From Alphaproteobacteria bacterium (GTDB lineage: Bacteria > Pseudomonadota > Alphaproteobacteria > UBA8366 > GCA-2717185): a stretch of DNA of 64,000 bases. The stretch lies in assembly GCA_028822585.1 (NCBI GenBank), contig JAPKDL010000003.1, positions 1 to 64,000 on the forward strand, written 5' to 3'. The translations under genes were made by a program, and so were the position numbers. Below the pieces are notes generated by a model. It searched no databases. It worked only from the letters and a program-made list of their open reading frames with translations, and was not told the DNA's origin. This document shows, piece after piece, positions 1 to 64,000 of the stretch (its first letter is position 1; every line of letters begins with the position of its first letter).

Positions 1-215
1 GGCGCCGATATTTCCGTACAGGGCATCACCCAAATGCAGCGCCGTATCGAGCGCCATAGCCGGTTGTTCCGCCGCCACGCGGGTCTCATTAAACACACGG
101 GCTTCGTCAACGCTTCCACCGCTGCTTCCAACGCTTCATGGCAAATAAAATCTTCTTCCCGGCCCTTCAAATTAAAGGACGCCAACAATCCATCATCCAC
201 CCAACCGATGCTGCT
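1..215 (-). pseudogene. class III adenylate/guanylate cyclase fragment, apparently frameshifted; runs off the left edge
   Basis: Minus-strand translation gives VDDGLLASFNLKGREEDFICHEALEAAVEAL in one frame and ARVFNETRVAAEQPAMALDTALHLGDALYGNIGA in another. The second resembles the ALHxGDVLYGNIGA segment of class III cyclases. A stop at 136-138 separates the second frame from any upstream start. Confidence 0.45.
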
Positions 216-1419
216 GCAAACGCGGCACCAGTTGCGACGTCGCAACACGGCGCAGACCCGCATCTTCGCTTTTCAGGCAGACCGGATGCAGCGCCAGCAG
301 AAGCCGTCCCGCCGCCGTGCCACCCCAGAACCAATCGGCGAGGTCCTTACTGGTCGCGGTGCCAGGTTTCGCGGTGGCGGCTTCCTGGTACCAGGCCTTG
401 ATCTCCTCGCTCGCTTGACGGAAAGCTTCGCCCAGGGGGGCGTCCGGCTTGGGATTTTCCGGCACGCTGTCTAGAAGCGCGTGTAGAAAACTTGCGATCT
501 CTTCGATGGAAATTCCAACCACACCAGTCGCCGTGCGGCCCCGAGATTCTTCGGCCAATTGGTGCCACGGGGCGAGGCTTTCGATTTCCGCGCGCATCGC
601 CATCAGCAATTCCGGCGTCGTTGTATCCGCCACATTCGCCAACGGAATGGAACAGGTCCAGCCCATCATCCCTTCTTCGGAAATGGCCGCGCCCGGCGCG
701 TCGTCGGGAAAATCCTCCAACACCGGCGACGGGCCATCAAGTTCCAGCAGCGCCAGCGCTGTGCGCAGCACCGTTGTTTGAAATTCAGGTTCGTTTGGCG
801 CGCCAAACGGACGGCCCAGTTCGAACGGAACCCACAGGAAACGCGGCGGGCGCATTCGTTCGGTATTGTCGCGAACCAGACTGATTCCAGTTGTCGCCAG
901 ACCTTCTTCTTCCAGATATTGGGCGGTCGCGCCAACGGCGCGGGTGCAATTTGGTCAGACCGGCACCAGGAGAACCCCATTCACCTGATCCTCTTTCAAC
1001 AACCCCGCGAGTTCACGTGCGGTCGGTTCGATTTCATGGGGATGCCACCCGGCACCGTTCAGCGAATAGTGAAAATCTGCGAGCTCACCAACCTCCCTCG
1101 CCGCCACCAATTCGCGCAGCCGGTCGATGGGGAAGACGACATTCACGTCCTGCTGAAAACCCGTGCGGTCATAATTCACCGAGCTTTGCGTCATCACCAG
1201 ATCGGCGGCATCGATATCGCCGGGGATTACCCGGTAACCCAAATCACGCAGCGCGAAATTACGATCGTCCCGGCGATGCAACCCCGCCGTCGTCACAATC
1301 GCGACGCGGCGTTGCGCCACGGGCGGCCCGGTGACCCAGGGCCGGGCTTCAAACGGCGGACAGTCCTTGTCTATCAAATGCCGCACGCCCACATCGTCAA
1401 GATCGCTTAATTTTACCAT
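193..1419 (-). CDS. GrdB/PrdB-related (glycine/sarcosine/betaine reductase component B-like) family protein; probable selenoprotein with in-frame UGA at 955-957
   Basis: ORFs 955..1419 and 193..855 are in the same frame and joined by a stop-free 99-nt stretch. Read-through gives ...KEDQVNGVLLVPV(U)PNCTRAVGATAQYLEEEGLATTGISLVRDNTERMRPPRFLWVPFELGRPFGAPNEP..., a continuous family-like protein of about 408 aa with a UxxC motif. Confidence 0.85.
928..942 (-). promoter_or_regulatory. candidate bacterial SECIS stem-loop
   Basis: Minus strand after UGA: CCAAAUUGCACC-CGCGCC-GUU-GGCGCG. Perfect 6-bp GC stem, 3-nt loop beginning with G, loop starting 18 nt after UGA. Confidence 0.65.
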
Positions 1420-1699
1420 GAAGAATCGTTAGACTACTAGGGTGCTGGAAACAAGGACGCACCTCCATTAAATTAATTACACTGCCTTGCAAAAAATCAG
1501 GTTGATGCGATGACCGTCCTATTCTGCCTTGAACGGCCCGACCCCATGATAGACCATCCGCGCCGCGCCACCACATCACCGCTTGCCAATGGAATACGGC
1601 GCAGTTTGTCTTTACGGCGCAGCCCACCGAACAAAAACCCTGCGGGGAGCTTCACGGTGTGCCGAATTGACCACCGAACTGATTATGCAGAAGTACGAA

Positions 1700-1854
1700 T
1701 AACCAGTCTGAGCGAGCTTGAGAATACGTTGGCGGTGGTAGTTGTACATACGAACCAAACTGGCGTATGCCAGATATTTCCCGGTCGGCAAGCCAGCAAA
1801 CAAGAACGAAAAAACTATGACGAAGAATTGCGAACAGACTTTGACGCCAAATGA
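1700..1854 (+). pseudogene. BrnT-like toxin C-terminal remnant
   Basis: LENTLAVVVVHTNQTGVCQIFPGRQASKQERKNYDEEL resembles the BrnT C-terminus (…ISAR.AS..ER..YEE). No intact N-terminal half in frame. Confidence 0.5.
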
Positions 1855-1990
1855 ACGCGCCGCACGTTCGGACGCGGATATCGATTACAGCGACATTCCC
1901 GAATTGGACGAAGAATTCCAGAAGGATGCAAGGGTAACGCCGCGGCGCGCAATGCCAAATGTCCGCCGACGTGACGGCGCATCAACATGA
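1817..1990 (+). pseudogene. BrnA-like antitoxin, truncated/degenerate
   Basis: MTKNCEQTLTPNERAARSDADIDYSDIPELDEEFQKDARV matches the BrnA SDIPEL-EF pattern and lies directly after the BrnT-like fragment. The C-terminal ribbon-helix-helix part is missing. Confidence 0.5.
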
Positions 1991-2176
1991 GCCCAATCCA
2001 CGTTAGATATCTCTGCTGGGCCGTTGCGGGCGCGCTCTTAATGCCCCTTATTTCCTCCGCGCGCGCCAGTTTCGACATTTCCAGCCTGCAAGTATACGCC
2101 CTCCTGGGGGAGGCCGCCGGGGGCGCGGCTGCAGGACTTTTAGGTGCCTGGATTACAACATTATCGCCCCGATAGT

Positions 2177-2311
2177 GACCGCGGCGCGGCGCGCGCAGAT
2201 ATCGACTGCACCGACATTTCCGAGCTGGGCGTGGACTTTTGGAAGAGCGCAAAGGTGACGCCTCCGCGCATGAAGCCGAAAGGCTATATGGCAAGAATGG
2301 CAGCGGTTTAA
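2177..2311 (+). pseudogene. second BrnA-like fragment
   Basis: DRGAARADIDCTDISELGVDFWKSAKVTPPRMKPKGYMARMAAV* is similar to the upstream DIDYSDIPELDEEFQKDARVTPRR segment. Confidence 0.45.
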
Positions 2312-2536
2312 TCCGCCTACTTAAATGCGCCTTAACGGGACTGATTTGTCGCATTTCTCGACATGACCCGTTGAACTAATGAACCGAGCCACGGTTGCTT
2401 AAGTCATTTTCGACGAAGTCCAAAAACCGCGGGCTCACGCAAGTATGGCCTGTCCCTCTCCTTCTCCCTCTAAGTGATCCAGTTCACATGTTGCAAAAGA
2501 AGAAATGGTAACATTATATTCATCTCCTCAACCCCT

Positions 2537-3679
2537 TCACCGCAAATCGCCCACTACAGCGAATAACGCGTCCAGCCCCCCACGGCCTTGCCAGCGGCAG
2601 CGGTCTGGCGACCAACCTTCTGCTTCGTCCGGGGCGTTGGCATTGTCTTTGAACGGCATTTCCAGAGTCATGGCGAGGCAGCCGAAATGTTCCGCGACAT
2701 GGGCGGTGCACATGGTGAGGTTTCCCTTGCCCGCAGGCGCCTTGGGATACCCGTGTTCAGTTTGGTAGTCCGGGTTGGCACGCATCAGCGCGGCATCGAA
2801 GGCCAGACGCAACTCGGACAGTTTTGGAGTCAGCGACGGGATACCGTCCGATCCGGCGATGAACACATAGGGCAGGCCTTCGTCCCCATGCACGTCCAGG
2901 CAGAAATCAACGCCGGTGTCCCGCATGCGCTCGCGCACCAGATAGACTTCCGGGCTTTTTTCCATAGTAGGGTCAGCCCATTCACGGTTCAAATTAGCGC
3001 CCGAAGCGTTCACGCGCAGATTTCCCCGGCGGCTGCCATCCGGATTCATGTTTGGCACGACATACAATGTGGCGGCGTCCAGCACGGACCGCGCCACCGG
3101 GTCTGCAGGGTCCAACATGCGGTCCACGAAGCCTTCCATCCAATACGACGCCTGGGTTTCGCCGGGGTGTTGGCGCCCGATGACCCAGCATTTGCGTTTG
3201 TCGGGATTCTCGGCGCCCCCCGAATTATGCCCAATGACCAGCATGTCCAGATCTTCACCATCCAGGGTTTGGCCGAGACACTCCAACCGCGCCCGGTCGG
3301 ATAATTGCGATTGGGCGATAAAATCCTGGCAGCGTTCCAGCGGGTAGGCGGCGAAATAGGCGTAATAGACCGCGTCGTGTTTGGGTCGGTGTTTGATCGT
3401 CAACCTGGTCCCGTCGTAGTCGGTAGGCACGCGAAACCAGGTCTGGCGATCATAGGACGCGACGGCGCGATACCCGTTCCACCCTTTCGTATAACTGGCG
3501 GCGCCCGCGTTTTCGATCACTAGGGCGCAGTCGACATCGCGCCCGCCAACAGCGCGAAAGTAGAACCATTGGAAATAATCAGCGTGCGCGTCCTTGCGGA
3601 TCGCCAGGCGTATATTCTCCGGGTTGGAGGCGTCGATGACGTCGATATTTCCCGAATCCGTTGGCGCGCTGATATACAT
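2537..3679 (-). CDS. M14-family zinc carboxypeptidase (cytosolic carboxypeptidase-like)
   Basis: ORF with GRQHPGETQASYWMEGFVD, NMNPDGSRRGNLRVNASGANLNREW and FCLDVHGDE motifs. Start taken at MYISAPTDSGN. Confidence 0.85.
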   Translation of the reverse strand: MYISAPTDSGNIDVIDASNPENIRLAIRKDAHADYFQWFYFRAVGGRDVDCALVIENAGAASYTKGWNGYRAVASYDRQTWFRVPTDYDGTRLTIKHRPKHDAVYYAYFAAYPLERCQDFIAQSQLSDRARLECLGQTLDGEDLDMLVIGHNSGGAENPDKRKCWVIGRQHPGETQASYWMEGFVDRMLDPADPVARSVLDAATLYVVPNMNPDGSRRGNLRVNASGANLNREWADPTMEKSPEVYLVRERMRDTGVDFCLDVHGDEGLPYVFIAGSDGIPSLTPKLSELRLAFDAALMRANPDYQTEHGYPKAPAGKGNLTMCTAHVAEHFGCLAMTLEMPFKDNANAPDEAEGWSPDRCRWQGRGGLDALFAVVGDLR

Positions 3680-3789
3680 CGGGCTTCTCCTGGTATCGTT
3701 AAAATTGATCTGACTTTTGATGGCTAAACAGTAAGGCCAGCCCGCGAAAACGCAAGCTGGCCTGTTCTGAAATGACACTCTTTTGTTAA

Positions 3790-4440
3790 TTATGCCGCCG
3801 CTTCGATCACCTCGCGATTAACGATAAACTCTCCATCACCGGCGGCGACAGGCAACAAACCCCCTTCCTCAATCTGCCCTTCAATAACAAGGCTGGCGAT
3901 AGGGTTTTGCGGCGTGCGCTGGATCACCCGTTTCAAGGGCCACGGCAGGACCGCGTTTTTTCCACATTCTTGCGGTATTCATCCAACGTGGTAGTGCCGA
4001 CGCAGTGGAGTTCCCCGCAAGCCAGGGCCGGTTTCGACATGTTCAACGCGGCCATCGCTCCTTCCGCCGCGCCCGCACCGACCAGCGTATGCAGCTCATC
4101 AACAAACACGATGATGTCGCCGCTCGCCACTTCGAATTTCAGCAGGACCAATTTCAACCGTTCCGCGACCATAGCGCCCAGACCAAGCGACAGCACCGCG
4201 CGGTTTTCAGACTTTCCAGCACGTCGCCATTGACGGTGAGCTGCGCCGGCACCGTGCAGAATTGTCGCCGCCGCCGTGCCTTCCGACAACGACAACGCCA
4301 ACAGAAGGCCTTTGGCGGTCACTAAATTGTCGCCGCCTTTTTCCGCAATCTGTTCGGTTTGATCAAACAGCCGCGCCATTTCCGGTGCCAGATAAACCTG
4401 TCCCGCGCGCGCGTTCGGGAAATTTTTCTTGTTTCATGTA
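3790..4440 (-). pseudogene. clpB: clpB remnant with internal deletion
   Basis: Minus-strand pieces [66 protein letters not shown] and [20 protein letters not shown] are joined to a ClpB C-terminus, [27 protein letters not shown]. Confidence 0.8.
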
Positions 4441-4686
4441 CACTCATCCTCTTGCAATCCCCCTTATCAGGCGGGTAGTTCATGAGGGTCGCCCAAATAT
4501 TAGGCCGCCCTCCCTCAGCAACGTCCGGAACCCTTTAAAGGCATTCCGTCCCCTCAACATGTAGATATCACGTATTATCCCCGCGAGGGTCTGACGCCGC
4601 TTTTATGTAACGCAAAGACCGTGCGCAATCGCGCCTGTCCGGTTAAAGTTTCCCAACACGCCAAACTTTAACAGCAGGTTGCCACC

Positions 4687-6027
4687 ATGCCCCCCATCAC
4701 AGAAGCTAAGCCCGTGACCTTTTCCGACCCGTTGCCGGACACCGTCGATGTCGTCGTTATCGGCGCAGGCGTGGCTGGAACCGCCACCGCCTATTTCCTC
4801 GCCAAGTACGGCGTTAAGGTGTTGTTGTGCGAAAAAGGCCGGGTTGGCGGCGAACAATCCAGCCGAAACTGGGGCTGGGTGCGTCAACAGGGCCGGGACT
4901 GGGCCGAACTGCCTATCATGATGGAGTCCAACCGCATCTGGCGCGGCCTGGCGGAAGAAACTGGCGAAGCGGACCTTACCTTCACGCAATCAGGCTGCGT
5001 CTATCTGGCCGAAGACGAGGCCATGTTGAAGAAATACGAAGACTGGCATGACATGGCGAAGCGCCATCAACTGGATACCAAGATGCTGAGCCGCGACGAG
5101 GTCTACGCGCGCTTCCCCAATATCAGCGGCAAATGGATCGCGGGCATGGTGACGGAAACCGATGGTCGCGCCGAACCGTTCGTCGCCGTGCCGGCACTTG
5201 CCCGCGCCGCCCGCGCGGCGGGGGCCGTGGTGATTGAAGAGTGTGCGGTGCGGACCCTGGACCGCCAGGCGGGGCGCATCACCGGCGTCATCACCGAAAA
5301 AGGCCACGTCCAATGCAACCAGGTCGTGCTGGCAAGCGGCGCCTGGTCGTCGAGTTTCGCAGCCAACGCCGGAACCAATCTACCACAATTGATCGTGCGC
5401 TCGACGGTGGCGCGCACCGAACCGGCGCCGCCACATTTCTCCAACAATCTATCGGTCCCCGGCATGGCGCTGCGACGGCGCGAAGACGGCGGTTACACGG
5501 TCACCAGCAGCGACTTTGCCGAACATTTTTTATCCCCAGCGTCGTTCAAGTATTTCTTCAAATTCCTGAAACTTCTAAAAGTCTCGGCGAAGGACGTCCA
5601 TATCAAACCGGGCGCGCCAAAAGACTATCCGGGCGCGTGGGGTACACCGCGCCGTTGGTCTGCCGAGGAGATCAGCCCCTTTGAACGGATGCGGGTGTTG
5701 CACCCGGCCCCTTCCCCCCTTGTCGTCCAGCGCATCCGGGAGCGCTTGCCAATGCGGTTTCCGGAATTGAAAGATGTTAATTTGGCCGAAGCCTGGGCCG
5801 GGATGATCGACGTTACGCCGGACGCGGTGCCGACGCTCGGCGAAGACCACCAGATTAAAGGGCTCTTCATCGCCACCGGATTAAGCGGCCACGGCTTCGG
5901 CATTGGCCCTGCGATTGGCCGCATCACCGCCGACATCGTGTCGGGCCGCGACCCCGGCTTCGACCTCTCCCGATTCCGGGCGGAACGCTTTTTCGACGGC
6001 AGCGAGATCACGCCGGGACCGTATTGA
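4687..6027 (+). CDS. FAD-dependent oxidoreductase (DadA-like)
   Basis: VDVVVIGAGVAGTATAYFLAKYGVKVLLCEKG dinucleotide-binding motif; C-terminal GLFIATGLSGHGFGIGPAIGRITAD. Confidence 0.9.
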   Translation: MPPITEAKPVTFSDPLPDTVDVVVIGAGVAGTATAYFLAKYGVKVLLCEKGRVGGEQSSRNWGWVRQQGRDWAELPIMMESNRIWRGLAEETGEADLTFTQSGCVYLAEDEAMLKKYEDWHDMAKRHQLDTKMLSRDEVYARFPNISGKWIAGMVTETDGRAEPFVAVPALARAARAAGAVVIEECAVRTLDRQAGRITGVITEKGHVQCNQVVLASGAWSSSFAANAGTNLPQLIVRSTVARTEPAPPHFSNNLSVPGMALRRREDGGYTVTSSDFAEHFLSPASFKYFFKFLKLLKVSAKDVHIKPGAPKDYPGAWGTPRRWSAEEISPFERMRVLHPAPSPLVVQRIRERLPMRFPELKDVNLAEAWAGMIDVTPDAVPTLGEDHQIKGLFIATGLSGHGFGIGPAIGRITADIVSGRDPGFDLSRFRAERFFDGSEITPGPY

Positions 6028-6104
6028 GGACAACACCTCAAATCTGCCCCACCTTGAGTTTCTTCGCTCTACCCGGATCCGAAAGATTATAAGGAACAGA
6101 CCCA

Positions 6105-6968
6105 ATGACAGCCGTCTACGATCCAAATGCAAATTTCGAGATCAATATTTGGGAAGAAGACTTCAAGGAAGTCCCCTCACGCATGCTCCTCGCAAGAATT
6201 TGTCAACCGATTGGGGATGGACCGTTTCCAGTGCTGCTCGACCTACATGGCGGTGCCTGGACGTTCAAGGATCGCCTGGCAAATGTGGCAATGGCCGAAG
6301 CCATGGCGCGCAGCGGGCTGCTGACGGTGTCCATCGATCTTCGCCTGGGCGGCGAAGCGCCATACCCGGCCTCGGTGCAAGACGCCAATTACGGCATTCG
6401 CTGGCTGAAGATGAAAGCGCCCGAATGGAATGGCGACCCCTCGACGATGGGCTTGCTTGGCAGTTCCAGCGGCGGCCATGTGGCGGAGTTACTCGGTATG
6501 CGACCGAACGATCCACGCTACAACGCGCTGCCGTTGGAAGGCTGCCCCGAGATTGACGCGCGCATTAATTACGTGGCGACCCGGTCGCCGATCAGTGACC
6601 CGCTGGCGCGCTACAACAACGCGCTCGCCAACGGGCGCCAGGAAATGGCGAATCGCCACCACGTGTATTTCAATCCCTTCAGCGACATCGAAGAAGGCAA
6701 TCCCCAATTGATCCTCGAGCGCGGGGAGCCGGTAGATTTGCCGCCAATGCTGGTCATGCAAGGCGGACTTGATGACAACGTCTTACCGGCGTTTCAAGTG
6801 AAATTCGGTGAAACCTACCGCGCCGCCGGGGGCGAATGTAAGGTCGAGGTCTTCGAGGGCTGCGGCCACTTATGGGTGCTCGAACCAGGGCCAGAGACTG
6901 ACCGTGCGCACGACATGGTTAAGGCGTTCATCGCTCACCAGCTTCACGCGCTGCAGCAATCGAACTGA
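6105..6968 (+). CDS. alpha/beta hydrolase
   Basis: LLDLHGGAWTFKDR oxyanion-hole motif; GLLGSSSGGHVAELLG nucleophile elbow; C-terminal GCGHLW. Confidence 0.85.
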   Translation: MTAVYDPNANFEINIWEEDFKEVPSRMLLARICQPIGDGPFPVLLDLHGGAWTFKDRLANVAMAEAMARSGLLTVSIDLRLGGEAPYPASVQDANYGIRWLKMKAPEWNGDPSTMGLLGSSSGGHVAELLGMRPNDPRYNALPLEGCPEIDARINYVATRSPISDPLARYNNALANGRQEMANRHHVYFNPFSDIEEGNPQLILERGEPVDLPPMLVMQGGLDDNVLPAFQVKFGETYRAAGGECKVEVFEGCGHLWVLEPGPETDRAHDMVKAFIAHQLHALQQSN

Positions 6969-7417
6969 GCGCATAACGCTTGATCTTATGCCTGTCGTTT
7001 ACACGTTCGGGCATAAAAACTGAAGTAAATTTTCCGATCATACTATTCGTTATTGTGACGTATGAGGTCTGCCATTAGCCAAATTGCGAAGTTCTGGCAT
7101 ACCGAATTCTCTTCCGTATTGCTTTCAATAACTGACACCCATTTTTGATGATGGTTGTTCCCGGATTTATTTCCGCTATACCTTACTAAGCAGAGCTTGA
7201 TAACCGCGTCGCCAACTTCGAAAATTGACCCAGCGGCGACATTAGGTACCACTGTCGCGTGCATTTCCAATCTCACGCGGTAGCATCGAGTTAACGCTCT
7301 CAACGTCATATGGTTGGTTAGAATTGGGGTCCCAAAAGGTCCCATGCATGGCTTTCAGATTGTGAACGAGATGAACTTCAAATCTAACTCGACTTAATCG
7401 AATAACAGGAGAATATT

Positions 7418-8632
7418 TTGCCGAAGATAATTAAGGATTTAATGCCGGGTGATTTGGAATTTCAGATGTTTGTTCTGGACGAACTGGCGGACGGTCTCAT
7501 CGCGAAGGGTGCCGACGTCTTGAAACTCACCATTGGCGTGCCTGAATTATTTATGCCCAAAGCCGTTCTCGATGGGATGATTGAAAAGCTCAGGGATCCT
7601 GATTTTGTCCGGCGCGTGTACCCCGAAGGCCTTCCCGAACTGCGCGAGGCCATTGTTGAGTTTTATAATCGGCGATATCAAGCCAACACAACAATCGACA
7701 ATGTCATCGTCAACACGGGAACGTCGCCGATATTTCGCAATATATTTCAACTTCTGTCGGGCCCTGAATACGAAATCATGATTCCGAAGCCCTATTACGC
7801 CCTTTATATGTATTGCGCGACATTGGCCGGGGCAACGGTTAAATTCTATGATATTGACATCGATACCAAACGCGTCGACATGGACTCGTTCCGCCGCAAT
7901 TTCTCGCCCGAGCGCACCTCCCTCGTGGTCATTAATTCTCCCGGAAACCCCATTGGCAACATCGTCACACCCGATGAAATGCGTGAAATTTACGAGATAG
8001 TAGATCGCCAGGCCTACGTGTTGAACGATGAAATTTATAACAACACAATGTTCTACGACGAATTCAAATCCCCCTTGGCGTTGTTCCCCGAATACAAGGA
8101 TATGACGATTGTCACGAACAGTTTCTCCAAGGGATTCCGAATGTACACCAAGCGCATTGGTTTCGCGATCCTGCCCACTGATTTGCAGACCAATTTGCGG
8201 GTCATTCAACAGCACACGCTGCTTTGCACCGATCCCTGTTATCAATACGGCATGATCGCCGCGCTCGCCGACGAGGAAAGTCCCCGGGAACTCACTGAAG
8301 TTTATAAGGGGCGCGCGGAATACACGACGAAACGCCTTACTGGTACAAGGTGCACGCCTATCGGCGCCGAAGGTGGATTCTACGCAATCCTCCGGTGCGA
8401 GGAATGGAACAAGGCGCAGGGCTTCGCATCCTCGAAGGAACTCGCACGGGATATCCTCGAAAAAGTACACGTCGCCGTGGTGCCCGGCACCGATTTTGGT
8501 GTGCCGCACGACTTGCGGCTCGCCTTTTGCAATGATCGGTATAACGAGGGGATTGACCGGCTGTATGAATATTTTTCCTCCTCGAATGAAGCCTTGACGC
8601 CCCAAGGTGCGTTGGAAAATTCACCTGCATAG
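7418..8632 (+). CDS. PLP-dependent class I/II aminotransferase
   Basis: VINSPGNPIG, LNDEIYNNTMF and TNSFSKGFRMYTKRIGF (PLP lysine region). Confidence 0.9.
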   Translation: MPKIIKDLMPGDLEFQMFVLDELADGLIAKGADVLKLTIGVPELFMPKAVLDGMIEKLRDPDFVRRVYPEGLPELREAIVEFYNRRYQANTTIDNVIVNTGTSPIFRNIFQLLSGPEYEIMIPKPYYALYMYCATLAGATVKFYDIDIDTKRVDMDSFRRNFSPERTSLVVINSPGNPIGNIVTPDEMREIYEIVDRQAYVLNDEIYNNTMFYDEFKSPLALFPEYKDMTIVTNSFSKGFRMYTKRIGFAILPTDLQTNLRVIQQHTLLCTDPCYQYGMIAALADEESPRELTEVYKGRAEYTTKRLTGTRCTPIGAEGGFYAILRCEEWNKAQGFASSKELARDILEKVHVAVVPGTDFGVPHDLRLAFCNDRYNEGIDRLYEYFSSSNEALTPQGALENSPA

Positions 8633-8904
8633 TGTTCTCAGGTGTGGATTCAGCAAGGTGTGATTAAAATTGACTGATGAAATGGTCGGTACTTTTACGG
8701 CAACAGTGGATCGCCTCGCCAAGTATTGATGCACGTGATGGCGCGAAACTTGCCCAAAAGGTCAAGATTTGGCCCTGCATGAGGTGCAAATCAGGTTTTA
8801 TACCCGAAAGCATCCAAAACAGGGCTTGCTGTCCATTTTTTCATCTATAAGCGTTGTTTTACTCCGTTGATTCTCACGTTGCCATTATGTGCACTTAATC
8901 GGAA

Positions 8905-9186
8905 ATGGGGGTACATGCCTCAGAAAGAGAGTTTCCTTTGCTTAAAGCCGTTGCCGTGAAAATTGCCGAAATTTACATACCAGCGGATCGTCGTAAGGAT
9001 ATGGACCCTGAAGCGATTGATGCAGCCGCCCAGAAAATCTTGGAAGACACCGAGGAACGGCCGATCCAAGTCCGCCTTGGTAAGAACCGCTACGTTCTTG
9101 TAAAAGGTGTCAACCGCCTCGAAGCCCACAAGGCCCTTGGGGAAGAAAGCATTCAGGCATACATCGTCCAGGCAAAGCGGTATTAA
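8905..9186 (+). CDS. small ParB N-terminal-like domain protein
   Basis: VAVKIAEIYIPADRRKDMDPEAIDAAAQKILEDTEERPIQVRLGKNRYVLVKGVNRLEAHKALGEESIQAYIV is ParB/sulfiredoxin-fold-like. Start uncertain. Confidence 0.7.
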   Translation: MGVHASEREFPLLKAVAVKIAEIYIPADRRKDMDPEAIDAAAQKILEDTEERPIQVRLGKNRYVLVKGVNRLEAHKALGEESIQAYIVQAKRY

Positions 9187-9984
9187 GTTGTCTAACTTCC
9201 CGGTAAATGTCGAGCCAATAAGCGCAGTAGCTGTGTTTTGTAGAGGGGTGAAGAGTACTAAACGATAGCCGCGCATAACGGCTTGCAACGTACAGTGACG
9301 GCAGGGTTATCGAAGGATATCAATTAATGAATTCCGCCGTCGCATGACAAGAGGAGCAATCGTTGGCGATCCTAACCGGCGCTGGATTTGTTGATATCTA
9401 CGTTGAAACAAATCGTTTCGGCGGCAAGCTGTTAACAGCCCCGAAGGCGTGACATTTGGATCGCCTAAGTTCGTTATTAGCCGGACTTGGACTATCTGAC
9501 GCTAGGAATTGACTTCCACTTTTCTTCAACATGCTACATTCCCAAGTGCGCCAGCCTAAACCCGCAGGCCGCCCAGCGCCTTGGGGATCGGATTGACTCG
9601 TGGGCTGGCCCTTGACCTTGGCTTTCGGATAACACACTCCCTAGGCGTCTCCGTCAAACATCTTCACGTCGCACCAGAGCGTGACGCTGTATACGGGAGC
9701 TTCGCAATGTCCCTCATAGGAAAACCCAACACCCAGACACCTTTGTCACTTGATCCCTGATATGTAGCAGCGGCTTATGGAGATTAAACGGTTTTTTCCT
9801 ATTATGAATATTTAATTTACGGACCACGTATGACATACGTTCATTCCGTTGCGATGCACCCCGAAGACCCTTGAAATCAAAAATTAAGGGACTCCAAAAC
9901 TATTACCCAAATCCCGCCCACCAACACCATAATGTATCGAAAGACGAACTCATATTACGCGGCACTAATGTTTTAAAGGGGGCG

Positions 9985-11016
9985 TCACCCCAGCAGGAAC
10001 GGTTGCAGCGCGTAGCTCAATACCAGGGAGCCGAAGACGCCCAGGACGATATAGCCAATGAACACCGAACGGTTGACCAGCGCGTACACAGCCATCGCGG
10101 CGGGGATGCTGGAGACGCCGCCCGCCAGCATGAAGCCCATCGCGGCGCCCGGTACCATGCCCATTTCCATCATAGTCGACACCGTCGGGATGGCCGCGAA
10201 GCCGTTCAAATAGGCGGGCATGCCGACCAGAACGCTGGCCGGGATCGCCCACCAGGACCCACCGCCCAGCGATTGGCTAATGGCGTCGGCGGGGACATAA
10301 GCGACCATCAGGCTTTCCACCAAAAACGCCAGGGTCATCCAGCGGAACAGGAACCACGCGCTTTCACAGCTGGTGCTCATGAAGGCCTCCCGGCGGTCCG
10401 GTTTCCGCCAGAATTTCAGGTCGACTGATTTATCTGACAGGACGGAATTGGCGCTGGGGCCGCAACACGACGCCGCCGCGCCACGCAAGGGATTAGGGAA
10501 ACCACCCTTGCGCACAATGACGTGGGTGATGAATCCGCCAATCAAACCCATGCCAATCGCCGCAATAAGCTTGGCGATGGTGAATTCCAGTCCCATCACG
10601 CTGCTCATCAACAAGAACATAGATGGGCTCATTAAGGGGGAAGACAGCCAAAACGCCATGACCGGGGCCAAGGGGACGCCCGCAGCCAACAAGGCCGCGA
10701 TGATTGGAATCACGCCACAGGAACAAAAAGGCGCAGTGGCACCAAACGCCGCCGCCAAGACGATGGATTTCACCGGATGACCGCTGAACACCCGGGCGAT
10801 TTGCCCGTCCAGGCTGGTCGCCTTCGCCGCCCCGGCAATCAAAATCGATGCAGCCAAAAACGGCAGGATCGACAACATGGCGCCGGACGTGAAGATGATG
10901 CTGGGCCAGAGTTGATCAAAAGCGACGATGGCGATCAGCGCGAACATGCCCAAAATCGCCAAAATAACGCGATCAAACCCCCGAATTCGTTGGGAGGAAT
11001 TGGTGATGGCAGTCAT
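9985..11016 (-). CDS. permease, ArsP/UPF0718 (DUF318) family
   Basis: Multiple hydrophobic segments with the APFCSCGVIPIIAALLAAGVPLAPVMAFWLSSPLMSP signature. Confidence 0.8.
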   Translation of the reverse strand: MTAITNSSQRIRGFDRVILAILGMFALIAIVAFDQLWPSIIFTSGAMLSILPFLAASILIAGAAKATSLDGQIARVFSGHPVKSIVLAAAFGATAPFCSCGVIPIIAALLAAGVPLAPVMAFWLSSPLMSPSMFLLMSSVMGLEFTIAKLIAAIGMGLIGGFITHVIVRKGGFPNPLRGAAASCCGPSANSVLSDKSVDLKFWRKPDRREAFMSTSCESAWFLFRWMTLAFLVESLMVAYVPADAISQSLGGGSWWAIPASVLVGMPAYLNGFAAIPTVSTMMEMGMVPGAAMGFMLAGGVSSIPAAMAVYALVNRSVFIGYIVLGVFGSLVLSYALQPFLLG

Positions 11017-11238
11017 GGTAACACTCTCCCGCAGTACGCCTAGACACGAAGTTTAGACGTGCGTTCAAAAGCTGTAAAATACAATGTTTCCCTTACTTAG
11101 GGTATATCGGCAGGGCCGTCAATTATATTTCTAGAATTACCGAAATAAAGAAATTTTTGATGATGGACTTGGCGGCGAATTACGATATCTTGAGCTGGAA
11201 ATTCACCTCACCTTAAAATTCTTAACATATGCAGGCGC

Positions 11239-12207
11239 ATGGAATACACGACTTTAGGCAAAACCGGATTGCGCGTCAGCGTCGCCGGATTGGGATGTGG
11301 CGGCAACAGCCGGTTGGGCATGGGCGCGGGGAAATCCACGTCGGAGGCGGCCCAGGTGGTCCGCAAGGCCATGGAGCTGGGCGTCAATTATTTCGACACC
11401 GCCAAAAATTACGGTACTGAAGCCGCCGTTGGTGAAGCTATCAAGGGTGTCAGCCGCGACAGCGTCGTGATTTCGACAAAGTCTACAATCAAGGTGGATG
11501 GCGATCGGCTTACCGTGGACCAGATCATCGGGAATCTCGATAATTCTCTGAAACAGCTCGATTCGGATTACGTCGATATTTACATGCTGCATGGCGTTCA
11601 GCCGGTGGATTATGATTACGCGCTGGAAACGTTGGCACCGCCGCTGTTGAAGGAAAAGGAAAAGGGCAAATTTCGGTATCTGGGAATCACCGAAACCGCA
11701 CCGGGGGACCCAACCCAGACAATGCTGCAACGCGCCGTTCAGGAATCCTGTTGGGAAGTCGCCATGCTGGCCTACCACATGATGAACCAGAACGCGCGGG
11801 CGCACCTGTTTCCGCAAATGCAGGAAAAGGGCGTTGGCACGTTGTTGATGTTCGTCGTGCGCAATATCTTCAGCGTGCCTGGCCTTTTGGAAAAAACCAT
11901 ATCGGATTTGGTGGAAAAAGGTGATTTGCCGAATGACCTGCCCAATATGGAAGACCCGTTGGGATTTCTGGTTCATGACGGCGGCGCGGAAAGTATTCTG
12001 GACGCGGCCTACCGGTTCGTTCGCCATCAAGCAGGCGTCGATGTCGTGTTGTTTGGCACCGGAAACCCTGATCATTTGCAAGCCAACATCGACTCCATTT
12101 TACGACCTGCGCTGCCGGACGCCGATGTTGCGACATTACACCGCTTGTTTGGAGAGCTGACGGCGGTGGGACTCGACCGGCCCGACAATATGCCAAGACC
12201 AAAATAA
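11239..12207 (+). CDS. aldo/keto reductase
   Basis: MEYTTLGKTGLRVSVAGLGCGG..., GVNYFDTAKNYG, DSDYVDIYMLHG. Confidence 0.9.
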   Translation: MEYTTLGKTGLRVSVAGLGCGGNSRLGMGAGKSTSEAAQVVRKAMELGVNYFDTAKNYGTEAAVGEAIKGVSRDSVVISTKSTIKVDGDRLTVDQIIGNLDNSLKQLDSDYVDIYMLHGVQPVDYDYALETLAPPLLKEKEKGKFRYLGITETAPGDPTQTMLQRAVQESCWEVAMLAYHMMNQNARAHLFPQMQEKGVGTLLMFVVRNIFSVPGLLEKTISDLVEKGDLPNDLPNMEDPLGFLVHDGGAESILDAAYRFVRHQAGVDVVLFGTGNPDHLQANIDSILRPALPDADVATLHRLFGELTAVGLDRPDNMPRPK

Positions 12208-12229
12208 AACGCTACGAAAAGGTACGGCT

Positions 12230-14210
12230 TACTCGATTGAACAGGATGGAATCGTAATCCGCCAGCTGCGCCATGACGCACCCGTAAACGCTGCTGGCGG
12301 GGTTATTGTCCATTGCCATCCGGTTGCCCCGTATCCAGCACGGTGAAGACCGCCACCGCGTCGTCGACGTTGGTGACGCTCCAAATGTGTAAGCTCCCGT
12401 CTGCGACTGCGGCGGCCACTTCATCGCGCAGCACCCGGTTCTTTTCGTTCGCGCGCGGGATGACCACGCCTTGCGTTTCGCTCAACCCACCAAGTTTCAC
12501 ACAGGACCGGTAGAACCCTTCGATCTTGTCGTGTGCGCCGCCCATAGCCGGGAACTGGCACAACTGATTGACCGATCCGGTGATCGCAATACCCTGGCGC
12601 TTAGGAGAGGTCGGATAGAATTGCAACCAGCTCGGCCATGGACGCGCTGTCTCCTTCGACACCACCGTAATTCTGTTCAAACGTGATGGAGCAATTGAAC
12701 GACAATGGAAACCGTTGGGCAAAGCACCCAGTCAGATAGCCTTACAAAACCATCCCGCCTTTTTGCTGTATCGGATCGCCCAAGGCCACCTGCCGCTCCA
12801 CGTTGATGACGCTAAGGCACCCGACAAACACCCGCACCATAACCCGTGACGGGCCACCAACCGCATGATCTCTGATCTGAATGACGAATGGCCTCAGTCA
12901 CCGTATTGCCACCGCCCTCATGCGCGATTATAGCAGTCGCGGTGACAAATTCTTCCAGAATTTCAAACCGTGCGGTGAGCTTTCAAGATGTTTCGCCCAC
13001 CGCGCCGCCATCCCTAACAGACACGGCACCGCCGCTTCATCACAATACACTACCGGTGATCATACGCGATGGTACCGATGAGCGCGGCGTAGCAGGCCAC
13101 GTTTTCCGACGTTGCATCCATGTCAGCGTCAATACCGGCTTTCACCTTGAAGTAGGTTTGAAAAACAGGGTCGACGGAAAATAACGTATAATACCACCGT
13201 GGCGCGCCAACGCATCCGCCCGCAGCACTAGCATACCGCCATTCGCCGATGTATCGACCCGACGCGAACCATGTTGAAGTCAGTGATCAATCCCCCTTCG
13301 GCAGGACGGTATTCAATCCGCCCGAACAAACTTTCATAACTCAAATTGGATTCAAGTATGACGCTAGAGCTTGTTTCATCACTATGGTAAACAAATAAAT
13401 TCACGGCATAGATTTGTTCCAGCGGTAACTGGTTCGGCGCGGTGTCCTTCAGATTCGCCGGCAGAAACATCTCCAAGTTGTCCAGGATGTCGGCGCGCAT
13501 CTCAACCAACCATCGCGCCAAATCGAGATACTCATCAAATTCGGTGCGCACCCTCCATGACGACGCTAATCGCTTCATCCGCTATCTGCCGGCCAATTTT
13601 CGTGAGGCGGTCACCAAGCGAAGCTTGCCCCCGTAAAGCACCGCGGTTTATCTGCGCCAGTTTCGCGCTGATGTCGCGCCCCGCTTCCTTCAATCGCCCT
13701 TGGTCAGATTCCGGAAACGCTTCTACCCCCTTTGGCTTCCCATCCAGCCCCATAGTCGCAACCATGTGCCCCTGTTAAGTCTGCACAAAATCAAACCGGA
13801 CTGCCGCGCTTCGGCCTGCAACGCCGAGATTTCCACCTCGACGGCACTCTGAAGGGTTTCGGTTTCCTTCCTGACCTGGCCTAGATATCTCTCATCGCCC
13901 AATGCCGACATCAACCCTTCGCGCAACTGCTTCACAAACGACGTCATGCGGTCGCGAAACCGACGCCCCACGCCGGCAGGCAACGGCAATGCACATGGTT
14001 GGTGCTGACGACGAAAATTATTGAGATAGAACCAATCGTTCGACGGCGGGCGCCCGTCGAGATGGCGTTCCAAATACGCCAATGCCGCCGTCATCCGTCC
14101 ACGGCTATCTTCACCAACGACAAATATCTTGAAGCCAAGATCAGCAACGCCAGGTCCTAATTCCAGCGCTTCACGCGCCCGCGCATGACTGGACAGCGTC
14201 AATATGCCGC
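12230..14210 (-). pseudogene. LonB-type (COG1067-like) ATP-dependent protease remnant with multiple frameshifts
   Basis: Collinear minus-strand fragments: GVADLGFKIFVVGEDSRGRMTAALAYLE..SNDWFYLNNF; QIYAVNLFVYHSDETSSSVILESNLSYESLFGRIEYRPAEGGLITDFNMVRVGSIHR; GIAITGSVNQLCQFPAMGGAHDKIEGFYRSC..GVVIPRANEKNRVLRDEV (S16 protease domain). Confidence 0.8.
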
Positions 14211-14463
14211 CGGCCAGATCGGAATCCTACGTTAAAAACTGGCAGTGAAACATCTGGGCCATTAAACACCTTCATAGTCATGTTCTTCCACCGAGCGCAT
14301 CACCGTTATTTCTAGAACACCGATGATTACCATTGACGCGCTTCGGATCAAGAGCAATTTATCCACGTCGAAGTTTTGGTCTCAGCGGAGCGCCAAACAC
14401 GTCTGTCAAATAGAATCACAACGCTTCCCCTGATCAAGGCGTGCCGTTATGGTGCCCATATTA

Positions 14464-15221
14464 TGGCGACTCATATCACAGAAATCTTACGCTATCCTAT
14501 CAAGGGATTGAATGCTGAATCCCTCAATTCAACAACCTTGGTGCCGGGCGCTGGCATTCCTAATGACCGCCGTTTCGCGATGGTGCCATCATCGAGCCGC
14601 TTTGATCGAGAGACCCCGGCTTGGCGCAACAAGAATGAATTTTTGATGTTGATGAAAGACGAGCGTCTCGCCTTATTAGCGGCCACATTTGACGACGCGA
14701 CATCAATATTAACGATCCGTCGCGACGGCCGCCAAGTTGCACAAGGCGATGTTTCCACACCCATGGGCCGCGTCCTGATTGAACAATTCCTCGCCGCCTT
14801 CATGCCGACGGGCCCCCGAGGCAACCCCAAAATTGTCACCGCGCCCGAAACAATGTTCACTGACAAGGAAACGCCCTTCATATCCTTTATAAACTTGGCG
14901 AGCGTCCGGGATATTGAACGAGTGGCGCGGCGACCTGTCGATCCTCTTCGGTTTCGCGGCAATATTCACCTGGAGGCCGTGGAGCCTTGGGCCGAAACAA
15001 AATGGATTGGCCAAGCCTGCCAATTAGGTGGCGCTGTGTTGCGATTTGCGGAACCAATTGGGCGATGCGCCGCAACAAACGTAAACCCAGACACAGCAGA
15101 ACGCGACATGAATATCCCGCTCGTATTGAACCAAGGGTTTAGCCACACCTGTACAGGGGTTTATGCAGAAGTCCTGGAAGGCGGCATGATTACTGTAAAC
15201 GACGAATTAATCCTGCGATAA
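14464..15221 (+). CDS. MOSC domain-containing protein
   Basis: MATHITEILRYPIKGLNAESLNSTTLVPGAGIPNDRRFAMV N-terminus; RFRGNIHLEAVEPWAETKWIG...RCAATNVNPDTAERD. Confidence 0.85.
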
Positions 15222-15260
15222 ATACGCTGGAATATTAGAGAAAATTAATCCTGACATACC

Positions 15261-16010
15261 CTAATCGCCCGCAACGGTGTCCAATTTTTCAGGGGCTGCG
15301 ACGATATCAGGCTGCACCGATTCCGGGACGTCATCGACGGCAGGCTTAACGACAACCACTTCTGCGTCTTCGGGTTTGCGGCTCGTTCGTTTTGGCCGCA
15401 CAGCTTGATCCGCAGCTGCGCGTGGTTGCCGGTTATTTGTACGACGCGGCGTCCGGGTCGCGGGCTTTTCACGGCCATCGTCCCGCACCAAAAATTGCGG
15501 TAGCTGTTCTTCCAGATTAGACAGCGTATCCGATTGCACATCCACACCGCCTTGCGATGGCGTTTCCTCCGGGTTGTTCTCTAGTGTCCCGTTTTCTGGC
15601 GCCCGAGTATCCTCAGACTGATTATCGTGGGCGCGCGATTCTTGAGGTTGCTCACCGTCATTCAGCGACTGCCGCGTATTGCTTGCTGGCTGCCTGTCGT
15701 TTTCACGGTTATCCACATTCTTGTCGCGTTGCGCCTGGGCCAGAGCCTGAGCTTGGGCTTCTTCCCGGTCCGCATTGATGATTCGGAAATAATGCTCCGC
15801 ATGCTGAAACATATTTTCCGCCGTCACCCCTTCCCCAGATGTCGTCGCGTCTCGGGCGAGTTGCAAATATTTCTCGTAAACCTGAGTCGCCGTACCGCGA
15901 ATACGAACATTCGGGCCATTGCTGTCAAAATTACTGTTTCGCGACACTGGGTTGCGACGCCCACTATTGCCACGGCCTCGCGACCGTTTTTGACCTTGTC
16001 CTTGTCTCAT
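15261..16010 (-). CDS. DUF4167 domain-containing protein
   Basis: MRQGQGQKRSRGRGN... GPNVRIRGTATQVYEKYLQLARDATTSGEGVTAENMFQHAEHYFRIINA is the typical N-terminal domain. Confidence 0.9.
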   Translation of the reverse strand: MRQGQGQKRSRGRGNSGRRNPVSRNSNFDSNGPNVRIRGTATQVYEKYLQLARDATTSGEGVTAENMFQHAEHYFRIINADREEAQAQALAQAQRDKNVDNRENDRQPASNTRQSLNDGEQPQESRAHDNQSEDTRAPENGTLENNPEETPSQGGVDVQSDTLSNLEEQLPQFLVRDDGREKPATRTPRRTNNRQPRAAADQAVRPKRTSRKPEDAEVVVVKPAVDDVPESVQPDIVAAPEKLDTVAGD

Positions 16011-16213
16011 AACACCATCACGTTATGTGGTAAAAAATAATCAACTCGGTTGCTGGCAGGCGCTTACCCTAAAATGGCTCTTTCAGCCAACCAATCAGTT
16101 ATACCGGAGTTTTGATGATGCGCTTCCCTGCACTACGTTCTAAATAACGTTATCATCAAGTTTTATATTTTAGCCGTTTCGCACCAGCAAACCAACCCTT
16201 ATTTTCTGCATCT

Positions 16214-17086
16214 TCAGATACCATCAATTTTGCAGATAAGACATCGATCCCGCGCGCCCAGGTCGGATCGGATTGGGGCCACCCGCAATCCAGACATTTT
16301 GGCCAACGTCGACACCGCGCAGGCCTGATCCGCGCCAATCTCCAGAACAACCACTCCCGTGGGCGTCAATAGGCCTGGCGCGCTTGGTAAAATTTCACGG
16401 TACGCCGTCAATCCATCCGCGCCGCCAGCCAACGCCAAACGGGGTTCGTATTTCGACACCTCCGGCGCCAAACCATCGATATCGTTGGCTGGGATATAGG
16501 GTGGGTTTGAAATGATTATATCAAAACAACCCGCCATCATGCGCCCCCAATCACCGACAACAAAAGCAGCCCGCGCGCCAAGCCCAAGCGCCTTTGCGTT
16601 TTCCATCGCTATATTGGCGGCGGCAACAGAGATATCAACGCCAACGCCAAACGCATGAGGCAACTCTGAGAGCAACGCCAGCAACAAACACCCCGACCCT
16701 GTTCCAAGGTCGAGAATACGCAGCCGCGCCGATCTATCTCGCGCACAGTCAAGCGCGGCTTCCACAATCGTTTCGCTGTCGGGTCTTGGGTCCAGCGTAT
16801 CCGGCGTAACTTTGAATGGCAGGCTCCAAAATTCCCGTTGCCCGACCAAATACGACATGGGTTCGCGCGCCGCCCGACGGGCTACCAGCTCGTGAAACAA
16901 GGGCGCCTTTTCAACAACCCGCTCCGGGTACCCCATTTGCACCGCGATACTTAGTCCGGATACATGCGTCAACAAAACGCGGGCTTCCAAACGGGGCAGG
17001 TCTATTCCCGCATCGTGTAAAATGCGTTCACTGTCATCTAGGCAGGACTTAATCGTGGGGAAGGCCGCGCGCACATCCAGTGTCAT
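16214..17086 (-). CDS. prmC: peptide chain release factor N(5)-glutamine methyltransferase
   Basis: ILDLGTGSGCLLLALL and IISNPPYIP motifs; adjacent to prfA. Confidence 0.95.
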   Translation of the reverse strand: MTLDVRAAFPTIKSCLDDSERILHDAGIDLPRLEARVLLTHVSGLSIAVQMGYPERVVEKAPLFHELVARRAAREPMSYLVGQREFWSLPFKVTPDTLDPRPDSETIVEAALDCARDRSARLRILDLGTGSGCLLLALLSELPHAFGVGVDISVAAANIAMENAKALGLGARAAFVVGDWGRMMAGCFDIIISNPPYIPANDIDGLAPEVSKYEPRLALAGGADGLTAYREILPSAPGLLTPTGVVVLEIGADQACAVSTLAKMSGLRVAPIRSDLGARDRCLICKIDGI

Positions 17087-17096
17087 GACGCAAACA

Positions 17097-18164
17097 TTAC
17101 TGAATCGACGCCAAACGCGACGCTTGATCTTCAGCGATCAGCGGATCGATTAAATCATCGAGACCTTCGCCATTTAGAATTTTTTCGATTTTGTGAAGAG
17201 TTAGGTTAATCCGATGATCCGTTACCCGGCCCTGTGGAAAATTATATGTCCGAATTCGTTCCGATCGATCGCCACTACCGACCTGGCTTTTCCGGTCCGC
17301 CGCGCGTTCCGCATCTATCTGTGATCGTTCATGTTCGTACAGGCGCGCCATCAGCACCTTCATCGCTTTGGCTTTGTTTTTATGTTGTGACTTTTCATCT
17401 TGTTGCGAAACTACAATCCCGGTTGGCAAGTGTGTGATGCGGACCGCGCTGTCTGTAGTATTAACCGATTGACCGCCAGGGCCGCTGGCGCGGAATATAT
17501 CAATCCGCAAATCCTTGTCATTGATGGCGACGTCCACTTCTTCTGCTTCCGGCAAAACCGCAACGGTCGCCGCAGATGTATGAATGCGACCACTGGATTC
17601 AGTTTCCGGCACTCGTTGGACGCGGTGAACGCCAGATTCAAATTTTAACCGCGCGAATACGCCGCGCCCGGAAATTAGCGCCGTAATATCCTTGTATCCG
17701 CCAAGCCCCGTATCACTGATCGACAATGGCTCCATCCGCCATCCGTGCAAATCTGCGTAACGCTGATACATGCGAAATAAATCTGCGGCGAACAACGACG
17801 CCTCGTCGCCACCGGTGCCCGCCCGAACTTCCAGAATGGCGTTTTTTTCATCAGCAGCGTCTTTCGGCAACAACATGACTTGGAGCTCGCGCTCAACACC
17901 CGGCAACCGTTCCTTTAAGGACCGCAGTTCCTCCTGGGCCAGCGTCTTCATCTCCGCATCGCCTTCCTGGAGAAGCGAATCCATGTCCTCGATTTCTGTA
18001 TTAACGAATTTCAATTCCAGAATTTTTTCGACAACCGGCGACAATTCGGCATATTCCTTGGACAGACTGGCGAAATCTTTTGGATTCATGTCAGGAGACG
18101 CCATTAACGCCGAGAGCTCGTCATGACGTCGAATTAGATTATCGAGCTTTTCCGCGACATTCAT
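17097..18164 (-). CDS. prfA: peptide chain release factor 1
   Basis: [43 protein letters not shown]. Start taken at [10 protein letters not shown]. Confidence 0.97.
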
Positions 18165-18168
18165 TGTT

Positions 18169-19464
18169 TCACCTTTCATCATTCGACGGATCAACGCCAA
18201 ATACCCGTCGAACCCAGTACATCATCGACTTTGGATCACTTGTTTCTAACGCCGTATCCGACGCGACCTCTCGCATAACCCGGCTTGGCGCATGCAGCAA
18301 CCGATTGATCAACAACCGTGTCGCCTCTTCCGCTCCGGCGTCAGGGTGATCCGATAGAACAGCTTCTCTAGCCACTTCGAACTGGGATCGCAATGCCACG
18401 ATTGCCGGCGCCGCCGCGCGTCCTTCAACCTGGCGGCCCCAATTCGACACGGCTGTATCCACAATCTTCCACGCGCTTTGCGCCGCCGCATCCCGGCTCG
18501 CGCGCCCTTGCATTGCGACAATTTCCAAGTCGTCCAGCGCATATAAAAACGCACCGTCCAGTTCCTGAATCGCAGGATCAATATCCGGCGGCGCGCCAAC
18601 ATCGACCAACAATACCGGACGGCGTCGTCGTTCCTGCAACGCCGCCGACATCACCGGCATCGGTATCAAATATCGCCCGGCTCCCACCTCGGCGACGACG
18701 ACATCCGCTTGCGCCAATGACGCACCCAATGCGTCGAACGACACAAAGGTTCGGCCTTGGCGGCGCGCCGTCGCCTCTGTCCGACGCGACGGCCCCGACA
18801 ACAACATTTGACCGGCACCAGCCGCGCGCAGATGATCCCCAACGATAGTCGCCATATCGCCCAGCCCCAGCACAAGCACCGTGACTCGCGACATATTTCC
18901 GTGAATATCGCGCACCAATTGCGCCACCGCCGCCGCAATTGACACCGGGCGTCGGCCAATTTCGGTTTCGTTTCGAACGCGTTTGGCGACGTTATATGCG
19001 CTCTGTAGGACGCCGTCGAGTTCTGGGCCTACCATGCCAAAGGATTGAGATTGCCGATGGCTTTCCTTGACCTGCCCCAGCACTTGCGGCTCTCCAATGA
19101 TTTGACTATCCAACGACGACGCCACAGCAAAAATCTGTCGGACAGCAGCGTCCCCCGTCATTTGATAAAACGGATCGTCGCCTTGTGCGGTCGACGCCTG
19201 CACATCCTCAGGTGCCCGTTCGGTGAGCACCTTTCGCACCGCAGCAATCGCCACGTCGGTGTTGTCAGAGGCACCCTGTATTTCCACCCGGTCGCAGGTC
19301 GATAGTATCAATGCCTGTGAAACGCCGGATTGTCTCAGTTGATCGAAAATTAGCGGGGCCGTTTCTTCATCAACAAAAACACGATCCCTCAATCCAATTG
19401 GGCTGGATCGATGGTTGGTACCAACCACGAAAAGCGAGGTTGATTTTTCCCCCATCGCGGTCAT
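18169..19464 (-). CDS. hemA: glutamyl-tRNA reductase
   Basis: [44 protein letters not shown]. Confidence 0.95.
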
Positions 19465-19512
19465 GTCACGGCCCTTATCCTAACGCGGCTACTCCGCATT
19501 TAAATGTCATGT

Positions 19513-20757
19513 TTACTTGTACCGGGCAAGCACCTCGGGTAGCGACGCCAGCGGCGCAGCTTCCTGTTCGCCCGAATCCATATGCCGGATCGTCGCTTCA
19601 TCCCGCAGCAATTCATCTTCTCCCAACAAAATTGCTGCACAGGCGCCAAGTTTATTCGCCCGTTTCATGCGTTTGCTCATATTCCCGCTATAGCTCAAAT
19701 CGATTCGGAATCCCGCGCGTCGCAGGGTCTCCGCCAACTGAAGCGCCCGATCTCGTGTCGTTGCGCCCACTGGTACGATAACCACAGGGCGTGGCGTTGG
19801 CAAAGCGCCGCCACATAACATGGACAAGCGCTCGATACCGCCAGCCCAGCCAACGCCCGGCGTTTGCGCGCCGCCCATCATGCTGATCAAACCATCGTAG
19901 CGCCCGCCCGCAATGACGGCACCTTGCGCGCCCAAGGCGGTCGTCGTGAATTCAAACGCCGTGTGACAATAATAATCCAAACCGCGGACCAGGCGTGGGT
20001 TCAATTCATACGCAATCCCCAGATTTTCAAGGCCCGCGCGCAATTCCGCAAAGAATGTCTGACTATCTTCGTTCAAATAATCCGTAAACAGCGGCGCAGC
20101 GGTGATAACGGCGCGATCCCCTTCATCCTTGGAGTCGAGAATACGCAGCGGGTTGCGTTCCAACCGATCCCGGCTTTCAGCAGACAAGCTGCCTAAGTGG
20201 CCCTGTAAGTAGTCCACAAGTGCATCTCGATATTCGGACCGGCTGTCGGTGTCACCCAATGTGTTTAGCTCCAGCACCGTTTTATCCAGTACGCCCAATT
20301 CGTCGAGGATGCGCGCGCCGCACGCTATAACTTCCAGATCGGCCTGAACGGCCGGCACGCCCACCAATTCAACGCCGATTTGATGAAACTGCCGCAATCG
20401 TCCTTTTTGCGGCCGTTCGTAGCGGAACATCGGTCCAGAATAAAAAAATTTCAACGGCGTGCTCTGCGCCAACCCTTCGGAAATAAAACTTCGCGCCACG
20501 CCTGCTGTGTTTTCCGGGCGAAGCGTAATTTCGTCGCCACCCTTATCAGTGAAGGTATACATTTCCTTCGTAACGATGTCCGACGTGTCGCCTAAGGTTC
20601 GTTTGAACACGTTCGAGTATTCAAATATCGGCGTCGCCATTTCATCGAAGCCATAGAGCGCCGCCACGCCACGCGCGGCGTCGGAGACGTAACGGTGCTC
20701 CCGCATTTGTTCCGGAAAAAGATCATGGGCACCGCGGACAGGTCGAAGAGTCGACAT
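19513..20757 (-). CDS. hisS: histidyl-tRNA synthetase
   Basis: RGAHDLFPEQ, TLRPENTAGVARSFI, NPRLVRGLDYYCHTAFEF, AGGRYDGL. Confidence 0.95.
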   Translation of the reverse strand: MSTLRPVRGAHDLFPEQMREHRYVSDAARGVAALYGFDEMATPIFEYSNVFKRTLGDTSDIVTKEMYTFTDKGGDEITLRPENTAGVARSFISEGLAQSTPLKFFYSGPMFRYERPQKGRLRQFHQIGVELVGVPAVQADLEVIACGARILDELGVLDKTVLELNTLGDTDSRSEYRDALVDYLQGHLGSLSAESRDRLERNPLRILDSKDEGDRAVITAAPLFTDYLNEDSQTFFAELRAGLENLGIAYELNPRLVRGLDYYCHTAFEFTTTALGAQGAVIAGGRYDGLISMMGGAQTPGVGWAGGIERLSMLCGGALPTPRPVVIVPVGATTRDRALQLAETLRRAGFRIDLSYSGNMSKRMKRANKLGACAAILLGEDELLRDEATIRHMDSGEQEAAPLASLPEVLARYK

Positions 20758-20857
20758 TAAGGATCCTGTTTTAGTCGTTCATTCGTAAGGGCTGGAATGT
20801 GCCGTTCTCAGCGGCAAAACTCATGCACTGGGTTTGCGCAGTGCAACTGCTTGTAAT

Positions 20858-22132
20858 CTAGTTATTGGTGTCGCCTGCTTTCAATACATCTATATCCAAA
20901 GCGATATCGCGGCGCACCGCCCCAATGGGCCCAATCGCCGGTGCCCGAAGCCCGTCAATGTCAAACCGAAGACCACCCGCATTACCCGTATGCAGTTTCA
21001 GGCCCACCCGGTTGGGAACGTTGTAAGTATCGCCGGTCTTCAAAACACGTGTCAGCAACAAAGACCCATCGCTGCCTCTAATTTCAAGCCAACTGTCAAT
21101 TTCAGCGACAATCGTAATTCTGGACGCAACATTATCTTTTCCAAATTGTCGGGGGCCCGTTGTCTCTTCCTGTGGTGGCATCGGCGGCATAACAATGGCG
21201 GCTGTCGGCACCCTGTCAGTCGTAATGTTGTTGCGCCCAGCGTTTGGTGAAGGAATTTCGATGGGCCGAGTCGCATCCGCTTCGCTGAACGCTTCCACTT
21301 GTCCCTCAGCACTAATCACAACCGAGGAGTCGCGACCGGGCATTTCCGCTACAGTTGGCGTTTCCGGCGAGACTATCGCCGTAATAACCAGCGCGTCAGA
21401 TGCGGGCGCGGTTTCCGGCGCAACGATTGCTGATGCCACTTCTGCAGGAATCAGAGGAGTTATTGTCAGCGCCGTGACGGGAACCGGAGATGTTTCAACT
21501 TTCACCGGTTCAGACAGCTTAATCGAGGACGCTGGCGCAGGCATCCGGGAAGATAAAAATTCAACAGGTGGCGCAGATATTGGTGCCTCAACGACGAGGT
21601 CGGACACAGCAACCGACGCGGATTCGGGCGCGACCAACGCTTGCAACGACCCAGGCAACGCCGGCACAACTTCAGCAAGAGAACGGTCTTGTGATGACAA
21701 GTACATCCACACACCGTACACTAGCGCCGCGCAAACAACTGCAATCAATATAATCGCAGCGCCCGGCGTCCGGCCTTCCGGCATCGGCGATGGAAACACC
21801 AGCCGGGCTTTTGCTTCCAATTCCGCCGTTTCATCCTTGAACCTTGCGGCAATTACTTCTCTGTCCAACCCCAGGTATTCCGAGTATGCACGCACGAATC
21901 CTAGGGCGTATGTATGCCCGGGCAGTTCATCGTTGCGACCGTCTTCCAGCGCCTCAAGGTGCACCTTCCGGATTTTCAAAAACCCCGCAACCTCATCAAG
22001 GGTGCGTTCTGCACGTTCTCGAGAGAATCTCAATTGTTCCGCGACCGTTAGAACGACCGCCGGCTCCCGGTCCAGGGACACGTCATTCGCATCCGACCGA
22101 CTCACGTCACGGGCCTGCTTTAAATTCAACAT
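20858..22132 (-). CDS. helix-turn-helix/DUF4115 RodZ-like protein
   Basis: N-terminal LRFSRERAERTLDEVAGFLKIRKVHLEALEDGRNDELPGHTYALGFVRAYSEYLGLD, TM segment, and C-terminal DSWLEIRGSDGSLLLTRVLKTGDTYNVP. Confidence 0.85.
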   Translation of the reverse strand: MLNLKQARDVSRSDANDVSLDREPAVVLTVAEQLRFSRERAERTLDEVAGFLKIRKVHLEALEDGRNDELPGHTYALGFVRAYSEYLGLDREVIAARFKDETAELEAKARLVFPSPMPEGRTPGAAIILIAVVCAALVYGVWMYLSSQDRSLAEVVPALPGSLQALVAPESASVAVSDLVVEAPISAPPVEFLSSRMPAPASSIKLSEPVKVETSPVPVTALTITPLIPAEVASAIVAPETAPASDALVITAIVSPETPTVAEMPGRDSSVVISAEGQVEAFSEADATRPIEIPSPNAGRNNITTDRVPTAAIVMPPMPPQEETTGPRQFGKDNVASRITIVAEIDSWLEIRGSDGSLLLTRVLKTGDTYNVPNRVGLKLHTGNAGGLRFDIDGLRAPAIGPIGAVRRDIALDIDVLKAGDTNN

Positions 22133-22376
22133 CCATCCTACCGCGCGAAAAATGCGCTTGTTTCCGCCAAATGACCAAAAAACTAAGCTACCAGATACGC
22201 GCCCGATAATTCACTAATCAAAATTACAATATCGTTAATATATTAGGAACAACAATTATTCGCAATTATAAAACAATCCCACAACTTACGAATAGTTAAG
22301 TTTTAACCAGAATAACTGTTAAAAGACGAACCCATGTCTTGTTTTATACTTTCAAAGAGGGGCTCAACTGAAATTC

Positions 22377-23597
22377 TCAGTCCTGATCAAGACCATATTC
22401 TGTGTGCAGCGCACGCAGCGCTAACTCGGCGTATTCATCCGCGATTAAAATGCTGATTTTGATTTCCGACGTCGAAATCACCTGAATATTTATACCTTTA
22501 CCCGCCAATGCGCCAAACATCTGTTTGGCGACCCCGGCGTGCGACCGCATCCCCACGCCAATGACCGAAATTTTTACTACGTTGTCGTCAAGATCTATAG
22601 AGCGGTAGTTGATGGTCTTCCCAATTTCGTCCAACAATGCTGACGCCCGGTCGAAATCTGACTGGCCCACGGTAAAGGTTATATCCGTGCGGCCACTTTC
22701 CGCCGAAATATTTTGGACGATCATATCAACATTGATGCCCGAATCCGACAGCGGTCCAAATATGCCGACGGCGACGCCGGGACGGTCTTCGACCCCGACA
22801 ATAGTTATTTTCGCTTCATCCCGCGAATAAGCGATCCCACTGACTACCTGCTGTTCCACGATCTCATCCTCGTCCACAACGAGCGTTCCGGGTGCGTCCA
22901 CGAAGGCCGAACGCACTTGAAGCCGGACACCCTGATTCATCGCCAATTCGACGGCCCGCGTTTGCAACACCTTGGCACCCTGCGACGCCATTTCAAGCAT
23001 TTCTTCATAGGTGATGCGCGTTAATTTTCGCGCCTTGTCCACAATGCGCGGGTCCGTAGTATAGACACCTTCCACATCGGTATAAATATCACATCGATCC
23101 GCATTCAACGCCGCCGCCAACGCCACAGCGCTGGTATCGCTGCCGCCCCGACCCAGGGTCGTGATGCGGTTTTGAGGCGACAAGCCCTGAAACCCCGCCA
23201 CGACCGCAACCTGACCTTCACCGAAGAGTTTGATAATTTTCCCCGCATCAATTTCTTTAATACGCGCCTTGCCATGCATATCGTCAGTTCGAAGCGGCAA
23301 CTGCCACGCCGCCCAAGACCGCGCTGGCACGCCAATATTTTGCAACGCCAATGCCAATAGCCCCGCTGTCACCTGCTCTCCAGTGGAGACGATGGCGTCG
23401 TATTCTCTGGTGTCGTGCAAACGGCTTATGGCGTTTACGTTTTCGATCAAACCATTGGTGACGCCCGCCATGGCGGACGGCACAACCGTGACTTCATTGC
23501 CACGATCATATTCCGCCTTCACCAGCGTTGCTACATGGCGAATACGATCGAGATCCCCAACCGATGTTCCGCCAAATTTTTGCACGATCCGCGCCAT
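22377..23597 (-). CDS. lysC: aspartate kinase
   Basis: MARIVQKFGGTSVGDLDRI, LGRGGSDTSAVALAAAL, C-terminal ACT domains. Confidence 0.95.
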   Translation of the reverse strand: MARIVQKFGGTSVGDLDRIRHVATLVKAEYDRGNEVTVVPSAMAGVTNGLIENVNAISRLHDTREYDAIVSTGEQVTAGLLALALQNIGVPARSWAAWQLPLRTDDMHGKARIKEIDAGKIIKLFGEGQVAVVAGFQGLSPQNRITTLGRGGSDTSAVALAAALNADRCDIYTDVEGVYTTDPRIVDKARKLTRITYEEMLEMASQGAKVLQTRAVELAMNQGVRLQVRSAFVDAPGTLVVDEDEIVEQQVVSGIAYSRDEAKITIVGVEDRPGVAVGIFGPLSDSGINVDMIVQNISAESGRTDITFTVGQSDFDRASALLDEIGKTINYRSIDLDDNVVKISVIGVGMRSHAGVAKQMFGALAGKGINIQVISTSEIKISILIADEYAELALRALHTEYGLDQD

Positions 23598-23715
23598 GTC
23601 GTTCGCCCACGCACCATCACTAAAATCAACCCATTGCCCTCGACGGGCGGCGTATCCATACTCATATGATCGTCACCACGCAAGTACGACACCAACGAGA
23701 TCAAACGGTCGCCCT

Positions 23716-24519
23716 ATGAATATTGCAAACCCACCCAAGCGTAGCGACCAGGCGGCCCCAAACCCGTCACGCAGCACAATCGATGACGCCGAGATCGAAA
23801 AATTTGGAAAAATGGCCGAAGACTGGTGGAACCCCGACGGGCCGTTCAAACCACTCCACGCCTTAAACCCGCTTCGCATTCAATTTATACGCGACCAACT
23901 CATTCAACATTTCCAGCGGGGCGATCCGTTGAAACCAACGCCGTTGCGCGGACTCACAATACTCGACATTGGCTGCGGTGGCGGCTTGTTGTGTGAACCC
24001 ATGACGCGCCTTGGCGCGATGGTGACAGGTGTGGACGCCGCGGACCGCAATATCGACATCGCCCGAACCCACGCGCAACGCATGGAATTATCCATCGATT
24101 ATCGTTGCGCCGCCGCCGAGGATTTGGCGGCGGAAGGATTGGCATTTGATGTGGTGTTGAATATGGAGGTGGTGGAACATGTCGCCGAAGTCGATTTATT
24201 CCTCAACGCTGCGGCAAGACTGGTCCGGCCCGGAGGATTGATGATCGTCGCGACATTGAACCGAACGGCGAAATCATACGCATTGGCAATTGTCGGCGCG
24301 GAATACATCATGCGCTGGCTGCCGGTCGGCACCCATGATTGGCTAAAATTCGTTCGTCCTTCGGAATTAGCACGAAGCCTTCGTACCGCCAACATGAAAA
24401 TCGAAACGCTCACTGGGCTGACCTACAATCCTTTGAAGGAAACCTGGTCTTTGAATGAGCGAGATTTGGGCGTCAATTACATAGCGACCGCCATCCGAAC
24501 AAATAGACTACCGGCTTAA
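23716..24519 (+). CDS. ubiG: ubiquinone biosynthesis O-methyltransferase
   Basis: EIEKFGKMAEDWWNPDGPFKPLHALNPLRIQFIRD; ILDIGCGGGLLCEPMTRLGAMVTGVDA. Confidence 0.95.
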   Translation: MNIANPPKRSDQAAPNPSRSTIDDAEIEKFGKMAEDWWNPDGPFKPLHALNPLRIQFIRDQLIQHFQRGDPLKPTPLRGLTILDIGCGGGLLCEPMTRLGAMVTGVDAADRNIDIARTHAQRMELSIDYRCAAAEDLAAEGLAFDVVLNMEVVEHVAEVDLFLNAAARLVRPGGLMIVATLNRTAKSYALAIVGAEYIMRWLPVGTHDWLKFVRPSELARSLRTANMKIETLTGLTYNPLKETWSLNERDLGVNYIATAIRTNRLPA

Positions 24520-24577
24520 TTAAGGAGGCGGGCCAACTGATCGAAGGGGATGAAAATTATTCGTTTTGGTTGCACCC

Positions 24578-25021
24578 CTAATTTTCGGTATTTTCCACCC
24601 AGGGGATACGGGCAATCTCGACACCTTCTTCCTGCAACGCCTCAGCTTCGCTTTCGCTCGCCTCGCCGTGAATGCCGCGCGCCTCGCTCTCGCCGTAATG
24701 GATTTTCCGCGCTTCTTCGGAAAAATCATTACCAACATACTCACTGTTGGCTTCAACCGCACTTCGTAATTCCCGCAAGGCACTACGAATTTGTTCCGGC
24801 ATAACATCGCTCAATGCAGGAGTCTTCGACGTTGATGACGACGCACTACGCGACACCCCCGACGCCACATTAGGCGCCATGATCGCCTTTGATATCTTTT
24901 TGTCGCCGCAAGCTGGGCATACAACAGCCTTCGCCGCAACTTGTTCCTCATAGGAAGCGCTGTCCTTGAACCAGACTTCGAATACATGATCCTTGGCGCA
25001 ACGCAAATCGAATGCAATCAT
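24578..25021 (-). CDS. DUF1178 family protein
   Basis: MIAFDLRCAKDHVFEVWFKDSASYEEQ...CPACGDKKISKAIMAPNV. Confidence 0.9.
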   Translation of the reverse strand: MIAFDLRCAKDHVFEVWFKDSASYEEQVAAKAVVCPACGDKKISKAIMAPNVASGVSRSASSSTSKTPALSDVMPEQIRSALRELRSAVEANSEYVGNDFSEEARKIHYGESEARGIHGEASESEAEALQEEGVEIARIPWVENTEN

Positions 25022-25115
25022 TTACGTAACCGTTGGTTTGTCTGTTATACAAAGCGACTAACCTTATAAATGGCGACGATTGACCCCGGACGCAATATTT
25101 TAATGTATTCTCCAC

Positions 25116-25643
25116 ATGGCCTCTAATTTATCCTGTCCCTCCCTCTGGATAGTTCAACACGCCGCGTTAGCGCCCAGCGGCGGGCGCGTCGTGGATGTCG
25201 CATGTGGGGCGGGCCGGAATGGCCGCCATTTTTGGAAACGTGGCCACCCGACGGTGTTTCTTGATATCGATTGCGCCAAAGTTAACGATTTAACCGGCGC
25301 TGATGACGTTGACATCAGGGAAGTCGATCTGGAGTCCGAACTGCCACCACAGTGGCTCTTCGCCCCTACGACATTGGATGTCGTCGTTGCGACGAATTAT
25401 TTATGGCGCCCCCTTATGCCCGCCTTAATCAACAGCATCGCGCCGGGCGGGATGTTCCTGTACGAAACCTTCGCCATCGGAAATGAAGCGTTCGGACGTC
25501 CCAAAAATCCAAAATTTCTGCTGAAAGCTGGCGAATTACTGGAAATGGTGCGGGGGAAATTACGCGTCGTCGCCTTTGGACAGGAAACACGAACCGATCC
25601 AAACCCCGCGATCATTCAACATATAGCCGCTGTTCGGGATTAA
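25116..25643 (+). CDS. class I SAM-dependent methyltransferase
   Basis: GRVVDVACGAGRNGRHFWKRGHPTVFLDID motif I. Confidence 0.8.
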   Translation: MASNLSCPSLWIVQHAALAPSGGRVVDVACGAGRNGRHFWKRGHPTVFLDIDCAKVNDLTGADDVDIREVDLESELPPQWLFAPTTLDVVVATNYLWRPLMPALINSIAPGGMFLYETFAIGNEAFGRPKNPKFLLKAGELLEMVRGKLRVVAFGQETRTDPNPAIIQHIAAVRD

Positions 25644-25648
25644 TTCCG

Positions 25649-26500
25649 TTATTCGCCCGCCAAACGCACCGGCGGCGCGAACGGCAACGCAAATGCACGG
25701 TCATGCTGAAGCGACGGCACCATCGCCCGCGCGCGATCCACGGCGGCCATATCCAAATCAGCAATAATCACGCCCGGTTCGTCCCCCGCATCCGCCAAAA
25801 CTTCCCCCCACGGCGCAACAATTAAGGCGTGGCCATAAGTCTGACGCCCATCTTCATGATCACCGCATTGCGCCGGCGCCAAGACAAAGCAACCAGTTTC
25901 AATCGCTCGGGACTTCAATAACGTGTGCCAATGCGCTTTTCCCGTGGTGCGTGCGAACGAAGACGGAATGGTCAATATGCCAGCGCCCGCCTGCGCCAAA
26001 GCGCGGTATAAATAAGGGAAGCGAACATCGTAACAAATCGTCATGCCAACCCGGCCCCACGGCGTGTCGGTCACAACCGCACGGTCACCGGGCCGATAAT
26101 TATTTGATTCGCGATATTGTTCGCCGCCTTCCAGATCGACGTCAAACATGTGCATTTTGTCGTAAGACGCCGTGACCGCGCCCGCGGGGTCGATCATGAA
26201 ACCCCGATTGGCCATCCGAGACTCATCTTCCAGCTTGACCACAAGCGATCCAACCAACAACCAAATGTCCAATTCCGCCGCTAAGGCTTGGTACGCCCTC
26301 AAAGCAGGCTCCTGATGTTCGACATAAGCCGCCTTAGCGCCCATACCCGGTCGCTTGTCGCATAAATTAACGACTTCCGGCATACCAATGAATTGCGCGC
26401 CTTGGGCGTGCGCGTCACGAACCAATGCTGAGGACAATTCAATATTGCGCGCAATATCCGTCGTCGATGTCAGTTGAATACACGCGGCGCACAAATTCAT
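25649..26500 (-). CDS. carbon-nitrogen hydrolase (nitrilase superfamily)
   Basis: CAACIQLTSTTDIARN..., GRVGMTICYDVRFPYLYRALA, RTTGKAHWHTLLKSRAIE. Confidence 0.9.
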   Translation of the reverse strand: MNLCAACIQLTSTTDIARNIELSSALVRDAHAQGAQFIGMPEVVNLCDKRPGMGAKAAYVEHQEPALRAYQALAAELDIWLLVGSLVVKLEDESRMANRGFMIDPAGAVTASYDKMHMFDVDLEGGEQYRESNNYRPGDRAVVTDTPWGRVGMTICYDVRFPYLYRALAQAGAGILTIPSSFARTTGKAHWHTLLKSRAIETGCFVLAPAQCGDHEDGRQTYGHALIVAPWGEVLADAGDEPGVIIADLDMAAVDRARAMVPSLQHDRAFALPFAPPVRLAGE

Positions 26501-26515
26501 CGCAACATCCTGTTG

Positions 26516-26779
26516 TTAGACCGCACCCGACAAAAACCCGTCGAGTTCGCCCGCAAATTCACTTTGAAATAATTCATCACATCCGCCAATGTGGCGATCA
26601 TCAATGAAAATCTGAGGCACGGTTCGACCGCCATTCGCTCGTTTGATCATTTCAGCTTTGCGCGCACCATCCATCATGACGTCAATTTCTTCGAACTCGA
26701 CGCCTTTTTTTGTCAGTAAGCTCTTCGCACGAAAACAGAACCCACAGATCGGCGTTGTGTAAATTTCAACCTTGGCCAT
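26516..26779 (-). CDS. grxC: glutaredoxin 3
   Basis: MAKVEIYTTPICGFCFRAKSLLTKKGVEFEEIDV...GGRTVPQIFIDDRHIGGCDEL. Start at MAKVEIY. Confidence 0.93.
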   Translation of the reverse strand: MAKVEIYTTPICGFCFRAKSLLTKKGVEFEEIDVMMDGARKAEMIKRANGGRTVPQIFIDDRHIGGCDELFQSEFAGELDGFLSGAV

Positions 26780-26855
26780 TTCAACTCCCAAATTACCGTG
26801 CGGCAATTATTTATGCCCTTTCGACGGATGTACAACCTTAATTTTTTGCCTAATT

Positions 26856-27520
26856 TTAGGCCTTAACACTGATTTGAACGCTGGGCCTTATGACGCGCGC
26901 CAGGGTCAGGACATCGATCGCCGATCCACCCGCCCGCATTCCCCCACAGTCGCGCCCGTCGTCAACACATCGTCAATCAACAACACCCGCGCACCCTCCA
27001 CCTGTCTTTTTTCGGATGTATCGCAAAAGCGCCCGGGACATTGCGCTGCCACGCAGTCAGCGACATTCGTCCCGGCGGTTTTGTGTCACGCCGCCGCACC
27101 CGCAAGTCCACGGATAAGGGAGCGCCGGTTTGCCGCGATAGCACGGTGGCCTAAAGCGCAGCCTGATATAACCGCATGCAAATAATCGTCGCAGATGGAG
27201 CGGTGCCGGTTTGATCAGTCCAGCATCGTCCAACAATTCCGCCCCGGACCGACATGTCATGCCAGCCAGCGTCTGCGCTGCAAAGGTTTTGTCCGCGTGT
27301 TTGAATTCAATGACCAGCAACCAGCTCGAATCGTCATAAGCGAACACGCTACGAGCCCGATCAAACTTGGAGCGTTCCCGCAAACAGGCGGTGCACAGCG
27401 TCTCCTCCGGCATTTTATATTCAAACGGATAGGCGCAACAAAAACATGCGGGCGCCCCAAACACTGTAAAGACCCCCAACAAGCACTACACTAAGCTGCG
27501 TCTTCGACGATGGCGCCGCA
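26856..27520 (-). pseudogene. comF-like amidophosphoribosyltransferase, frameshifted
   Basis: Zn-finger half CFCCAYPFEYKMPEETLCTACLRERSKFDRARSVFAYDD in one frame; PRPP motif VEGARVLLIDDVLTTGATVGE in another frame; terminal GGSAIDVLTLARVIRPSVQISVKA* in a third. Confidence 0.75.
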
Positions 27521-27615
27521 TCTGATACATCGCGGCGACAATAATTTGTCCAAGACCGACCGTGCGACCGGCGCTACCCTCACCGGTGAGAAAAGGTTAG
27601 CTTTTTCGTTACTGA

Positions 27616-29193
27616 TCACGGGTCAAAATGTGGAAAGACGAGCGTTCCGTCCCGCTTGATCTGTTCCACCAGGGCGATTTCCCAGGTCAAATATTGCTGC
27701 ATCGCCTCTTCTGGCGACCCCTCACGGTCATAAGGCTTATAGAATAGGTCCTCCCGCGCCGAGGCGAGATTTTCCCACCCCACAGTCAAAATTAACCCCG
27801 CCGCCGTGTAGGCGTCGTTTCCGCCTTCAAGAACTGCGACCGGCTTCCCCGTCAACGCTTTTAAATCAGACGCCGCTAGCCGTGCCAAAACCCCATCCCC
27901 GCTGGTCACCACATAACGCGACGCCATCGGAACAGCCGCCAAATCATCCTTCAACCGCGCGCGAATGATCCACCAGGCACCGGGCGCATGTCCGTCGCGA
28001 AATGACAAACTATCGCTCACATCCAAGACGACAGTTCCCTCTTGAGTCAAATCGCCCGGCGCGGCGACGTCAACTTGAGTCGCCGTTTTTAGGCCAACCG
28101 GCGCGACGCTGGGCGCGGTTGGCAAGTCCGTAACATCGCCCTCCAAAACACAAACGTCGGGCCAACCCATCTGGATGAGCCAATGGGCGGTCATGGTTGC
28201 GCGCACGCCAGTGTCATCGGCAACGACAATACGGGCGTTGTACGTGCCCACATATACATCGGTCGCCTGGACCAATTGACCGCCGGGCGCGGATTGGAAG
28301 CCTTCGGCGTGACCGGCAGAAAATTCTTGCGGAGACCGAACATCCAGCAAATACAACGTGCGTTGATCACCTTCATTTCGCCATTGCGCGACAGTATCGG
28401 CGCTTACGGTCTTTACCCCATATTTTTCCGCCACGCGCGCCGCGGCGTCCTGAGACCATGCCAACGCCGAACTCGAAGTCGCGTCGTAGGTCCGGGTCGC
28501 TCCGTTTTCCAATTCGAACCCGGCCAGATGCCACCCCATCGTGCCGTTTGTCAGGGCCATCACCTTGTTCGGCGTTCCCGCATTGATCAGCGATTGCGCT
28601 CCAATAATCGACCGAGTACGACCCGCACAGTTTACGACCACCAACGTATCAGGGTCGGGCGCCAAATCGCGAACGTGATAGGCAAGTTCCGCGCCGGGCG
28701 AATCAATGCCCGTTGGAATATTCATACGGTGATATTCATCCATCGGGCGGCTGTCGAGAACCACCATGTTTTCACCAGAATCGAGTTTCGCCTTTAGCGC
28801 CTCGGCTGAAATATTAGGCGTATCGCAATGGTGCTCCACATGTTCGCCGAACACTTTCGACGGTACGTTCATCCCGCTGAAAAGTTCAAACCCAGCATCA
28901 TCCCATCCCTGCACGCCATTTATCAAAAGCGAGATATCTGAATATCCGGCGGCGTCCAGAATGGCGACGGCGCGCAGCGCAAGGCCATCATTGTCGTCCA
29001 TCAGCACCATCCGAACCGATGAACGGGGCGCGAATTTTTCATAGAGAAGCTCAAACCGGCTCAATGGCACATTGATCGAGCGTAACAAATGACGTTGCCC
29101 AAACACGCCTTCTTCGCGCACATCGAACACCGCAATTTCATCATCGTCAAGGATCGCAGCCCGCAAGGTGGCGGCGTCAATGGTCTGTGGCAT
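27616..29193 (-). CDS. multidomain rhodanese-like sulfurtransferase
   Basis: Four rhodanese-like repeats (AVFDVREEGVFGQRHL; MVVLDSRPMDEYHRMNIPTGI; YLLDVRSPQEFSAGH; VVLDVSDSLSFRDGHAPGAWW). CAGRTRS active loop only in the second. Confidence 0.85.
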   Translation of the reverse strand: MPQTIDAATLRAAILDDDEIAVFDVREEGVFGQRHLLRSINVPLSRFELLYEKFAPRSSVRMVLMDDNDGLALRAVAILDAAGYSDISLLINGVQGWDDAGFELFSGMNVPSKVFGEHVEHHCDTPNISAEALKAKLDSGENMVVLDSRPMDEYHRMNIPTGIDSPGAELAYHVRDLAPDPDTLVVVNCAGRTRSIIGAQSLINAGTPNKVMALTNGTMGWHLAGFELENGATRTYDATSSSALAWSQDAAARVAEKYGVKTVSADTVAQWRNEGDQRTLYLLDVRSPQEFSAGHAEGFQSAPGGQLVQATDVYVGTYNARIVVADDTGVRATMTAHWLIQMGWPDVCVLEGDVTDLPTAPSVAPVGLKTATQVDVAAPGDLTQEGTVVLDVSDSLSFRDGHAPGAWWIIRARLKDDLAAVPMASRYVVTSGDGVLARLAASDLKALTGKPVAVLEGGNDAYTAAGLILTVGWENLASAREDLFYKPYDREGSPEEAMQQYLTWEIALVEQIKRDGTLVFPHFDP

Positions 29194-29329
29194 GGCTCAG
29201 CTCCTTCAAATTGGCGTGTCTTCAAATCTTTATGCGCCAACATTAAGACAACGTCTGCAGCCTCTCAAGGTCGCGTATCTGGGGTTCGCCAATTGCCTTG
29301 TACCGCGGCCATCGCCATATTGTCGTTTC

Positions 29330-30232
29330 ATGACAAACATTCGTGACATATTCGACCGTACTTTGATCCGTCGCCGACGCGATAGGGCGAGCGTGGAATT
29401 CCATCGCTATGATTTCCTGTTCCAGGAGATCGCCACGCGTCTAACGGATCGCCTGGAAGACATTCAACGAACATTTCCAATCGCGTTGGATTTGGGCTGC
29501 CATGCCGGCGCGATTGCCAACGTGTTGCCCCGCCGGTCTGCTGTAGACTGGCTCGCGCACAGCGACATTTCATTTCAAATGGCTAAATGCGCCACCTCTA
29601 CAGCGCTGGTTGCAGACGAAGAAGCCCTGCCCTTCGCCGATAACGCCTTCGACCTTGTCCTCAGTAATTTGTCGCTGCATTGGGTAAACGATTTGCCCGG
29701 CGCACTCACCCAAATACAACACACGCTAAAACCAGACGGATTGTTTTTGGCCACGATACTAGGTGGCGATACTCTGGTAGAGTTCCGGGATTGTCTCTTG
29801 AGCGCCGAAAGCGAAATCCTTGGCGGTGCCAGTCCCCGAATTTCCCCCATGGTCGCCCTCGGCGATGCGGCGGGATTGTTGCAGCGCGCCGGTTTCGCGC
29901 TGCCCGTCGCCGATTCCGACACCATCAACGTAACCTACGACAATGCGTTCAAATTAATGGCCGACCTTCGCGGGATGGCAGAAGCCAACGCCATTCGTGA
30001 ACGTACCCAGCGTTTCACCCCACGTTCGGTTTTCATGCGCGCCGCCAAACTTTATCAGGACCGTTACAGCGGGCCAGAGGGCCGGATCAACGCCACGTTT
30101 GAAGTTATCTATCTGCACGGTTGGTCACCGCATGACTCACAACAAAAACCGTTGCGCCCGGGCAGCGCCAGCCAGCGACTGGCCGACGCCCTGGACACCG
30201 AAGAACAGCCCGCAGGTGAAAAGCCGGTTTAG
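29330..30232 (+). CDS. SAM-dependent methyltransferase (BioC/NDUFAF5-like)
   Basis: MTNIRDIFDRTLIRRRRDRAS...LDLGCHAGAIANVLP...LPFADNAFDLVLSNLSLHWVNDLPGAL. Confidence 0.85.
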   Translation: MTNIRDIFDRTLIRRRRDRASVEFHRYDFLFQEIATRLTDRLEDIQRTFPIALDLGCHAGAIANVLPRRSAVDWLAHSDISFQMAKCATSTALVADEEALPFADNAFDLVLSNLSLHWVNDLPGALTQIQHTLKPDGLFLATILGGDTLVEFRDCLLSAESEILGGASPRISPMVALGDAAGLLQRAGFALPVADSDTINVTYDNAFKLMADLRGMAEANAIRERTQRFTPRSVFMRAAKLYQDRYSGPEGRINATFEVIYLHGWSPHDSQQKPLRPGSASQRLADALDTEEQPAGEKPV

Positions 30233-30672
30233 AGGAAATCCTGAAGCATCGCCACGAGCGGACGGTCGGCCGCAGGCATTTTGAAGTTCCCTAGATCATA
30301 GGGACGAACCCACTTCAAAACCTGCCCTTCCACCGGTCGCGGCGTCCCTTGCCAAATCCGGCACAGGTAAAGCGGCATCACCAGATGGAAGTCGTCATAG
30401 GCATGGCTGGCGAAGGTCAGCGGTGCCAGACAGCTCCGCCGCGTGTCGATATCCAATTCTTCCCGCAATTCCCGCACCAGGGCGGCTTCCGGCGTTTCGC
30501 CCGTTTGCACTTTGCCGCCTGGGAATTCCCAAAGCCCCGCCATTTTCTTGCCCGGAGGGCGCTGAGCCAGCAAAATTCGCCCATCAACGTCGATCAACGC
30601 GACCGCCACGACAAACACCACAGGCTTTGCGCCCGGCGCTCGTTCGTTTTCGTCCCAGCAACCCTTTTGCAT
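30229..30672 (-). CDS. mutT: 8-oxo-dGTP diphosphatase, MutT/Nudix
   Basis: Nudix box GGKVQTGETPEAALVRELREEL; ILLAQRPPGKKMAGLWEFPGGK. Confidence 0.9.
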   Translation of the reverse strand: MQKGCWDENERAPGAKPVVFVVAVALIDVDGRILLAQRPPGKKMAGLWEFPGGKVQTGETPEAALVRELREELDIDTRRSCLAPLTFASHAYDDFHLVMPLYLCRIWQGTPRPVEGQVLKWVRPYDLGNFKMPAADRPLVAMLQDFL

Positions 30673-30683
30673 ATGCGTTATCT

Positions 30684-31919
30684 TTAAGACCGATAGTCGG
30701 CGTTGATAGAGATGTATCCGTGCGTCAGGTCGCACGTCCAAACCCGCGCTTTACCCCGGCCCAGTCCAATATCTATGCCAATGCGAATGTCCTGTCCTTT
30801 CATATGTTCGGCGACCGGCGCTTCAACATAATCTTTCCAGACGACGCCCTTTTCGGTAACTAGCGCACCGCCCACGGAAATTGACAATAAATCCCGATCC
30901 GCCGGTTCCCCGGCCTTACCCACCGCCATGACGATACGGCCCCAATTCGCATCCTCACCCGCCACCGCGGTTTTCACCAAGGGTGAATTCGCCACCGCCA
31001 ACCCGATGCGCCGAGCGGATTGGGCCGATTTAGCGCCGGTAACATCGATCGTGACAAGTTTTTGTGCCCCTTCGCCATCGCGCACCACCTGAGTGGCGAG
31101 GTCGATCATTAGATCACCCAGGGCGTTGCAGAAATCCCGAAAATGCGCATCTGTCACCGAAACAACAGGTTCGTGCGCCGCGCCTTTACCCGTGGCGCAC
31201 ATCAACACTGTGTCACTGGTGGAGGTATCGCTGTCAACTGTGATGCAATTATAGGATTTGTCAGCAGCGGATTTAATCGATTTTTGCAGCACACCCGCTG
31301 GAATTTTAGCGTCCGTAAAGACGAAACACAGCATCGTCGCCATATCTGGTGCGATCATGCCAGACCCTTTGGTGACGCCCACAATCGACACCTCTGTGTC
31401 TCCAATGCGCACCGTACGCGCCGCACCCTTGGGAAACGTGTCCGTCGTCATAATGCCTTGCGCAGCGCTGAGCCAGGATTTCGGTTTCAACGCCTTTACC
31501 ATGCGCGGTAATTTTCCTGCAATGTAATTGGATTCCACCGGCTCGCCGATAACACCGGTGGACGCGACGAAGACTTGCTTTTGAGGACATTTCAAAAGCT
31601 TCGCGGCGCTGCGTACTGTTTCGGCCACGACCGCATCGCCCGCCTTACCGGTAAACGCGTTGGCGTTGCCTGAATTCACGACCAACGCCCGCGCCTTGCC
31701 CGCGCCAATCACCGAGCGACACCAATCAACCGGCGCCGACGGGCATTTTGACTGTGTGAAAACACCGGCGATAGTCGTACCCGGTGCCAGACGCGCCATC
31801 ATTAAATCCTTAACGCCCTTGGACGGTTTTAAACCAACATGGAGACCGGAAATTTCCACACCTGGGACGGCGGGTAGGTTTGGAAATTTTTCCGGCGCCA
31901 GAGGAGAGCGTTCAGTCAT
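30684..31919 (-). CDS. argJ: bifunctional glutamate N-acetyltransferase/amino-acid acetyltransferase
   Basis: GVFTQSKCPSAPVDWCR, NSGNANAFTG, GVTKGSGMIAPDMATML; C-terminal YISINADYRS. Confidence 0.95.
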   Translation of the reverse strand: MTERSPLAPEKFPNLPAVPGVEISGLHVGLKPSKGVKDLMMARLAPGTTIAGVFTQSKCPSAPVDWCRSVIGAGKARALVVNSGNANAFTGKAGDAVVAETVRSAAKLLKCPQKQVFVASTGVIGEPVESNYIAGKLPRMVKALKPKSWLSAAQGIMTTDTFPKGAARTVRIGDTEVSIVGVTKGSGMIAPDMATMLCFVFTDAKIPAGVLQKSIKSAADKSYNCITVDSDTSTSDTVLMCATGKGAAHEPVVSVTDAHFRDFCNALGDLMIDLATQVVRDGEGAQKLVTIDVTGAKSAQSARRIGLAVANSPLVKTAVAGEDANWGRIVMAVGKAGEPADRDLLSISVGGALVTEKGVVWKDYVEAPVAEHMKGQDIRIGIDIGLGRGKARVWTCDLTHGYISINADYRS

Positions 31920-31953
31920 AACGAAACTTCCTGTCTTAAAATCTAGATCGCGT

Positions 31954-32820
31954 TTATTTCGCCTTGGACGGAGCCTTCAAGGGCGATCCATCCATCGCGA
32001 ACCGTTCGACCTTTGCCGCCGCCACAAGTTTTTTCATCACTTCAAGCGCCACGCCTTGTCCCACTTCTTGAATCAGACGCGGCTTCAACGCCTCGAAACT
32101 CGGTGGCTGCACCGTCCGATGGTCTTCGACTTTGATAACGTGCCAGCCGAATTTCGTTTTTACCGGCTTTTGCGTGTAGGCACCGGTTTTAAGCGCAAAC
32201 GCCGCATCAGCAAACGGCTTCACCATATCGGAGCGGCCAAAATATCCCAAATCACCCCCTTTCGATGCGCTGGGACCCGTTGAATATTTCTTCGCGGCCT
32301 CCGCGAAATCCATGCCGCCTTGCACATGAGCAATCAAATTTGTCGCATCCACTTCCTTGTCCAGTAGAATATGACGCGCATGCACTTCTTCGCGGGCAGG
32401 ATTGCTGGCGCGGAACGCCTGATATCGTTCCTTCAACAGTTCAGGTCGCAGGTTTTTCTCGATCAAGCGATTTAAAAAAATCTCCCCGATCACCGCGCCC
32501 TCCAACTGCTTCATCCGACGAAGCACCTCGGAATCGTTGGATAGTTTTTTTGCCCGCCCTTCGATAATCAGAAGCCGCTGCTGGATTAAACGTTCCACCA
32601 GTTTCGGATAAATCACTTCCAAGCCTGTTTGTTTCACTTCTTTAGGAAGGCCTTGGAACGCCCTTAACAATTCGCTTCTGTAAATTTTTTGGCCCTCAAC
32701 CTTGGCCACGACAATATCTTTCTGCGGCTTTTTCGCGCCCTGCGACAACGCGGGTTGGGACAGCTGGCCAGTGGAAATAAAAACCGCCAAAATAACGGTA
32801 AAAATAAACGAACGGGGCAT
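31954..32820 (-). CDS. peptidylprolyl isomerase (parvulin-type, SurA/PrsA-like)
   Basis: Signal peptide; EVHARHILLDKEVDATNLIAHVQGGMDFAEAAKKYSTGPSASKGGDLGYFGRSDMVKPFADAAFAL...FGWHVIKVED. Confidence 0.92.
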   Translation of the reverse strand: MPRSFIFTVILAVFISTGQLSQPALSQGAKKPQKDIVVAKVEGQKIYRSELLRAFQGLPKEVKQTGLEVIYPKLVERLIQQRLLIIEGRAKKLSNDSEVLRRMKQLEGAVIGEIFLNRLIEKNLRPELLKERYQAFRASNPAREEVHARHILLDKEVDATNLIAHVQGGMDFAEAAKKYSTGPSASKGGDLGYFGRSDMVKPFADAAFALKTGAYTQKPVKTKFGWHVIKVEDHRTVQPPSFEALKPRLIQEVGQGVALEVMKKLVAAAKVERFAMDGSPLKAPSKAK

Positions 32821-33078
32821 TGTGGTTTCCTTATGCCGGAAGCTGTGAATTCAAGGCGCAAACGAAGACGTCAATCACCCGAAAGGGATAAACCAATAAT
32901 TGAGCCCGGCACAAGGCCGGACTTGGCCACAAAAGCGTAATTTGGGCGATATTTACGCACAAATTCAAATGCCCAACCCTCGCCCCAACGTTGACAGCCG
33001 CCTTTGGCCTGCTTATGTGACAGCTTAGAAAACTAGACCACCGCAAAATTTTAGCGCACCCTAACCTTTGAGGCTTTC

Positions 33079-35796
33079 ATGATCGGCGGCATGCTCAAGC
33101 GGGTCTTCGGATCCACCAACGACCGCATCGTCAAGTCGTTGCAAAATACGATCGCCGACGCCAGTGCGCTGGAAGCCGAAGTTGAACCGCTTTCCGACGA
33201 AGACTTGAAGGCCCGCACCGACTGGCTCCGCCAACGTGTCGCTAATGGCGAAACCTTGGACGATATCGCCATGGACGCCTTTGCAACAGTGCGCGAAGCC
33301 GCCAAACGGACGCTTGGCCAACGCCATTTTGACGTTCAGCTTATGGGTGGGTTGGTTTTGCATCAGGGCCGAATCGCCGAGATGAAAACCGGTGAAGGCA
33401 AAACCCTGGTTGCAACTCTGCCGGTTTACTTGAACGCCTTGGAAGGCAAAGGCGTCCATGTAGTCACGGTGAACGATTATCTCGCCAAGCGGGATTCCGA
33501 ATGGATGGGTCAAGTCTACGGATTTCTTGGTCTGACGGTCGGCTGCATCGTGCATGGATTAGACGATGCGGCGCGGCGCGGGCAATACGCCGCCGACATT
33601 ACCTACGGCACCAATAACGAATTCGGTTTTGACTATCTGCGCGACAATATGAAGTTCGAAATCGAAGAACTGACGCAGCGAGAATTCAATTTCGCCATCG
33701 TCGATGAAGTCGATTCGATTTTGATCGACGAAGCCCGCACGCCCTTGATCATTTCCGGGCCGACCGATGATTTTTCAGAAATGTACTTCAAGGTCGACAA
33801 GCTTATTCCCCTGCTTATCCCGGACGATTACGCCAAGGACGAAAAGCAACGGAACGTTTCTCTGACAGAAGTCGGTTCACAGCACATCGAAGGTTTGGTG
33901 TCCGAACATGGGTTATTGGATGGCGACAATTTGTACGACGCCACCAACATTTCACTTGTTCATCATGTGAACCAGGCCTTGCGCGCGCACACGCTGTTTC
34001 AGTGCGACACGGATTACATCGTGCAAAGCGACAAAGTCGTTATCATTGACGAATTTACTGGCCGCATGATGGAAGGCCGTCGTTTTTCTGATGGATTGCA
34101 CCAGGCTTTGGAAGCCAAAGAAGGCGTTACTGTACAACAGGAAAACCAGACTCTCGCGTCGATCACCTTCCAGAATTATTTTCGCCTGTACCCAAAACTT
34201 GCAGGCATGACCGGCACCGCCGCAACTGAAGCTGGCGAGTTCGCAGAAATCTACAGCTTGGAAGTCGTTGAAATGCCGACCAACCAGGACATGATCCGCG
34301 ATGACAAGCACGACGAGGTGTATCGCACCAACCGTGAAAAATACGACTCCATCATTTTGCAGATAATGGAGTGCAACAAGCGCAAACAACCGGTTTTGGT
34401 CGGTACAATATCGATTGAAAAATCCGAAGAATTGGCCGGGATTCTCAAAAAGAAAAAAATAAAACACAACATTTTAAACGCCCGCAACCACGAACAAGAA
34501 GCATTCATCATCGCGGAAGCAGGCACGCCTGGCGCGGTGACTATCGCCACCAACATGGCGGGACGCGGCACCGATATTCAGCTTGGCGGAAATCTGGAAA
34601 TGCGGTTGCTCCGTGAGCTTGCGGATGTGAAAGAACCGGGAAAACAGGCGAAACTGACCGAAAGTATCACGGCGGAAATCGAAAAGAAGAAACAGGTCGT
34701 CCTCGACGCTGGTGGGTTGTTTGTTCTGTGCACGGAACGTCATGAGTCACGCCGGATCGATAATCAGTTGCGTGGCCGAGCCGGTCGGCAAGGCGACCCC
34801 GGGGGTTCCAAGTTTTTTGTCAGCCTTGAAGACGATTTGATGCGGATTTTTGGATCGGAACGCATGGACGGCATGTTGCAAAAACTTGGCCTGGAAGATG
34901 GCGAAGCCATCGTACATCCCTGGATCAACAAAGCCCTGGAAAAGGCGCAGGAAAAAGTCGAGGCGCGGAACTTCGACATTCGCAAGCAATTGCTCAAATA
35001 CGATGATGTCATGAACGACCAGCGAAAGGTTATTTATGAACAACGCAAGGATTTGATGCGGGCGACGGACGTGCAGGAAGACGTCACCGAAATGCGCCGC
35101 GACGTGATCGAAGATGTCGTTAGCCTATGTATTCCGGAAAACGCTTATGCCGAACAATGGGACACCGAAAATCTTCATGTGGAATGCTTACGCATTTTCG
35201 GCCTTGATTTGCCCATCGACGATTGGGCAACGGAAGAAGGCATCGCCGATCAGGAAATTCAGGAGCGGATCAGCGATGCGGTCAACCGGAGATTAGCGGA
35301 AAAAGCCGCCAATTACGGCCCCGACCTCATGCGCATGGCGGAAAAAAGCCTTCTGCTGCAAATCGTCGATCAATCGTGGAAAGAACATCTTCTACATCTC
35401 GACCATTTGCGTCAGGGCATCGGCTTACGGGCCTATGGGCAACGCGACCCGCTCAACGAATACAAGACCGAAGCCTTCACCCAATTCCAACACATGATGG
35501 ACCGTGTCCGAGAAGCCGTAACAAGCGTCTTGTGTCATATCGAACTGCAACCGGCGGCGCCGGAAACGGCGATGTTCACGCATCACGAAAAACAGATGAT
35601 GGAACAACACGAAACGTCTGAAGTCGCGATAGGTGCTGGCGGCGGTGGTGGGAGTGGCGGCGTCGCGACTGTCCGACGACGCAAAACCGAAGATATAGAC
35701 ACCAACGATCCATCTACATGGGGGAAAACCCAGCGAAATGCGCCATGTCCTTGCGGGTCCAGCAAGAAATACAAACACTGCCACGGTCGCCTATAA
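33079..35796 (+). CDS. secA: preprotein translocase subunit SecA
   Basis: [49 protein letters not shown]-terminal zinc motif [19 protein letters not shown]. Confidence 0.98.
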
Positions 35797-35849
35797 CACG
35801 CTCGCCTACAAAAAGCGCGCTGATATGCAGCACGGACCACAAACTCTGA

Positions 35850-36803
35850 TCATGCACCAACCCGGCCGATAGCCAGAAATTTGTCCGCCCGATGTGCCCG
35901 CAACCAAGTGCTTTCACGACCAATTAACGCCGATAGCGCTTTTTGCATCGCGTCCCCGACCGCATCGATGGCCTGTTCCGGATCGCGATGCGCGCCACCA
36001 ACTGGTTCCCGCACAATTTCATCGATAGCACCAAACTCCAGAATATCTTGCGCCGTCAACCGAAGCGATTGCGCCGCTGTTTTTGCTTCATCGGTACTGC
36101 GCCATAGAATGGACGAACAGGCTTCGGGCGAGATGACTGAATATATCCCATGCTCCAACATCAGCACTGTGTTTGCAGCGGCCAGCGCGACGGCGCCGCC
36201 GGACCCGCCTTCGCCAATGATAACGCTGATAATCGGCGTATCGAGGGACAGACATGTTTCAATCGATCGCGCAATCGCTTCGGCCTGACCACGTTCTTCC
36301 GCACCGACGCCAGGATACGCACCGGTCGTATCAACGAAGGTCAGCACGGGCAGGCGAAACCGTTCCGCGAGTTTCATTAAACGCTGCGCCTTGCGATACC
36401 CTTCCGGGCGCGCCATGCCAAAATTATGATGTACCCGCGCTTGGGTCGCCGCGCCCTTTTCTGTGCCAAGCACAACGCAAGCGTATCCCCGGAATCGGCC
36501 CAATCCACCCAAGATTGCCTTATCGTCACCATAGGACCGGTCACCGGCCAACGGCGTAAATGACTCAATCAAACGGTCGATATAATGTGCGCAATGAGGA
36601 CGGTCGGGATGACGCGCGACCTGAACCTTTTGCCAGGGATCAAGGTTGCTATAGGCGTTGCGCAATAGACGGTCAGCCTCCTTTTCAAGCTTGGAGACTT
36701 CATTAACGATATTAATTTCATCAAAATCCGCAAGATGGCGCAATTCCTCTATCTTACCTTCAAGCTCCGCAATGGGCCGCTCAAAATCGAGGAATGTTCG
36801 CAT
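35850..36803 (-). CDS. accA: acetyl-CoA carboxylase carboxyltransferase subunit alpha
   Basis: FLDFERPIAELEGKIEELR; GMARPEGYRKAQRLMKLAERF; GEGGSGGAVALAAANTVLMLEHGIYSVISPEACSSILW. Confidence 0.97.
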   Translation of the reverse strand: MRTFLDFERPIAELEGKIEELRHLADFDEINIVNEVSKLEKEADRLLRNAYSNLDPWQKVQVARHPDRPHCAHYIDRLIESFTPLAGDRSYGDDKAILGGLGRFRGYACVVLGTEKGAATQARVHHNFGMARPEGYRKAQRLMKLAERFRLPVLTFVDTTGAYPGVGAEERGQAEAIARSIETCLSLDTPIISVIIGEGGSGGAVALAAANTVLMLEHGIYSVISPEACSSILWRSTDEAKTAAQSLRLTAQDILEFGAIDEIVREPVGGAHRDPEQAIDAVGDAMQKALSALIGRESTWLRAHRADKFLAIGRVGA

Positions 36804-36946
36804 CTACACAGCACCCGTAAAGTAATTTGCACGTTCCTATCATAACCGTCCCGATGAGGAAAACTAGGTCTCGTCTCTAGTGGTCCAATCGAATCGCTTG
36901 GCACCCAAGTATTTCGTGAATTAGATCACTAATCTATTAGTCTGGT

Positions 36947-36997
36947 GTGGCAACTGATCGAAACGGATGGGAACCACCCGACTCGATCAGTTGCCAC
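36947..36997 (-). other. long hairpin straddling the xerD stop codon
   Basis: 15-bp perfect inverted repeat GTGGCAACTGATCGA…TCGATCAGTTGCCAC with an inner GGGUGG/CCAUCC stem on the minus-strand RNA. Confidence 0.5.
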
Positions 36998-37880
36998 CTG
37001 GCGGTTTTGACAATGGATGCGCGTCCTTCACCAATGACTTCAATCGCGCCTTAAGAACATGGGTGTAGATTTGCGTTGTCGAAATATCCGCATGTCCCAA
37101 TAGTTTCTGGACGCTTCGCAAATCCGCTCCATTGGCGAGGAGGTGGCTGGCGAAGGCGTGCCGCAGAACATGAGGACTGACTTTTTTAGGGTCCAATCCG
37201 GCGTCAACCGCCAATTGTTTCAACATTTGGCCAAATCTCTGACGCGTTAGATATCCTTCGGCGCCTCGGGATGGAAACAAATAAAGGCTGTCTTCTCGTT
37301 CATTCATAAACTGGCACCTGACCAACTTATATGTTCCCAGCGCTTCAATTGCTGGTGTGCTCAAAGGAACCAAACGTTCCTTATCACCTTTACCACGAAT
37401 GATTAAAAAATCTCGTTCTCGTGCGCACGCTGCATAAGGCAAGGAGACAAGTTCCGACACCCGCATACCCGTCGCGTATAAAAGCTCCAACATAGCGGAC
37501 AAACGAACTGCGTCCCGCCCAGATCCACCTTGAGCCTTTTCAAGCAAAAGGCTGACCTCTTCAACGGAAAGCACCTTTGGTAAGGCCCGCCCTTGCCGGG
37601 GGCTGTCAATGATGCGTGTCGGGTCTTCATTTCGAATGCCTTCGGATACCAGGAACCGGTGATATTGACGTAAGGAAGACAGGCGCCGCGCGGCGGTGCT
37701 AGGGGACGCGGTCCGGTTTACCCCTTGGGATAAATAATTCCGAATGTCATCCGTCGACACTGACCTCGCGTCCGCGCCGCAACGTTTGAGAAAGTCGTGA
37801 TACGCGCTCAAGTCCCGTTCATAGGCCTCTATTGTGTTACGCGCAGCACCACGTTCCGCCGACATCATTTCCAGGAACAA
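36987..37880 (-). CDS. xerD: tyrosine recombinase XerD
   Basis: TRIIDSPRQGRALPKVLSVEEV; LSAMLELLYATGMRVSELVSLP; SPHVLRHAFASHLLANGADLRSVQKLLGHADISTTQIYTHV. Confidence 0.95.
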   Translation of the reverse strand: MFLEMMSAERGAARNTIEAYERDLSAYHDFLKRCGADARSVSTDDIRNYLSQGVNRTASPSTAARRLSSLRQYHRFLVSEGIRNEDPTRIIDSPRQGRALPKVLSVEEVSLLLEKAQGGSGRDAVRLSAMLELLYATGMRVSELVSLPYAACARERDFLIIRGKGDKERLVPLSTPAIEALGTYKLVRCQFMNEREDSLYLFPSRGAEGYLTRQRFGQMLKQLAVDAGLDPKKVSPHVLRHAFASHLLANGADLRSVQKLLGHADISTTQIYTHVLKARLKSLVKDAHPLSKPPGGN

Positions 37881-37930
37881 GTCGATATATCCCGCGATAG
37901 CTTCTTGCTCCCAAAGTAACAGTCAGGTGC

Positions 37931-39826
37931 TCACAATCCTAAACTCATCGCCATCTCCATCGCCAACGCACGGGCGCCATCAAGGAACCCCACGGCCCGC
38001 AGCGCCGACACGATCTCGCCTACCACAATAATATCCACATCCGCCGGACCATTTTCCCCCAGGATCACCAATGTTAGGAGTAGGGTTTCCGCAACGCGTC
38101 GCGCCTGCGCCGCATTCGCGAGCGCATACCGGTACATGGCGTCCGGCAACACGGCATTGCGCCGTTGCAAATCGCCAATTTCCGCGCGCCATCCAGCGTC
38201 GCTTAAAGGTTCGCCGAGCGCCGCAAACAAAATATAGGCGGCGTTGATCCGTCGTTGAGCTTGCTCCGAATCCATATCCTTCAAGGTCGCGCGCCATTGT
38301 GCCTCCGCATCGTCTTCATACGACGGCGTGTCTCCGGCCAAACGGGCCAACGCCCACAGGGAACCAATCGCCGACTTCACCGTGTCGTCCGTTAACACCT
38401 GAGTTTGCAAGCTCGCCAACCAGCTTCGCGCGGGAATGGGCCTGTCGATGGAATACAAGGCGCGCGCCGCGGACGCTGCAAACCATGGTAGCGGCATTGT
38501 CGGCGACAAGCTGTGTAGAATGGGCTCGTGAACGCTGACGGCAAGATCGTAATGTCCACCTTCCCGCGCCAGATCAAACGCTGTTTTCAGCACCTCCGCG
38601 CGCATTGCCGGCACACTATTCGCCAGCCCCGCCTGATACAGCAGAGCGCGACCACGAGGGGTCCGATCCTCGCGCGCCAGAGACAGAGCATTATCGAGCG
38701 ACGTCGGCGTAAATTCTGTCGCCGCATAAATTTGCGCCAACCTCTCCGGCGTAATGGCACCGTACCGCGCCGCGCGTTCAGCGGCTTCCAATCGAATGTT
38801 CAAGGGCGCATTCGGACTTACCGCGATCATCCTTAACAACGGCGACGATGCTGTTCCCAGCGCATCGGCCGGCACTGGCAGGTTTGCGCTTCGCAGCATC
38901 GATAACCGTAATGGAGTCGGTGCCAACATACTGCCTACCGGCTCGGACGGGTTTCCAGAAAGTTTATCGACGATGGCCGTAAACACCGGGTCTGTCTCAA
39001 CGATGGATTCCGCCAGAAGACTGGCGTCCAACGCCCCCTCCGCCACTTCGCCTTTCAGGATGCGGCAGTAAATAACCGCTTGCTGCCAGAATATATCATC
39101 AACGCGTCCCTGCTGCCGGTGCGCCTCGGCGCAGGCGCCGCCGAGATCATCGCCTATCAATAAATTTTCAACTTTCAAACGCAACAAAAGCGGATCGTCG
39201 TCGCGGGTCGGCGCGGCGTCTAACAACGCTGTCGCCGCACCCACAAGCCCCATGGTCCGCAACCGTTCCACCCGTGTCGCGATAAGCGACAGCTTTACGT
39301 CCCGCTTCGCATCCACGAGATGACCCGCCGCATATGACGGCATGATTGCGGTTGTTAAAAGCAATCGACGCACCAGCCGCCGCAGCGTCGGGGATGCGAG
39401 CCTGTCCGGCAAACGTGGCAACATACGTTCGATAAATTCACGCGGCGTCCCCGCCCACATATCGACGCCGAGACCGCCTGAATTTTCATCCAGCGTCCCT
39501 ACCGATTCGGGATCTGGCGTTTCCAAATGATCAACAGTCACCACGGGGCCGGTTGGCGGTTGCAGTGCTAATCTATCCTTTTGAACCGTCGTAGATTCAA
39601 TCGAAGAGGCAGGCGATGAAGAGGGTTTGGTTTCAGGCGCCGGACGCGGCGTTAGGCGCAACGGCGGGCCATTTTGATCGGCGTCATGAACCTGGCTCGT
39701 CCCTCTCGTCCCTCCTTGATGATTATCAGCAAGGCCTGGAGTCGCGCCCAACAGGATAGCGACGCCCATTAGGACAATGGGATAGCGCAGCGCTGCGCGC
39801 CCCCGACTAGCGTGGGAAACGGTCAT
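37931..39826 (-). CDS. large conserved hypothetical protein, probably exported
   Basis: Long ORF between xerD and aroK with an N-terminal hydrophobic segment (YPIVLMGVAILLGATPGLA). No domain recognised. Confidence 0.65.
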   Translation of the reverse strand: MTVSHASRGRAALRYPIVLMGVAILLGATPGLADNHQGGTRGTSQVHDADQNGPPLRLTPRPAPETKPSSSPASSIESTTVQKDRLALQPPTGPVVTVDHLETPDPESVGTLDENSGGLGVDMWAGTPREFIERMLPRLPDRLASPTLRRLVRRLLLTTAIMPSYAAGHLVDAKRDVKLSLIATRVERLRTMGLVGAATALLDAAPTRDDDPLLLRLKVENLLIGDDLGGACAEAHRQQGRVDDIFWQQAVIYCRILKGEVAEGALDASLLAESIVETDPVFTAIVDKLSGNPSEPVGSMLAPTPLRLSMLRSANLPVPADALGTASSPLLRMIAVSPNAPLNIRLEAAERAARYGAITPERLAQIYAATEFTPTSLDNALSLAREDRTPRGRALLYQAGLANSVPAMRAEVLKTAFDLAREGGHYDLAVSVHEPILHSLSPTMPLPWFAASAARALYSIDRPIPARSWLASLQTQVLTDDTVKSAIGSLWALARLAGDTPSYEDDAEAQWRATLKDMDSEQAQRRINAAYILFAALGEPLSDAGWRAEIGDLQRRNAVLPDAMYRYALANAAQARRVAETLLLTLVILGENGPADVDIIVVGEIVSALRAVGFLDGARALAMEMAMSLGL

Positions 39827-39947
39827 TATCCAGAACCTTTTCGACCGGCTGCGACGGCGCGGGAATGTCCCATGTCGCCAAGAAGACAAACCCGCCGCCA
39901 AGAACCAATATTAGCAAGAAAACAATAAAAATTGTAATTCGTCGCAT
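39807..39947 (-). CDS. small single-TM hypothetical protein
   Basis: MRRITIFIVFLLILVLGGGFVFLATWDIPAPSQPVEKVLDNDRFPR; overlaps the start of the downstream gene; located upstream of aroK on the opposite strand. Confidence 0.65.
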   Translation of the reverse strand: MRRITIFIVFLLILVLGGGFVFLATWDIPAPSQPVEKVLDNDRFPR

Positions 39948-40153
39948 CAAACTTCCGTAATTTTCAAGTCGTTGCACTTCCTGCGAAGAAGTCTTCCAAG
40001 GGCACCAAAGATTATACCGGATATCACAACCCATGATCTCCTTCCACGCCCGCCAAGTTTACGCTATTTTACGAGTGTGGCGATTTCGTGGCAGTGTATA
40101 AGTGACACGGACGTGATACAACGGAACAGTTCCAACGAGTTGCTGATATTGCA

Positions 40154-40720
40154 ATGACAACAACAAATCAATTTCACCCGATTAGGACCGTCGTTCTGGT
40201 CGGCATGATGGGCGCAGGCAAAACCGCGATCGGTCGCCGTCTGGCTAAACGGCTGGATTTGGACTTCATCGACGCCGACGACGAAATCGAAATCGCGGCG
40301 GGATGTTCCATTCCAGATATTTTCAAACAACACGGAGAAACCGCGTTTCGGGACGGCGAACGCCGTGTCATTGAACGATTATTGAATGAACCAATACATG
40401 TGCTGGCAACGGGCGGAGGCGCTTTTATGGATCTAAGAACCCGCACCCTGGTCAAGCAAGACGGCGTTTCCGTCTGGCTGCGCGCCGATATCGAGGTGCT
40501 CTGGCGCCGGGTCAGCCGCCGTGGGCACCGCCCGATGCTCAAAACGGACAATCCACGCGCAACACTTTCCGCATTGATCGACGAACGTTATCCTGTTTAC
40601 GCAGAAGCTAACGTTACGGTGGAAAGCCGGGATGGCCCCCCAGAAGAAACCGTCGACCGGGTCGTGGACGCGCTTCTGCAATTTGTACCATCAGGAAAGC
40701 AGGACAATGAATACGCGTGA
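40154..40720 (+). CDS. aroK: shikimate kinase
   Basis: VVLVGMMGAGKTAIGRRLAKRLDLDFIDADDEIE; LATGGGAFMD. Confidence 0.95.
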   Translation: MTTTNQFHPIRTVVLVGMMGAGKTAIGRRLAKRLDLDFIDADDEIEIAAGCSIPDIFKQHGETAFRDGERRVIERLLNEPIHVLATGGGAFMDLRTRTLVKQDGVSVWLRADIEVLWRRVSRRGHRPMLKTDNPRATLSALIDERYPVYAEANVTVESRDGPPEETVDRVVDALLQFVPSGKQDNEYA

Positions 40721-41822
40721 AACAGTCACGGTGGCGCTTGGCGACAGAAGTTATGAAATCATTGTCGGCGATGGCGTCCTTGCCCAGGCAGGCGCGTTAA
40801 TAGGTCCAGTGCTGCGTCAACCCAAGACCATTATTATTACCGACAAAAATGTCGCGACGCTCCATCTTAAAATTCTGCAACGCTCCCTCGAAAACGTCGG
40901 CGTCACGCATGAATCCATTATCCTACCGCCGGGCGACCAGACGAAAAGCTTCGCACAACTCCAATCCTTGATTGACGCATTGTTATCCCACGGAATGGAG
41001 CGATCCAGCACAATCATCGCGCTTGGCGGTGGCGTGATTGGGGATTTGGCGGGATTCGCGGCGGGAATTACATTGCGCGGCCTGAATTATATCCAAATAC
41101 CGACCACCTTACTGGCGCAAGTCGATAGCTCAGTTGGTGGTAAAACTGCGATCAACACACCCCAGGGGAAGAATCTCGTCGGTGTATTCCATCAACCCAG
41201 GCTCGTCCTGGCGGATGTCGGCGTGCTTGACACCTTGCCGCAGCGGGAATTGCGGGCGGGCTATGCTGAAATCGTTAAATACGGCCTCATCAATGACCCA
41301 GATTTTTTTGCGTGGCTGGAAGATCACGCGTCATCCCTTCTGGATGGGAACCTCGAAGCACGCCGCATCGCTGTTGTGAAGAGTTGCCAATCCAAGGCAA
41401 AAATCGTCGCGGCGGACGAGCGGGAAACCGGGATGCGCGCACTTTTGAATTTCGGACACACATTCGGGCACGCGCTCGAGGCTGAAACAGGATTTTGCGA
41501 CGCCTTGCTTCATGGTGAAGGCGTCGCTATTGGCATGGCGATCGCCTTCGATCTGTCGGTTCTCAAAGGTTTATGCCCGGCCAGAGACGCCGCCCGGGTT
41601 CACCGTCACCTCGCCACGGTCGGGCTTGGTTTCGGTTTGGAGCACACGCAAGGCATGATTTGGAATTTAGCTCGTTTGGTGGATCACATGCAAAAAGACA
41701 AAAAAGTGCAGGATGGCAGGCTCACCTTCATCTTAACACGGGGCATTGGTGAAGCGTTTGTGTCACAAGATGTTTCGCGCGACGATCTATTCGCCGTCTT
41801 AGAGGGAACAATCGCCGCATGA
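40707..41822 (+). CDS. aroB: 3-dehydroquinate synthase
   Basis: ALGGGVIGDLAGFAAGITLRGLNYIQIPTTLLAQVDSSVGGKTAINTPQGKNLVG; LLNFGHTFGHALE. Start at MNTRETVTV. Confidence 0.95.
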   Translation: MNTRETVTVALGDRSYEIIVGDGVLAQAGALIGPVLRQPKTIIITDKNVATLHLKILQRSLENVGVTHESIILPPGDQTKSFAQLQSLIDALLSHGMERSSTIIALGGGVIGDLAGFAAGITLRGLNYIQIPTTLLAQVDSSVGGKTAINTPQGKNLVGVFHQPRLVLADVGVLDTLPQRELRAGYAEIVKYGLINDPDFFAWLEDHASSLLDGNLEARRIAVVKSCQSKAKIVAADERETGMRALLNFGHTFGHALEAETGFCDALLHGEGVAIGMAIAFDLSVLKGLCPARDAARVHRHLATVGLGFGLEHTQGMIWNLARLVDHMQKDKKVQDGRLTFILTRGIGEAFVSQDVSRDDLFAVLEGTIAA

Positions 41823-43102
41823 TGATGGAATGGGTGACATCTCTTGCGACTATCGTCGTTCTGCTCGTTGTTTCCGCCTTTTTTTCAGGTTCCGAAACGG
41901 CGTTAACCGCTGCGTCTCGACCGCGCATCCATCAACTTGCGACCAAGGGCAATCGCCGCGCACGGATTGTGCTGAATTTGCACGACCATAAGGATCGTCT
42001 GATCGGTGCCATTTTACTGGGCAACAATATCGTCAACATTTTCGGCTCCGCGCTGGCGACATATATGTTCTTGAAAATTTTTGGAGACGCCGGGGTATTT
42101 TATGCGACCATGACGATGACATTGTTAATCGTAATTTTCGCTGAAGTCCTGCCAAAAACATACGCCATAACCCATGCGGACAGATCCGCCTTGATGGTCG
42201 CTGCGCCAATTCGCATTGTTGTGACGTTATTGGCGCCAATCACAGCCGCCATACAATGGTTCGCCCGCATGACGGTTGCGCCATTCGGTGTCAAACTCGC
42301 AGCGGATTTAAGTATCGAACATGATGAAGAAGAGCTTCGCGGTGCCATAGACCTGCACGACGGCGCCGAACCCGAATTGCGACAAGAACGCCAGATGCTG
42401 CAAAGTATTCTGGATCTGGATGACGTCGGCGTCGAAGCGATCATGACCCACCGACAAACCGTCACCATGATTGATATCGACGACGCCCCTGCCGACATCG
42501 TTAATCAAGCGCTCGCAAGCCCATTCACTCGCTTGCCTCTCTACAAGGGCGACCCAGACAACATTGTCGGCATCTTGCACGCCAAGGCGTTGCTCCGTGA
42601 AGTCCATACGATTGGCGACCAGCTTGAGGACGTCGATTTTTCAAGCCTCGCCGCGAACCCCTGGTTCATTCCCGATACAACAACATTATTGGACCAATTG
42701 CAGGCTTTCCGCGCCAAACGCGAACACTTTGCGATTGTTGTTGATGAATATGGAGCCTTCAAAGGGATCGTCACCCTGGAAGACATCCTGGAAGAAATTG
42801 TCGGAAGCATCGAGGACGAACATGATATTGCGGTGTCCGGCGTGCGTCCACAAACTGACGGCACTTACGTCATAAGCGGAACAGTGACGTTACGGGACCT
42901 TAATCGCGAATTCGAATGGCACCTACCCGACGATCAAGCCGCCACGCTTGCCGGTCTTCTACTGCACGCTTCCCGGCGCATACCGGAATCTGGACAAGTC
43001 TTCACTTTTTATGGATACCGGTTTGAAATTTTGCGGCGCCATCGTAATCAAATAACGTCGATTTGCGTAACACCCCCCGCACCCATGTCAGACGACAATT
43101 AA
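41819..43102 (+). CDS. CNNM/CBS-domain HlyC/CorC-type transporter
   Basis: FFSGSETALTAASRPRI; CBS pair; VDEYGAFKGIVTLEDILEEIVGSIEDEHD. Confidence 0.92.
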   Translation: MMMEWVTSLATIVVLLVVSAFFSGSETALTAASRPRIHQLATKGNRRARIVLNLHDHKDRLIGAILLGNNIVNIFGSALATYMFLKIFGDAGVFYATMTMTLLIVIFAEVLPKTYAITHADRSALMVAAPIRIVVTLLAPITAAIQWFARMTVAPFGVKLAADLSIEHDEEELRGAIDLHDGAEPELRQERQMLQSILDLDDVGVEAIMTHRQTVTMIDIDDAPADIVNQALASPFTRLPLYKGDPDNIVGILHAKALLREVHTIGDQLEDVDFSSLAANPWFIPDTTTLLDQLQAFRAKREHFAIVVDEYGAFKGIVTLEDILEEIVGSIEDEHDIAVSGVRPQTDGTYVISGTVTLRDLNREFEWHLPDDQAATLAGLLLHASRRIPESGQVFTFYGYRFEILRRHRNQITSICVTPPAPMSDDN

Positions 43103-43128
43103 CACCGACCTATTGAAAATAAAGTATC

Positions 43129-43704
43129 ATGACATTATCTCCTCCGTCGACGCGCGACCTCGTTCACACGCGCCAAATAGAGTGCCGTGGTTATCATCGC
43201 GAAGATGGCCTTTGGGATATTGAAGGCCATTTGATAGACACCAAACCCGAGACCCCAAACGAGTCTCACACAACCTCAAACAACGTCTCGGTCATACACG
43301 ACATGTGGCTTCGTCTCACCATTGACGATGCGTTGATGGTGCATGCTGCTGAAGCTGTGATGGACCAAAGTCCCTACCGGATTTGCCCCGAGATCGCACC
43401 CAATTTCGACGCCTTGGCAGGCGTCCAGATTAAGCCTGGCTGGCGCCGAGAAGCCAACCGGCGCGTTGGCGGCGTCAAGGGATGCACCCATTTGGTGGAA
43501 TTGTTGGGCCCGATGGCTACGGTCTGCTACCAAACGCTTTATGGTGGTGGCCCAACCAATGATCCAAACCAAGATAAATCATCCGGTACAGAACATGAGC
43601 CTCCCTCACGGCCGAAACCACATTTCATCGACAAATGCCACGCTCACCGATCCAACGGCGAAATTGTGAAAAAATATTGGCCTGAATTCCATGTCGACGC
43701 TTGA
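43129..43704 (+). CDS. DUF2889 domain-containing protein
   Basis: RQIECRGYHREDGLWDIEGHLIDTKPE...VGGVKGCTHLVELLGPMATVCYQTL. Confidence 0.85.
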   Translation: MTLSPPSTRDLVHTRQIECRGYHREDGLWDIEGHLIDTKPETPNESHTTSNNVSVIHDMWLRLTIDDALMVHAAEAVMDQSPYRICPEIAPNFDALAGVQIKPGWRREANRRVGGVKGCTHLVELLGPMATVCYQTLYGGGPTNDPNQDKSSGTEHEPPSRPKPHFIDKCHAHRSNGEIVKKYWPEFHVDA

Positions 43705-43755
43705 AGCAGCCGAGCAGGAACACGCATCCTCTTTCGAGCACACCTTGTATAGCCA

Positions 43756-44352
43756 TTGCCCCTTGCTCATAATATCAAAATGGATACTCGTTTCGAACTA
43801 TCACACCCTGGCGAAAAACCGTTAGCAGCCCAATGCGATCACGCGACGTGTCACGCCATTGGCGTGCATAGGGCACCCAAGGCGCGGAACCTATTGAACG
43901 AATATTATTGGTTTTGTCTCGATCATATCCGCGAATATAACAAAAACTGGAATTACTGCATCGGATTGGACGTTCGAACGATAGAACGCGAAATTCGAAA
44001 TGACACGGTCTGGCGGCGCCCAACATGGCCGCTGAACGGAAATTCCCATCACAGCGGCGCAGGCGCTTGGTTCGAAGATAATATTGAGATACTGGAAGAC
44101 ATTATTGATACCGGCGACAGCGCTTATACGAAACGGTCACAACAACCTGTTCATACTGACCCAGAAGCGACCCGCGCCCTGCATGTAATGGACCTTATGG
44201 CACCGATAACCTTGACCGCGCTCAAATCGCGCTATAAGGATTTGGTCAAACGTCTTCACCCTGACACTAACAATGGTGACAAAAGCGCCGAAGATCGGCT
44301 GAAAACAATAAACGAGGCATACGCCACGCTAAAAAAACACATAACGCGGTAG
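43756..44352 (+). CDS. J domain-containing protein
   Basis: C-terminal LTALKSRYKDLVKRLHPDTNNGDKSAEDRLKTINEAYATLKK. Start may be MDTRFELSHP, downstream. Confidence 0.88.
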   Translation: MPLAHNIKMDTRFELSHPGEKPLAAQCDHATCHAIGVHRAPKARNLLNEYYWFCLDHIREYNKNWNYCIGLDVRTIEREIRNDTVWRRPTWPLNGNSHHSGAGAWFEDNIEILEDIIDTGDSAYTKRSQQPVHTDPEATRALHVMDLMAPITLTALKSRYKDLVKRLHPDTNNGDKSAEDRLKTINEAYATLKKHITR

Positions 44353-44394
44353 TACGTCCGATTTCCCACTCCAAGACAAAACGGAATATTCCAC

Positions 44395-45393
44395 ATGACG
44401 ACGATTGACGGGCCACTTCAAGCCCATGAGCTTACCGCGCCAGACATTAAGCTGTCTGTACGAGAAACATTCGGTTTGGATACCGACATGAGTGTTCCCG
44501 GGTTTTCGGTTGGTTCCGATTATGTACCGGACATTGATAAAGCCTATGTGTTTGACTTTGACACGACCATGGCGATCCTCGCGGGTTTCTCACATAACCG
44601 GCGCGTTATGATCCAAGGCTATCACGGCACGGGCAAATCCACCCACGTGGAACAAGTCGCCGCCCGCCTGAACTGGCCCTGCGTCCGCGTTAATCTCGAT
44701 AGCCATATAAGCCGTATCGATCTTATCGGTAAGGACGCCATCGTCCTGCGGGAAGGCCAACAGGTGACAGAATTTCGCGAAGGCATTCTGCCCTGGGCCT
44801 TACAAAGCCCCTGCGCGCTATGTTTTGACGAATACGACGCCGGGCGCCCAGACGTCATGTTCGTCATTCAACGTATCCTTGAAGTTGAAGGCAAATTGAC
44901 ACTTCTCGATCAGAGCAAGGTGCTCAAACCGCATCCGTTTTTCCGCCTCTTTTCAACGGCGAACACGGTCGGGTTGGGGGACACGACAGGGCTTTATCAC
45001 GGCACGCAGCAGATCAACCAAGGCCAAATGGATCGCTGGAACATCGTGACGACATTGAACTATCTGCCGCATGAGGAAGAAGTAAAAATCGTTCTTTCCA
45101 AGACGCCGCAGTATAAGAACAAAGAAGGCCTTGAAAAATTGAGCGCTATGGTCGCCTTGGCAGATTTGACGCGCTCGGGCTTTATTGGGGGGGATATCTC
45201 GACAGTGATGTCACCCAGAACCGTCATAACCTGGGCTGAAAATGCGGAAATATTCGCCGACATTGGCTTCGCCTTTCGGGTGACATTCCTGAACAAATGC
45301 GATGAAACGGAACGACCCGTTGTCGCCGAATATTATCAGCGTTGCTTTGGAACCGACTTACCGGATTCCAGCATCGGAGCCTCAGCTAGCTAA
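44395..45393 (+). CDS. cobS: cobaltochelatase subunit CobS
   Basis: AAA+ ATPase [49 protein letters not shown]; paired with cobT. Confidence 0.95.
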
Positions 45394-45404
45394 GGACGGC
45401 CCCG

Positions 45405-47294
45405 ATGACCAAGGACGAACCGCCCGTAGAAATGTTCAAACGCGCCACAGCGGCGTGTTTCCGGGCTCTTGCGGAGCGTGCAGATATGGATGTCTCGTAT
45501 TCAGCGGAGGCACCCGGTGTATCGGGCGAGAAGGTGCGCCTGCCCTTTCCCAGCCGAGAGCTACCGCGTGAAGAAGTCGCCCAAGTTCGCGGTGAAGCCG
45601 ACGCCTTGGCGCTGCGCTTAAAACATCACGACGCAAAACTGCACGCAAGCCGGATGCCGACTGGCGACACCGCCCCCGCACTATACGAAGCCTTAGAGCA
45701 AGCGCGCGTTGAAGCGCTTGGCGCCAACCTAATGGTGGGTGTAAGAGACAACATCGCCGCGTCGCTGGAAGACCGTTACCGACGCGAAGGCCTGCATCGC
45801 GTAACGGAAAAAAACGACACGGTTATGCCCGAAGTCGTGCGATTGTTGGCGCGCACCGCCTTTACCGGTGCGCCGCCGCCGGACGCAGCGAAAAGCGTTT
45901 GCGATCTTTGGGGGACAGACCTTGCCGAAAAAATCGGTATAAACCTCGAAGATTTGCACGATAAATTGGATGATCAGCGCGCCTATAGCGACGCCGTTCG
46001 CCAGTTGATTCAAGACTTGGATATTGACCTTGGTGCCGACCCGGATGCCGATGATAGCGACGCGTCGGGCGATGACGATTCCAGTGAAGAAAATGCCGAA
46101 TCTGAATCCGAAGAAGAAGGCGGAGATCAAGCCGACGCCTCCGGTGAAGAAGGCGGCGAATCCGCTGACGGCGACGGGACCGAAGACGAATCCACCGACA
46201 TGATGCCGGACGACGAAGACGGCGAGATGATGCCTGCCGACGGCAGCGAAGAACCAGGCGACCCTGGCAAGCGCTGGCGCCCAGAACATGATTTGTCGAA
46301 TGTCCCGAAAGAAGCTTTTTATCAAGGCTACACTGAGGCGTTCGATGAAGTGGTTCCGGCTGAAACGCTGTGCGACCCAGAAGAATTAACCCGTCTACGC
46401 CAACTTCTCGATCAACAATTGACGCAGCTTCAAGGTATTATCGGGCGACTAGCCAACCGTTTGCAGCGCCGCCTTTTGGCCAAACAAACTCGGTCCTGGG
46501 ATTTTGACCTTGAGGAAGGCTTGTTGGACACCGCCAGGCTGGACCGCATCGTCATCAATCCACAGCACCCCTTGTCCTTTAAACAGGAAAAGGACATGGA
46601 TTTCCGCGACACCGTAGTCACGTTGCTCATCGATAATTCCGGGTCCATGCGAGGGCGTCCGATCACAATCGCCGCCATGAGCGCCGACATTCTCGCCCGA
46701 ACACTCGAACGCTGCTCGGTCAAGGTTGAAATTCTAGGCTTCACGACGCGGGCCTGGAAAGGCGGACAGTCACGGGAAAAATGGATTTCCGAAGGCAAAA
46801 TCGCCAACCCGGGCCGGTTAAACGATTTGCGCCATATTGTTTACAAAGCCGCCGACGCGCCTTGGCGTCGGGTCCGTAAAAATCTAGGCCTTATGTTGCG
46901 CGAAGGCTTGTTGAAGGAAAATATTGATGGCGAAGCGCTTTTGTGGGCGCATGACCGCCTTTTGGGCCGACCTGAACAACGCCGAATTTTGATGGTAATC
47001 TCTGACGGTGCCCCAGTGGACGATTCCACATTATCCGTAAACCCCGGCAACTATCTCGAACGGCATTTACGGGATGCGATTGAATACATCGAAACCCGAT
47101 CCCCCATCGAATTAGTGGCCATCGGTATTGGACATGACGTCACGCGGTATTACCGCCGCGCGGTCACCATCGTGGATGTTGAACAGCTTGGCGGCACCGT
47201 GATGGATAAATTGGCGGAATTATTCGATGAAGACGACGCACGCGGCTCCCGGCGCGAACAGAAACAATCGGTAAAAACCCGGACTGCATTTTAG
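45405..47294 (+). CDS. cobT: cobaltochelatase subunit CobT
   Basis: Central acidic linker and C-terminal VWA domain ([50 protein letters not shown]). Confidence 0.95.
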
Positions 47295-47309
47295 TCGTCT
47301 ATTTTTGAC

Positions 47310-47355
47310 AAAATGAATAAAGCCCGCAATTGAAATTGCGGGCTTTATTCATTTT
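47310..47355. terminator. bidirectional intrinsic terminator between convergent cobT and rpmB
   Basis: Perfect 22-bp inverted repeat AAAATGAATAAAGCCCGCAATT-GA-AATTGCGGGCTTTATTCATTTT. Confidence 0.9.
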
Positions 47356-47371
47356 AGAACGAAAGCTAACG

Positions 47372-47659
47372 TCAGGCGCGTGCTGCTGCTTTTTCAATCC
47401 GGCGCTTGATCCGGCGCGCTTCGTCCGTCAATTTTCGGTTCGGCGTTCCCAGAAGAAAAGCGTCCAACCCGCCCTTGAATTCAATCGTGCGGATCGCATT
47501 TACTGAAATGCGCATCTTGACCATTTCACCTAGCGCGTCGCTCATCACCGAAGAGACTTGCAGGTTTGGCAGGAACCGACGCCGTGTCTTATTGTGCGCG
47601 TGACTGACATTATTGCCCGTCAAAACGCCTTTACCCGTAATAATGCAGCGACGTGACAT
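47372..47659 (-). CDS. rpmB: 50S ribosomal protein L28
   Basis: [34 protein letters not shown]; start chosen downstream of the ORF-track start. Confidence 0.95.
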
Positions 47660-47769
47660 GATCTTGTCCTTCAACCTTGGTATGGAAACCTGAATATTAA
47701 ATCTTTGAAACCGAGTCATCCCCGATTTAGCGGCGCTTTTTACGGCACCCATACCCACGCGTCAAGACG

Positions 47770-48759
47770 TTATCCGTCTCCCAGGAATTTCCGCAGCATC
47801 ATTTGCGCCGCCATGGACGGTGTTATGATCCCTTGCGCCACCTGATCTTCCAGCGCCGGCGCTAATTCACGGATCGCGTCATGCGCTTTCAGGGTCGAAA
47901 GCAACGTATCGCCAATTTCATTCCATAACCACGCCCGCGCCTGTTCGACCCGCCGTGCGCCCAAGGCGTCCTCGGCGCTTAACACCTTTTGAAACGCTAA
48001 CACCGTGTCCCAAGCCTCTGCAATACCCACTCCGGTAAGGGCGGAACAGGTTTCTACCGGCACCGTCCAGTTCAGCATCGTCGGCCGAAGGAATTGAAGG
48101 GCGCTCCGATAATCAGACGCCGCATGGCGCGCCGCAGCGGCGAGGTCTCCATCCGTCTTATTCACCAGAATAATATCGGCAAGCTCCACAATGCCTTTTT
48201 TCATGCCTTGCAATTCATCGCCACCCGATGGCAACAGCAACAACATGAAGATATCAGTCATATCCTTCACCGCCGTTTCCGACTGACCCACGCCGACGGT
48301 TTCGACAAGTACGACGTCATACCCCGCCGCTTCGCAGACGATCATCGCTTCCCGGGTTCGGCGCGCGACACCGCCCAAGGTTCCCCCTGCAGGCGTCGGA
48401 CGAATGAACGCCGCAGGGTCCCGCCCCAAGACTTCCATCCGCGTTTTATCGCCTAATATGGACCCTCCACTGACTTTTGAGGACGGATCAACCGCCAACA
48501 CGGCCACCCGGTGGCCCCGGCCTATGATGTGCAATCCAAAGGCCTCAATAAAGGTCGACTTGCCAACGCCTGGTACACCGGACACGCCCACCCGAATGGA
48601 TTTACCCGACACAGGCAAAAGTATCGTTAACAATGCCTCCGCCATGTCGCGATGTTCTTCACGCGTCGACTCAATAATCGTAATCGCGCGCGCCGTCGCT
48701 CGACGGCTGCCGTTCCGAACCGCGGCGGCGAGAGTATCCATGTCTTTGGCGGTGTTCAT
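47770..48759 (-). CDS. meaB: methylmalonyl-CoA mutase-associated GTPase MeaB/ArgK
   Basis: GVSGVPGVGKSTFIEAFGLHI; LAVDPSSKVSGGSILGDKTRME; VETVGVGQSET. Confidence 0.93.
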   Translation of the reverse strand: MNTAKDMDTLAAAVRNGSRRATARAITIIESTREEHRDMAEALLTILLPVSGKSIRVGVSGVPGVGKSTFIEAFGLHIIGRGHRVAVLAVDPSSKVSGGSILGDKTRMEVLGRDPAAFIRPTPAGGTLGGVARRTREAMIVCEAAGYDVVLVETVGVGQSETAVKDMTDIFMLLLLPSGGDELQGMKKGIVELADIILVNKTDGDLAAAARHAASDYRSALQFLRPTMLNWTVPVETCSALTGVGIAEAWDTVLAFQKVLSAEDALGARRVEQARAWLWNEIGDTLLSTLKAHDAIRELAPALEDQVAQGIITPSMAAQMMLRKFLGDG

Positions 48760-48983
48760 ATCTTCTTTTTCTTGCTGTTGGTTAACGCCTTTTCCGCCAC
48801 TTTCGCGACGCGGTGCTGGACATCCTGATCCAGCGCCTCGAATTCATCCCGTCGATCTCTAAGCAACGATAGGGCAGACTCCTTCAATTCATCCCGACCG
48901 GACGACTCGGACGCTGCTTTAGATTTCAGCGGTGTGACGGCGTCCAGTTTTGATCCCACCTTGGCCTTGTTAAACATTTTCAC
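48756..48983 (-). CDS. small hypothetical protein
   Basis: 75-aa lysine-rich ORF overlapping the meaB start by 4 bp in the same direction. Confidence 0.6.
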   Translation of the reverse strand: MKMFNKAKVGSKLDAVTPLKSKAASESSGRDELKESALSLLRDRRDEFEALDQDVQHRVAKVAEKALTNSKKKKI

Positions 48984-49488
48984 CTATAAATTTCGCCATG
49001 ATAATTTCATCGACATACGCCTCGTCAATAAACAGCGAATCTCGCTTCGTCCCCTCGACAATATATCCAGCCGCCGCATAAAGTTTTTGGGCGCGTTCGT
49101 TATTGGCCATGACGGTCAACTCCAGACGGTGCAACGGTAGTCCGACGCCAAATTTTTCCAATCGCGCCAGAAATGCGCGCCCTAGCCCTTTGCCGCCGTG
49201 GTCCTGTAAAATACCAAGACCTATGGTTCCGGTGCGCCTATTGCGGATAAATTCTCCGCCTATAACAACGCCTTCACCAACAACCGACGCGCCACACCAA
49301 GCGTTCAACAAAAAATGGTTGGGCAATTCCTTGAACCGTTCAATCACAAACTTCATTTCATCGGTAGACCGTGCGCGCTCTCCCGGACTACGTAATAAAA
49401 AACTACTTTCCGCCAACAAGATTTCGCCAAAATCATATAGCGCCTGGGCGTCTTCCGGTTCCGCCGGTCTGATTGAATAGTCATTCAT
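48970..49488 (-). CDS. GNAT family N-acetyltransferase
   Basis: YSIRPAEPEDAQALYDF; GLGILQDHGGKGLGRAFLARLEKF; LTVMANNERAQKLYAAAGYIVEGTKR. Confidence 0.9.
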   Translation of the reverse strand: MNDYSIRPAEPEDAQALYDFGEILLAESSFLLRSPGERARSTDEMKFVIERFKELPNHFLLNAWCGASVVGEGVVIGGEFIRNRRTGTIGLGILQDHGGKGLGRAFLARLEKFGVGLPLHRLELTVMANNERAQKLYAAAGYIVEGTKRDSLFIDEAYVDEIIMAKFIGENV

Positions 49489-49535
49489 GAGATGTGGGAC
49501 CTGTGAGCCAATAAGATGTCGCCTGTATACGTTGG

Positions 49536-52500
49536 CTATTCATCCCGACCCAAAGCGCGGGTCAACAAGATGTATAATTTTCCAACATCCGCCGTCATAA
49601 ATGTCGAATGCAGGAGATTTTCCGGGTCAGACTCGCGCGCATCATTCAACAGTTTATCGAACTGTTCGACATAGCGCAGGACGTAGTATCGCATGTCTTC
49701 ATCAGTTTTCAGTTTTTCCATGACCTTCGCCGCAAGCGCCGCCTGGCGTCCTTTCAGCAACGACCGTGCGAAAACGCCCCGATCCCCTTTCATATAACGC
49801 TTCCAATTCGACTCAGGGACATCGTTATGCAGAATTCGGGTTAAATCGATCGACGTGGAATTCAAATCCTCAATGATGAACCGCGCGGTTTTCAAGAACA
49901 GATCCCGCCGCAACACGAGCTCTTTATTCGCCAGTTTGCTTGCTTGTTCTGACGCCTCAACGGACGCTTGCGTCAAACGAACCGCCTGTTGATCGAAGGT
50001 TTCCCCCACCGCGTTCGCCTTAACCACGGCGTCATCCAACGCTTCCACCAGTGTGGTGCTGCCGGAGCTTACTTTATCAACAATTCCATCAAATATAGTT
50101 CGGGCGTTGTTGGCGGCTTCGGTAATGACGGCGCTTTGCTTGCCCAAATCGTCTGTCGCGATTTGAATTTGTTGGTTCGCCAATTCACCACTTTGCGAAA
50201 CCGCCACCGCTTGAGTTCGAAATGCTTCGGTCAGTCCCTCCAGCCGCACCGCGACCTGGTCCGTGGCGCCAGTCAATCCATCTGATTGTTGCGCGAACGC
50301 ATTACCAATCATTTGCAGACTGGATGTCGCTTCCCGCGCCACCGTCGATAACGTTTCAGCTTGCGTGCGAAGGCCTTCTCGATTGTCGTCCACCTGCATG
50401 GCGGCTTGCATCGAGACCGTGGTCAGACGTTCGCTTTGTTGATTAAATCGTTCGCCAACCTCCCCAACCAACCGAAGCGCCGTCCGTACCGACTCGTTCA
50501 ATTGTCCCGATTCTGCATGAAACGCCCGACCTGCCTCCATAATCCGCTTGATCACCTGTTCTGACACCGCGACCAGTTGATCAGCCTGTTGCGACAAGGT
50601 TCGGGAAATTTGTTCGGTACGCGTTTCAGCAGCGTCTGATGCGGTTTGAAGTTGCCCTGCCTGATCTCGAATTGTTGTTTCAATTCGTTGCAATTGACCC
50701 TGCAGGGATTCAGCCAAGTCTCCCATGGCTTTGCTGTCGTCACGCAAACTTTCACGAATTTGTGCGGCGGAGTCACTGGCATTTTTCGCAGCGCCTTCCA
50801 GTTCACTCGTATGAACTTGCATTGCGTCACGAATTTCAAGGACCTGGCTGGAAGCATGATCCGACGCTACGCGGAGGTCCTGACTTTGTCGCTGCAAGAC
50901 ATCACCGACAGATCGTGCCTGGGCAGCCGCCCATTCCGCCGACTCCCGCAAGGATTGAGCCTGTTGCCGCAAGATGTCGCCAACGCCCCGCGCTTGTGTC
51001 ACCGCCGGGTCAAAAGCGTCTCCAACCTCACGCGCACCTTCACGAATGATTTGGCGAATTTCGTCACCGCGCCCAGACAGCATGGTTTCAATTTCCTTGA
51101 CCTGCTCTTCGGTGCGATCCGACATGGTGGTCAGATTTTCGACCTGGCACTGCAACATATCGCGAATGCTTTCCGCGCGCACCGACGCCAAATCAGACGC
51201 TTTGGAAACGTCCTGGGCCTGGGCGCGCAATACAGTTCCCATTTCGCTCACCTTTTCAACGGCATCTTCCGACACGCGGGTCAAATCCGCCCGGTGGTCG
51301 TTCATGGCGATATCCAACGCCCCTGACTGACTGGAAATATGACCGACCAGCTTCGACAATTCTTCACCCTGTTCGCTCAGTGCTTCCTTAATGCCGACAG
51401 AATGTCGCGTCGCCGTATCGGCGGTTTCGGCAATATCCTTAACCTGTAGATGCATCGCAGCCATCAATTCATGCGCTTCGGCCACCATCCTCTCAACCGT
51501 CGTCGATAAATCTTCTGACCGTCGCGCCAACCCATCATCCACCCGTTGCAGTACCGATCCGGTGACGTCACGCAAGGTGACCCCCAACTTATCAATCCGC
51601 ACCGACGCGACATCCATCATCGTGTCCATTGACGCAGAATGCTTGTTGAAGGATGTATCCAACGTACCCGTCAAGCTCGCTGCGTGGCGATCCAACGCCG
51701 CGCCCAAACGATCGATTTCCTGTCCGGTTCGCGCCGCCACCTTCACCAAAGCGTCGGATTGAATGTCGAACGACTCCTTTAACCGATCCGTTACGCGGGC
51801 GGTTTGTTGACGTAACTCAGTGGCAATATCTGTCGCCCGGAACGCCGCCATTTCGCTGGCGGCGTTCAAATCCGCCACCCCTTTTTCCAAGACCTCGCCG
51901 ATAGTGGCGGCGCGATGGCCTGCTGTCTCCCCAGTGTGAGACATGGTTTCCGTATATTCGCGAAACAACGCGCCGATATCTTTGGCTTTCTCTGCAGCTG
52001 AATCGGACGCAGACGTTAATAAATTCGCCTGATCGCGCAACGCTGCGCCAACTTCTTCGGTCTGTTGCAAACTTCGCCGCGACGCCGACGTCAGATCATT
52101 CGTCTGCTGTTCCGTAATCTCCCGAACTGCGCGTTGCTGGGTCTCAAACCGGTCGGCCATTGCGGACAATGCGCTGGCCTGTTCCGACAGGACGCTTCGC
52201 ATGGCGGCAGTTTCTTCCGACGCCTGGCTCGACGCCTCGGATAAATGGTCCAGGTTTTCCCGCACCTGGTCCGAGATTCCCTTCAATTGCAGGGACGCCC
52301 GATCACTAGCGTGATTCAATTCTTCAGTTTGCTGTCGTAGGACGTCGGAAACCACCTGTACACGATGTTCGGCTTCATCCGCTGGAAAGGTCAACAAGGC
52401 CAATTGTCGGCGCAATGCTTCGGTGTGGTAAGTCAAATCCCTGTTGGGGCGCAAGACGAGAAAGACGCCCCATAACGCTGCAAGCGGCAACGCAGTGCCC

Positions 52501-52733
52501 GCAACCACCGCCGCCACTTCATGCGGCAACATTTGAAACACTAAATCCCATCCCAGAAATTTTACCACATACCAGCCGCACAGGAGAATCCAAACGAAGC
52601 TAATCCCGGTGCCGACGGCTATCAATTTTTGCGAATAGCGAGCGGCGCGCGCCTCCACGCCTAAAGGGTCTTCAATCGGCGTGGATTGCACGTGCCGGCC
52701 TGACCTGGGGAGCTCTGTGACGTTCGTCGCCAT
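49536..52733 (-). CDS. 1065-aa membrane-anchored coiled-coil protein with 25-residue tandem repeats
   Basis: Two N-terminal TM segments, about 800 aa of repeats such as VLRQQTEELNHASDRASLQLKGISD, and a non-repetitive C-terminal domain. Confidence 0.85.
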   Translation of the reverse strand: MATNVTELPRSGRHVQSTPIEDPLGVEARAARYSQKLIAVGTGISFVWILLCGWYVVKFLGWDLVFQMLPHEVAAVVAGTALPLAALWGVFLVLRPNRDLTYHTEALRRQLALLTFPADEAEHRVQVVSDVLRQQTEELNHASDRASLQLKGISDQVRENLDHLSEASSQASEETAAMRSVLSEQASALSAMADRFETQQRAVREITEQQTNDLTSASRRSLQQTEEVGAALRDQANLLTSASDSAAEKAKDIGALFREYTETMSHTGETAGHRAATIGEVLEKGVADLNAASEMAAFRATDIATELRQQTARVTDRLKESFDIQSDALVKVAARTGQEIDRLGAALDRHAASLTGTLDTSFNKHSASMDTMMDVASVRIDKLGVTLRDVTGSVLQRVDDGLARRSEDLSTTVERMVAEAHELMAAMHLQVKDIAETADTATRHSVGIKEALSEQGEELSKLVGHISSQSGALDIAMNDHRADLTRVSEDAVEKVSEMGTVLRAQAQDVSKASDLASVRAESIRDMLQCQVENLTTMSDRTEEQVKEIETMLSGRGDEIRQIIREGAREVGDAFDPAVTQARGVGDILRQQAQSLRESAEWAAAQARSVGDVLQRQSQDLRVASDHASSQVLEIRDAMQVHTSELEGAAKNASDSAAQIRESLRDDSKAMGDLAESLQGQLQRIETTIRDQAGQLQTASDAAETRTEQISRTLSQQADQLVAVSEQVIKRIMEAGRAFHAESGQLNESVRTALRLVGEVGERFNQQSERLTTVSMQAAMQVDDNREGLRTQAETLSTVAREATSSLQMIGNAFAQQSDGLTGATDQVAVRLEGLTEAFRTQAVAVSQSGELANQQIQIATDDLGKQSAVITEAANNARTIFDGIVDKVSSGSTTLVEALDDAVVKANAVGETFDQQAVRLTQASVEASEQASKLANKELVLRRDLFLKTARFIIEDLNSTSIDLTRILHNDVPESNWKRYMKGDRGVFARSLLKGRQAALAAKVMEKLKTDEDMRYYVLRYVEQFDKLLNDARESDPENLLHSTFMTADVGKLYILLTRALGRDE

Positions 52734-52748
52734 ACTTTCAATCGCCCT

Positions 52749-54908
52749 TTATTCGGCCGCAGCTTTTCCCAAGCCTGCAACCATCGACATAATTTCAATC
52801 GCAGCGTCGGGTATATTCGTGCCAGGCCCATAAATTGCCGCAACACCTTCTCGTTTCAACTGCTCGTAATCCTGTGGCGGAATCACACCCCCACAAACAA
52901 CGATGATGTCTTCTGCAGACAATCGCTTCAATTCCGCGATCAGCGCCGGCACCAACGTCTTGTGACCCGCTGCCTGAGATGAAATACCAACCACATGCAC
53001 ATCGTTTTCCGTCGCCTGCATGGCGGCTTCCTCAGGCGTTTGGAACAGCGGCCCGATATCCACATCAAAGCCAATATCAGCAAAGGCGGTGGCGATGATC
53101 TTGGCACCGCGATCATGACCGTCCTGGCCCAATTTCACGACAATCATGCGCGGTCGACGGCCTTCGGCTTCGGCAAACGCATCGACCTCCTGTTTGATTT
53201 TATCAAACCCTTCATCGCCTTCGTATGCGGAACCATAAACACCTGAAATCGACCGAATTTCCGCCTTATGCCGGGTGTATATTTTTTCTAGCGCATCTGA
53301 AATTTCACCCCCGCTGGCGCGCGCCCGCGCCGCCTCGATTGACAGCGCCAGGAGATTACCCTCTCCGCTGCGCGCTGCTTCGCTTAACGCCTCCAATGAT
53401 TTTTGACACGCAGCCTCGTCCCGCGACTGCCGCACCGCCTCTAGACGTTTGATCTGCGCATCACGCACCGCAGTGTTATCGATGTCGAGAATATCAACGT
53501 TGTCCTGTGTTTCCGGCTGATACTTATTAACGCCAACGATGATTTCTTCACCACGGTCGATAAGCGCTTGTCGCCGCGCCGCCGATTCTTCGATCCGAAG
53601 TTTGGGAACGCCGGCGGCGACGGCTTTCGTCATACCGCCTAGTCCTTCAACTTCATTAATAATAGTCATCGCTTCGGCGGCAATGCTGGCCGTCAAATTT
53701 TCAACGTAATAACTGCCCGCTAAGGGATCGATAACATTCGTGATACCGGTTTCTTCCTGTAGAATTAGCTGCGTATTCCGAGCGACCCTTGCGGAAAACT
53801 CACTTGGTAACGCCAATGCTTCATCAAACGCGTTGGTGTGCAAGGACTGCGTTCCGCCTAACCCGGCGGCCATGGCCTCCACAGTAGTACGCACAATATT
53901 GTTGTAGGGGTCTTGTTCGGTTAGGGACACGCCGGAGGTCTGACAATGCGTGCGTAGCATCAAGGATTTAGGATCGTTTGGCGCAAATAAATCCTGCACC
54001 AAGGAAGACCACAACAATCGCGCCGCGCGCAATTTGGCGACTTCCATAAAGAAATTCATGCCTATGCAGAAAAAGAACGATAGGCGCGGCGCGAAATCGT
54101 CGATCTTTAATCCCTTGGACAACGCGGAACGGACATACTCGACCCCATCGGCGATAGTGTACGCCAATTCCTGAACACAAGTCGCCCCAGCTTCTTGCAT
54201 GTGATAACCCGATATTGAAATTGAATTGAATCGCGGCATGTTCTTCGCGGTGAATTCGATAATGTCCGCGACAATCCGCATCGAAGGGTCGGGGGGATAA
54301 ATATAGGTGTTGCGGACCATGAATTCCTTCAAGACATCGTTTTGAATGGTGCCGCTGAGTTGCTCCAATGGCACGCCCTGCTCTTCACCCGCCACAATAA
54401 AGCTGGCGAGAACCGGCAACACCGCGCCGTTCATCGTCATCGACACTGACATCTTGTCCAACGGAATACCGTCGAACAGAATTTTCATGTCTTCAACGCT
54501 GTCGATGGCGACACCTGCCTTACCGACATCGCCTACCACGCGCGGATGATCGCTGTCATAGCCGCGATGGGTCGCCAAATCGAATGCAATCGACAACCCC
54601 ATCTGTCCTGCCGCAAGGTTTTTCCTATAAAAGGCGTTGGAGTCTTCCGCGGTGGAAAAGCCCGAATATTGTCGAACCGTCCAGGGCCGCGCCGCATACA
54701 TTGTCGCCCGCGGCCCGCGAACGAACGGCGGCATGCCGGGCAGCGTATTTAGATGTTCCAGACCCTCAAGGTCCGCAGCTGTATAGACCGGCTTCGTCTT
54801 GATGCCTTCCAGCGTCATCCAATCCAGGGACTCCAACGGACGGCCGCGCAGTTCCCGCGCCGCCAGTTCCTCCCATTCCGCGAGTGAACCTTTTGGAAAA
54901 TCAGCCAT
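52749..54908 (-). CDS. scpA: methylmalonyl-CoA mutase
   Basis: [60 protein letters not shown]12-binding [24 protein letters not shown]. Confidence 0.97.
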
Positions 54909-55067
54909 GCAATCCTACCTCGTAATACACAAGAGCATCTTATATCGGGCCTTGGGGCGCGCTGTCCATCATGACCGAATCGGGCGAATTTGAATAGGCG
55001 GGGTCTTTGGCCCGCGATCTTAGGCGTCTTCAAGGCTTAAAAGTGCAGTTTAACACATAATTTAATG

Positions 55068-55898
55068 TCAAACCCAATTGTAAATTTTCTGCAAAGTTCC
55101 GCCCATGAGGTCCGCGCGTTCACCATCTGACAAGCGATCGGTCATGCGGAAGGACGCAACGCCCTGTTCATAGGTCACCATGTTTATCGCTCGTGTCCAG
55201 TCCGTGCCCCACATACAGCGATCGAAACCGAAAGCGTCATAAACACGGCTTAACGGGTCCCAGAGATCATTGAACGGAAACGATTCATGAGACAACGTGC
55301 AGGCGCCGCTGATTTTTACGGCGACGTTGTTGTATTGCGCTAAATTCAGCAAGGCCGGAAGTTCAGCGAAAGGTTCAGATGGAACTGGTGGATGATGGGG
55401 CTGCGTCAGGCCAAGGTGATCCGCCACCAGTCGCGTCTGCGGGTTCCTGGCGGCGAGTTCAGCGACAACGTCCAGCCGTCCCTTGCACGAGAGATTGACG
55501 GGGAGCCCATGGTGCGCAGCGGCGGTGAGAACCCGGCTAACTCCAGGATCATCGGGGTCGCCGGACACGCCCCGGCTCAACATAATTCGAATCCCAACCA
55601 CGCCGTCTCTTAGTGCCCATTCCGTGATTGTTTCCGCGACGCCAGGGTCGGTTGGATCCACAGGTTTAACCAATCGGAATCTTTCCGGATGCGCCACGTA
55701 AACCGCAACGGCGTAACTTTCATCGTAGCGATACATCGTCCACGGCGACACAAGGATGGCCCCGTCAACGCCAACAGAATCCATAGCCAAAACCATATCG
55801 TCACCAGTCACTTCTGGTGGTCCTGCGAGAACATCAACCCAGGGTCGTTCCGCGTGATCGCGTTCATAAGCGTGAACTTGCGCGTCAATCGTCAGCAT
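55068..55898 (-). CDS. amidohydrolase family protein (TIM-barrel)
   Basis: MLTIDAQVHAYERDHAERPW; LVADHLGL; CMWGTDWTRA. Confidence 0.85.
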   Translation of the reverse strand: MLTIDAQVHAYERDHAERPWVDVLAGPPEVTGDDMVLAMDSVGVDGAILVSPWTMYRYDESYAVAVYVAHPERFRLVKPVDPTDPGVAETITEWALRDGVVGIRIMLSRGVSGDPDDPGVSRVLTAAAHHGLPVNLSCKGRLDVVAELAARNPQTRLVADHLGLTQPHHPPVPSEPFAELPALLNLAQYNNVAVKISGACTLSHESFPFNDLWDPLSRVYDAFGFDRCMWGTDWTRAINMVTYEQGVASFRMTDRLSDGERADLMGGTLQKIYNWV

Positions 55899-56069
55899 TA
55901 CTTAAATCCTTTTCCACAAAATACGACATTTACTTGATTGTATGGGCAACCAACATGATAGGCCATTTAGAAGGTGACATCAGAATTTCAGGCGGCCGAC
56001 AAACCCAGACTCGACTCACCCTCCAGCGTCACGCATGTTTGCAAACAATTCATTAGCGGAGAACACGCC

Positions 56070-56675
56070 ATGACGCGGGGACTTATCGACACAAACGGCC
56101 TTGATCGGGAGGATATCGCAGCGCTGCGTGCGGTGACGCCGCCAGAGAATTTACCGTTCACAATCGGCAAGATCAGCCATGTCGTTATGAAGGTTGCCGA
56201 CATTGAGCGCTCTGTTGCGTTTTACACGCAGCTTCTTGGCTTTCGCGTGTCAGACGCCTATCCGGAATCCATGATGCCCCACCGCATGGTGTTTTTGCGC
56301 TACGACTCGGATCATCATGGCATTGCCTTAATCGGCGGCGCAGGCGGCCCGTCTACTGGTGCCGAGTTGCATCATGTTGCGTATGAGGTTGGCACGCTCG
56401 ACGAAGTGTTCCTGGCGCGCGCACATTTGGAAAACTACGGCGTCGAAATTATCTTCGAAGGGCGACGCCGCGCAGGTCAGCAGATCGCCATCGAATTCAA
56501 GGACCCTGACGATCACATGGTCGAAATCTGTTGGTGCATGGACCAGATCGCACCGCATGAAATATCTCGCCCACCCGAAGATTGGCGCGCGGCGGCAAGC
56601 CTGGAAGACGCGGTGAATGACCCGCCACCCGGACAAGACATTACATTGGTCGACCCATCACTGTTGCGCCGTTAA
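56070..56675 (+). CDS. VOC family (glyoxalase/dioxygenase-like) protein
   Basis: KISHVVMKVADIERSVAFYTQLLGFRVSDAYP; ELHHVAYEV; FKDPDDHMVEICW. Confidence 0.88.
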   Translation: MTRGLIDTNGLDREDIAALRAVTPPENLPFTIGKISHVVMKVADIERSVAFYTQLLGFRVSDAYPESMMPHRMVFLRYDSDHHGIALIGGAGGPSTGAELHHVAYEVGTLDEVFLARAHLENYGVEIIFEGRRRAGQQIAIEFKDPDDHMVEICWCMDQIAPHEISRPPEDWRAAASLEDAVNDPPPGQDITLVDPSLLRR

Positions 56676-56704
56676 CGCCCACACACCCAGCGAGAAAATT
56701 TGCC

Positions 56705-57010
56705 ATGACCGTTACTGACACCAAATTTTTTCAGGAAGGCGACGCCCGCGATTACTGGACTGAGCTGGTGACCGCCTATGGTGAGGACATCGCATTGACG
56801 CGGCACGCACGGTTGGTGCATACCGAACCCAGCGTCGACGAAGGCGGGCGACCCTACGGAGTTTGCACAGTGCTCATTCCCTGCGACGGCGCGCGATTGA
56901 CCCATAACGGGATCGCCGCTGCCGAGCGTCCCTGACTACGCGAACCCGACGGGCACCCGTTTAGCACCTGTGCGCTGGCATTCTCCGAAATTTGGACGGA
57001 AATTCGTTAA
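56705..57010 (+). pseudogene. truncated/nonsense-interrupted hypothetical gene
   Basis: 76-aa ORF ends at TGA (56933-56935) but the frame continues LREPDGHPFSTCALAFSEIWTEIR*. Confidence 0.35.
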
Positions 57011-57305
57011 CGCGGCAACGTCACCGTGACCCAGGCGGCGGTGCCATAAAGATTAGCGGCGGCGTGGCTGACGAAAACGACGCCGTTGATGTCATTGGCG
57101 CCGAGCATCGCCACGGGCGACACATCGATCATTAGTCCGTAGCGGTCATCAGCACTAATTTTATTTTCTCCATCGCACTGGATTAAGTCACAGTGAACGT
57201 AATTATATCCACAAGGCCAAAAGAAAACCAAAGTTTACTAAAATTCTTTGTACTGTAAAAAGGTCAATGAATTCCCAAACCGCCAATCCTTAACCAGCTC
57301 AATCA

Positions 57306-58550
57306 TTGCGCTCAAGGAAAACCCTAGTGATATCCTATCCTATTATCCGACTTTTCGCCGCGTTTTCCTTAATGGCTGTCGCTGGTTCGACAATGTACGC
57401 CAGCATCGTCGCATTGAATGATTATGCGGTAGAATTTGACGCGACACGCGCGGTGGCGTCAGCGCCTTATATGGCGTTTATGCTTGGATTTGGCGTTGGC
57501 GGGCTATTCATGGGGCGGGCGGCGGATCGCTTTGGCGTCATGGTGCCTAACATTGTGGGCGCATTCTGCGTTCCCGCGGGATTCATCGCTGCCGCGTATT
57601 CGTCTGGAATTTGGCAACTCTGCCTTGCAACGGGCGTGTTGATGGGCATGTTCGGCGCCTCCGCGACGTTTGGACCGTTGGTCGCGGATATTTCATATTG
57701 GTTTACCCGGCGACGCGGCCTCGCCCTGGGTATTGTTATTTCCGGCAGCTATATGGCCGGCGCAGTGTGGCCAACCATCATGCAACACTTCATCGATTTG
57801 CACGGCTGGCGAGACACCTTTATTAGATTTGGAATGTTTACCGCGTGCGCCATGCCGCCGCTCATCGCCGTTTTATACCGCAAGCCACCTCCTATCACCC
57901 CCACGCCATCAAGCAAAGTAACGCCTGACTCAACTGTACGCGTACGACCTCTGGATATGTCGGTGAATGGCGTGCAGTCGTTAATCTGCCTGGCGGGCAT
58001 GGGATGTTGCATCGCCATGTCGATGCCACAAGTGCATATCGTCGCCTACGCAATCGATCTCGGATTCACCGCCGCACACGGTGCAGAAATGCTGTCCCTC
58101 ATGTTAACCTTCGGCATTGTCAGCCGCCTGACATCGGGATGGATATCGGATAGGATAGGCGGGTTTCGTACGTTAATATTGGGGTCGACTTTGCAAATGA
58201 TGGTGTTGCCTACATTCCTGCTGGCCGACACGTTGAGCGCGCTTTATTTGGCCTCCGCCGCGTTCGGGCTGTCCCAAGGCGGCATTGTACCGTCCTATGC
58301 CTTAATTTCACGCGCCGTCTTTCCTGCGACCGATGCAGGGTGGCGGATCAGCGCCGCACTGTTGTCCACCCTTGTGGGGATGGCTGTGGGTGGTTGGATG
58401 GCCGGGGCGCTTTATGATTTAACCGGGTCGTATACGATATCATTTTTAAACGGCGTCGTATTTAATGTGATTAACCTCGCGATTGCCGTGACGCTGTATC
58501 GGCGCGCCCGCCGACACCCAGAAACATTACATGCCGTGGTGCCCGCTTAA
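57306..58550 (+). CDS. MFS transporter
   Basis: About 12 hydrophobic segments; GLFMGRAADRFG and GWISDRIGGFR motifs. Start uncertain (TTG or GTG). Confidence 0.9.
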   Translation: MRSRKTLVISYPIIRLFAAFSLMAVAGSTMYASIVALNDYAVEFDATRAVASAPYMAFMLGFGVGGLFMGRAADRFGVMVPNIVGAFCVPAGFIAAAYSSGIWQLCLATGVLMGMFGASATFGPLVADISYWFTRRRGLALGIVISGSYMAGAVWPTIMQHFIDLHGWRDTFIRFGMFTACAMPPLIAVLYRKPPPITPTPSSKVTPDSTVRVRPLDMSVNGVQSLICLAGMGCCIAMSMPQVHIVAYAIDLGFTAAHGAEMLSLMLTFGIVSRLTSGWISDRIGGFRTLILGSTLQMMVLPTFLLADTLSALYLASAAFGLSQGGIVPSYALISRAVFPATDAGWRISAALLSTLVGMAVGGWMAGALYDLTGSYTISFLNGVVFNVINLAIAVTLYRRARRHPETLHAVVPA

Positions 58551-58620
58551 CTTCTGATGAATTTGCAGTCCTTTGTTTTCAAGGGCAAGATAGCCACTTT
58601 AAATGATTAAGGAGGCGAAA

Positions 58621-59442
58621 ATGACCGGAACCGACGCGCTGATTTTAACCGAAAAAGCCGATGGGATCGGTCGCATGACATTCAATCGTCCAGAGCGGCT
58701 GAACGCCTTCAACAATGAGTTAATGCATGACTCGATGGCCACTGTGGACGCGCTCAACGCCGATGACGAGGTAAATGTCATTGTTGTGTCGGGCGCGGGA
58801 CGGGCGTTTTCCCCGGGGTTTGACTTGAAAGCATCCGCAGAGCGCAAACTTAGCGGCATAGATCAAGTCCGCGCGCAAATGACGCTGCAATTCGACTTTA
58901 TCATGAAATTCTGGAACTCCCCGAAACCAACTATCGCCGTAGTACATGGATACTGCATCGCGGGCGCTTTCGAGGTCTCACTGGCCTGTGACATGACCAT
59001 TTCATCGACTAGCGCGCGATTTGGCGAACCCGAAGTACGTTTTGGCACAGGCACGGTGGCAATGTTGTTTCCCTGGGTGACCGGACCGAAACAGGCGAAG
59101 GAAATTCTATTCACCGGCGAAGACCGCATTAGCGCCGAAGACGCCCTGCGCATGGGGTTGGTCAACCGTGTGGTTCCCGATGGCGAGGAAATGGACGAGG
59201 CGCTACGTCTGGCGCGCAAAATTTCCCGCGCATCGTCGGTATCGGTCCTCGGTGCCAAAAAAGCGATCAACCGTAGCTATGAAGCGATGGGAATGCGCCA
59301 GGCGCTGGCGACCGGGTTGGATATTGATGTGGAAATCAATTCGACGCCATCCTGGGAAAAAACAGAATTCGCCCGCATCCGCAAGGAGCAAAGTCTGCAA
59401 GCGGCGATCGCGTGGCGCGACGCGCGCTTCGCCGAGGACTAA
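58621..59442 (+). CDS. enoyl-CoA hydratase/isomerase family protein
   Basis: MTFNRPERLNAFNNEL; SGAGRAFSPGFDLKA; HGYCIAGAFEVSLACDMTISSTSARFGEPEVRFG; preceded by an aggagg RBS. Confidence 0.93.
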   Translation: MTGTDALILTEKADGIGRMTFNRPERLNAFNNELMHDSMATVDALNADDEVNVIVVSGAGRAFSPGFDLKASAERKLSGIDQVRAQMTLQFDFIMKFWNSPKPTIAVVHGYCIAGAFEVSLACDMTISSTSARFGEPEVRFGTGTVAMLFPWVTGPKQAKEILFTGEDRISAEDALRMGLVNRVVPDGEEMDEALRLARKISRASSVSVLGAKKAINRSYEAMGMRQALATGLDIDVEINSTPSWEKTEFARIRKEQSLQAAIAWRDARFAED

Positions 59443-59466
59443 AGACAAAAATAAGGACCGAACGCC

Positions 59467-60114
59467 ATGACCGAGACGCTGATCACCATGATGGGGCACG
59501 CCTCCTTCGGCTTAACCGCCGTTTCCTTTTGCGTACGCGATATGATCGTGTTGCGAGGGCTGGCGATTGCCTCATGTTTGACTGGCATCATCTACAATTA
59601 CAGCATTTTAGCAGGCCCATTGTGGCTGGTAATTTTCTGGCTATCGGTTTTCATCGCCATCAATAGCGCGCGCATCGCTGGACTTTTTCTGGAGCGGCGC
59701 TCAGTCAAATTTTCCGAAGAGGAAACTGAGTTGTACGATACTGTCTTCCAAAATTTTTCACCGGTAGAATTCATGAAACTGATGCGCATTGGTCAGTGGC
59801 GAAACGGTGCCGTCGGTGACCGCTTAGCCGAACAGGGCCAAAAAATTGGTGACTTGAAACTACTGTACAACGGTGAAATCATCGTGGAACGCGACGGTGA
59901 GGAAATTGGTCGCGCCAAGGATGGGGCAATGATTGGTGAAATTTCTTTTATCCAGGGCGGCGGTGCCACGGCGACTGTCACCGTCGACCGACCCAGCCGT
60001 TACATCACCTGGCCAGAAACCGACCTCCGCAAACTTCTACACCGCAATCCCGCCATGGACGTCGCCATGAAACACGCCTTCAGTATCGATCTCATGCGGA
60101 AACTTTCTACTTGA
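59467..60114 (+). CDS. membrane protein with Popeye/cyclic-nucleotide-binding-like domain
   Basis: N-terminal hydrophobic segments followed by KLLYNGEIIVERDGEEIGRAKDGAMIGEISFIQGGGATATVTVDRPSRYITWPETDLRKLLHRNP. Confidence 0.7.
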   Translation: MTETLITMMGHASFGLTAVSFCVRDMIVLRGLAIASCLTGIIYNYSILAGPLWLVIFWLSVFIAINSARIAGLFLERRSVKFSEEETELYDTVFQNFSPVEFMKLMRIGQWRNGAVGDRLAEQGQKIGDLKLLYNGEIIVERDGEEIGRAKDGAMIGEISFIQGGGATATVTVDRPSRYITWPETDLRKLLHRNPAMDVAMKHAFSIDLMRKLST

Positions 60115-60296
60115 TTACCATCGCAATAATTACTACCTCAGTTTATACCTATCCAATGTGTCGCTGGCTCGCTTATTCCAGCACTTCCATTCATCCCGAC
60201 GAATTATTGTTCCGGGCATAGCAGCATATTACCTGGGTATCAGAAAGATTAAGAAAAAATATGTTGGTTAGGCTGCCTGTAATTAGAAAATACTCT

Positions 60297-60332
60297 ATTG
60301 ATGACCATAAATGTTATTTTATGGTCATCAAT
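60297..60332. promoter_or_regulatory. palindromic candidate operator
   Basis: ATTGATGACCATAAA-TGTTAT-TTTATGGTCATCAAT: 15-bp perfect arms, 6-nt spacer, about 60 nt upstream of the first gene of the putative zinc locus. Confidence 0.5.
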
Positions 60333-60394
60333 AAGCACGCACAATTATGACGGGTAGATCGAGTTTGTACGGTGTACTCAAGTCGGGGTTACGG

Positions 60395-60679
60395 ATGCGC
60401 AGATATTTGTTCCTCGGGGCACTATTCCTCATGGGGCAGCTGTTCAGCGTCGCTCATGCAGCGGAATTCGGCGATCACTCACACAGTCATGGCGAAATTT
60501 CCTGTACCATTCAGGCTGCGGGCGCGGCGGCAAAATCAATATTTGTTGCCTCTTCACCCATTGTACCCGTGCCGCCCATGTCCATTGTGGCCACCATGCA
60601 GCCACAAGAGGTTTCGGCGACTTTACAGATAATATACCACCACCGCCAAGCCAGAGCTCCCCCTCCTCTCGTTTTTTGA
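60395..60679 (+). CDS. small exported His-containing hypothetical protein
   Basis: MRRYLFLGALFLMGQLFSVAHAAEFGDHSHSHGEISC: signal peptide followed by a potential metal-binding stretch. Confidence 0.65.
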   Translation: MRRYLFLGALFLMGQLFSVAHAAEFGDHSHSHGEISCTIQAAGAAAKSIFVASSPIVPVPPMSIVATMQPQEVSATLQIIYHHRQARAPPPLVF

Positions 60680-60732
60680 GTCACGCGCCCACCTGGGGCG
60701 TGAAATGATATACAGAAAACAGAGGAAAAATT

Positions 60733-62079
60733 ATGATGACACGACTCATTTGTTCAGTGGCGGCCTTAGCTGTGCCGCTGTTACTCGGTAACGCACCGGC
60801 AAAAGCTGCGAACGATTCCGAGACACAGGCTATCCTGACGGAAATTCGCGCACTCAAGCAGAGCTATGAAAGCCAAATCACGAAGCTAGAAAAAAAATTC
60901 AGTGAACTCGAAAAATCTACTGCCAGATCAACGGCCAAATCCGCCATCCCGGCGACAAGCGGCCGGGGTGTGCGCGACAATTCCTTCAATCCGTCAATCG
61001 GTGTCATCCTCAATGCCAAGGCAACGACATTCTCGCTCGACGCCTCGGAAATTGCGGGCTTCGGCATCGGCGAAGAAGGAGAGCGTGGCAAAGAGGGACT
61101 TTCACTCGGCGAAACCGAGCTAAACTTCTCGGCCAATGTTGACGACAAATTTTACGGCAGCGGAACGGTGGCTATTGTTCAGGAAGACGGCGAGGACAAG
61201 ATTGAACTCGAGGAAGCCTATATCCAGACACTACCCGATGCGCCTTTGCCGGAAGGTGTACGGATCAAGGCAGGTCGGGCGTTCTGGACGCTTGGATATC
61301 TGAACGACCATCACGCCCATTCCGACGATTTCACAGACCGGCCACTGCCCTATCGCGCATTCCTCAACAAAGCGTTCAACGATGACGGCGTCCAAGTCAC
61401 CTACATCCTACCGACGGACACCTTCGCCGAGCTCGGTGGCGGCGTGTTTCGAGGCGATGACTTTCCGTCCGGCAGCAGCTCGAGCGGACTTGGCGCATGG
61501 TCCGCCTTCGCCCGCGTCGGCGGAGATTTCGGCGACAACCACAGCTGGCGGCTCGGCGGCTATACGCTGCAAAGCGACGTGAACAGCCGCACCTCGAACG
61601 AAGATACGGTAACATTTGCGGGGCAATCGGATCTTTACGCCACCGATTTGCGCTATACATGGGCGCCTACGGGAAATCCCCGGCAGCGCGAACTGATCCT
61701 CCAGGCGGAATATTTTTACCGCGATGAGGATGGCACTTATGCCGATTCTAGCGCCGGAACGGGAAACGTCGCGTTCGATGATGGGTCAAGCGGCTGGTAT
61801 GCGCAGTCCATCTTCAAGTTCTCACCGGCCTGGCGCGCAGGCCTCCGCTACACGCAGCTCGACGCTGCCGACGCGCCAGCGGGACTGGTCGGCAGCGCGC
61901 TCGATTCTTCCGGACACAATCCCTATGCCATGTCGATCATGGGGGATTGGACCAACAGCGAGTTCGGGCGCATCCGGCTGCAATTCAGCCGCGAAGAGTT
62001 GGCTGAAGGCAGGAAAGACAATCAGACCTATCTACAATATGTAATGAGCATTGGTGCCCATGGCGCACATCCGTTTTGA
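60733..62079 (+). CDS. outer-membrane porin-like protein with N-terminal coiled coil
   Basis: Signal peptide (AKAAND), coiled-coil TEIRALKQSYESQITKLEKKFSELEKS, then beta-strand-rich region ending in ...YLQYVMSIGAHGAHPF. Confidence 0.75.
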   Translation: MMTRLICSVAALAVPLLLGNAPAKAANDSETQAILTEIRALKQSYESQITKLEKKFSELEKSTARSTAKSAIPATSGRGVRDNSFNPSIGVILNAKATTFSLDASEIAGFGIGEEGERGKEGLSLGETELNFSANVDDKFYGSGTVAIVQEDGEDKIELEEAYIQTLPDAPLPEGVRIKAGRAFWTLGYLNDHHAHSDDFTDRPLPYRAFLNKAFNDDGVQVTYILPTDTFAELGGGVFRGDDFPSGSSSSGLGAWSAFARVGGDFGDNHSWRLGGYTLQSDVNSRTSNEDTVTFAGQSDLYATDLRYTWAPTGNPRQRELILQAEYFYRDEDGTYADSSAGTGNVAFDDGSSGWYAQSIFKFSPAWRAGLRYTQLDAADAPAGLVGSALDSSGHNPYAMSIMGDWTNSEFGRIRLQFSREELAEGRKDNQTYLQYVMSIGAHGAHPF

Positions 62080-62302
62080 GGTGTCGGCGTCGTTATCGGG
62101 CCAAATTCGCTAATTGCGAACGATAACTTTGCGGGCGAAGCCCGTCTCGCTGCGTAGCCTAGGCTAAGTAGTAAGCACGGTTCGGGGGGTGCCGGGCAAC
62201 AAAACCCCCCACTAATTTAGATGGCTTCGGTCATTTGGTGGTTTGGTTGGCTTCGGCCATTCCGTGATTGAAACGGATTTGGGATATCGCTGGAGACTCA
62301 TG

Positions 62303-63217
62303 ATGAATTGGAAACACTTTCTGCTGCCCGCGCTTTTGTCAGTCATAACCTTGCCGTCTGCAGCTTATGCCGAACTGAGGATCTTCGCATGCGAACCGGA
62401 ATGGGCCGCGTTGGCTCGCGAGGTGGGAGGCGATAAGGTCAACGCCTTTTCCGCGACCCATGTGGGCCAGGACCCACATTATATTCGCGCCCGGCCGAGT
62501 CTAGTTTCCCAAATTCGGCGCGCAGATCTTCTTTTTTGTTCCGGCGCAGGGCTCGAAGCCGGCTGGCTGCCAATCCTGATGCAGCGAGGCGCGAAATCAG
62601 GTATCCAGCCGGGAAAACTGGGCCACTTGATAGCGGTTAACCACGTTGCCGTTCTGGAAATACCGGCGGTCCTGGACCGGAGATTGGGTGACATCCACGC
62701 CGAAGGCAATCCGCACGTTCACATGGACCCGCGTAATATATTGATACTCGCACGCGAACTGACGAATCGCCTCACCATGCTCGATGAGGAGAACGCCGCC
62801 CACTACCGTAAGCGGCTGGAAAATTTCGAAACGTCATGGTCCCGGGCGCTGAAAGGTTGGGAAGTTCGGGCAAAAAAACTCTCCGGCATGGCGGTGATCG
62901 TGCATCACAAGTCCTGGGTCTATTTGGTTTCGTGGCTTGGGCTGCAACAGATGGCAACATTGGAGCCAAAGCCGGGCATGCCGCCGACTCCGTCCCATTT
63001 GACGGCGCTACTGAAAGTGTCGCGAGGGCAGTCCGTTAAGGCAATTATGCGAACACCTTACGATCCGGCCAACGGTTCGGAATGGCTTGCTACCAAAACC
63101 GACATTCCCGCCATTGTCCTGCCTTACACCGTCGCGCGAGATGCCGGACCGGGTGCCCTTGCCCAAATGTTCGAGCGAACGCTGTCGCTCCTGGAGACAG
63201 CTCGTGCCAAGCGCTGA
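62303..63217 (+). CDS. zinc/manganese-type ABC transporter substrate-binding protein
   Basis: Signal peptide; LRIFACEPEWAALAREVGGDKVNAFSATHVGQDPHYIRARPSLVSQIRRADLLFCSGAGLE; EGNPHVHMDPRNI. The ORF track starts at 62243; ATGATG at 62300/62303 is a plausible start. Confidence 0.9.
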   Translation: MNWKHFLLPALLSVITLPSAAYAELRIFACEPEWAALAREVGGDKVNAFSATHVGQDPHYIRARPSLVSQIRRADLLFCSGAGLEAGWLPILMQRGAKSGIQPGKLGHLIAVNHVAVLEIPAVLDRRLGDIHAEGNPHVHMDPRNILILARELTNRLTMLDEENAAHYRKRLENFETSWSRALKGWEVRAKKLSGMAVIVHHKSWVYLVSWLGLQQMATLEPKPGMPPTPSHLTALLKVSRGQSVKAIMRTPYDPANGSEWLATKTDIPAIVLPYTVARDAGPGALAQMFERTLSLLETARAKR

Positions 63218-63968
63218 ATATATTGAGATTATGGGCCCAGCGCTCGCTGTGGGACTCATGGTGGCCCTCATGCATGCGCCCATGGGCATTGAAGTCCTGC
63301 GGCGGGGTATCGTGTTTATCGACCTCGCCATAGCCCAGATCGCTGGGCTTTATGTTGTCCTCGTTAAGCTGTGGTGGCACGAACCATCATGGCTGCTGAT
63401 CCAGATGGCGGCCGCGATGTCAGCCGTCGCTGCAGCAGTATTCTTTCGATGGGTAGAAAAGGCCTTTCCGCGCGAACAGGAAGCCATCATCGGCAGTATA
63501 TTTATCCTTGCTGCCTCAGGCGCGCTTCTGGCACTGGCCGACCACCCCAGGGGCGGGGAAGAGATGCAGCATATACTCGCAGGCCAAATCCTGTTCGTCC
63601 AATGGACGGAGGTCGCGATATTCTTACCCGTCTACGTGGTCGCATTTGCACTTTGGTTTTGGCGACCGGTGTTTCGGCAGGGCTTTGCATTTTTCTTGCT
63701 GTTTGCCATCGTGGTGACGGCTTCGGTGCAGCTTGTCGGCGTATATGTCGTGTTTGCCAGCCTGATCCTTCCAGCACTTGCGACAAGCCAAGCCAACCGA
63801 CGAAACACCGCCATAGCCCTGGTCACGGGCGTTGCCTCTGTGATCGTTGGAATTTTTATCTCCACATACCGGGATTTGCCGGCTGGACCGGTGATGGTGT
63901 TCTGCTTTGCCGCCATGGCCATAGCTGCCCGTCTGATCATAACGCGTCAGCAGGTGGATCGAACGTGA
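63204..63968 (+). CDS. metal ABC transporter permease (ABC-3 family)
   Basis: GTG start overlaps the upstream gene by 14 nt. Hydrophobic protein: VLRRGIVFIDLAIAQIAGLYVVLV; QLVGVYVVFASLILPALAT. Confidence 0.88.
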   Translation: MPSAEYIEIMGPALAVGLMVALMHAPMGIEVLRRGIVFIDLAIAQIAGLYVVLVKLWWHEPSWLLIQMAAAMSAVAAAVFFRWVEKAFPREQEAIIGSIFILAASGALLALADHPRGGEEMQHILAGQILFVQWTEVAIFLPVYVVAFALWFWRPVFRQGFAFFLLFAIVVTASVQLVGVYVVFASLILPALATSQANRRNTAIALVTGVASVIVGIFISTYRDLPAGPVMVFCFAAMAIAARLIITRQQVDRT

Positions 63969-64000
63969 ATTGGTTCTTATAATGCCCTGCCAGAATTGAA

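What the first reader, a model, noticed from the sequence alone, without database searches (positions are those of the whole stretch)
193..1419. GrdB/PrdB-like selenoprotein hidden as two ORFs split by an in-frame UGA
Seen in sequence: frames 955..1419 and 193..855 (minus) are identical, and the 99 nt between them contain no stop. Read-through gives VLLVPV-U-PNCTRAVGATAQYLEEEGLATTGISLVRDNTERM. Established: GrdB/PrdB-related reductase components carry a redox Sec (or Cys) in a UxxC/CxxC motif at this position. Inference: UGA955-957 encodes Sec. The hallmark redox substrate-binding site in an otherwise housekeeping-type alphaproteobacterial genome suggests an uncharacterised selenium-dependent reductase.
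Basis: partly seen in the sequence, partly recalled or inferred. Interest (0 to 1): 0.8.

Follow-up and report, generated by a model that had tools for sequence, protein, structure and literature searches.

The report
Partner-less PrdB/GrdB-like selenoprotein
A gene that looks like two broken pieces is one complete selenium-containing redox protein, read through an internal UGA codon, of a little-studied family in alphaproteobacteria whose exact reaction is unknown.

Summary
In detail: window 1419..193 (minus) is one frame of 408 residues interrupted only by UGA 957..955. Five tests support selenocysteine (Sec). (1) Nearly all full-length homologs carry UGA at the same codon. (2) Full-length homologs in three genomes without SelB carry Cys at exactly that column. 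(3) The host genome has SelA, SelB, tRNA-Sec and a SelD that itself contains an in-frame UGA. (4) Purifying selection acts on both sides of the UGA. (5) A SECIS-like hairpin starts 12 nt after it (moderate support). The protein is a PrdB/GrdB-type redox domain (motif UPNC) plus a helical C-terminal domain with no Pfam or PDB match. It is not D-proline or glycine reductase proper: it scores far below the PrdB cut-off, and the partner subunit family (PF09338) was not found in the genome. The genome has five family members. In 9 of 20 distant loci the gene lies within 8 kb of selD or selB. 'PrdB' selenoproteins have been known from seawater since 2005, so this is a new variant of a known selenoprotein kind. 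Substrate and electron donor are unknown.

The parts
193..1419 (-). Complete selenoprotein gene: ATG 1419..1417, Sec at residue 155, stop TGA 195..193
   Evidence: the MVRL-type start and the C-terminus are conserved in homologs
955..957 (-). In-frame UGA read as selenocysteine (Sec155)
   Evidence: UGA at this codon in homologs; Cys in full-length homologs of SelB-less genomes
946..948 (-). Cys158 codon, second redox residue of the UPNC (UxxC) motif
   Evidence: Invariant in 34 aligned homologs
928..942 (-). SECIS-like hairpin CGCGC-CGUUG-GCGCG, starting 12 nt after the UGA
   Evidence: 94% of cells paired in 24 homologs but weak covariation; hairpin at the same place in the short paralog family; similar hairpin in the genome's selD
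730..1329 (-). PrdB/GrdB-type redox domain, about residues 31-230
196..627 (-). Helical C-terminal domain, about residues 265-408, absent from PrdB/GrdB and from the short paralogs
853..855 (-). False second start (ATG, residue 189) where gene callers would begin a truncated gene
   Evidence: mostly not Met in homologs

Best explanation
The gene encodes one selenoprotein. SelB delivers Sec-tRNA-Sec to UGA 957..955, helped by the hairpin just downstream, giving a UPNC (UxxC) redox site at the start of a helix (Sec insertion: strongly supported by comparison, not shown by experiment). The protein then acts as a partner-less reductase of the PrdB/GrdB type (inferred): the Sec selenolate attacks an electrophilic substrate atom, Cys158 resolves the intermediate as a selenenyl-sulfide, and a cellular dithiol donor reduces it again. 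The helical C-terminal domain would give substrate binding or subunit contacts in place of the missing PrdA/GrdE-type subunit (speculative). Several diverged paralogs per genome suggest different substrates (speculative).
For: Same-codon UGA in homologs. Cys in full-length homologs of three SelB-less genomes. SelA, SelB, SelD and tRNA-Sec in the same genome. Purifying selection on both sides. Hairpin at a fixed distance in two paralog families with different amino acids. GRDB/PrdB homology. Predicted strand-Sec-helix geometry. Partner family PF09338 not found in the genome although the search finds it in relative G010. Linkage to selD/selB in 9 of 20 distant loci. Five members in the own genome.
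Against: One ortholog (G002) has CGA (Arg) at the codon although that genome has SelB. Covariation of the hairpin does not beat shuffles and the window's own fold is not exceptional. Five UGA-bearing relatives show no SelB above cut-off, though all are 64-88% complete. No direct evidence for substrate, electron donor or catalytic activity.
Confidence: 0.72

Rival explanations
1. It is a genuine D-proline reductase subunit (PrdB), as the 'PrdB' label of seawater sequences implies, working with PrdA to open D-proline.
For: TIGR04483 PrdB is the best family match, E 4.9e-27; UxxC motif shared.
Against: 94.9 bits against a cut-off of 300; PF09338 partner not found in the own genome nor in nearly all relatives; extra C-terminal domain; no common amino-acid reductase neighbourhood.
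Confidence: 0.06
2. It is a Sec-dependent thiol/peroxide redox protein (disulfide reductase or peroxidase) using the UxxC motif like a thioredoxin-type site, with no carbon-heteroatom bond cleavage.
For: UxxC is a typical thiol-redox motif (PMC1794560); the Sec sits before a helix; no partner subunit.
Against: The whole redox domain is conserved with GrdB/PrdB, including residues beyond the UxxC, and these cleave carbon-nitrogen bonds.
Confidence: 0.2
3. The UGA is a nonsense mutation or a sequencing error, and the gene is broken or is two genes.
For: One ortholog has a sense codon, CGA.
Against: Same UGA in independent genomes and paralogs; purifying selection downstream; Sec machinery present; full-length Cys homologs in SelB-less genomes.
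Confidence: 0.02

Closest known systems
D-proline reductase subunit PrdB (TIGR04483)
   Same: Homologous redox domain with UxxC
   Different: Far below the family cut-off; extra C-terminal domain; partner PrdA family not found
Glycine/sarcosine/betaine reductase GrdB, GrdF, GrdH (PF07355)
   Same: Pfam GRDB cut-off met; U-x-x-C-T-R core shared with a GrdB found in relative G010
   Different: Lacks the N-terminal half and the third Cys of UxxCxxC; PF09338 partner not found
'Proline reductase PrdB' selenoproteins of the Sargasso Sea and GOS (PMC1088965, PMC2398784)
   Same: Pfam07355, UxxC, abundant in marine samples; this family is probably part of them (inference, those sequences were not compared here)
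   Different: Named there by similarity to proline reductase; the passages I read mention no extra domain, missing partner or linkage to sel genes

Membership tests
Bacterial selenoprotein | In-frame UGA conserved in homologs, or replaced by Cys | tested here: met
   29 of 32 other long-family genomes in the class search have TGA; the other 3 have Cys and no SelB; exception Arg in G002
Bacterial selenoprotein | SelA, SelB, SelD and tRNA-Sec in the genome | tested here: met
Bacterial selenoprotein | SECIS hairpin just downstream of the UGA | tested here: inconclusive
   Conserved hairpin at a fixed distance, weak covariation
Bacterial selenoprotein | Selenium shown in the protein | not testable with these tools
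   Needs 75Se labelling or mass spectrometry
PF07355 GRDB superfamily | Pfam gathering score | tested here: met
   33.7 bits against 22; all 34 aligned members match at E <= 0.01
D-proline reductase PrdB | NCBIfam equivalog cut-off | tested here: not met
   94.9 bits against 300
D-proline reductase PrdB | Partner subunit PrdA (searched as PF09338) | tested here: not met
   No match in the own genome; one strong match, in G010, among 40 relatives
Glycine/sarcosine/betaine reductase GrdB | UxxCxxC motif and N-terminal half | tested here: not met
   Motif is UPNCTRA and the N-terminal half is missing in the alignment with the G010 GrdB

The most novel reading that the evidence does not exclude
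A distinct class of single-subunit Sec reductase, in which a new helical C-terminal domain replaces the partner subunit of proline/glycine reductase, has spread by duplication in alphaproteobacteria and acts on substrates not yet known.
Probability: 0.4. Interest if true: 0.65.

Novelty: new variant of a known kind. Interest (0 to 1): 0.42.

Why it matters
Standard gene calling splits these genes at the UGA, so the family is easily lost or labelled 'proline reductase'. Showing that it lacks the proline-reductase partner, has its own extra domain and often lies beside selD or selAB turns its true reaction into a direct experimental question about why these bacteria keep the selenocysteine trait. 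Cys homologs from SelB-less bacteria offer an easy route to expression and assay.

Tried and rejected
Rfam SECIS_1 search was uninformative: even the controls did not ring. RNAalifold and pair counts gave only weak support for the hairpin. PDB sequence searches with the protein and the profile found nothing. Foldseek of the whole model and of the C-terminal domain against PDB, and of the whole model against viral structures, gave no significant match. Neighbourhoods in closer relatives (mutS-glnD-murJ-[tandem pair]-trpS-nfu; TauD dioxygenases; an isocitrate/isopropylmalate dehydrogenase family gene) do not point to one pathway. The phylum-wide search found only the own genome, but all genomes it listed were of the same class, so it says little about wider spread. 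Considered and rejected: nonsense mutation, two genes, D-proline reductase proper.

Full report
Observation. The two ORFs 955..1419 and 193..855 on the minus strand share one frame and are joined by 99 open nucleotides; the only internal stop is TGA 957..955. Read through, the frame gives 408 residues from ATG 1419 to TGA 195..193.

Is the UGA a sense codon? Whole-genome searches found full-length homologs at 43-80% identity. In 60 relatives nearly every full-length hit carries one in-frame TGA, at the same codon of the motif P-[VI]-U-P-x-C-T. A class-wide search of 385 genomes gave 32 other genomes with the long form, 29 of them with TGA. The three without it (G179, G389, G185) carry Cys at exactly that column (PVCPNCTR, 42-45% identity), and none of the three has a SelB match. 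In the short paralog family Cys copies occur in SelB-less G014, G016, G031 and G168, but also in G138, which has SelB. The exception in the long family is the G002 ortholog with CGA (Arg), in a 62%-complete genome that has SelB. It could be an assembly error, a mutation or a real variant; I cannot tell.

Machinery. The window's genome (96% complete) has SelA and SelB side by side on contig C247, a 70-bit tRNA-Sec on the same contig, and a SelD on C76 that itself contains an in-frame TGA. Weaker tRNA-Sec matches of about 45-54 bits occur in every genome searched, probably tRNA-Ser (inference). Five UGA-bearing relatives show no SelB above cut-off; they are 64-88% complete.

Selection. Against the 80%-identical relative, dN/dS is 0.09 upstream of the UGA, 0.08 in the 33 codons between the UGA and the false second start, and 0.17 downstream.

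SECIS. A stem-loop CGCGC-CGUUG-GCGCG starts 12 nt after the UGA. In 24 homologs 94% of its cells pair, but covariation does not beat shuffles and the window's own fold is not exceptional. More telling, the short family, with different amino acids, forms a hairpin at the same place. Its Sec copies use AGT for a Ser at which the stem closes, where most Cys copies have AGC and a weaker stem; the genome's own selD has a similar hairpin. I count this as moderate support.

Family and anatomy. Pfam GRDB is met (33.7 bits against 22). TIGR04483 PrdB is the best NCBIfam match, but at 94.9 bits against a cut-off of 300. A GrdB found in relative G010 beside a PF09338 gene shares the U-x-x-C-T-R core with the window's redox domain, but has an N-terminal half and a third Cys that the window protein lacks. 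PF09338 was not found in the window's genome. AlphaFold2 (pLDDT 84.7) puts Sec155 between strand 148-152 and helix 156-171. The C-terminal 150 residues form an all-helical domain predicted with confidence (pLDDT 89), with no Pfam match and no significant PDB fold match.

Genomics. The window's genome holds five family members, three long and two short; relatives hold up to eleven matches. Near relatives show housekeeping or TauD neighbours without a common pathway. In 20 distant loci a SelD-like gene (AIRS, mostly fused to Pyr_redox_2) lies 11-156 nt away in seven, and selB lies within 8 kb in six; together nine of 20 loci. A rough chance estimate expects 0.15 loci; it treats the loci as independent, which related genomes are not. 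Sel genes are also known to cluster with client selenoproteins such as formate dehydrogenase (PMC1794560, PMC5029168), so adjacency supports the Sec reading but does not by itself give a role in selenium metabolism.

Function. Supported here: one conserved gene, Sec at a UxxC site, PrdB/GrdB homology, no known partner, an extra domain. Inferred: a partner-less reductase with a Sec/Cys redox cycle. Unknown: substrate and electron donor.

What is known. 'Proline reductase PrdB' selenoproteins (UxxC; Pfam07355 in the GOS paper) were among the most abundant in the Sargasso Sea (42 genes, PMC1088965) and GOS (235 genes, PMC2398784). This family is probably part of them, but I did not compare the sequences. 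In 2006 formate dehydrogenase was the only selenoprotein seen in the Sec-decoding alphaproteobacteria then sequenced (PMC1794560). I therefore file this as a new variant of a known selenoprotein kind.

Noticed in passing
window 62011-62213 (+): Alphaproteobacterial tmRNA (RF01849, 59.5 bits), missed by ARAGORN.
   Followed up: no
window 1510-1854 (+): Weak BrnT-toxin-like match (E 0.007, below the Pfam cut-off), perhaps a decayed toxin-antitoxin remnant.
   Followed up: partly
window 1 (contig C194 starts here): The contig begins 192 bases downstream of the gene's stop, so its downstream neighbour cannot be seen; some relatives have two tandem copies.
   Followed up: partly
L002 5001-6218, residue 28: A second in-frame TGA where relatives have Trp or Phe; perhaps a sequencing error.
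   Followed up: no
L066 (G010 contig 421): A GrdB-type selenoprotein (UGTCTRCG) beside a PF09338 partner gene and a 400-aa ORF that looks luciferase-like, in an alphaproteobacterial relative.
   Followed up: partly
L053-L056: Two tandem long-form copies lie between murJ and trpS in several genomes of the order.
   Followed up: partly
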